Source: an uncultured Elusimicrobia bacterium (lineage in GTDB: Bacteria > Elusimicrobiota > Elusimicrobia > Elusimicrobiales > UBA9959). Taken from it: a stretch of DNA of 38,995 nt. Under the pieces are notes generated by a model. It saw only the letters and a program-made list of their open reading frames with translations. It had not been told where the DNA came from and ran no database searches. Positions 1 to 38,995 of this stretch are shown here, one piece after another. A program made the translations under genes and the position numbers. Numbering within the stretch: the first letter of the stretch is position 1; every line of letters begins with the position of its first letter. Location: positions 1-38,995 of the forward strand of contig CAIPTO010000046.1 of NCBI GenBank assembly GCA_903867985.1, given 5' to 3'.

Positions 1-1
1 T

Positions 2-76
2 AACAACAATGTCGGCGCTCGCCCTGCCAGGACGCCACAAAGGCCGGGCCATGGGTTTTACAGAGTAGTTCCGTAG
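2..76 (+). repeat. Candidate 3' portion of a DGR template repeat (TR), truncated by the window edge; alternatively the 3' end of a variable repeat
   Basis: AAC AAC AAT GTC GGC GCT CGC CCT GCC ... reads N-N-N-V-G-A-R-P-A-R-T-P-Q-R-P-G-H-G-F-Y-R-V-V-P-stop. Adenine-rich Asn codons followed by VG(F/A)R and a GC-rich tail resemble DGR TR/VR 3' ends; same strand and about 100 nt upstream of a DGR-type RT. Confidence 0.5.
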
Positions 77-152
77 TTCCGGGGACAGTATATTTAATTC
101 CGCTAATTCCGGGGCCTAAGCCGGGGTTGAATTAAATATGCTGTCCCCGGAA
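77..152. repeat. Long inverted repeat / REP-like hairpin between candidate TR and RT
   Basis: TTCCGGGGACAGTATATTTAATTCC (77-101) is near-perfectly complementary (23/25) to TGAATTAAATATGCTGTCCCCGGAA (128-152). Confidence 0.85.
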
Positions 153-165
153 CTGCTATTAACTT

Positions 166-1158
166 ATGAAAACTTACCGGCGGTTATTTGACAGTGTAAC
201 GGCTTTCCCTAATCTGCTCCTTGCCTCTAAACTGGCGCAGAGGGGCAAGCGCTTCCGTTATGAGACGGCGTGTTTCAATTTCGGCCTGGAGAAGGATCTG
301 GTGAAACTTCAGGAGGAATTGATATCCGGGGCCTGGACGCCAGGCGCGTATCACAGTTTCACCGTTTTTGAGCCCAAGGAGCGGCCTATCGTGGCGGCGC
401 CTTACCGGGACCGCGTGGTTCATCACGCTCTGCATAATATCATAGAGCCGGTGTTTGATGCCGGCTTCATGGATGATTCATACGCCTGCCGGGACGGCAA
501 AGGGACGCACGCGGCTTTGGACAGGGCGCAGGATTTTCTGCGGCTGTCCAGGTTCGTTCTACAGTGCGACGTGCGCAAGTTCTTCTTTTCCATAAATCAT
601 GAAACGCTTCGCTCTATTATTTCAAGGAAGATAGGCTGCGCGCGCACGCTTGCGGTGATATATAAAATAATAGCGTCCGGCGGGTCTGTGGGGCTGCCCA
701 TAGGGAACCTTACCAGCCAGCTCTTCGCCAACGCTTATTTGAACGAGCTGGACCGTTTTGTCAAGCAGGGGCTGGGGCGCAGGCGGTATCTGCGCTATAT
801 GGACGATTTTCTGATCTTCGGGGACTGTAAAAGTGAATTGGCCGATATCAAAATTAAGATCGCCGGGTTTCTGGAGGACAGGCTTCAGTTGAAGCTGAAA
901 GAAACGAAGTCCGTTATCCATCACGCCGTGAACGGGGTGAGTTTTCTGGGCTTCCGCCTGTTCCCCTGCCACCGCAGGCTTACCGGCGCGAATGTGGCCA
1001 AGTTCGTGAAGCATTTTAAGGCGCTCCGGGCGGACCGGCGCGGCGGAACGGTCGGTTTTCAGGAAATGAACGCTTCGGTGCGCGCGTGGGTGGCGCACGC
1101 TGAGCACGGCAACACCTGGAACCTGCGCGCGAAAATCCTCTCCGGCGTGCCGCTGTAA
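166..1158 (+). CDS. DGR-type reverse transcriptase (RNA-directed DNA polymerase)
   Basis: 330 aa; RT motifs VLQCDVRKFFFSI, GLPIGNLTSQLFANAYLNELD, RYMDDFLIF, VSFLGFRLFP; IGxxxSQ form and C-terminal W.(A/G)HA....N resemble the Bordetella phage BPP-1 DGR RT. Confidence 0.93.
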   Translation: MKTYRRLFDSVTAFPNLLLASKLAQRGKRFRYETACFNFGLEKDLVKLQEELISGAWTPGAYHSFTVFEPKERPIVAAPYRDRVVHHALHNIIEPVFDAGFMDDSYACRDGKGTHAALDRAQDFLRLSRFVLQCDVRKFFFSINHETLRSIISRKIGCARTLAVIYKIIASGGSVGLPIGNLTSQLFANAYLNELDRFVKQGLGRRRYLRYMDDFLIFGDCKSELADIKIKIAGFLEDRLQLKLKETKSVIHHAVNGVSFLGFRLFPCHRRLTGANVAKFVKHFKALRADRRGGTVGFQEMNASVRAWVAHAEHGNTWNLRAKILSGVPL

Positions 1159-1366
1159 GTTTTACGCGGCCAGTTCAGCCTCACTCCTTTTTTAATCTGC
1201 TGCGTCCGCAAACGATCCCCCGTCTTTATCTGCCGGGAAAATAATTGTCGGCAACTTGCGGGTAAATGCGGCCATCGGTCGCAAAAATAGAAAAAAACCG
1301 CTTTCTGGGAGCGACAGTACGCTGTCGGGGTCCTCTATTATCCTATTAATACACAAAGGGGGACTT

Positions 1367-1936
1367 ATGAGTAAAGAAATTATCCCACAGGAAGTTTTAG
1401 CGGCGAAGATTTTTTTGATCCGCGAACAAAAGGTTATGCTTGACCGGGATTTGGCGGCTCTCTATGGCGTTGAAGCGAAGATGCTGAACAGGGCGGTCAA
1501 GCGCAACATGGAAAGATTCCCCGTCGATTTTATGTTCCAATTGACGCGAGAGGAATACGCGGACATCTTAAGGTGCCAATTTGGCACCTTAAGACATGGG
1601 CGGCACAGTAAGTATCTCCCGCATGTTTTTAGTGAAAACGGGGTGGCCATGCTCTCCAGCGTGTTAAAGAGCCGACGGGCCATAGCGGTGAACATGCAGA
1701 TAATGCGGACCTTCACAAAGATCCGGGAGCTGCTCAACACCCATGCCGATTTATGCCGCAAACTCGAAAAGATGGAGAAGAAATACGATTATCAGTTCAA
1801 AGTGGTGTTTGACGCTATTAAAAATCTTATCACCCTGCCCGGCAAGAAAACAAAAAGGATAGGCTTTACGGCTAAAGAAAGGGCAGCCGTATACAGTCCG
1901 GGGCTTGGCCCTGGGCCTAAGTCGGTGTTGAGTTAA
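1367..1936 (+). CDS. ORF6N (KilA-N-related) DNA-binding domain protein
   Basis: IFLIREQKVMLDRDLAALYGVEAKMLNRAVKRNMERFPVDFMFQLTREEY...YLPHVFSENGVAMLSSVLKSRRAIAVNMQIMRTF is a canonical ORF6N domain. Start moved to ATG 1367. The C-terminus reads into a repeat copy. Confidence 0.9.
   Translation: MSKEIIPQEVLAAKIFLIREQKVMLDRDLAALYGVEAKMLNRAVKRNMERFPVDFMFQLTREEYADILRCQFGTLRHGRHSKYLPHVFSENGVAMLSSVLKSRRAIAVNMQIMRTFTKIRELLNTHADLCRKLEKMEKKYDYQFKVVFDAIKNLITLPGKKTKRIGFTAKERAAVYSPGLGPGPKSVLS
1567..1593. repeat. Perfect 13-bp palindrome with 1-nt centre inside the ORF6N gene
   Basis: CTTAAGGTGCCAA-T-TTGGCACCTTAAG. Confidence 0.9.
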
Positions 1937-1957
1937 ATACGCTGTCCCCGAAACTCC
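1910..1957. repeat. Degenerate second copy of the 112-155 half of the REP-like element
   Basis: CTGGGCCTAAGTCGGTGTTGAGTTAAATACGCTGTCCCCGAAACTCC versus CCGGGGCCTAAGCCGGGGTTGAATTAAATATGCTGTCCCCGGAACTGC. Confidence 0.75.
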
Positions 1958-2106
1958 TTTTTAATGGAGAAGTGGGGGCGGGTATCGCTGGAGAGATGAT
2001 GCGCAGGCCGCTGACCTGGCCGTTGCGGCCATCCCGAACTGGCGGCCCCTGCCATTCCCGTCTTACTATCCTGCGGCTCTATAACCAAAGCCAACGCAGT
2101 AAGGGA

Positions 2107-4593
2107 TTATGGCCATTTGTGTTTGGGGTAGCGGCGGGATAACTGGGGGCGCAGTTTGGGATAGCTGACCGCCCAGAAACTTTTAAGGTCTTTTGTCACC
2201 TGCACAGGCCTCATCGACGGCGCCAGTATGTGAACCACCAGCGCTACCCGCCCGGCCGCTATCTTCGGCGTCTCTTTCAATGTGAACAGGTCCTGGATCT
2301 TGGCCTCGAGGAATGGCTCCCCGCCCTTCGGATAACGGATCTTCGCCTTGCGGCCGCCAGGCATCTCCAGCCGTGCCGGCGCGTATTTTTCTATCAGCCG
2401 GTTCTTTTCCCAACCGAACCAATTCTGCAGCGCGGGCAGAACCGGGCGCGTCCTGGCTTCCGCTACGCTCCGCGCCCCGCCGCAAATCTCCGAGATGACC
2501 AGTTTTATGTCCTCTTCGCCCAGCGGCTCAAACTCCAGGTCCGGGCAGGCTTTTGACAGGAAGTCCACGCGCGCCAGCCATTCGTCCGCTTCCTCGTTCC
2601 AATTCTGCAGTTTATGGCGCCCGCTGGTAAACTCCGCGGCTATCAGGTTAGAAGATGTTTGACCGCGCGCGGCGCCGGAGATCTCGCTGCGGATGACGAT
2701 ATCGCGGTATAGCGTGAGCGTCTCGGTAACTGGTGTGAGCATATCCTTATCCAACGCCGGCCGGGAGATGGTGGTGATCTGCCCGGGGAAGGCTTCTCTC
2801 AGCCATTCCTCTTTTATCTCGGCGGCGAATGAAAGAGTTATATCAGTTCCGGTGCGGTTGGCGCTTTCAAGCGCTTCACCGGCGCAGATCAAAGACGCGC
2901 CGGCGGCGGCGCTGCCGGGTTTAAGCCGTGCGCGTTTCCCCCCCGTCAATTGATACCGGCCTTTTTCAGAGGAAACCAGGGCAGCCACGCGATCCGGAAA
3001 AGCGCGCAGGAAGCATTGCGCCGCGCATGTAAGGGCGCGGGTTCCGCCCGGCTGTGCCGTGCCGGCGAGTCGTTTTGCTACCCTCCATACGTCACGGGCT
3101 ACTCCGGATTTAACGCCGGCGCGCTCGCAGGCGTAAGTGTCGAAATCTGCCCCGGCGCAAAATTCAAGCGCTTCTGCCACCGCGGCCAGGTCGGAACTAA
3201 GGTCCGCTCCGTAACTCATATCCTGTTTGGCCCTTTCCAGCCAAAGGCCTCGGCCTTGCGCGGCGGCCGCGATGAGAGCGCACTCATAAAGGCAATTTCT
3301 AATTTTGGCCTCGGCCAGCATGCGGGAATATCTGGGGTGAAGAGGGTAATCAGCCATAGCGCGCCCTTCCGTGGTGAGATCGCCCCCCTTATCTGTCGCG
3401 CCCAGTTCGCGCAGCAGGGCCTCGGCGCGCTCGGCGTCCCTCGGAGCCGGCGGGTCCAGCCATTTCAACGCGGCAAAACCGGAGAAGCCGCATGCTTTTA
3501 TGGTTAACAGGGCTTCGCTCACATCCAAGCGCAGGATTTCAGGTTCCAGCTTCACCGGGCGGTGACTGTTTTCCCGCTCTGTCCATAAGCGCGCGCAAGC
3601 TCCGGGCTGGGTCCTGCCGGCGCGCCCCGCGCGCTGGATCGCCGAAGGGGCCGCGATGTTTTCGGTGAACAGAGTGTTTATGCCGCGCGCGCCGTCAAAA
3701 CGTGCTATTCTGGCCAGGCCGCTGTCGATCACCGCGGTAACGCCTTCTATGGTCAGTGAGGTTTCGGCTATATTGGTGGTGACTATGATTTTGCGCCGGT
3801 TAGAAGGAGAAAGCGCGGCGTCCTGCTCGCGCGTCGGCAGTTCGCCGTGAAGGGGCGTAATGGAGAATTCGTTCAGAGCGGGTATGCCGGACAGCGCGGC
3901 GCAGGTTCTGCCTATCTCAAAAGCGCCGGGCATGAACACAAGGGCGTGGCCGCCGCTGATCGCCGGCAGCAGGTGCGCGCAGGTTTTAGCCGCGGCTTCC
4001 CACGGGGGAAACTTAGCGGTATCTTCGCCGCAGTAAATTGTTTTCACCGGGAAGACGCTGCCCTTAGCTGTCACGATCTCGCATGGCGCCAGGAAAGCGG
4101 CCAGCGGTTTTTCTTCCAGCGTGGCGGACATGACCACTATAAGCAGATCCGGCCTTGGTCCCTCCTGCAGCGCCAGGCAGGCCGCCAGGGTAAGGTCGCC
4201 GTGAATGTGACGCTCGTGAAACTCATCCAATATTATTACCGAGTATTTTTTAAGATGGGGATCCGAGACGAGTTCCCGCAGCAGGATCCCTTCGGTTTCA
4301 AAGATTATCCGTGTTTTGGGTCCCGTGCGGTCTTCGAAGCGCACGCGGTATCCGACTTCGGCGCCGGCCGCCCCGCCCCTTTCACCGGCGACGCGGTCCG
4401 CCAGCATTCTGGCGGCCAGGCGGCGCGGCTGGAGCACGGCGATCCGGCCTTTGAAAATTCCGCTGTCCAGCAGCAGCTGGGGAACTTTTGTGGATTTACC
4501 CGAACCGGGCGGGGAAGAAATTATCAGCCGCCGTCCATGCTTGGCCGCGCGCAGGATCTGGTCGGCGTTCTGTAATATGGGGAGTTGGAGCAT
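2107..4593 (-). CDS. hrpB: ATP-dependent helicase HrpB
   Basis: 828 aa; SSPPGSGKSTKVPQLLL, DEFHER, SAT, QRAGRAGRTQPG motifs; HrpB-type C-terminal region. Confidence 0.93.
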   Translation of the reverse strand: MLQLPILQNADQILRAAKHGRRLIISSPPGSGKSTKVPQLLLDSGIFKGRIAVLQPRRLAARMLADRVAGERGGAAGAEVGYRVRFEDRTGPKTRIIFETEGILLRELVSDPHLKKYSVIILDEFHERHIHGDLTLAACLALQEGPRPDLLIVVMSATLEEKPLAAFLAPCEIVTAKGSVFPVKTIYCGEDTAKFPPWEAAAKTCAHLLPAISGGHALVFMPGAFEIGRTCAALSGIPALNEFSITPLHGELPTREQDAALSPSNRRKIIVTTNIAETSLTIEGVTAVIDSGLARIARFDGARGINTLFTENIAAPSAIQRAGRAGRTQPGACARLWTERENSHRPVKLEPEILRLDVSEALLTIKACGFSGFAALKWLDPPAPRDAERAEALLRELGATDKGGDLTTEGRAMADYPLHPRYSRMLAEAKIRNCLYECALIAAAAQGRGLWLERAKQDMSYGADLSSDLAAVAEALEFCAGADFDTYACERAGVKSGVARDVWRVAKRLAGTAQPGGTRALTCAAQCFLRAFPDRVAALVSSEKGRYQLTGGKRARLKPGSAAAGASLICAGEALESANRTGTDITLSFAAEIKEEWLREAFPGQITTISRPALDKDMLTPVTETLTLYRDIVIRSEISGAARGQTSSNLIAAEFTSGRHKLQNWNEEADEWLARVDFLSKACPDLEFEPLGEEDIKLVISEICGGARSVAEARTRPVLPALQNWFGWEKNRLIEKYAPARLEMPGGRKAKIRYPKGGEPFLEAKIQDLFTLKETPKIAAGRVALVVHILAPSMRPVQVTKDLKSFWAVSYPKLRPQLSRRYPKHKWP

Positions 4594-4598
4594 TATGG

Positions 4599-4625
4599 TA
4601 GAGGACTAGAGGATTGGAGGATTGG
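4599..4625. repeat. Short tandem octamer repeat (intergenic)
   Basis: TAGAGGAC-TAGAGGAT-TGGAGGAT-TGG, period 8. Confidence 0.7.
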
Positions 4626-4653
4626 CCAGATTTATAAAAATTTATGGAAGTTT

Positions 4654-5433
4654 TTAATTGTTGGTGTTTCCCTTTGGTTTTTCCCGGCGGAATTTCTTTT
4701 CAAATTTGGACGCGGTTTCCACGCGCGAAACGGTAGCCGTGTCTCCGGTCACCGTAAAATGTACTTCCCGGTCGCACAGGAAAAATTCCAGTTCCGCGCC
4801 GTCCTTCATCTGCGTGGCGTCCCGCATATTGCGCGGATCGTTACGGAGGGTTCCCGCGATCAAACCGCGCAGATCTGGCCCGTCCGACAGGCGCTTCAGC
4901 CCTATATCCTTAAGGGCGCGCGCCGAGAATCTCACTTTCAATTCAGGGAAATCGTTACCGGGCACCCAGCCGGATAAAGGATCTTTAGCGCAATCGCTGA
5001 AAGGAAGATATGGCTTGATATCCAGCACCGGAGTACCGTTTATCAGGTCTATCCCGGAAAGGTGCAGCGTGTCGCCCTTAACCATTTCAAGCTTTGCCAG
5101 CGAGAGTCCTAAAGGATTGGGGCGATGCGGCGACCGCGAGGCGAAAACGCCTATCTTCCTCCCCCGCAGACGCGGGGGATGGATCTTGGGATGAAAGGTT
5201 TTATTTGTATTCAGATGAAACCAGGAAATAAGCCACACATGGCTGAATTCAGCCAGACCGGCCAGCGAATGCTCGGGAAAATATTGCGGATAAATACGGA
5301 GCCTGGCTGTTGATCCCGGAACAAAGCAAGGCTGTCGAGGTGTACCGAATTTTTCCTGAAAACAGGACTCCAATACACCGATCACCTGCAGTTCCTTAAA
5401 ACCGGCTTCTTTTTCTTTGATTAATGAGGTCAT
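4654..5433 (-). CDS. trmO: tRNA (adenine37-N6)-methyltransferase, TrmO/TsaA family
   Basis: LAEFSHVWLISWFHLN, HPPRLRGRKIGVFASRSPHRPNPLGLSLAKLE, LDIKPYLPFSD: TrmO signature. Confidence 0.92.
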   Translation of the reverse strand: MTSLIKEKEAGFKELQVIGVLESCFQEKFGTPRQPCFVPGSTARLRIYPQYFPEHSLAGLAEFSHVWLISWFHLNTNKTFHPKIHPPRLRGRKIGVFASRSPHRPNPLGLSLAKLEMVKGDTLHLSGIDLINGTPVLDIKPYLPFSDCAKDPLSGWVPGNDFPELKVRFSARALKDIGLKRLSDGPDLRGLIAGTLRNDPRNMRDATQMKDGAELEFFLCDREVHFTVTGDTATVSRVETASKFEKKFRREKPKGNTNN

Positions 5434-5434
5434 T

Positions 5435-6211
5435 CTATGTGGGTTTTACCGCCAAGACTATCATGCGGTCGGTTTTATCCGTTAGTTTGTCGCCGCTGAA
5501 GCTGCCCCAGAACTTCAGGGGTTCTAAGCCGGCTTTTCGCAGGGCTGTGCTCATGCGACCTTTGGAATAGAGTCGCGAGAAGAAATTTCTCGTACGTGTT
5601 TTGCCTTCCCCTATAATAGTCCAGGCGTTGAGAGTTCCGTCTTTGGTCAGCGCGGCATCCTCCAGGTGGTAGGCTCCGTTCTCCAGCCTCATCCAGTTCC
5701 TGGCCCGGAAGTTCTTGCGGACGTAATCGCCGTGCACTATATCTATGATCAAGATCCCCCCCGGTTTCAGCGCCCGGGCCGCGCCTTTCAGGGTTCTCAT
5801 ATCGTCTGAAAAACGCTGGAAATACCCAAAACTCGTGAACAGGTTAATGACCGCGTCGAAGGTGTCTTTAAATTTCAGGCGGCGCATATCACCGCGGACC
5901 AGAGTCAGTCTTACTCCGGCTTTTTTTGCTTTGATCTTGGCTTCCTTAAGGTAATCGGCGGAATAGTCGTAGCCTGTTACGTCCATGCCTTTTTTAGCGA
6001 GCAATATGGCGTGTCGGGCCGGGCCGCAGCAAAGATCAAGCAGCTTATCGCCTTTTTTGAGATTGAGGTGCTTTAGAAGGAACTTAACTTCCATCGGCGC
6101 TTTAGACATCGCCGCGGGCGAAGCCGGATTATAGAAGGGATTTTTAAAAAAATCTTTATGCCATTCGTGCGGAACTTTCATATTTGACAGCGGAGAACCG
6201 GGAAAATACAA
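5435..6211 (-). CDS. Class I SAM-dependent methyltransferase
   Basis: LLDLCCGPARHAILLAKKGMDVTGYDYSADYL motif I; FDAVINLFTSFGYF. Confidence 0.88.
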   Translation of the reverse strand: MYFPGSPLSNMKVPHEWHKDFFKNPFYNPASPAAMSKAPMEVKFLLKHLNLKKGDKLLDLCCGPARHAILLAKKGMDVTGYDYSADYLKEAKIKAKKAGVRLTLVRGDMRRLKFKDTFDAVINLFTSFGYFQRFSDDMRTLKGAARALKPGGILIIDIVHGDYVRKNFRARNWMRLENGAYHLEDAALTKDGTLNAWTIIGEGKTRTRNFFSRLYSKGRMSTALRKAGLEPLKFWGSFSGDKLTDKTDRMIVLAVKPT

Positions 6212-6217
6212 GAGGAG

Positions 6218-6240
6218 TAGAAGATTGGAGGATTAGAAAT
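6218..6240. repeat. Short tandem octamer repeat (intergenic), same family as 4599-4625
   Basis: TAGAAGAT-TGGAGGAT-TAGAAAT, period 8. Confidence 0.65.
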
Positions 6241-6259
6241 TATAAGGAACTTATTTATG

Positions 6260-6733
6260 TTACCCCTTCAGCATATTTTTATATATGCCGGGTTCCGAAC
6301 CTTCTATTACCGTCGCTCCTACCGTTTTTGTGAAAAAATCCGAGGGTCCGGCCCATCCCACTATCGCGTAACCGTAGCCGGCTTCGCGCATGGCTTCCAG
6401 CGTCCGTATCAGCAGGCCTTTCCCGAGGCCGGTTTTCCTCAGGGTTTCAGCCACGCCTATAGGTCCGAAAAATCCCTTTGCGGTCGCGTCATAGCATGCA
6501 AAACCGGCAATTTTTGAGTCCTTAACCGCTACAAAACAGGAACAGGGCGCGTTTGAAAAAGCCGCGTCGCATTCTGAAGCCCAGCCTTTGGAAAATTTTT
6601 CACCCACCCAGTTTAGAATATGATGCTTTTCCGGGGTGATGGCGCGTTTTATCTCTACTCCGTTGCGCGAAAGGTCGGCTAAAATTTCCAGCGAACCCGG
6701 AAGCGCGTAAAGTTTAACAAGGAGATCCGCCAT
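6260..6733 (-). CDS. GNAT family N-acetyltransferase
   Basis: GPIGVAETLRKTGLGKGLLIRTLEAMREAGYGYAIVGWAGP: GNAT acetyl-CoA binding region. Confidence 0.8.
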   Translation of the reverse strand: MADLLVKLYALPGSLEILADLSRNGVEIKRAITPEKHHILNWVGEKFSKGWASECDAAFSNAPCSCFVAVKDSKIAGFACYDATAKGFFGPIGVAETLRKTGLGKGLLIRTLEAMREAGYGYAIVGWAGPSDFFTKTVGATVIEGSEPGIYKNMLKG

Positions 6734-7158
6734 TATTGGCCTTCCTGATCCGGCGGTTTCTCCTGGTCGCTGCCTTCTATGGGAGGCTTGGGTTTTAATT
6801 TTTGCCGCGGCCCGGGGGGCGGAGGCGGTTCCTGAGGCGGGGTTCCGGTCGCGGGGCGGGATGGTTTTTTCTTGGTTTTTATTTCCTTAATTATAGGGTT
6901 GGCTTTTTTATCGAATTTGTAGGTGGGCACGCTGTCCGATTGTTTGAATATGTATTCCGAAGCGGGTTTTGGGGCCGATTTTTTTGGTTTTTTTGTGACC
7001 TTCTTTTTCGCCGGTTTTTTTATCGGAGTCTGTTTAACAGGGACAGCGGTTTCCGTGGAGGCTTCGGTTGAGTCTTTGGAGTCCTGGGCTGAAACCAGCA
7101 ATGTCGCAGGCATTAATACTAGAAGAGAGATAAGAAATATTTTTTTAAGTTTGTTCAT
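6733..7158 (-). CDS. Secreted Lys/Pro-rich hypothetical protein
   Basis: Signal peptide MNKLKKIFLISLLVLMPATLLVSAQ, then low-complexity KKPAKKKVTKKPKK and PPQEPPPPPGPRQKLKPKPP. Start trimmed to 7158. Confidence 0.65.
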   Translation of the reverse strand: MNKLKKIFLISLLVLMPATLLVSAQDSKDSTEASTETAVPVKQTPIKKPAKKKVTKKPKKSAPKPASEYIFKQSDSVPTYKFDKKANPIIKEIKTKKKPSRPATGTPPQEPPPPPGPRQKLKPKPPIEGSDQEKPPDQEGQ

Positions 7159-7234
7159 AATAGTTCTCCTGAATCCTGCCGGTCCTCCGGTCATCAAATT
7201 TTCTTCCCTCTCGCAAGGAGGCCTAATCGGTTTA

Positions 7235-8119
7235 TCAGGCGGGTAATTCTTTGACCCTGTTCTCCGCGGCTTTTACGCCAGCCGCTATGAGGCAGGCCAT
7301 CGTCACGGGCCCGACGCCTCCGGGCACCGGGGTCATAGCCCGCACCTTGTCTTTCATTCCCTCAAAATCAGCGTCACCGCACATTCTGCCATTTTCATCT
7401 ATATTTGTTCCGACGTCTATAATAGTGGCTTCAGGGGCCACCATCTCAGCTTTAAGCCAACGGGCTTTTCCAGCCGCGCTGACTACGATATCGGAGGCTT
7501 TAAAGATCGCCGCGATATCCGGGGTCTTGGTGTGGCAAATCGTAACCGTGGCGTTCATGCTTGTCAGCATATGGGCAAGCGGCCGTCCGACCACCGCCGA
7601 GCGGCCAACCACAGCTATTTTTTTCCCAGAGACATCTATATTATGGTGGCGCAGCAGCCGTATGACGGCCAGGGCTGTGCACGGGACAAAAAAACCGGCG
7701 TTCTCGATATCGCGCATTTTTGAAATGAAAAGGCGTCCCATGTTCACGGAAGAAAGTCCATCCACATCCTTCGTGGCCGGGATGGCGTCCCACATTGCGG
7801 GGACCTCAAATCCGTCCGGAAGCGGCCGCTCGATCATGACGGCGTCGACAGCGGGATCGTTGTGAAGGAGGTTCAGAATATTCAAAAATCCGGGCAGCCC
7901 TTCTTTCGGGTCCGGTTTTATTACGCGGATCCGCACGCCCAGCTTCTCGCAGGCCGCTATCTTCCTTTTAACGTAGATGCCGGAAGGGGAATCATCGAAG
8001 TAATTGATGATTGCCAGGACTGGCGGCCGCCCGGCTATTGCCGTAACCCCCGCTATACGCTCAGGCAGAGAGGCCAATATTTTTTGGGAGAGCGTTTTTC
8101 CTTCCAGCAGTTTTTCCAT
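7235..8119 (-). CDS. folD: Bifunctional methylenetetrahydrofolate dehydrogenase/cyclohydrolase
   Basis: GKKIAVVGRSAVVGRPLAHML, ATVTICHTKT, MTPVPGGVGPVTMACL. Confidence 0.95.
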   Translation of the reverse strand: MEKLLEGKTLSQKILASLPERIAGVTAIAGRPPVLAIINYFDDSPSGIYVKRKIAACEKLGVRIRVIKPDPKEGLPGFLNILNLLHNDPAVDAVMIERPLPDGFEVPAMWDAIPATKDVDGLSSVNMGRLFISKMRDIENAGFFVPCTALAVIRLLRHHNIDVSGKKIAVVGRSAVVGRPLAHMLTSMNATVTICHTKTPDIAAIFKASDIVVSAAGKARWLKAEMVAPEATIIDVGTNIDENGRMCGDADFEGMKDKVRAMTPVPGGVGPVTMACLIAAGVKAAENRVKELPA

Positions 8120-8158
8120 AAGTATATGGTATTAAATCACGGATAAAATATCAAAAAT

Positions 8159-8193
8159 AAAAAACCGGCCGTTTTGGGCGGCCGGTTTTTTAA
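8159..8193 (-). terminator. Rho-independent-like terminator downstream of the small duplicated protein
   Basis: AAAAACCGGCCG-TTTTGGG-CGGCCGGTTTTTT hairpin with A/T tracts on both sides. Confidence 0.8.
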
Positions 8194-8210
8194 TCTTTAA
8201 AGAGAAAGAA

Positions 8211-8453
8211 TTACTTCTTCTTTTTCTTGGTCTTGGCGTTCACCATTTTAGCGCGGGCGACATCGCCGGCTTTGTCGAGGTAATAAAGGAAACCAGCTTC
8301 CTTCTTAACGCCGACTTTGGTGACTTTCTGGGGCTTGCCGCCCTTTTTGCCGCCGCGAGCCATCTTAGCGCGGGAAACATCTCCGCCTTTGTCTATGTAA
8401 TAAAGGAAGCCGTCTTCCCGTTTAACGCCAACTTTCTGTACTTTTTCACCCAT
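8211..8453 (-). CDS. Small basic protein of unknown function with two tandem ~35-aa repeats
   Basis: KVGVKREDGFLYYIDKGGDVSRAKMARGGKKGGKPQKVT / KVGVKKEAGFLYYLDKAGDVARAKMVNAKTKKKKK; AGGAGGG RBS upstream. Confidence 0.85.
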   Translation of the reverse strand: MGEKVQKVGVKREDGFLYYIDKGGDVSRAKMARGGKKGGKPQKVTKVGVKKEAGFLYYLDKAGDVARAKMVNAKTKKKKK

Positions 8454-8482
8454 TGTAAAGCCCTCCTGAAGTGTGTGAATAT

Positions 8483-8514
8483 GTTTAAATTCTACACTAT
8501 ATCGTCGTGGAATG
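8483..8514 (-). promoter_or_regulatory. Candidate sigma70 promoter for the small duplicated protein
   Basis: Minus strand: TTGCAT - 17 nt (TCCACGACGATATAGTG) - TAGAAT. Confidence 0.5.
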
Positions 8515-8584
8515 CAATAACTAATTATTATTGATCTGGAAGGATAACCCCCTGGCGATGTGGGTGGAGTGGGTGGCAGGGGAA

Positions 8585-8686
8585 CCGGATAAGCGGAACC
8601 GTACCGGAGGCTGAGGCTTGCGTAGCGCCGAAGCCGAGGTCCGGAAGCGCGCGCACGGTGTGCGCGACGCTGGTTCCGCGTTCCGG
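8585..8686. other. Multi-branched inverted-repeat structure (candidate structured RNA or repeat element)
   Basis: Outer stems CCGGA(8585-8589)/TCCGG(8682-8686) and GCGGAACC(8593-8600)/GGTTCCGC(8672-8679) enclose two stem-loops: CCGGA..GGCTT/AAGCC..TCCGG (8604-8644) and GCG-c-GCGCAC/GTGCGC-ga-CGC (8647-8670). Confidence 0.55.
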
Positions 8687-8752
8687 GCCCATGACAGGAC
8701 CCGCGAACTCTGCACTGGAAAATTACACAGAAGGCTTGACGTTACCTTATTA

Positions 8753-9652
8753 TTAAAGATTTTCAGAAAAAAACTGAGCGACCTTGTTTTTGTAAACTTC
8801 GCCGCCGACTTCCGCGCATTTACCGTGCGAGGCGCCCGTTATGACCCACATCTGTTTTTTCTCTGACTTGCACATGCCGAAGAGAGTCTCGGCGTCATGA
8901 AGCGGCACGATGTCGTCGTTGTCGCCGTTGATGAACATTACCGGCGCCGTAATCTTGGCGATGTTGTGGGCTGGGCTAAAAGGTTCGGGGTTGGCGCCAA
9001 GCTTCATTTTCACGAAGGCCAGAGTCAGGGGCACCAGCGGGTAATAGGGAACTTTTGTGCGCATCCAGCTCCAATTGGCGACCACCCTCTGGTAGGATAG
9101 GAAAGTGTTTTCAGCCATCAGACATCTAAGTTCCGGATGTTTGGCGGCCGCGAAAATAGCCACCGATCCACCCATAGAGGAGCCGAATACTGCCGCATGT
9201 TCCATCGCGCGCGGGCGGTGGGTTTTTAGGAAATCATAAGCGGCGTCGAAGTCGCGCGTCTCAAGATAACCGAGGCTTGAGATAGTTCCCTTGCTTTCTC
9301 CCGAAGCCCGGAAATCAAAGTAGAAAAGGTTGAACCCTTTCTCCGCCAGGAAATGGGTGTCGCGCAGCAGGTCTCCCCGGTTCACTCCCCAGCCGTGACA
9401 AAGGATGATGGTCTTATCTGTTTCACCGCCCACTGCCGGGATAAACCAGCCTCTAAGGGTCAGCTCGTCGGCCGTGGTGAAGTCTATGGTCTCGTAGGCC
9501 AGTTTATATTGGTCCGGGTGCTGGGTTACCGGAGTGCGCCGCCGGGGCGGCTGGATTATGGAGTAACTTTTAAAGTATGCGATGATCACTGCGCTGACAG
9601 CCAAACCGAGCGCCGAGAATAGTGACCAATTGAATATTTCTATTGCGTTCAT
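8753..9652 (-). CDS. Alpha/beta hydrolase, membrane-anchored
   Basis: N-terminal TM; TIILCHGWGVNRGD, AAVFGSSMGGSVAIFAAAKHP nucleophile elbow, FINGDNDDIVP, ASHGKC. Confidence 0.88.
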   Translation of the reverse strand: MNAIEIFNWSLFSALGLAVSAVIIAYFKSYSIIQPPRRRTPVTQHPDQYKLAYETIDFTTADELTLRGWFIPAVGGETDKTIILCHGWGVNRGDLLRDTHFLAEKGFNLFYFDFRASGESKGTISSLGYLETRDFDAAYDFLKTHRPRAMEHAAVFGSSMGGSVAIFAAAKHPELRCLMAENTFLSYQRVVANWSWMRTKVPYYPLVPLTLAFVKMKLGANPEPFSPAHNIAKITAPVMFINGDNDDIVPLHDAETLFGMCKSEKKQMWVITGASHGKCAEVGGEVYKNKVAQFFSENL

Positions 9653-9656
9653 GGTT

Positions 9657-10823
9657 TTACCACTCCATCCTTGATATTCTGTCCGCGGCTTGTCGTATTC
9701 TTTTTTCCGGGGCCGTCAGCGAGAATCTGACATAGCCCTCGCCCAGCGGACCGAAGCCGGAGCCGGGCGTGATAAGCACGGAGGCCTCGTCCAATACGCG
9801 GTAGACGCAATCCAGCGACTTTACCCGCGCCGGCGGCTTGGCCCAGACGAAAAACGTGGCTCCCGGCTGAAAGACGGTCCAGCCGGCTTTTTTGAGCGCG
9901 CCAATAAAGAAGTCGGCGCGTGCCCGGAAAACTTTACATATAGGAGCAACCAGAGCGTCGTGGTTTTTAAGGCAGAAAACGGCTGTTTCCTGAATGGCGT
10001 TGAACTGGCCTGAATCCAGGTTCTCTTTAAGCTTGGTAAGAGCCCCCACGACTTCGGGGTTCCCTATCATCCAGGCGAGGCGCCAGCCGGTCATGCAGTA
10101 GGTTTTTGAGAGCGAGTAAAACTCCACTGCCACATCCTTCGCCCCCGGCACCTGCAGTATGCTGGCGCTGGGCCTGCCGAAAAAGATTTCGGAGTAAGCC
10201 GCGTCCTGTGCTATCCAGAACCCGTGACGTTTGGCCGCGGCCACGGCGCCGGCGTAAAATTTCAGGTCGGCTACCGCGCCCGTGGGGTTATTCGGGTAGT
10301 TCAGAAAGAGAAGTTTTGCGCCCTTAAAAAAAGATCTTGGAAGAGCGGAGAGATCCGGCAGAAAACCTTTAGCCGCGCTTAAAGGCAGTCTTTTTATATT
10401 CGCCTCGGAGAGCAGAACGCCGGTCTTGTAGGCCGGATAGCAGGGGTCGGGCATGATTACCGTGTCGCCGCGGTCTATAAGGGCGAAAGGAAGATGTGCC
10501 AGACCTTCTTTTGAACCGATAAGTGTCAGTATCTCGGTTTCAGGGTTTAGCGTTATCCCGTGGCGTTTCTTGTGCCACCCGGCTATTGTCTGCCGAAGGC
10601 GCAGAGTTCCGCGGCCCTGCGGGTAACTGTGATTTGCCGGCTTGAGAACCTCTTTTGCCGCAAATCTGGCTATGGCCGCCGGAGTTGGAATATCCGGGTC
10701 GCCTACCGCGAGGGAGATAACATCTTTCCCTTGGTTCACGGCGATCTGCCGTTTCTTATCCAGGTCGCGGAACAGGTAGGGAGGGAATTCACCCGGCTTT
10801 TTTCCTAAGGCGGGTTTTTTCAT
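9657..10823 (-). CDS. dapL: LL-diaminopimelate aminotransferase (class I/II aminotransferase)
   Basis: FPPYLFRDLDKKR, VGDPDIPTP, IGSKEGLAHLPFA, PNNPTGAVA, YSLSKTYCMTGWRLAW; next to dapB. Confidence 0.85.
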   Translation of the reverse strand: MKKPALGKKPGEFPPYLFRDLDKKRQIAVNQGKDVISLAVGDPDIPTPAAIARFAAKEVLKPANHSYPQGRGTLRLRQTIAGWHKKRHGITLNPETEILTLIGSKEGLAHLPFALIDRGDTVIMPDPCYPAYKTGVLLSEANIKRLPLSAAKGFLPDLSALPRSFFKGAKLLFLNYPNNPTGAVADLKFYAGAVAAAKRHGFWIAQDAAYSEIFFGRPSASILQVPGAKDVAVEFYSLSKTYCMTGWRLAWMIGNPEVVGALTKLKENLDSGQFNAIQETAVFCLKNHDALVAPICKVFRARADFFIGALKKAGWTVFQPGATFFVWAKPPARVKSLDCVYRVLDEASVLITPGSGFGPLGEGYVRFSLTAPEKRIRQAADRISRMEW

Positions 10824-11551
10824 ATGTTTTTAAGGCCAAGAAGATCGAAATAATCGTAAAGGCCGGGTTTCTGATCTTTAAGCCAGAGCGCCGCTCGAAC
10901 GGCGCCTTCAGCGAAGACATCTCTTGAGTGCGCGCGGTGGGTCAACTCCACCCGCTCATGCGGGCCGGCGTATAGGACGGTGTGCTCACCGATTATGTCG
11001 CCGGCGCGCACGCTGGTGACCGGAACCTCGCCTTTAAAAACTTCTTGTATATGCTTCTTGTATTTAAGAGCGGTGCCGGAGGGCGCGTCTTTTTTTAATT
11101 TATGATGGGTTTCGCTGATGCATACGTCAAAGTCCGGCAGCTTGGCCGCTATCAGGCGCGCTACGGCAATAGTGAGATTCACCGCCGGGCTCATGTTTGG
11201 CGAGAGGAAGACGGGCGCGGACCGGGAAAACTCTTTAATAAGCGCCAGTTGGGCGGCGTCAAAACCGGTGGTGCCTATGACCAGCGGTTTTTTATGTTTC
11301 GCGCACAGTTCCGCGTGGGCGGCACCGGACGCGGGGGTTGTAAAATCTATTACCGCGGCGCAGGCGTCCAGTGCGGATTCTATGTCGCGCCGTATATCCG
11401 CGCCGGCGGCGGCTTTCAAATCTAAAGCGCCGGCTAAAACGCAGTGCTGACTGTGCCGGATTTTTTCAACTATCTTGACGCCCATCCTTCCGGCGGAGCC
11501 AAGCACCAAGATGGCAGTTTTTGAAGCACCCATGGATGTAATTATATTCAT
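10820..11551 (-). CDS. dapB: 4-hydroxy-tetrahydrodipicolinate reductase
   Basis: VLGSAGRMGVKIVEKI, IDFTTPASG, VIGTTGFD, ETHHKLKKDAPSGTA, RVELTHRAHSRDVFAEGAVRAA. Confidence 0.95.
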   Translation of the reverse strand: MNIITSMGASKTAILVLGSAGRMGVKIVEKIRHSQHCVLAGALDLKAAAGADIRRDIESALDACAAVIDFTTPASGAAHAELCAKHKKPLVIGTTGFDAAQLALIKEFSRSAPVFLSPNMSPAVNLTIAVARLIAAKLPDFDVCISETHHKLKKDAPSGTALKYKKHIQEVFKGEVPVTSVRAGDIIGEHTVLYAGPHERVELTHRAHSRDVFAEGAVRAALWLKDQKPGLYDYFDLLGLKNI

Positions 11552-11578
11552 TTAATTGCCGGATGACAAACCGAGATA

Positions 11579-11610
11579 AGGGTTCAGGGGTCAGGGTTCA
11601 GGGTAGGGGG
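11579..11610. repeat. Short tandem heptamer repeat (intergenic)
   Basis: AGGGTTC-AGGGGTC-AGGGTTC-AGGGTAG-GGGG, period 7. Confidence 0.7.
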
Positions 11611-11692
11611 AGCCATTATGATCCCTACCCCCCAGTTCCGGTGCCGGCCTTGCCTTGCCCCGGTTGAAATAATTTTGCTATCGTTTAATATA

Positions 11693-12940
11693 ATGATTTA
11701 CATATTAGCCGGCGTCATAACCATACTTCTGGGTTTTATCGGCTATCTGCTCAAGAAGCTTTACGCCTTGAAACTTGATAAGCCAGACTCCGAGACGGAA
11801 AAACTGGATTCCTCCCTCAAGAACACCTGGAACAAATTTGACGAGTTGATTACCAGCCTGCTCACCATCCACGAGATAGGCATAGTCAACGCCGGCTCCA
11901 TAAAGAAAGAGGAGTTTTTTCAGACGGTGGTGGAAAGCGCCTGCGAACTGATACATTCTGTCAGGGGCTCGCTTATGGTCTTTGATGAGCACACAAAGGA
12001 ACTCAATATTGTTGCCTCGAAGAATATTTCCAAGGAAGTGATATCGGCTACCCGCCTTAAACCGGGCCAGGGGATAGGCGGCCGCGCGTTCGAGACGGGA
12101 GAGACCATATTCGTCACCGATCCAGAGCAGAACGTTCAATACAAGGATTTTATCGGCTTGGAGGAGCAGAAAGAGCCGTTTATTGCCATTCCGCTGAAGG
12201 TTAAGGACAAGGCGTTCGGGGTTCTGAATCTCCATCTGCCCAGAGAAAAGGAATTATTTACCGATTATGACCTGAAGTTCCTCACCCTGCTTGCCGGCGA
12301 GTCCGCTATAACTCTGGAGAATATCAAGCTTTATGAAAGCATTGAGAATTTCTACCTGGAGATGGTGCAGACTCTGGCGCGCGTCATTGACGCAAAGGAC
12401 GCTTACACCGGCGACCACGCCGGGCGCGCCCGCCATAAAGCCAGGGCTCTCGCCGAAGAGCTGCACATGCCCGAGCAGATGATAAAATATGTGGAATACG
12501 CCGCCCTGCTCCACGACATAGGCAAGATAGGGATAGACGGCGCGATACTTTCAAAGCCCGGCCGCCTGACCGACGCGGAGTACCTGGAGATCAAGAAGCA
12601 TCCGGCCATCGGTTACCAGATCCTTTCCCCCATTCATTTCCTGGGTCCTGTGGCTCAAATGGTCCTATACCATCAGGAGTGGTACAACGGTATGGGTTAC
12701 CCGGAAGGCTTAAAGGGCGAAGAAATACCGCTGGGCGCCAGGATCGTGGCCACCATAGACGCTTGGGACGCCATGATGAGCGACCGTCCTTATCACAAAG
12801 CGCTTAATCACGACATAGGCGTCACGGAGATGACTAAGGGCGCCGGTAAACAGTTCGACCCCAAGGTAGTGGACGCATTCCTAAAGCTTGAGAACAGGGA
12901 ATGGGAGGAACCACGCTTACCATCGTCCCCACCCCTTTAG
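11693..12940 (+). CDS. GAF + HD-GYP domain signalling protein, N-terminal TM
   Basis: GAF region then DAYTGDHAGRARHKARALAEEL, LLHDIGKIGI, HPAIGYQIL, HQEWYNGMGYPEGLKGEEIPLGARIVATIDAWDAM: HD-GYP hallmarks. Confidence 0.92.
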   Translation: MIYILAGVITILLGFIGYLLKKLYALKLDKPDSETEKLDSSLKNTWNKFDELITSLLTIHEIGIVNAGSIKKEEFFQTVVESACELIHSVRGSLMVFDEHTKELNIVASKNISKEVISATRLKPGQGIGGRAFETGETIFVTDPEQNVQYKDFIGLEEQKEPFIAIPLKVKDKAFGVLNLHLPREKELFTDYDLKFLTLLAGESAITLENIKLYESIENFYLEMVQTLARVIDAKDAYTGDHAGRARHKARALAEELHMPEQMIKYVEYAALLHDIGKIGIDGAILSKPGRLTDAEYLEIKKHPAIGYQILSPIHFLGPVAQMVLYHQEWYNGMGYPEGLKGEEIPLGARIVATIDAWDAMMSDRPYHKALNHDIGVTEMTKGAGKQFDPKVVDAFLKLENREWEEPRLPSSPPL

Positions 12941-14076
12941 GAAACCTTGAAGACATAACGGTGCGCGCGCTCAAAGCGCTGCGCGCGGCCGACCTGGTGT
13001 TGTGCGAAGACACCCGCCGCACGGCCAAATTGATGGCCCGCTACGCCATTGTTAAAAAACTGGTCCGCTATAACGAACATGATGAACGGTCGATAGCGGA
13101 AGCCGCGGGTTTTTTACGTCAGGGCAAGAGCGTCGCGCTTGTTTCCGACGGCGGCATGCCATGTATTTCCGACCCTGGTCGGAAACTTGTGACCCTTGCG
13201 CGCGCCGAGGGGGTCGCGATTACAGCCCTCCCCGGACCTTCCGCCGTGGTTACCGCGGCCGCCGGGTCGGGTTTCCCCGCTGATTCGTTTGTTTTTCTGG
13301 GGTTTCTTCCGCGGCCGCGCGGCAAGATCGTAAAAGCGCTTAGCAAAGCTTTTGAACTTGAAAAGACGGTCATTCTTTACGAATCGCCTTTCAGAATAAA
13401 GAAATTCATCGACCTGGTCTGCGAAGAGTTCGGTCCGGACGCTGAAATCGTCATAGCCCGCGAGCTGACTAAAATCTATGAAGAGTGGCTTAAAGGGACC
13501 GCCGCAGAGCTGCGGGATAAGCTGTCCGGGATCAAAGAAGTTAAAGGCGAAATAGTTGTAATGCTGCGGCTGCCTTCCTTTGCGGAGGATGAGGGTAAAC
13601 TGGGGGGATCCGGGGCAATGACGGTAATGTTCGTCTGTATGGGTAATACCTGCAGAAGCGTGATGGCCCAGTATTATGCGGCCCAGGCGGCCGCCGACCG
13701 GGATCTTGACCTGAAATTTACATCCAGCGGCCTGTCCGCGGAGGGCGCCGTACCGGCGCCGCCGATCGTGAAAGAGCTGCTGATAAAAGAGGGAACCCCG
13801 GATTTTACTCATACGCCGGTCCGGATCACCGCGAAGAATGTGAAAGAGGCCGGACTCATAATAGCTATGACGCATGCGCATAAAGCGGCTATTCTAGATA
13901 AATTTCCGGCCGCTTTTGACAAGACTTACACGCTTGAGGAATACGCCGGTTTTGGGCATGGAGATGTGGACGACCCGTACGGCCGGGACGAAAAATTTTA
14001 TTTTGAGACTTTCCGCCTGATAAAGAAGTCGGTGGATGTTATATTGGAGAAACTAAAGAAGCAGCATAGTTCATAA
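12901..14076 (+). CDS. rsmI: Fusion: 16S rRNA (cytidine1402-2'-O)-methyltransferase RsmI + low-MW phosphatase (YwlE-like)
   Basis: N-term LTIVPTPLGNLEDITVRAL...LCEDTRRTAKLM...VALVSDGGMPCISDPG...LPGPSAVVTAAAGSG (RsmI); C-term VMFVCMGNTCRSVMAQ...IIAMTHAHKAAI...TLEEYAGFGHGDVDDPYG (low-MW PTP/YwlE). One uninterrupted frame. Confidence 0.92.
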   Translation: MGGTTLTIVPTPLGNLEDITVRALKALRAADLVLCEDTRRTAKLMARYAIVKKLVRYNEHDERSIAEAAGFLRQGKSVALVSDGGMPCISDPGRKLVTLARAEGVAITALPGPSAVVTAAAGSGFPADSFVFLGFLPRPRGKIVKALSKAFELEKTVILYESPFRIKKFIDLVCEEFGPDAEIVIARELTKIYEEWLKGTAAELRDKLSGIKEVKGEIVVMLRLPSFAEDEGKLGGSGAMTVMFVCMGNTCRSVMAQYYAAQAAADRDLDLKFTSSGLSAEGAVPAPPIVKELLIKEGTPDFTHTPVRITAKNVKEAGLIIAMTHAHKAAILDKFPAAFDKTYTLEEYAGFGHGDVDDPYGRDEKFYFETFRLIKKSVDVILEKLKKQHSS

Positions 14077-14123
14077 AGGCGACAGGTGACGGTGGAAGCG
14101 GCAGGGATTAATAGGAGAAACCA

Positions 14124-15374
14124 ATGTACGAAGAAATAAAAAAGAACGATCCGCAGCTTTATAAAGCCGTTAAAGGCGAGGTTCTCAGGCAGCAGAACAA
14201 CCTGGAACTTATCGCTTCGGAGAATTATACTTCCAAGGCCGTGCTTGAGGCTCTCGGGTCGGTGCTGACCAATAAATACGCCGAAGGGTACCCCGGCAAA
14301 CGGTATTACGGCGGCTGCGAGTATGTGGACATCGCTGAAAAATTAGCCATAGACCGCGCCAAACAACTTTTCGGAGCCGAACACGCGAATGTCCAGCCTC
14401 ATTCCGGCACCCAGGCAAATATCACCGCCTATCTCTCCCTGATCAATCCTGGCGACACCGTTATGGGCCTCAATCTTTCCCACGGCGGACATCTGTCCCA
14501 TGGTCATCCCCTTAATTTCTCCGGCCGCTATTTTAAGATAGTCACCATGAACGTTCACAAGGACACCGAATTGCTTGACTACGACGAGGCGGCAAAACTC
14601 ATAGAGAAAGAGCGGCCTAAGCTTATCATGGCCGGCGCCTCCAACTATTCCAGGATATGGGACTGGAAGCGCCTAAAAAGGATGGCCGACGATTGGAAAG
14701 CTTTCCTGGTCACTGATATAGCTCATTACGCCGGCCTCATCGCGGCCGGTGTTTACCCCTCCCCGGTGGAATACGCCGATGTGGTAACCACAACCACGCA
14801 TAAGACCCTTCGCGGGCCCCGCGGCGGCTTAATACTCTCCAAGGCTCCGTACGCGAGAGTCATAGACCGCACTAATTTCCCCGGCAATCAAGGCGGCCCC
14901 CTGATGCATTCCATCGCCGGCAAAGCCATCTGTTTCAAGGAGGCGCTGTCACCCGCGTTCAGGGACTACCAGAAACAGGTGGTCAGAAACGCGAGAAAGC
15001 TGGCCAGGGAGCTGCAGGCGCGCGGTTACCGGATAGTGGCCGGCGGGACTGATTGCCATCTGATGAGCGTGGACCTGCGCGCCAAGAACGTGACCGGCAA
15101 AGAAGCCGAGATCGCCCTGGATAAGGCCGGTATGACCGTAAATAAGAACACGATTCCTTACGACCCCCAGCCGCCTATGGTTACCAGCGGTATCCGGATC
15201 GGCACCCCTGCGGTCACGACCCGAGGCATGAAAGACAGGGATATGTCCGCTATAGCCGACTTCCTTGACGACGCCATTAAACACAAGAATGACGATAAGG
15301 CGCTTAAAGGAATAGCCGAGCGGGTGAAAGGGTTATGTTCCAAATTCCCGATGTATCCGGGTTTTGAGAGCTGA
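14124..15374 (+). CDS. glyA: Serine hydroxymethyltransferase
   Basis: [57 protein letters not shown]. Confidence 0.97.
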
Positions 15375-15487
15375 TCTGCAGAAAAGGCCGTGTTTTAAGG
15401 CTTTAATTATTATAAAATCTTAATATGCCGGTGAAGTTGGCTTTTGCCCTTTACCTGAACGGATTTATTTGAGTTTTTTGAGGAGAT

Positions 15488-16351
15488 ATGATGATCAGTA
15501 AGCCGGTGGCCGCGGTAGCTGTGATCGGGGGAAGCGGGCTTTACGCGATGCAGGAGCTTAAGGGGATCAGGGAAATAAAGGTTAAAACCCCGTTCGGCAA
15601 CCCCTCTGATGCCGTGATATGCGGAACCCTTTCCGGCACCCCGGTGGCTTTTCTGCCCCGTCACGGCCGCAAACACGCGATCCTGCCAAGCGAGATCAAT
15701 CATCGCGCCAATATGTGGGCGCTCAAATTTCTGGGTGTAAAGACCATAATTTCGGTTAGCGCCGTGGGGTCTCTGAAAGCGGAGCTCGCGCCAGCGCATT
15801 TCGTGTTCCCGGACCAATTCATGGATGAGACCAAGGGCCGCGTCTCCACCTTTTTTGGCGGCGGTATAGTCGGGCACGTTCCCCTGGCTGAGCCCTTCTG
15901 TATGGGATTGTCTGAAATTATGTATAAAGAGTCCGTGAAGCTGGGCATTAAATCCCATTTCGGCGGCACTTACGTCTGCATGGAGGGGCCGGGGTTTTCC
16001 ACTAAAGCCGAGTCCTATTTCCACAGGAAGATGGGTTTCTCCATAATCGGGATGACCGTGGCCACTGAGGCCAAGCTCGCCCGCGAAGCCGGTTTCCATT
16101 ATTCCCCTGTTTCCTTGGTTACCGATTATGACTGCTGGAAAGAGGGTGAAGAGGTTGACCAGGAAAAAGTGACGGCCACCCTTAAAAAGAACATTGAAAA
16201 CATCAGGCGGCTGCTGGTGAAGATTGTCCCCATGGCGGGGAAGGCCGGCTGCCGCAATCATTGCCCGGATTTTATAAAAACCTCCGTGCTTACCCATAAA
16301 GAAAATTTCCCGCCGAAACTTTATAAGGGGCTCAAACCTTTTATAGGCTGA
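15488..16351 (+). CDS. mtnP: S-methyl-5'-thioadenosine phosphorylase / purine nucleoside phosphorylase family
   Basis: VIGGSGLYAM, FLPRHGRKHAILPSEINHRANMWALK, GGTYVCMEGPGFSTKAES, VTDYDCW. Confidence 0.92.
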   Translation: MMISKPVAAVAVIGGSGLYAMQELKGIREIKVKTPFGNPSDAVICGTLSGTPVAFLPRHGRKHAILPSEINHRANMWALKFLGVKTIISVSAVGSLKAELAPAHFVFPDQFMDETKGRVSTFFGGGIVGHVPLAEPFCMGLSEIMYKESVKLGIKSHFGGTYVCMEGPGFSTKAESYFHRKMGFSIIGMTVATEAKLAREAGFHYSPVSLVTDYDCWKEGEEVDQEKVTATLKKNIENIRRLLVKIVPMAGKAGCRNHCPDFIKTSVLTHKENFPPKLYKGLKPFIG

Positions 16352-16355
16352 ATTT

Positions 16356-16805
16356 ATGAAAAAAGAAGCCAAAAACCGAAGCAGAAAGGCCCGGATAAAT
16401 TCCGTCCGCAAGAAGCTCATAGAGGCGGCTAAAAACGCGCAGAAGAATTCCTACTCCCCGTATTCGCGATATCCCGTGGGGGCCGCCGTTCTGGCCGGAT
16501 CAGGCAGGATATATTCCGGGTGCAATGTTGAGAACGCCTCGTTTGGCCTGGCCTGCTGCGCGGAGCGCGTGGCCATCTTTAAAGCTGTGAGCCATGGCGA
16601 AAAAAAATTATGCGCCGTGTGCGTGACTGCGAAGTCGGCCAAACCCTGCGGCGCCTGCCGGCAGGTTATAATAGAGTTCGCGCAAAAGGATGCTGAAATT
16701 ATATGCGTAGATTGGGAACCGCTTGAAAAGAAGGAAAAGATCACCTACACACGGGCCTCCAGGCTCTTGCCAAAACCCTTCAACCCTTCGGAAGCCGGGT
16801 TGTAG
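16356..16805 (+). CDS. cdd: Cytidine deaminase
   Basis: YSPYSRYPVGAAVLAGSGRIYSGCNVENASFGLACCAERVAIFKA ... KPCGACRQVIIEF. Confidence 0.95.
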   Translation: MKKEAKNRSRKARINSVRKKLIEAAKNAQKNSYSPYSRYPVGAAVLAGSGRIYSGCNVENASFGLACCAERVAIFKAVSHGEKKLCAVCVTAKSAKPCGACRQVIIEFAQKDAEIICVDWEPLEKKEKITYTRASRLLPKPFNPSEAGL

Positions 16806-16908
16806 GTGAAGTCGTAAGTGTTAAGGATCAAAGCCTGGCATCGGGGTATATCGGGGAGCCGTAATATTTAGAAACTTAATCCTTAAACGTTTTTAACACG
16901 GAGGTATC

Positions 16909-17286
16909 ATGGATGTTAAGACTCTCAGCAGGATAACCAAGTGGATGGAATCCACCGATCTGGAAGAGATAACCTGGAAGAACGGCGGGGAGAAGATCAG
17001 CCTCAAGGTTAACAATTCCCCCGAGTCCCACAGCAAGTTCTCCTCTACCATCGAGCCGGTGGCGTCTCCTTCGATCGGAATCTTCCGCTTTGCGCGCCCC
17101 GGCAAAGCGCATAACCTTAAAGAGGGAATGGCCGTTAAGAAAGGCGCCGAGCTGGGCGTGGTGGAGGTGGCTAAAGATTTTAGACCAGTCCTCTCTCCTA
17201 TAAGCGGGTGTCTTAAAATCATTTCCGTGGAAGATGGCAAGATCGTTGAATACGGGCAGCCATTGTTCTTCATAGAGCCCAGGTAA
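16909..17286 (+). CDS. accB: Divergent biotin carboxyl carrier protein of acetyl-CoA carboxylase
   Basis: Ends GVVEVAKDFRPVLSPISGCLKIISVEDGKIVEYGQPLFFIEP, aligning without gaps to the BCCP biotinyl domain; accC lies nearby on the same strand. Confidence 0.82.
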   Translation: MDVKTLSRITKWMESTDLEEITWKNGGEKISLKVNNSPESHSKFSSTIEPVASPSIGIFRFARPGKAHNLKEGMAVKKGAELGVVEVAKDFRPVLSPISGCLKIISVEDGKIVEYGQPLFFIEPR

Positions 17287-17363
17287 AAAGAAAGGGTGCA
17301 TGTGAGAGGGGTTTGGGCGTAGTTTAAAAATTCCTGTTTCTGCCCTCCCCTGCGCCCCACATT

Positions 17364-19031
17364 ATGTCCCAAAAATCCGCCGTCATAAAATGCCAGAAAT
17401 GCGGGCACGTGTCCAATATCATAAGCGATACCTGCATCCGGTGCGGCTCCCGGCTTGAAAAGATCTGCGGCGACTGCGGCTTTTCAAACGAGGTGGAGAA
17501 GAACTACTGCGACCAGTGCGGTGTCTTGCTGACGCTTAAGGCGGGGCGCCCCGTTGAGGCCGGGGATAATATGATCAGGCCCGCTCCCCCGCACGACAAA
17601 GCCCCCTCCCCAAAAGCAATTCCCAAATTTCAATTCGAAATGCAGCCGATACAGGATACAGTGGCCGAAAAAGAGGCTTCTTTCAGGAGCCGCCCGCCGG
17701 CCAGGAATCCAGCGGCCCCGGATATCCCGCCTGTCGCGCCGCAAGTTTCGGTCCCCGCCGTGCCGTCAAAGACCGACAAGCTCCAGATTACCTCCAGGAT
17801 TTCATTTTCTGCCAGAAAAATTTATGGTGCCCTTATCATCGCCGGTTTGTTGGCGGTCCTGGTTTTTTTGCTGTGGCTGATAGTGGCGCCTCACATGTCT
17901 AAATTTTCGCTCAAAATGGCCGCCAATAATTACCTTAAAAAGCTTTCTACCGGCCGGTATGAAGAGGCTTACGCGATGCTTTCTACCAACTCCAAGTCGG
18001 CCTGCTCAATGAAGGATTACATCGATTACAGTAAACAGTATTACGACAATGTTCCGCCTTGGAAGTTTACCGATGTTGAGGTGTTCGCTATGGAGGCGGA
18101 TGCCGCCATGGTGCGCTATCAGCTGAAGGTGGGTACGGAGCCCTGGCGCACCGATTATATCTCATTTGTCAAGGAGCACAATAATTGGACGCGTCCGTAC
18201 ATCTGGATGCTCTTTGAACCCATAGACACGGCCATTGCCAAGCAGAATTATCCACAGGCGCTGTTCCTGGCCCAAAAACTGTACCTCACCGACCCGATGG
18301 ACCCCCGCAGCTCCGGATACCTGTGCGCTTCCGAGTTCTTTATGGGACTTTACGAAGAGGCGGCCGATTCCTGCAGGAAGACCGTTGTTTCCGCCGCCAC
18401 TTATCCGGTTGGATTCACCGCCGAGGAAATTTTCTGGTTCAAGTTTTATCACGCCGACAGTCTGCGCTTCGTGCGGAAACTTGAGCTGGCGCTGGACGCG
18501 TACGCTGAACTGCTTAAATCCGGGATCGGCTCCTCGAGGGACCAGTGTAACCTTCTGCTGAGCCGGGCCGACACTTACGTGAAGCTTAAAAGGTACGACT
18601 CCGCTCTGGACGACATGCTTAAAGCCGACGGCGTGTGCACTGATGATCCAAACCGCGCCGAGGTGGTCAGGCGCATGAGATTTATGAACGGCGAAGCGCG
18701 TGCGGACGCCATACTCTTCGCGCAGCAGACAAGGTCCAGGGCTGATCTGCCGCCTTTCGGAGAATTAAGGCGTAAAGCGCTGGACTCCCTGGCCGCCCGG
18801 CTCGGCCCCAAAAATATGAGGTATATGCCGAAAGATAATTGGGTGGCCGCTCATTTGTCCGGCCCTGAATACCGCGTAGTGCTTTGGCAGGAAGGGTTAA
18901 ATCCTAATACGCGGCAAAAAGATATTAAAAGCGTGTATGCGTTCATGGTCAATCTGTGGACCGGTGTTATTATCAGACTTGAGGAAGACGTGCGGCCTCA
19001 GCGAAAAGCGGCTGTGAGGCAAAGGGAGTAG
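17364..19031 (+). CDS. Zinc-ribbon membrane protein with periplasmic/extracytoplasmic TPR-like region
   Basis: CQKCGHVSN..CIRCGSRL..CGDCGFSN..YCDQCG double zinc ribbon, Pro-rich linker, TM (IYGALIIAGLLAVLVFLLWLIV), YLKKLSTGRYEEAYAMLS, helical repeats. Confidence 0.75.
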   Translation: MSQKSAVIKCQKCGHVSNIISDTCIRCGSRLEKICGDCGFSNEVEKNYCDQCGVLLTLKAGRPVEAGDNMIRPAPPHDKAPSPKAIPKFQFEMQPIQDTVAEKEASFRSRPPARNPAAPDIPPVAPQVSVPAVPSKTDKLQITSRISFSARKIYGALIIAGLLAVLVFLLWLIVAPHMSKFSLKMAANNYLKKLSTGRYEEAYAMLSTNSKSACSMKDYIDYSKQYYDNVPPWKFTDVEVFAMEADAAMVRYQLKVGTEPWRTDYISFVKEHNNWTRPYIWMLFEPIDTAIAKQNYPQALFLAQKLYLTDPMDPRSSGYLCASEFFMGLYEEAADSCRKTVVSAATYPVGFTAEEIFWFKFYHADSLRFVRKLELALDAYAELLKSGIGSSRDQCNLLLSRADTYVKLKRYDSALDDMLKADGVCTDDPNRAEVVRRMRFMNGEARADAILFAQQTRSRADLPPFGELRRKALDSLAARLGPKNMRYMPKDNWVAAHLSGPEYRVVLWQEGLNPNTRQKDIKSVYAFMVNLWTGVIIRLEEDVRPQRKAAVRQRE

Positions 19032-19122
19032 CCCTGCGGATTAAAAGTCAGATTTCAGAACTTACCGCTTTCAGGTCAATCCTTGTGAATTTAATCCACG
19101 GTCATTCGGGAGGTTATTAGCT

Positions 19123-20460
19123 ATGTTTAAGAAGATATTAATTGCCAATCGCGGCGAGATCGCCATCAGGGTTATGCGCACATTGAAGGAAATGGGCATT
19201 AAATCCGTAGCTGTTTATTCCGAGGCTGATCGTTCCTGTCTGCATGTGAGAGAAGCCGATGAAGCTGTCTGTATCGGTCCGGCCATAGCAAAGGAAAGTT
19301 ATCTGAACATCTCCGCCATAATATCCGCCGCGAAAGTGACGGGCTCTGAGGCGATCCATCCCGGCTACGGGTTCCTGTCTGAAAATCCGGTATTTTCAGC
19401 CGCCTGCGCGGAAAACGGCATCGTTTTTATAGGTCCGAGCCCGAAAGCGATAGAGATGCTGGGCCATAAATCCAGCGCCCGCAAGATAGCTGTCAAAGGC
19501 GGTATCCCGGTCACCCCGGGCACCAGGGACTGCGTCACTAAGGATTTTCTGAAAGAAGCCGAACAGATCGGGTTTCCTATCATGATAAAAGCCGCGGCCG
19601 GCGGCGGAGGGAAGGGTATACGTATTGTAAGGGAAAAGGGGCAGCTTGACCACGAATTCCATATGGCCTCCTCCGAAGCGCGGTCAGCGTTTAATAACGG
19701 AGACGTTTATTTTGAAAAGTATATAGAGAATCCCCGTCACGTCGAGGTGCAGTTCGCCCGTGACTCTAAAGGCGCCGCTGTAGCTTTCCCGGAGCGCGAT
19801 TGTTCCATACAGCGCCGTCATCAGAAGCTGGTTGAGGAGTCTCCCTCCCCCGCCGTAAGCCAGAAGCTCCGTGCCAAACTGGAAGAGGCCGCCATTAGTC
19901 TGGCCGACACCGCCGATTATGTGGGAGTGGGCACGGTGGAATTCCTGATGGATCGGGAAAAGAACTTTTATTTTATGGAAGTTAACACCCGCCTGCAGGT
20001 GGAGCATCCCGTGACCGAAACTATAACCCGGACAGATCTGGTCAGGGAGCAGATCCTGATAGCGGCCGGCGAAAAGCTCAGCCTGTCCCGCGCCAGGGCG
20101 TCAGCGTTTGACGGGCACGCTATAGAATACCGTATCAACGCCGAAGATTTTTCCAAAAATTTCGCGCCTTCGGTGGGGCGCATAGAGGAATGGATCGCCC
20201 CCGGCGGGCCAGGCATAAGGCTGGACACCCATATGTATCAGGGGTACAAACTTCCGATTTATTATGACAGCATGTTGGCTAAGCTGATCGTGTGGGGTTC
20301 TGATCGCGCCGCCGCCATTGCCCGTTCCAGGCGCGCCTTGAGCGAGTTCAAGGTCAGCGGCATATCAACCACGATTAATTTACACAAAATGATAGTAGAG
20401 TCCCCTGAATTCCAGGCCGGGACCGTCGACACAGGCTTTATGGAAAGGTTATTAAAATAA
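19123..20460 (+). CDS. accC: Acetyl-CoA carboxylase biotin carboxylase subunit
   Basis: KILIANRGEIAIRVMRTLKEMGIKSVAVYSEADR, HPGYGFLSEN, GGGGKGIRIV, RDCSIQRRHQKLVEESPSP, FMEVNTRLQVEHPVTE. Confidence 0.97.
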   Translation: MFKKILIANRGEIAIRVMRTLKEMGIKSVAVYSEADRSCLHVREADEAVCIGPAIAKESYLNISAIISAAKVTGSEAIHPGYGFLSENPVFSAACAENGIVFIGPSPKAIEMLGHKSSARKIAVKGGIPVTPGTRDCVTKDFLKEAEQIGFPIMIKAAAGGGGKGIRIVREKGQLDHEFHMASSEARSAFNNGDVYFEKYIENPRHVEVQFARDSKGAAVAFPERDCSIQRRHQKLVEESPSPAVSQKLRAKLEEAAISLADTADYVGVGTVEFLMDREKNFYFMEVNTRLQVEHPVTETITRTDLVREQILIAAGEKLSLSRARASAFDGHAIEYRINAEDFSKNFAPSVGRIEEWIAPGGPGIRLDTHMYQGYKLPIYYDSMLAKLIVWGSDRAAAIARSRRALSEFKVSGISTTINLHKMIVESPEFQAGTVDTGFMERLLK

Positions 20461-20530
20461 GTGCAGTAAGTGATAAGTGGCGGGCGTCAGGTTTTGCCAT
20501 TTAATACTTAATGCCGGATCTTTATTAATT

Positions 20531-21016
20531 ATGACCACAAAACACAAGATCGTGACCTTGAAGAGAGCTCTCGCCGCCAGGGGAAAAGCCGCGGCGACCG
20601 GAAAAAAAATAGTTTTCACCAACGGCTGTTTTGATGTTATACATTCCGGCCATGTTTGGCTGCTGGAAAAATCGCGGTCATTAGGCGATACGCTTATAGT
20701 GGGACTGAACTCCGACGCGTCTGTCCGGAGATTAAAAGGGCCCTCCAGGCCTCTTAACAGCCTTAATGACAGGGCCAGGGTGCTGGCGGCGCTGGAGGCC
20801 GTGGATATGGTTGTGCCTTTTACCGCCGACACCCCTTATGAACTCATAAGAGCTCTGAGGCCTGACATTCTGGTCAAGGGGTCGGATTACGCCCATGGAG
20901 AGATCGTAGGCAGGGAGTTTTCCGGCCGGACCGTCAGAGTTTCTCTGGTCAAAGGGCGGTCTACTACCAGGCTTATAAAGAAGATGGGCTCAAAAAAGAG
21001 GATTGGAAGGCCGTAA
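20531..21016 (+). CDS. rfaE2: D-glycero-beta-D-manno-heptose 1-phosphate adenylyltransferase
   Basis: KIVFTNGCFDVIHSGHVWLLEKSRSLGDTLIVGLNSDASVRRLKGPSRPLN...KGSDY...GRSTTRLIKKM. Confidence 0.92.
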   Translation: MTTKHKIVTLKRALAARGKAAATGKKIVFTNGCFDVIHSGHVWLLEKSRSLGDTLIVGLNSDASVRRLKGPSRPLNSLNDRARVLAALEAVDMVVPFTADTPYELIRALRPDILVKGSDYAHGEIVGREFSGRTVRVSLVKGRSTTRLIKKMGSKKRIGRP

Positions 21017-21216
21017 GATCAAGGGCTCGGGCGGTATAAGCGTCTCCTTAACGGCTAACCCTCTTTTTTCCGGCTTTTTTCCTATGATTGGCCCCGTAAA
21101 TTTAATAAAATAAGAATGATGGTTGGGCGCTTGTATCAAGGATTAAAAATAGAGCGTAAGGCTTCCGGTGTTTCAAGCTTTAATTCTTGATCCCCGAATT
21201 TGCAATTGAGGTAAAA

Positions 21217-22425
21217 ATGAAAGATATATTTGAAAAATGCAGGAACTTCCATTTCGCTAAGCAGCTTATGGCGGCCGGCATATATCCCTACTTTAAAGAG
21301 CTCTCCTCCGAGCAGGCCCCCGAGGTGACCATCCAGGGCAGAAAATTTATAATGTTCGGCTCCAACAACTATCTGGGCCTTGCCAACGACCCCAGAATGA
21401 AGAAGGCGGCGATAGACGCTGTGAATAAGTTCGGCACAGGAGTCGCCGGGTCCAGATTTTTAAACGGGAACACTATCCTTCACACCGAACTGGAACGTAA
21501 GCTGGCCGCGTTTAAAGGACGGGAAGCCGCGCTGGTGTACGCTACCGGCTACCAGATGAATCTGGGAGTGGTTTCCGCCCTTGTCGGGAAGGGCGACATT
21601 GTTATTGTGGACAAACTGGACCATGCCAGCATCCTGGACGGTTGCCGGCTTTCCGGCGGAGAGATACGCCGCTATAAGCATAATAATACCGAAGATCTTG
21701 AGCGGGTTCTTAAAGAATCGGGCCCCAAGCACGGCAAGCTTGTGATAGTGGACGGGGTTTTCTCCATGGAGGGCGACATCGCCCCGGTTCCGGAAATATC
21801 CAGGCTTTGCAAGAAATACGGAGCCAGGCTGATGGTGGATGATGCTCACGCGACCGGAGTGCTGGGCCCCCGAGGCCGGGGTACCTGCGAACATTTCGGG
21901 CTTACCAACAAAGATGTGGACATAGTGGTCGGCACCTGTTCTAAATCTTTTGCCTCCATCGGCGGTTTCGCCGTGGGTGACGCGGAGCTTATGCACTATA
22001 TCCAGCACCTCTCCCGCTCCATGATCTTTTCCGCCGCTCTGCCGCCGGCCTCAGTGGCGGCCATTTCGAAAGCTATAGATATTATCGAGAGCGAGCCGCA
22101 GCGCATCAAAAAGCTCTGGGACAACTCCAAGTACCTGATGACGCGCTTCAAAGCCATGGGCTGCAACACCGGAGAGACCCGGACCCCTATTATCCCGGTA
22201 CTTATAGGCGACAACATGAAGACATTCGCCCTCTGGAAAGCGCTCTATGATAAAGGCATCTTCACCAATCCGGTGGTAAGCCCCGCTGTGCCCCCAAAAC
22301 GCTCGCTCCTGCGCGTGGTCGTGACGGCCACTCATACCAGAGACCACCTTGACCGCGCCCTGAATATTTTCGAGGACTGTTATAAAAAAGTCCTTAAAAA
22401 AAAGACTCCCATTCTGACAAGATAA
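21217..22425 (+). CDS. Alpha-oxoamine synthase (serine palmitoyltransferase / KBL / BioF-like)
   Basis: GSNNYLGLANDPRMKKAA, GTGVAGSRFLNGNTILHTELERKLAAF, DDAHATGVLGPRGRG, VGTCSKSFASIGGF. Confidence 0.88.
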   Translation: MKDIFEKCRNFHFAKQLMAAGIYPYFKELSSEQAPEVTIQGRKFIMFGSNNYLGLANDPRMKKAAIDAVNKFGTGVAGSRFLNGNTILHTELERKLAAFKGREAALVYATGYQMNLGVVSALVGKGDIVIVDKLDHASILDGCRLSGGEIRRYKHNNTEDLERVLKESGPKHGKLVIVDGVFSMEGDIAPVPEISRLCKKYGARLMVDDAHATGVLGPRGRGTCEHFGLTNKDVDIVVGTCSKSFASIGGFAVGDAELMHYIQHLSRSMIFSAALPPASVAAISKAIDIIESEPQRIKKLWDNSKYLMTRFKAMGCNTGETRTPIIPVLIGDNMKTFALWKALYDKGIFTNPVVSPAVPPKRSLLRVVVTATHTRDHLDRALNIFEDCYKKVLKKKTPILTR

Positions 22426-22426
22426 A

Positions 22427-23539
22427 ATGCCATTAGAAATAAAAGAGCTTGATGAAAGCGCCATCGGCGCTTTTGTGGAATTCCCTTACAACCTTTTCAA
22501 GGGTCATCCTTATTGGGTCGGTGAACTCAAAAAGGACGTTGTTCACCTGCTGGGGTTGAACCATCCTTTCTGGCGTCACGGCGAACGCAGGCTTTTTATG
22601 GCTTACAGGGACGGCCGGCCCGTCGGCCGTATCGCGGCCATCATAAACAGCAAACACAACGCTTTTCATAACGAGAAGTGCGGGTTTTTCGGATTTTTCG
22701 ACTGTATGGATGACAGCGAAGCCTCGGCGGGCCTGTTTGACGCGGCGCTTAAATGGATCAAGGCCAAGGGGATGGATAAAGTCAGAGGTCCGGTTAATCC
22801 TTCCACCAACGAATCCTGCGGCCTCCTTGTGGAGGGTTTCGACTCCCCCCCCATGGTTATGATGCCGTATAATCCGCCGTATTACGCTGATCTCATTGCC
22901 GCCTCCGGTTTCGCCAAGGTTAAGGATCTTTACGCCTTTCAGGCTTACACCAAGGACGGTTTTCCCGAAAGGCTGGATAAGATAGTGCGGCGGATGACCC
23001 GCGCCGGTAATATCAAGGTGGAGCTGGTAGATATAAAGCGCATAGATAAGGCTCTGGCCGACCTGAAAGATATTTATAACGCCGCCTGGGATAATAATTG
23101 GGGCTTTGTGCCGATGACCAACGAGGAGATGGATGAGATGGCCCGGTCCCTCAAGCCGCTTCTTAAGCCCGAGTATCTGTATTTTGTTAAAGTGGACGGC
23201 CGACCGGCCGGTTTCGTTCTTCTCCTGCCCGATTTCAACGCCGCTCTCAAGGTGGTCAACGGTGCCCTTAATCCCCTTAATATCCTTCCGTTTCTTTATA
23301 AAATGTTTTCCAGGATCAATCGCGGCCGGTTGCTGGCTTTAGGCGTTAAAAAAGAATTCAGGGGCCGCGGACTGGAGCTTCTTCTTATCAAGCAGGCTTT
23401 GGCGTCGGTCGTTAAGATGGGGTGGGAATACGGCGATCTGTCCTGGACGCTGGAGGATAATGATTTGATCAATAACGTTATCCTGGCGGTGGGCGCCAAG
23501 GTCTACAAAAAGTTCCGCATCTACGAAAAAGAAATATAA
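22427..23539 (+). CDS. GNAT-fold acyltransferase-like protein
   Basis: GRPVGRIAAIINSKHNAFHNEKCGFFGFFDCMDD, RGPVNPSTNESCGLLVEGFDSPPMVMMPYNPPYY, GVKKEFRGRGLELLLIKQA; 1 nt after the preceding stop. Confidence 0.75.
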   Translation: MPLEIKELDESAIGAFVEFPYNLFKGHPYWVGELKKDVVHLLGLNHPFWRHGERRLFMAYRDGRPVGRIAAIINSKHNAFHNEKCGFFGFFDCMDDSEASAGLFDAALKWIKAKGMDKVRGPVNPSTNESCGLLVEGFDSPPMVMMPYNPPYYADLIAASGFAKVKDLYAFQAYTKDGFPERLDKIVRRMTRAGNIKVELVDIKRIDKALADLKDIYNAAWDNNWGFVPMTNEEMDEMARSLKPLLKPEYLYFVKVDGRPAGFVLLLPDFNAALKVVNGALNPLNILPFLYKMFSRINRGRLLALGVKKEFRGRGLELLLIKQALASVVKMGWEYGDLSWTLEDNDLINNVILAVGAKVYKKFRIYEKEI

Positions 23540-23547
23540 ATTAACCT

Positions 23548-23569
23548 GAAAGCTGCAGTCGCAGCTTTC
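23548..23569. repeat. Perfect 9-bp stem-loop after the acyltransferase-like gene
   Basis: GAAAGCTGC-AGTC-GCAGCTTTC. Confidence 0.7.
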
Positions 23570-23725
23570 CGCCCGCGTAGCGGACGCCCTTCGGGAGGAA
23601 TACACCTCGTCGGGCCTGTCGCGCATAGCACTTGGCCCTCCGCCCGCTTCGCGGGGAATCCCGCAGAATAATTCTGTTTTCTTATTGTTCCAATGAGAAC
23701 CATTCCAAACTGCAGGATTCATGTT

Positions 23726-23761
23726 AAAAACGCCGCGCGCTAAAAGCCGCGGCGTTCGTTA
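23726..23761. terminator. Bidirectional terminator-like hairpin between convergent genes
   Basis: AAAAACGCCGCG-CGCTAAAAG-CCGCGGCGTTCGTT. Confidence 0.6.
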
Positions 23762-23784
23762 TGGGTCCGAAAGTCTGATGGCCT

Positions 23785-24387
23785 TCAGGGCTTGCCTTTA
23801 AAACTTTTCGCTATCTTTTCAAACGCCGGCAGATTTTCTGTAAAAGCGTCTTTTGCTGCCGAAAATTTCAGCACATAAAACCCATCTTTAGCTGGCAGGA
23901 CGTACATCTTCTCTTTCATCTGCACACTTTCATCTGATTTGGTTTGCGGGTGCAGATACTCCAACACCTCATTGGCTAACTCGAAACCATTGCGCCCCGC
24001 GAGCTTTATCTTTTTTGCTGGCTCATAATTTTCACGGGCGCTTTTGGTTTCACCCAGAACATTCTTGGAGTTGCGGCTTATAAAATTGCGGTAGTCCGTG
24101 AAATCCTCGTTGTCCTTGGCGTAATATGACACAAACACCGAGGTGGGAACCTTTTCGGATTTAGGGGCTAGCAGTTGTATCTCGTAAATATTATACTCCT
24201 CATCCTTCTCCTTCTCTCTCACGAGAGTCCAGTTGGACGGTATGCTGCAGGAGAAGTAATTATTATCCATATAATAGCCCTTGAATTGTGTTTGCGGTTT
24301 GGCGTCAGCGCCCCTTTTTACCGTGCCGGCACAGGCCGCCGCGGTCGCAAGGGAAAGTATAAATATAACCGAGAATATGTTTTTCAT
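23785..24387 (-). CDS. Small secreted/lipoprotein-like protein of unknown function
   Basis: Signal MKNIFSVIFILSLATAAACAG; YFSCSIPSNWTLVREKEKDEEYNIYEIQLLAP resembles PsbP/DUF1795-type domains. Start overlaps the upstream stop by 4 nt. Confidence 0.7.
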   Translation of the reverse strand: MKNIFSVIFILSLATAAACAGTVKRGADAKPQTQFKGYYMDNNYFSCSIPSNWTLVREKEKDEEYNIYEIQLLAPKSEKVPTSVFVSYYAKDNEDFTDYRNFISRNSKNVLGETKSARENYEPAKKIKLAGRNGFELANEVLEYLHPQTKSDESVQMKEKMYVLPAKDGFYVLKFSAAKDAFTENLPAFEKIAKSFKGKP

Positions 24388-26231
24388 AATGCCGGCGGGG
24401 CGCCGCTTTTGGGTGCCATGCCTGTCTCCAAAGATTTAAGGGCCTTGCGGCCTTCCTTATCAGCGGCGCCGTAGCGGTTTTTATAGGCGTCCAGGCTAGA
24501 GAGGTCCCTCTGTATTTTAGCAAGAACAGATGTCTGTATTTCACCCACGGAGCCCGACAGTTCCGCTGATGACATCTCCATTGCCTCCGTCATGTTGCGG
24601 CTTGTGGAATCTATGGAGGCCCTCTCTACATCTGTCAGGGCCGCGCGGCGGTTCAATTCGCCGGTTACGGCGTCCAATGTCTGCGCGGCGGTTGCAGACA
24701 GTGAAGGGAGGCCGGGACAGTAAAGTTGGCGCACCGCGGTGGCAAAAGCTTTTGAGCCGCTCTTTTCATATTTTGTGGAAACGGCTATATTCTTTGAGGC
24801 GTAAGACGAGAAATCGCGGCTGGTTGCGAAGATCTCCTTGGAGGCCGGGTCTTTGCGTATTTTCTCCGCCGTATAGATCCCTTCCAGCGACATGGCCTCT
24901 ATTTCGCTTTCCTGTGCACGCGGGTTGTATATCCCTTGCTTTTTGCCCCAGATGTCCTGCATCTGGTGAGCGGACTCGTAGGCCACGGCAGGCGCCATGT
25001 ATTTAGCAATTTCCGCCACCTGTTCCTTACTTTTCATCAGGGAATCGGCGGTGTACCCCTTCATGCGCATATATTGCTGTATGGTTTCCGAATCCAGCAG
25101 GATCTTCCCGGAGGCGGAGTCGTAGCGGGAATAGGTGCCGTCGCATGGGCGCACGGCTATGTCCAGCTTCGCCTCTTTGGAGTAAAATGCGAGAACCTTT
25201 TTGCCGGCCTGGGTGCCGGCCAGCTCTTTTGAGACCGCTGTGTTGAGCATGGTCCCCAGTATCTCCCGCTGCTGCGACGGTAGCACTTCTTTCGGTCGGG
25301 AACTCCTGGCCGCGCTGATTTGCGCCTTAAGTTCCGGGCTTACCGAGATATTGCTACCGTCAAAAAAATTACCGAGCAGATATACCTTATCGGAAAGACT
25401 CTTGCCAGAAAGCTTTGCCAACTGCTCCGGAGTTAGCGCCCCGGAATTCATGGTCTTTTCTACCGCTTTAGCCAGTGATATTTGCTTCTTTACTTCGGCC
25501 AGCTTGGCATCATCGTAGCCCAATAACTTGGGGTCGGGGTCGGATGTTCGGAGCTCATTGTCGATTATTTTGGTTATTACGGCATTGCGCTCTTTGAGGG
25601 TCAGTGTCCGCCATTCTGTTTTGGTGACATTAACGGTGGGGTTCCACTGGACGGATATTGTGTCGGTTGTAGTGCCGAACACCACCTCCCACTTCCTGAT
25701 GGCTTTTTTTAGGATCTCGGTTTTGTCTTTTGGGTATTGGGGCTGGTATTTAGCCAGCCAGGAAAGTAGTTTTTCCGGTTCTGGTCCCACTCCGACCTTT
25801 GATAAGGGGCTTACCGCATCCATACGTATAGTAAGGGCTTTATTGAGGCTGTTTGTTTTGGCGTCATCCCAGTTCATTGCCAGAAGCTCTTTAAGGTCTT
25901 TTAAAGCCTCTGCCGTGGCTTTGAGAGACGCTTCTTTCTGCGGATCGGTGACGGCCAGGGCGTTGATAAGGTCCGTGTCTTTTAAAAAATTATTGGCGGC
26001 AACCGGGTCTCCGCTGGAAATAGCGGCTTCGTACGCGGTCAGACGCGAGTCCTGTTTGGTAGGAAGGAATCCGGTTTCCTCGGAGGTCGGAAGGCTGTTT
26101 TGGAGGCCGGGGACGGGCGAATCTGTAACGGTGTCGGCCCGGCTCAGGTCCGGCGCCAGAATTCCGCAAAGCAACAGCCCGGCCATTATTGCGGCCATAG
26201 TTGACTTGCCGGCAGAGCTGGGGCTGAACAT
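24384..26231 (-). CDS. Large secreted protein with degenerate metallopeptidase-like motif
   Basis: 615 aa; N-terminal hydrophobic segment MAAIMAGLLLCGILAPDLSRA; APAVAYESAHQMQDIW...QESEIEAMS (degenerate HExxH...E). Confidence 0.65.
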   Translation of the reverse strand: MFSPSSAGKSTMAAIMAGLLLCGILAPDLSRADTVTDSPVPGLQNSLPTSEETGFLPTKQDSRLTAYEAAISSGDPVAANNFLKDTDLINALAVTDPQKEASLKATAEALKDLKELLAMNWDDAKTNSLNKALTIRMDAVSPLSKVGVGPEPEKLLSWLAKYQPQYPKDKTEILKKAIRKWEVVFGTTTDTISVQWNPTVNVTKTEWRTLTLKERNAVITKIIDNELRTSDPDPKLLGYDDAKLAEVKKQISLAKAVEKTMNSGALTPEQLAKLSGKSLSDKVYLLGNFFDGSNISVSPELKAQISAARSSRPKEVLPSQQREILGTMLNTAVSKELAGTQAGKKVLAFYSKEAKLDIAVRPCDGTYSRYDSASGKILLDSETIQQYMRMKGYTADSLMKSKEQVAEIAKYMAPAVAYESAHQMQDIWGKKQGIYNPRAQESEIEAMSLEGIYTAEKIRKDPASKEIFATSRDFSSYASKNIAVSTKYEKSGSKAFATAVRQLYCPGLPSLSATAAQTLDAVTGELNRRAALTDVERASIDSTSRNMTEAMEMSSAELSGSVGEIQTSVLAKIQRDLSSLDAYKNRYGAADKEGRKALKSLETGMAPKSGAPPAL

Positions 26232-26242
26232 AGGTTTTGCGG

Positions 26243-27550
26243 CTATTTAAGCCGTTCCTCCATCATGAGTTTTATAAACTCGTCCCAGAGAGAATCCGCT
26301 ACGAAAGCGAATTTTTCGTAATTGGCCGAATCATATTGGAGATTCGGAATATATATGGCCAGCCCATGGGCCTTAGGCACCATTGCAGTTTTGCGGATAA
26401 TAAGGTCGTTAGCGATGTGTTTCTGGAGGGCCAACCCGGCGGTAGCGGCTGCCGTGCCATCCGGCAGGCTGCGGCCGAGATTTGAGAGATAGTCGTACAG
26501 GTCCTTTGAATCGTGCCGATTCTTGGAACCGTGTGGAAAATCATAAATACTATTGACCGTGCTTTCCGCGGAGGCGGTTTTAAACGCTTCGGCATCGGCA
26601 GCGATGGCTTGCTCCCATTCATTTAACAGGTTCAGGAACTCCGGAAGAGCCGAGGTTCTGAGCGCTGAAAGCGTGGCTGTCCTGTCGGCCCGATAATGCG
26701 CGCCATAAGCGTCTACAATGATCTTTCCTAAAGCCTCGTCCGATATGCCGGGGTCGGCGACCAGCGGTTCCAGTATTTTGTCGTAAGGATAGCCGTCCCC
26801 GGGTATAACCTCTTCGGAGCCCACGATAACCGAAACTGAATCCTTCAGTTCATAGGTAACTTCGGCCATCTGCATTAGGCAGGCGTCCGTGGCGAAAATA
26901 TCTACTTTATGGCCCAGCGCCCGTTGTATCTGTGACATTGCCTGACCCAGCTGGTCAACTTCCATATGGTTTCCGCTGACATCATCCCAGGCGATGCCGG
27001 CGCGCCCGCCGCCGTGGTTCCACAGGATAATAGCAACCTTTTTGGCCGGGAACTGGCGGATGTTCCGCTGTGCGAACCGGACGAAGTGAGCCGCGCTGCC
27101 CATGTCCGTGTCATTGGAGGGGTATATTACCGGGGAGGTTACGGTGTCCGGGAGATTATCCTTTTTTATGAGAATGGTTTTGGAGCCGCGCTGGAATTTG
27201 ATGTTGTTCGAGGAGGCGTCCGTGCCAAGTATGCCGAACTCGGTCACCACGGCGACCTGGTCGGTGGAGCCGACCTTCTCCATGGCATTTATGTTTTTAT
27301 CCGCGTAGCCGGCTATGCCAAGATTGTTGACGCCGTCTATAAATATAAGGATAAGCCATTCGCGCTGCGCCGTTGGCGCCTTAGCGTAAATCTCCGCGGC
27401 TGCGGGTGTCGGATCTGCAATGTTAGATGAATCGGCTCTTATCTCTGCCACTCCGGCAGAGAGGCGCTCAAAAGAAATATCCTGCGCCTTGATGTTCACC
27501 ATCAGCGCGGCAAGCGCGGCAACCGCTAACACCAGGATATTTCGTTTCAT
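26243..27550 (-). CDS. Clostripain family (C11) cysteine peptidase, secreted
   Basis: REWLILIFIDGVNNL, KVAIILWNHGGGRAGIAWDD (catalytic His), VDIFATDACLMQMAEVTYEL (catalytic Cys), VGSEEVIPGDGYPYD. Start trimmed to MKRNILVLAVAALAALMVNIKA with GAGGA RBS. Confidence 0.9.
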   Translation of the reverse strand: MKRNILVLAVAALAALMVNIKAQDISFERLSAGVAEIRADSSNIADPTPAAAEIYAKAPTAQREWLILIFIDGVNNLGIAGYADKNINAMEKVGSTDQVAVVTEFGILGTDASSNNIKFQRGSKTILIKKDNLPDTVTSPVIYPSNDTDMGSAAHFVRFAQRNIRQFPAKKVAIILWNHGGGRAGIAWDDVSGNHMEVDQLGQAMSQIQRALGHKVDIFATDACLMQMAEVTYELKDSVSVIVGSEEVIPGDGYPYDKILEPLVADPGISDEALGKIIVDAYGAHYRADRTATLSALRTSALPEFLNLLNEWEQAIAADAEAFKTASAESTVNSIYDFPHGSKNRHDSKDLYDYLSNLGRSLPDGTAAATAGLALQKHIANDLIIRKTAMVPKAHGLAIYIPNLQYDSANYEKFAFVADSLWDEFIKLMMEERLK

Positions 27551-27731
27551 GTGTTTTGTCCTCAATTCGGTTCTAAATATAGTATCGCTCAGGCGGCCCC
27601 GGATTTCAAAGGCCCTTAGACCTATGGGTCAATGGGGCTTTGGGCCTATCCCCCGCTCCTGATTCCGGGGGAAGCGGAGGGGAAACCGCAAAAACAATCT
27701 CTCAGATAGTATAGCAGACCGGGTTGACTTG

Positions 27732-28976
27732 TCAAGGCGTATACTTTTTAAATACAAGGCAGGCGTTATTGGAGCCAAAACCGAAGGAATTGGAAAGAAC
27801 CGTGTTTAACGCGGATTTGCGGGGAGTTTGAGGAACATAATCCAGGTCGCATTCCGGATCCGGATTTTCATAGTTGATAGTGGGAGGGATTGTCTGGTTC
27901 TCTATGGCCAAACTGCAGACAACTGCTTCGATCGCCCCGGCCGCCCCTATCGTATGGCCGATCATGGATTTTGTCGAGGATATCGCGATCTTGCGCGCGT
28001 GCCCTTCAAAAACTTCTTTAATAGCCAGAGTTTCCGTTTTGTCATTCAAAGTGGTGGATGTGCCGTGGGCGTTGATGTAATCCACCTCGTCCGGTGAAAT
28101 TTGCGCGTCTTTCAAAGCGTCACTCATCGCCCGTGAAACATCCTTTCCGCTCGGATCGGGGATGACCATGTGGTAGGCTCCGGAATTGGCTGCATAGCCG
28201 GCCACTTCCGCGTAGATATGCGCCTCTCTTTTAAGCGCGTGCTCAAGCTCTTCCAAGACCAGCGCCCCGGCGCCTTCGGCCAGGACAAAACCGTCCCGGT
28301 CGCGGTCAAAGGGCCGGCTTGCCTTCTCCGGCTCGGAATTTCTTTTAGAAATGGCTCTCAAAGAGTCATAGGCGCCGAAGGTGAATTCCGTCAGCGGGGC
28401 TTCAGCTCCGCCGGTCAGGATCAGATCCGCGTAGCCGTCCTGAATTTTTCTAAACGATTCCCCCACCGCGTTGCTGCCTGAAGCGCAGGCGTTGGAGATA
28501 ACAAAGTTCTGGCCCTGGAGCCCGAAATGAATGGCGATATGAAACCCTACGGCGTTGGGCGTTATGCATGGAACGCAAAAGGGGTTGAGTCTGTGCGAGC
28601 CTTTCTCATAGCCCTTAAGAATCTGCTCCTCGTGATACATTACGCCGCCTAAGCCGGAGCCGAAAATCACTCCGAACCGGGAACGGTCCTCTTTTTCCAG
28701 ATCAAGTTTGCTGTCAGCCAGGCACTGCTTGGCCGCAACCAGGCCTAAATGCGCGAACCTGTCAGAGCGCCTGACAAGATTGGCGTCAAGATGATCTAAA
28801 GCGTTAAAATTTTTAATTATTCCGGCGATTTTGGAGTTATGTTTTGAGGTGTCAAAAGTTTCTATCAAGCTTACGCCTGATTTGCCCTGGAGATTGGCCT
28901 GCCAAAAATCGTCTTTCCCTGATCCTATCGGGGAAACAACGCCCAGCGCGGTAATAACCACCCTTCTTTTTTTCAT
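27732..28976 (-). CDS. fabF: Beta-ketoacyl-ACP synthase II
   Basis: VVITALGVVSPIGSGKDDFW, ISNACASGSNAVGESFR, YINAHGTSTTLNDKTE, STKSMIGHTIGAAGAIEAV, NSFGFGSNNACLVFK. Confidence 0.96.
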   Translation of the reverse strand: MKKRRVVITALGVVSPIGSGKDDFWQANLQGKSGVSLIETFDTSKHNSKIAGIIKNFNALDHLDANLVRRSDRFAHLGLVAAKQCLADSKLDLEKEDRSRFGVIFGSGLGGVMYHEEQILKGYEKGSHRLNPFCVPCITPNAVGFHIAIHFGLQGQNFVISNACASGSNAVGESFRKIQDGYADLILTGGAEAPLTEFTFGAYDSLRAISKRNSEPEKASRPFDRDRDGFVLAEGAGALVLEELEHALKREAHIYAEVAGYAANSGAYHMVIPDPSGKDVSRAMSDALKDAQISPDEVDYINAHGTSTTLNDKTETLAIKEVFEGHARKIAISSTKSMIGHTIGAAGAIEAVVCSLAIENQTIPPTINYENPDPECDLDYVPQTPRKSALNTVLSNSFGFGSNNACLVFKKYTP

Positions 28977-29042
28977 GATTGGAATTGTATCACATATCTC
29001 CGGGCGGGGTGGAAAAGAGCCGCCCGCCTTTTTACGGTTTCC

Positions 29043-29699
29043 TTACTGTTTTTTGTGCCGAAGGTAGCCAAGGAGGCCCGGGAGCATCGAAATAAATACT
29101 ATGGCCATGACGACCATGGTAAAATTGTTCTTTATAACCGGGATATTGCCGAAATAATAACCGGAGAGCATTATGACCGTCACCCAGGTGAACCCGCCTA
29201 CCACGTTGAACAGCAGAAACTTCGGATAGGTCATGGCGCCGACCCCGGCCACGAACGGCGCGAAGGTGCGCACGATGGGAACATATTTAGCCAGTATTAT
29301 GGTCATGCCGCCGTACTTCTCGTAAAAGGTGTGGGTCTTCTGCAGATATTCCTTTTTGAATATCCTTGAGTTTTCGTAGTGGAACACTTTTGGTCCGAGG
29401 AAGTTCCCTACGGCGTAATTGACATTGTCCCCCAGTATGGCGGCAAGTACCAGGAGCGGCCAGATCTTTGAGAGATCGATAGCTCCGGCGGCGGCGAACA
29501 TGCCCGCGGCGAAAAGCAGCGAATCGCCCGGCAGGATCGGAGTAATCACCAGTCCCGTCTCGCAGAAAATGATAAGGAACAGTATGAGGTAGGTCCAGTT
29601 GCCGTAGCCCTGTATGACCGCCCCCAGATATTTATCCAGGTGCAGGAACAGGTTTGCAAACTGCGCCGATAGCCGTGCCAATTCTTGAATAAATCCCAT
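29043..29699 (-). CDS. DedA family membrane protein
   Basis: LFLIIFCETGLVITPILPGDSLLFAAGMFAA, ILGDNVNYAVGNFLGPKVF, FYEKYGGMTIILAKYVPIVRTFAPFVAGVGAMTY. Confidence 0.93.
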   Translation of the reverse strand: MGFIQELARLSAQFANLFLHLDKYLGAVIQGYGNWTYLILFLIIFCETGLVITPILPGDSLLFAAGMFAAAGAIDLSKIWPLLVLAAILGDNVNYAVGNFLGPKVFHYENSRIFKKEYLQKTHTFYEKYGGMTIILAKYVPIVRTFAPFVAGVGAMTYPKFLLFNVVGGFTWVTVIMLSGYYFGNIPVIKNNFTMVVMAIVFISMLPGLLGYLRHKKQ

Positions 29700-29773
29700 A
29701 TATTCCCGATTTTCCTTACAGATATTCTATGATTTTAGAGCCGTCAGCGCACTTGTTTTGTGAGATATTTCAA

Positions 29774-29783
29774 ATGCTATAAT
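29774..29783 (+). promoter_or_regulatory. Extended -10 promoter upstream of the fluoride riboswitch
   Basis: ATGCTATAAT (TGnTATAAT), about 10 nt before the aptamer. Confidence 0.55.
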
Positions 29784-29789
29784 CTAAGG

Positions 29790-29858
29790 AAAGGCGATGA
29801 TGTTCGCCCTTCCGGCGTCGGCCGGAAAAACCGCCAGAAACGGCTGATAACCTCTACC
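29790..29858 (+). promoter_or_regulatory. Fluoride riboswitch aptamer (crcB motif)
   Basis: AAGGCGATGATGTTCGCC...AACCGCCAGAAACGGCTGATAACCTCTACC matches the conserved GGCGATG..CGCC / CTGATRRCC(T/G)CTAC architecture. GATGTT/AACCTC pseudoknot pairing possible with one mismatch. Confidence 0.88.
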
Positions 29859-29882
29859 TTAATTCAGGCAGAGGTTTTTTTA
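29849..29882 (+). terminator. Intrinsic terminator of the riboswitch expression platform
   Basis: AACCTCTACC-TTAATT-CAGGCAGAGGTTTTTTT; overlaps the aptamer 3' end. Confidence 0.82.
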
Positions 29883-29898
29883 TTTCAACTGGAGAGAT

Positions 29899-31032
29899 AT
29901 GAATACAGACATGACGCCGCTTGCGGGAGGCCTGCTGATTTTTGCCGCGAGCGTGATCAGCCTCAGACTGGGAATCTCCGTGGCTATATTTGAGACGCTG
30001 CTTGGGCTGGCCGCCGGAAACCTTGGCCTGCCCGCAGCCGACTGGATGGTATATCTCGCCGGGTTCGGCGGCATAGTGCTGACTTTCCTTGCCGGCAGCG
30101 AAGTGGACCTGAAACTGCTAAAAAATAATTTCAGGGCGGCAGGGGTCGTCAGCCTGGCCTCTTTTCTGGCGCCGCTTGCGGGAGGTTTCTTTTTTTGTCG
30201 TTATTTTGCCGGCTGGAGCGTTCCCGCGGCGCTTATAACCGGCATAGCGCTTTCAGAGACCTCCCTGGCGGTGGTTTATTCAGTGCTTGTGGAAACCGGT
30301 TTGGTTAAAACACGGACCGGGAAACTTCTGATGGTATGCACTTTCCTCACCAATACGATGACGGCCGTAGCTCTTAGCCTGGTTTTCCTGAAGCCAAACC
30401 CCGGCACCTTGATTTTTTTATTGCTCTCAGCCGCTTTTCTGCTCTTCGCCGGGCGTTTTTCCATGGGGATAATCCGTCATCCCGCGCTGGCAGGTAAAGT
30501 TATCGAACCGGAGATAAAATATATTTTCTTCGTGCTGCTGGCTTTCGTCTATCTGGCGGAACTCGGCGCCAGTCAGGCCATACTGCCGGCGTTCATCTTC
30601 GGGCTTGTCATGGGAAAGCATTTCAAAGTCCAGCGCCGCACCGCCGATATAAAAAACCGGCTGCGCACGGTTTCTTACGCTTTTATTACCCCCTTCTTCT
30701 TTATAGTGGCCGGTATGAGGGTTTCCCTCCCGGCGCTCTGGGCTTCGGCGGGTCTTTTCCTGGCTGTTTTCGCCGTAAAGCAGATTTCAAAATTCGCGGG
30801 GGTCTATTTTCTTATGAATAAGTATTTTCCGAAAGGCGGGATGTATTCCACGCTGATGATGTCCACGGGGCTTACTTTTGGCGTGATGGCGGTTATGTTC
30901 GGACTCAAAGCCGGTTTCCTGGACCAGCGTCAATATTCCATATTGATAGGCGTGCTGATAGCCAGCGCCGTCATCCCTGCATTCGTGGCCCAGAAATGGT
31001 TTGCCCCGCTAGAGGATGAAGATATAATGTGA
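29899..31032 (+). CDS. Cation:proton antiporter (CPA2/Kef-like membrane domain)
   Basis: 377 aa; multiple TMs; FGGIVLTFLAGSEVDLKLLK, GIALSETSLAVVYSVLVETGL, RTVSYAFITPFFFIVAGMRVSL. Confidence 0.88.
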   Translation: MNTDMTPLAGGLLIFAASVISLRLGISVAIFETLLGLAAGNLGLPAADWMVYLAGFGGIVLTFLAGSEVDLKLLKNNFRAAGVVSLASFLAPLAGGFFFCRYFAGWSVPAALITGIALSETSLAVVYSVLVETGLVKTRTGKLLMVCTFLTNTMTAVALSLVFLKPNPGTLIFLLLSAAFLLFAGRFSMGIIRHPALAGKVIEPEIKYIFFVLLAFVYLAELGASQAILPAFIFGLVMGKHFKVQRRTADIKNRLRTVSYAFITPFFFIVAGMRVSLPALWASAGLFLAVFAVKQISKFAGVYFLMNKYFPKGGMYSTLMMSTGLTFGVMAVMFGLKAGFLDQRQYSILIGVLIASAVIPAFVAQKWFAPLEDEDIM

Positions 31033-31033
31033 T

Positions 31034-31071
31034 AAAAGACCGGCAGCCTGCTTAAAGGCTGCCGGTCTTTT
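31034..31071. terminator. Bidirectional terminator between antiporter and enolase
   Basis: AAAAGACCGGCAGCC-TGCTTAAA-GGCTGCCGGTCTTTT. Confidence 0.9.
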
Positions 31072-31094
31072 GTAAACTTCCGGTTTTGGCCGCG

Positions 31095-32393
<1,299 letters not shown>

Positions 32394-32395
32394 TT

Positions 32396-32431
32396 AAAAC
32401 GAAAACTCCCGCGGCACTTAGCGCGGGAGTC
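32396..32431 (-). terminator. Terminator downstream of tRNA-Val
   Basis: Minus strand ACTCCCGCG-CTAAGTGC-CGCGGGAGTTTTCGTTTT. Confidence 0.65.
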
Positions 32432-32498
32432 ACAGGCCGTTGGGGCGGGTGCAAAGCCGGTCAGGGTGTTAAATTCCGGCTGGTCACTCTCTGGAATC

Positions 32499-32573
32499 TG
32501 GTGGGCGGTACAGGATTTGAACCTGTGACCCCTGTCGTGTGAGGACAGTGCTCTACCGCTGAGCTAACCGCCC
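32499..32573 (-). tRNA. tRNA-Val (anticodon CAC), CCA encoded
   Basis: Minus strand GGGCGGTTAGCTCAGCGGTAGAGCACTGTCCTCACACGACAGGGGTCACAGGTTCAAATCCTGTACCGCCCACCA; cloverleaf folds; anticodon loop CTCACAC. Confidence 0.96.
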
Positions 32574-32819
32574 GAATATATCCGTCTGGCGCGCATCCGC
32601 ATAAGGCGGATACCTGCGTAAGTATAATATATTCTACAATAGTTTCATCGGTTTTTCAGGCCTAATTCTGCCATCTGCTTGTTAAAGGCAGGCGCATTAT
32701 TGTGTTATAATTGAACCATGGAATCGTTGGCAGGAAGCGTCTTTACGCAAAGCAGCACGGTGTTAACAAGGACTTCCCTGAAAATTTAATTAACAGCCGT
32801 CATAACATTAGGAGATATC

Positions 32820-33983
32820 ATGAAAACCAAAAATATTTCAATAGCTTTGATGGGTTTTTTTATCCTGGCGGGCTGCGGGAAATTAAAAAACGACACGGTG
32901 CGTATAGGAGTAATAGCTGAGATAACCGGCGCTATCCCCGCCGTAGGAGCCTCCTGCAAAAACGGCGCTCAAATGGCGGCCAAGGAGATAAACGACGCCG
33001 GCGGTATAATGGTGGACGGGGTAATTAAAAAAATAGAACTTTTTATTGAAGACAGCGCGTCGAAGCCCGAGCAGGCCGCGACGGTGGCGCAGAAGCTTAT
33101 AACCTATTCCGGAGTGATAGCCATCGTCGGGCCCAATTCAAGCAGCAACGCGCTGCCTGCGGCTGAGATAGCGGAAAAAGCCGGGATGGTTCTGATGACG
33201 CCGTGGTCAACGGATCCCAAAACCACCATCGACGCTAAAACCGGGCAGCCTAAGAAGTTTGTTTTCCGGGCCTGCTTCACCGATACTTTCGAGGGAAAGG
33301 TGCTGGGGAGTTTTGCCCGCAAGGAGCTTAAGGCCAATAAAGTGGCGATTCTTTACGATGTCGCCTCCGATGTGCTTAAAATTCAGGCTGAAATATTCAG
33401 GGAAAGTTTTGAGGAAAACGGCGGCAAGATCGTGGCTTTTGAAACCTATACGAAGGGGGATAAGGATTTTTCCGCTCAGTTCACCAAAATTAAAAGCGCG
33501 AAACCCGACTTGATATTCCTGCCGAGTTATTACACGGACGTCCCCCTGCAGGTTCAGCAGGCGCGCCGGCTCGGGATCAAGGTCCCGTTCTTGGGGTCGG
33601 ATGCCTGGAGCAGCGAAGACCTGGTCAGGATGTGCGGCGCGGACTGTGAAGGATCCTATCTTTTAAACCACTACTCTCCCGGCACTACTAACCCGGTCAC
33701 TCAGAAGTTTATCGCGCAATACCGGGCCCAATTCGGCGGCGCCACCCCCGACGATGTTGCCGCGCTGTCCTACGACGCCTTAAAGGTTCTTGCCCAGGCT
33801 ATAGCGCTGGCGGGGAAACTTGACAGGTCGGTCGTGCGGGATGCGCTGTCTAAGGTTCCCGCTTATCCCGGAGTCACCGGCGTTATCAAATACAGCCCGG
33901 GTTCCGGCGATCCCGTAAAAGGCGCGGTAATTCTGCGGATTAAAAACGGCGGGTTCTCCTGGTTTGCCGACGCGCAGCCGTAA
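32820..33983 (+). CDS. livK: Branched-chain amino acid ABC transporter substrate-binding lipoprotein
   Basis: Lipobox LAGCGK; IGVIAEITGAIPAVGASCKNGAQMAAKEINDAGGI; followed by livHMGF. Confidence 0.9.
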   Translation: MKTKNISIALMGFFILAGCGKLKNDTVRIGVIAEITGAIPAVGASCKNGAQMAAKEINDAGGIMVDGVIKKIELFIEDSASKPEQAATVAQKLITYSGVIAIVGPNSSSNALPAAEIAEKAGMVLMTPWSTDPKTTIDAKTGQPKKFVFRACFTDTFEGKVLGSFARKELKANKVAILYDVASDVLKIQAEIFRESFEENGGKIVAFETYTKGDKDFSAQFTKIKSAKPDLIFLPSYYTDVPLQVQQARRLGIKVPFLGSDAWSSEDLVRMCGADCEGSYLLNHYSPGTTNPVTQKFIAQYRAQFGGATPDDVAALSYDALKVLAQAIALAGKLDRSVVRDALSKVPAYPGVTGVIKYSPGSGDPVKGAVILRIKNGGFSWFADAQP

Positions 33984-34010
33984 CCGCGGAACGTTATTAA
34001 TGAAAATTTA

Positions 34011-34910
34011 TTGTTTTTCCCCCGGATATACTACGTGATATATTTCTTTCAGCAGGCTCTGAACGCCGCGCAACTGGGCAGCGTATACGCTCTCATCGCC
34101 CTCGGCTACACAATGGTTTACGGCGTGCTTTCCATGATCAACTTCGCGCACGGCGATTTTTTCATGGTGGGAGCGTTCCTTTGTTTTGTCGGGGTCGTGG
34201 TGCTGCAACTTTCATTTATCCCTGTGCTGCTGCTGGCGATGGCTGGCGTCACGATGCTCGGCGTGGCTACGGAGCGCGTCGCCTACCGCCCTTTGCGAAA
34301 CGCCCCAAAGGCGTCGGCCATTATAACCTCGCTCGGAGTCGGAATTTTTCTTGAACATTTTACGCTGGGGCTCAGTCCGTATCCCAAATATATTCCCCCG
34401 GTGCTCCCCTCCTTCAGTTTTAATGCGGGGGGCGTATCGGTTTCCACTTTTCAGCTCGCCACCATCAGCATTTCGTTCATCCTTATGCTGGCGCTCTATC
34501 TTGTGGTCAACAAGACCAGAGTGGGCCTCGCCATGAGAGCTATTTCGGCCGACCGCGGTATCGTTCCGCTGATGGGCGTTCCAGTTGATAAAATAATCGC
34601 GCTGACTTTCGCGCTGGGGTCCGGGCTGGGCGGAGCGGCCGGGGTTATGTACGCCATGGCGTATCCCGTGATAGATCCGTATATCGGGATTATAATAGGC
34701 TGGAAGGCTTTCATCTCAGCCGTGATCGGCGGAATAGGGAATATACGCGGCGCGGTGCTTGGCGCCTATATCCTTGGCACCGTAGAGATAATGACTGCCG
34801 CTTTTTTGCCGTCCACTTACCGCGACCTCGTCGCGTTCTCTCTCCTTCTTATACTGCTGATTTTCCGACCGCATGGGCTGCTCGGCCGCGCTGAGAGTCA
34901 GAAGGTATGA
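34011..34910 (+). CDS. livH: Branched-chain amino acid ABC transporter permease LivH (start codon uncertain)
   Basis: LNAAQLGSVYALIALGYTMVYGVLSMINFAHGDFFMVGAF; GWKAFISAVIGGIGNIRGAVLGAYILG. TTG start in the ORF track. Confidence 0.92.
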   Translation: MFFPRIYYVIYFFQQALNAAQLGSVYALIALGYTMVYGVLSMINFAHGDFFMVGAFLCFVGVVVLQLSFIPVLLLAMAGVTMLGVATERVAYRPLRNAPKASAIITSLGVGIFLEHFTLGLSPYPKYIPPVLPSFSFNAGGVSVSTFQLATISISFILMLALYLVVNKTRVGLAMRAISADRGIVPLMGVPVDKIIALTFALGSGLGGAAGVMYAMAYPVIDPYIGIIIGWKAFISAVIGGIGNIRGAVLGAYILGTVEIMTAAFLPSTYRDLVAFSLLLILLIFRPHGLLGRAESQKV

Positions 34911-35899
34911 GGAAAATCATGGATTTTATGCGCCCAGCCGGCGCCCTTGGGAAATATTTGCCCGTTAAGGCCGTGGTCGCGCTAGGCTTTATGCTGGCTC
35001 TGTCTATTGCCCGTTTTAACCTTCTGGATAATTATATTCAGCTTGTCCTGATGCTTATAGGTATCAACTTGATTCTTACGCTGAGCCTGAATCTCGTCAA
35101 CGGCTATATGGGAGAATTTTCGGTCGGGCATGCGGGGTTTATGGCGGCCGGAGCCTATGTTTCCTCTATTTTAAGCGTGAGGGTGCTCGCTTCTTACTCC
35201 CCCGTCTGGGTCTTTCCGTGCGCAGTGCTGGCCGGAGGCTTAGCCGCCGGCGTAGTGGGGCTGGCTGTCGCAGTACCTTCTTTTAAAACTCGCGGCGATT
35301 ATCTGGCCATCGTAACCCTGGCCTTCAGCATGATCGTGAAATCCGTTATAGAAAACATAGACGCCGTCGGCGGGCCCCGCGGCTTCCTCGGCATGGATAA
35401 GCTCACAACTCTCCCGTGGGTTTTTTTCTGGACTGTCGCTGCGGTCTGGATAATAAGAAACTTTATCTATTCCCGCTTCGGTCGCGGGGTTTTATCGGTG
35501 CGCGAGGATGAGATCGCCGCCGATCTGACGGGTGTAAACACCAGGAACGTGAAAATGCTGGCCTTTGTCGTCTCCTCTTTTTTCGCCGGGATAGCCGGAG
35601 GGCTTTACGCGCACCTCATCCAGTACATAAGTCCGGGAGTTTTCGATATCGTAAAGTCCACGGAGATGCTTGTTATGGTTTATCTGGGGGGAGTGGGCTC
35701 CATAGCTGGATCAATGATCGGGGCCGCCACTTACACCGTTTTGCTAGAAGCGCTGCGTCCCCTCGGGATATGGCGCATGGCGGTCATGCCGCTGCTTCTT
35801 ATTTTACTTATGATCTTTCGCCCTAAGGGAATAATGGGCTATCGCGAAGCGCGCTGGCTGAGTCCTTCTTTCGGCCGCGGCACTGGGAAGGATAAATGA
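34907..35899 (+). CDS. livM: Branched-chain amino acid ABC transporter permease LivM
   Basis: LILTLSLNLVNGYMGEFSVGHAGFMAAGAY; RGDYLAIVTLAFSMI; GGVGSIAGSMIGAA. Confidence 0.93.
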   Translation: MRKIMDFMRPAGALGKYLPVKAVVALGFMLALSIARFNLLDNYIQLVLMLIGINLILTLSLNLVNGYMGEFSVGHAGFMAAGAYVSSILSVRVLASYSPVWVFPCAVLAGGLAAGVVGLAVAVPSFKTRGDYLAIVTLAFSMIVKSVIENIDAVGGPRGFLGMDKLTTLPWVFFWTVAAVWIIRNFIYSRFGRGVLSVREDEIAADLTGVNTRNVKMLAFVVSSFFAGIAGGLYAHLIQYISPGVFDIVKSTEMLVMVYLGGVGSIAGSMIGAATYTVLLEALRPLGIWRMAVMPLLLILLMIFRPKGIMGYREARWLSPSFGRGTGKDK

Positions 35900-36705
35900 C
35901 GGCTCCCGGTAATTTAAAACTTCCCCCCCAGGCCGGCGGCGGCGCGGCGCTGGAATTAAAAGATGTTACGCATCATTTCGGAGGGCTTCGCGCCCTCAGC
36001 GGCGTTAATTTCGCCGTTGCTCCGGGAGAGCTCGCCGGAATCATCGGACCTAACGGGGCGGGAAAAACGACGGTTTTCAATCTTATAACCGGTGTGTATA
36101 AACCTTCGATAGGGAAAATTATTTTTCATGGCCGCGAGATAACGGGTATGCGCTCCTCGAACATAACCGAGTTGGGCATAGCCCGGACATTTCAAAACAT
36201 ACGCCTTTTTAAAGAACTGACCGTCCTGGATAATGTCAGGGCGGCCCACTACGCCCGCATGAAGGTAAATCCTCTTGAAGCTTTGTTTCACTCCGGCCGG
36301 CACCGGAGCGAGGAAAAAAGAGTAACGGAGGAAAGCAGAGATCTGCTGGAAAGGTTCGGCCTGGGCGGAAGCGCCGGTGAGATTTCTAAAAACCTTCCCT
36401 ACGGATCTCAGCGGCGGCTTGAAATATTGCGCGCTGCGGCCACAAATCCGTCGCTCATCCTGTTGGACGAGCCCGCCGCGGGCATGCATCCGGGCGAAGT
36501 TGAGCAGCTGATGTCTTTTATTCTGGAGCTGAAGAAACAGTTTTCACTCACAGTGCTTCTTATAGAACATCAGATGCGGCTTGTTATGGGGATGTGCTCT
36601 CATATCGTAGTGCTGGATTTTGGAATGGTTATAGCCGACGGCGGCCCCCAGCAGGTCAGGTCTGACGCCGGAGTTATGAAGGCTTACATGGGGAGCGCGA
36701 AATGA
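35896..36705 (+). CDS. livG: Branched-chain amino acid ABC transporter ATPase LivG
   Basis: IIGPNGAGKTTVFNLITG Walker A; GIARTFQNIRLFKELTVLDNV; ILLDEPAAGM. Confidence 0.95.
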   Translation: MTAPGNLKLPPQAGGGAALELKDVTHHFGGLRALSGVNFAVAPGELAGIIGPNGAGKTTVFNLITGVYKPSIGKIIFHGREITGMRSSNITELGIARTFQNIRLFKELTVLDNVRAAHYARMKVNPLEALFHSGRHRSEEKRVTEESRDLLERFGLGGSAGEISKNLPYGSQRRLEILRAAATNPSLILLDEPAAGMHPGEVEQLMSFILELKKQFSLTVLLIEHQMRLVMGMCSHIVVLDFGMVIADGGPQQVRSDAGVMKAYMGSAK

Positions 36706-37412
36706 CGCCCATCCTTGAAGTCAGCGGGATGACGGTCAACTACGGGGTGATAGCAGCTGTGCGCTCTGTCTCATTTGAGGTGCGAAGCGGAGAGGTCGTT
36801 GTACTGCTTGGCGCAAACGGGGCAGGAAAATCCTCCATCCTTAAGGCTGTTTCAGGGCTTATAGCCAGCAGCGGAACGGTGAACTTTGAAGGCGCGGATA
36901 TTGGGATGGTTCCGGCGCACGAAAGAGTGGGCAGGGGAGTGGCGCATGTTCCTGAGGGCAGGAGAATATTTTGCAATCTCAGCGTCAAAGAGAATCTTCT
37001 GCTGGGCGGGTGGGTGCACGCTTCAAAAGGCGGCGTGGAAAAAGATCTGGACCGGGTACTCACGTTCTTTCCCCGCCTTAAGGAGCGGTTTAATCAGGCC
37101 GGCGGGACGCTTTCCGGAGGAGAGCAGCAGATGCTGGCGTTCGGGCGCGCGCTGATGAGTCGTCCTAAGTTGCTGTTGCTTGATGAGCCCTCAATGGGAC
37201 TTTCTCCGAAACTGGTTGATTATGTTTTTTCCATGCTTTCGGATTTTCATAAAAGCGGAATGACCCTTCTTATCGTTGAGCAAAACGCCGCTATGGCTTT
37301 AACGCTCGCTTCGCGCGCGTACGTGTTGGAGGCGGGAGAAATCAAACTCAGCGGATCGGCGGCGGAACTTCATGACAATCCGCTGGTCCGCCGCGCCTAC
37401 CTCGGAGAATGA
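36702..37412 (+). CDS. livF: Branched-chain amino acid ABC transporter ATPase LivF
   Basis: LLGANGAGKSSILKAVSGL; VPEGRRIFCNLSVKENL; LSGGEQQMLAFGRALMSRPKLLLLDEPSMGL. Confidence 0.95.
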   Translation: MTPILEVSGMTVNYGVIAAVRSVSFEVRSGEVVVLLGANGAGKSSILKAVSGLIASSGTVNFEGADIGMVPAHERVGRGVAHVPEGRRIFCNLSVKENLLLGGWVHASKGGVEKDLDRVLTFFPRLKERFNQAGGTLSGGEQQMLAFGRALMSRPKLLLLDEPSMGLSPKLVDYVFSMLSDFHKSGMTLLIVEQNAAMALTLASRAYVLEAGEIKLSGSAAELHDNPLVRRAYLGE

Positions 37413-37437
37413 CTTTAAAATCCTTCGGCTGCCTACA

Positions 37438-38705
37438 TTATTTCTGCCCCTGGTACTCAAGCAGCATCATGGTTATATCGTCGGATTGCTCGCCTTTTGA
37501 ATAGTCTTCCAGCATCGCCAGCAGACGGTTCAAAACTTCTTTTACCGGCAGGCCAGCGAGAAGGCGCAGCTCTCTGAGCAGGCGCTCGTCGGAAAATAAA
37601 ATCTTATTTTGGTCCATGGCCTCGGTGACGCCGTCGGTATACAGAAAAAACCTGTCGCCGGGGGCGAGCGTCAGAGTTCCGTGCTCAAATTTCATCCCCT
37701 CCATCGCGCCTACGACCATTCCGCCAGTGCGCGGCAGATATTGAACGCTTCCGTCTTTTCTTATTATCACCGGCAGATTGTGGCCGCCGTTTGAAAATTC
37801 AACCACCCCTGTTCTGGTGTTCAGGATAGCGAAAAACGCTGTGACGAACATAGCTTTCTCGTTGCCCGCGCTCAGTTCGGCGTTCACCCTTTCCAGAACT
37901 ACTTCCGGCGGCGTATCTTTCAGCGCCGTCGCCTTGAAGAGGGTTTTCGTTACCGCCATAAAAAGGGAGGCCGGCACGCCCTTCCCGCTGACGTCACCTA
38001 TGACGAAGCAGAAATGCTCGTCGTCCATCGCAAAAAAATCATACAGGTCGCCGCCCACTTCCCGCGCCGATTTTAGCACGGCAAAAAGATCCAGCCCCGG
38101 CATTCCCAGGAACGGCGGGAATATTTTAGGAAGAATGCTGAGCTGTATTTCGCGGGCGATGTTAAGTTCGCTCTCGATCCTTTCTTTTTCGGCGGTAGCT
38201 TTCCGGAGGTTTTTGATATAAACTTTCAGGTCTTCCGTCATCCTGTTGAAAGCCTTGGCCAGATCCCCGACCTCATCTTCGGAGACGTCAGTCTGGTGGA
38301 AGGAAAGATCTCCTTTTGCTACCTTTTCCACTCCGTCATGCAGCGCGAGGAGTGGTTTCATCATGACGGCCGTAACCCTGTCTATCACTATCACCATTAT
38401 CAGCAGCAGAAAGCCCATTATAAGGATGAGCTTATTGCGCAGGCTCGAAATTGCCTTCTCGGTCTTTTTCATGGAAAACCCGGCCCTGAAAGCTCCCCAG
38501 TGGCGGCCTTTTACAAAAACCGGGGACGAGATATCCCACATAAGTTCCCCGGTATCCCTCCTGTAGGATTGAAGGAGATACGGGCTTTGGATGTATGAAG
38601 CGGCTTTTATTCCCGCTTCGTCGTTGAAAATGCGTTTAGCCCGGCTGTGCTGGCGGTCGTAAAGAAAATCTCCGGTCAGCGGCCTGTTGTAGATTGCGTT
38701 GTGAA
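37438..38705 (-). CDS. Cache-type sensor + HAMP + PP2C/SpoIIE phosphatase; N-terminus disrupted or missing
   Basis: HAMP (VDRVTAVMMKPLLALHDGVEKVAKGDLSFHQTDVSEDEVGDLAKAFNRMTEDL) then ESELNIAREIQLSILPK, VGGDLYDFFAMDDEHFCFVIGDVSGKGVPASLFMA. Frame extends upstream of the listed ATG as VHNAIYNRPLTGDFLYDRQHSRAKRIFNDEAGIKAASYIQSPYLLQSYRRDTGEL. Confidence 0.85.
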
Positions 38706-38995
38706 CAGGGGGGGATATTGGCCATGGATCTTCTTGAATTCAGCCGGGTCGAATTGCTTGAGGATCTGGTTATGGAGGTCGTAGGCATCGGCATGAACGA
38801 TCCCGCCGGTTTCGATATCAATCCAGGAAACGACACGGCTGTAGCCACCGGGATCGGGTTGCGGGTTGCTGCTTTCGAGCACGTTGCAGGACTGTCCGCG
38901 GCGCATTTCCTTTTTTAAAAGATGCTGCCCGGGCCAATGAAGAAACCCGAGCCCAAGGTCCGCCGCAAAAAAATCCGAACCCGCGAACGGGATCA
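38676..38995 (-). pseudogene. Outer-membrane lipoprotein-sorting (LolA-like) protein fragment, 5' end beyond window, 3' end apparently lost at a G7 tract
   Basis: Minus frame: PFAGSDFFAADLGLGFLHWPGQHLLKKEMRRGQSCNVLESSNPQPDPGGYSRVVSWIDIETGGIVHADAYDLHNQILKQFDPAEFKKIHGQYPP, then unrelated LFTTQSTTGR-stop. Confidence 0.6.

Follow-up and report, generated by a model that had tools for sequence, protein, structure and literature searches.

The left edge of this Elusimicrobiota contig poses a simple question: are a reverse transcriptase (RT) gene and the short sequence before it what remains of a diversity-generating retroelement (DGR), and if so, where is the rest? In the DGR pathway, the RNA of a template repeat (TR) is reverse transcribed in an error-prone manner at adenines, and the product retrohomes into the VR of a surface protein with a C-lectin fold (PMC3240598, PMC8144416, PMC12875486). 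The window, meaning the whole 38,995-nucleotide stretch analyzed here, corresponds to positions 1 to 38995 of contig C46 of the assembly, and its base 1 is the true contig end. The genome bin amounts to 2.6 Mb in 147 contigs and is 91.8% complete. Since the window starts at the first base of the contig, it lacks Avd, the VR, and the greater part of the TR, and the contig break falls exactly at the DGR element. A sequence-only reading of the same DNA had proposed a DGR at the left edge, and this proposal was essentially right, with the RT placed in the DGR clade and the TR tail in register with those of relatives. The window very probably holds the 3' half of a chromosomal Elusimicrobiota DGR, laid out like its closest relative, L026, in the order target gene (with a 3'-terminal VR), avd, TR, and RT. 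The features of the left edge are as follows.

1 to 36, plus strand: TR 3' end, NNNVGARPARTP, consisting of the last Asn (AAC/AAT) codons and then an invariant GC-rich stretch of the IMH* type (from the L026 alignment and the relatives' loci)
37 to 62, plus strand: remaining native TR-RT spacer, GCCGGGCCATGGG, common to L026 (from the alignment with L026)
63 to 163, no strand assigned: REP-like palindromic repeat, arms at about 73 to 100 and about 129 to 156, with a small inner hairpin (absent at the same place in L026; fold; genome copies)
166 to 1158, plus strand: complete DGR-type RT of 330 amino acids, IGNLTSQ and YMDD intact (PF00078, 8ub7, PHROG 1423, and tree)
1036 to 1159, plus strand: repeat 100% identical to the end of C69 (5158 to 5281, minus strand), marking an assembly fork

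The reverse transcriptase groups with DGR enzymes

The 330-amino-acid RT had been recognized from its IGxxxSQ motif, which is present as IGNLTSQ and is accompanied by YMDD. The protein encoded by ORF 166-1158 matched RVT_1 (PF00078; 8.7e-22), PDB entry 8ub7 (5.3e-59), a solved structure of the BPP-1 DGR RT, and the PHROG 1423 reverse transcriptase (3e-111), and it showed 38% identity to BPP-1 brt. Phylogenetic placement, one of the checks that had been suggested, was carried out with IQ-TREE on 53 RTs, including group II intron RTs from the same family and retrons from the same phylum. The RT fell within a 42-row DGR clade (support 100/98). All RTs of the tree for which a TR/VR pair was demonstrated belong to that clade, and the group II intron and retron RTs lie outside it. 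The sister of the window RT is the RT of L026, with support of 100/100 and 74% sequence identity. It is barely conceivable that this is instead a group II intron, retron, or defense RT preceded by an A-rich sequence through chance: PADLOC and NCBIfam did return generic RT matches, including a group II maturase model under its cutoff, but the NCBIfam matches (group II, retron, and DRT models) are all far under their curated cutoffs, the RT lies in the DGR clade at 100/98, and the TR-end match described below ranks top within the relatives' loci.

A candidate constraint on synonymous codons, from an RNA spacer overlapping the RT start, was not supported (first 22 codons, 12/17 versus 133/221; P = 0.28). 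Separately, the tree contains a group of Elusimicrobiota RTs of about 510 amino acids with YVDD and a C-terminal extension (L085 [G050:C310, minus strand], L068, L069, L078, and L082), which sits on a long branch within the DGR clade. At L085 the TR is upstream of the RT and the VR is in a downstream 213-amino-acid ORF, the two differing almost only at TR adenines.

The contig begins within a template repeat

The relatives' loci were scanned with a script that picks out near-repeats in which the two copies differ at adenines of one of them; as a control, it recovered the annotated BPP-1 TR/VR pair at the annotated position. Most relatives of the RT adjoin a TR/VR pair, typically with 14 to 22 A mismatches against 0 to 3 others. 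The L026 locus is the DGR of the Elusimicrobiota MAG E14_concoct.bin.112 (JAUSCK010000083.1), and 17 of its 18 TR/VR mismatches are at TR adenines, with 1 elsewhere. It is organized as follows.

2829 to 5111: FGE-domain (FGE/C-lectin-type) target, with the VR at 4985 to 5107
5226 to 5579: Avd (NF033474, above cutoff)
5848 to 5970: TR, separated from the RT by 30 bp
6001 to 6984: RT

Read on the RT strand, bases 2 to 31 of the window, AACAACAATGTCGGCGCTCGCCCTGCCAGG, which precede the RT gene, translate as NNNVGARPAR, in full agreement with what had been stated from the sequence alone. Bases 1 to 36 matched the 3' end of the L026 TR at 29 of 36 positions and in register; the second match in that locus, at 26/36, is presumably the VR copy, and the background was 21/36. 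To control for chance, the best match of these 36 bases was taken against the whole locus of each DGR-bearing relative (n = 9). In eight of the nine, it was the locus's own TR 3' end, again in register, which bears out the earlier description of a truncated TR-like sequence at the left edge. Bases 1 to 36 are the tail of the DGR template repeat, the remainder of which lies off the contig.

An alternative reading of these bases is a VR, with a target gene ending upstream of the RT by coincidence. Nearness to the RT by itself cannot separate the two, and the reading frame is open across bases 1 to 36. However, the AAC/AAT codons, with their template adenines, are intact, which argues for a TR and not a VR: the adenines of AACAACAAT are TR-like, whereas the VRs of relatives are substituted at those positions. 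The frame also continues into the spacer, in contrast to the L026 target, which stops after TP, and the GCCGGGCCATGGG that follows corresponds to the L026 TR-RT spacer and not to the sequence after the L026 VR. We consider a VR at this position very unlikely.

A REP-like palindrome lies between the TR and the RT

The TR had been placed immediately before the RT. The TR tail and the RT are both there, but they do not adjoin, as a strong palindrome at about 63 to 163 stands between them. It measures about 90 to 100 bp, and window positions 63 to 163 fold with -59.4 kcal/mol (z = -9.7). The palindrome core, GGGACAGTATATTTAATTC, recurs as inverted pairs on C129, C96, C128, and C64, one arm is seen on C8 and C23, and a degenerate copy is found on C69; copies or partial copies are dispersed over at least six further contigs of the same genome. 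There are also two Y1_Tnp genes in the bin (on C71 and C96), and the one on C96 is about 1.4 kb from a palindrome copy. Presumably, the palindrome and the Y1 transposase fit a REP-like element with its transposase (RAYT-like), which would putatively mobilize it. Window positions 1 to 62 can be aligned with the TR end and spacer of L026, leaving the palindrome as a clean insertion. Judged by this alignment, the palindrome is an insertion into the TR-RT spacer and not a part of the DGR by origin.

Window positions 1891 to 1960 hold a partial copy of this REP-like repeat, namely, its right half (GGGCCTAAGTCGGTGTTGAGTTAAATACGCTGTCCCCGAAACT), which overlaps the 3' end of an ORF6N-domain gene (ORF 1256-1936). 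Elsewhere, the 102-nt TR-RT spacer of L032, an Omnitrophota DGR, is filled by a GTCATTGCGAGCGA-type repeat hairpin (positions 3139 to 3240; z = -4.5). This repeat, which is unrelated to the REP-like palindrome, provides a second example of a TR-RT spacer that holds a genome repeat.

What the insertion does to the element can be considered in light of BPP-1, whose TR and brt are separated by a spacer that adopts a fold, brings in RT-Avd, and contains the adenine used for priming (PMC12875486). Because the BPP-1 spacer has these recruiting and priming roles, the inserted palindrome may impair the element, inactivate it, or be tolerated. We think it improbable that the palindrome has become a functional component of the DGR RNA, a stable helix added to the spacer that RT-Avd binds, such that DGR spacers would recruit genome repeats as RNA structure.

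Somewhat easier to entertain, though still on the unlikely side, is a degenerate or inactive DGR remnant in which the RT is intact and the REP-like insertion, possibly together with loss of the target or avd, has halted mutagenic homing. Such a remnant would be the same element, and so a variant of the best explanation and not its opposite. A very stable hairpin of about 100 nt (-59 kcal/mol) breaks up a spacer that measures just 30 nt in L026, which would matter for a region with the role known from BPP-1, and neither avd nor the VR was found in the bin. Against this, the RT has an intact ORF and keeps its motifs, and since the bin breaks exactly at the element, little can be read into the lack of the other parts. 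In addition, long or strongly structured spacers occur in several DGRs with TR/VR pairs, namely, 144 nt in BPP-1 and 102 nt with a z score of -4.5 in L032.

Missing parts and a candidate left flank

Searches of the bin (147 contigs, about 92% complete) with DNA, pattern, Avd, and target-protein queries did not find the VR, Avd, or the rest of the TR. The L026 Avd, used as a query, gave no match in this incomplete bin, the avd gene being expected beyond the contig end, and the exact 22-bp TR tail had no match among viral contigs. Because C46 breaks off within the TR and part of the genome is absent from the bin, the failure to find the VR, Avd, and the TR remainder is not evidence of absence.

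The only yield of the search for target, VR, and avd in the bin was an N-terminal fragment at the right end of C45 (35856 to 36062 of 36063, plus strand), a homolog of the L026 target protein with a signal-peptide-like N terminus; the C terminus of this target was not assembled. The fragment matches the L026 target at 66% over 38 amino acids and a 583-amino-acid FGE protein of the same-genus genome G056 at 58%, and the G056 protein ends in a VR-like GARCARTP. The end stretch of C45 is rare in the family, with matches in 4 of 59 genomes. Because that stretch is rare and encodes the N terminus of a target homolog, C45 is a plausible left neighbor of C46. As the candidate left flank, it would be separated from C46 by a gap of perhaps 2 to 3 kb, and the link between the two is circumstantial. 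Flanking gene order is not conserved among same-genus genomes and so has no bearing on the adjacency of C45 and C46.

The only FGE-sulfatase match of the bin, at 239 to 1468 of C69, was considered as the target and rejected, as it ends in GFRCVVP without a TR-like 3' end and no A-biased pair was found on C69. In other genomes, FGE-domain proteins with VR-like tails of the GARxARTP type were seen at L113 (1908 to 3659; G056:C29), L114, and L115. They occur in genomes in which no DGR RT was found (G056 and G049) or far from the RT (G050:C263), and they are possible orphan or remote DGR targets.

The assembly forks at the other end of the RT gene. Identity with C69 extends to a single base after the RT stop codon; from there on, the DNA is entirely different. 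The second RT 3' end on C69 would come either from a variant strain or from an additional copy of the RT that has a different downstream flank. This alternative flank (C69, or L019, positions 1 to 5281) has, by eye, what seem to be MNT/HEPN and AbiE-type toxin-antitoxin genes, and it also encodes a zinc-ribbon FGE-sulfatase protein. Farther along the window, a fluoride riboswitch (RF01734) at 29784 to 29863 lies upstream of ORF 29899-31032.

Proposed function and significance

By analogy with L026, the chromosomal DGR that we favor would have included an Avd, a full TR, and a VR and would be active. The RT and Avd would bind the TR-containing RNA together with its 3' spacer, reverse transcription of the TR RNA would introduce errors opposite adenines, and the resulting cDNA would replace the 3'-terminal VR in the gene for a secreted surface protein of the FGE-sulfatase/C-lectin type. 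The REP-like palindrome has entered the TR-RT spacer of this element.

The locus adds one more chromosomal DGR for the Elusimicrobiota, a phylum for which the open-access literature searched gives almost no DGR paper. The new detail is the repeat hairpin in the spacer; the element is otherwise ordinary for DGRs. The insertion offers a natural case that bears on how far DGR RNA tolerates added sequence in a region for which BPP-1 requires a particular fold.

Comparison with known DGRs

The DGRs of Omnitrophota and Planctomycetota MAGs (e.g., L027 to L030, L032, L034, and L044) have RTs 41 to 49% identical to that of the window over the best segment, and their TRs share the consensus GGNWNN...SDRNNA...NRNNN, with mismatches that are adenine-only or nearly so. 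They differ in having other spacers, and the palindrome of the window was not seen there. BPP-1 (brt, avd, and mtd) has an RT homologous over its full length, and its TR likewise precedes the RT gene and lies on the RT strand. It is a phage element with the Mtd tail fiber as its target, whereas the window is part of a bacterial contig with a predicted secreted FGE-domain target. Compared with L026, which is complete (target, Avd, TR, and RT) and has a 30-bp spacer, the window lacks everything to the left of the TR tail and carries the REP-like insertion in its spacer. L026 is nevertheless a family-level relative, alike in its RT (74% identical) and in a TR 3' end and spacer motif that can be aligned with those of the window.
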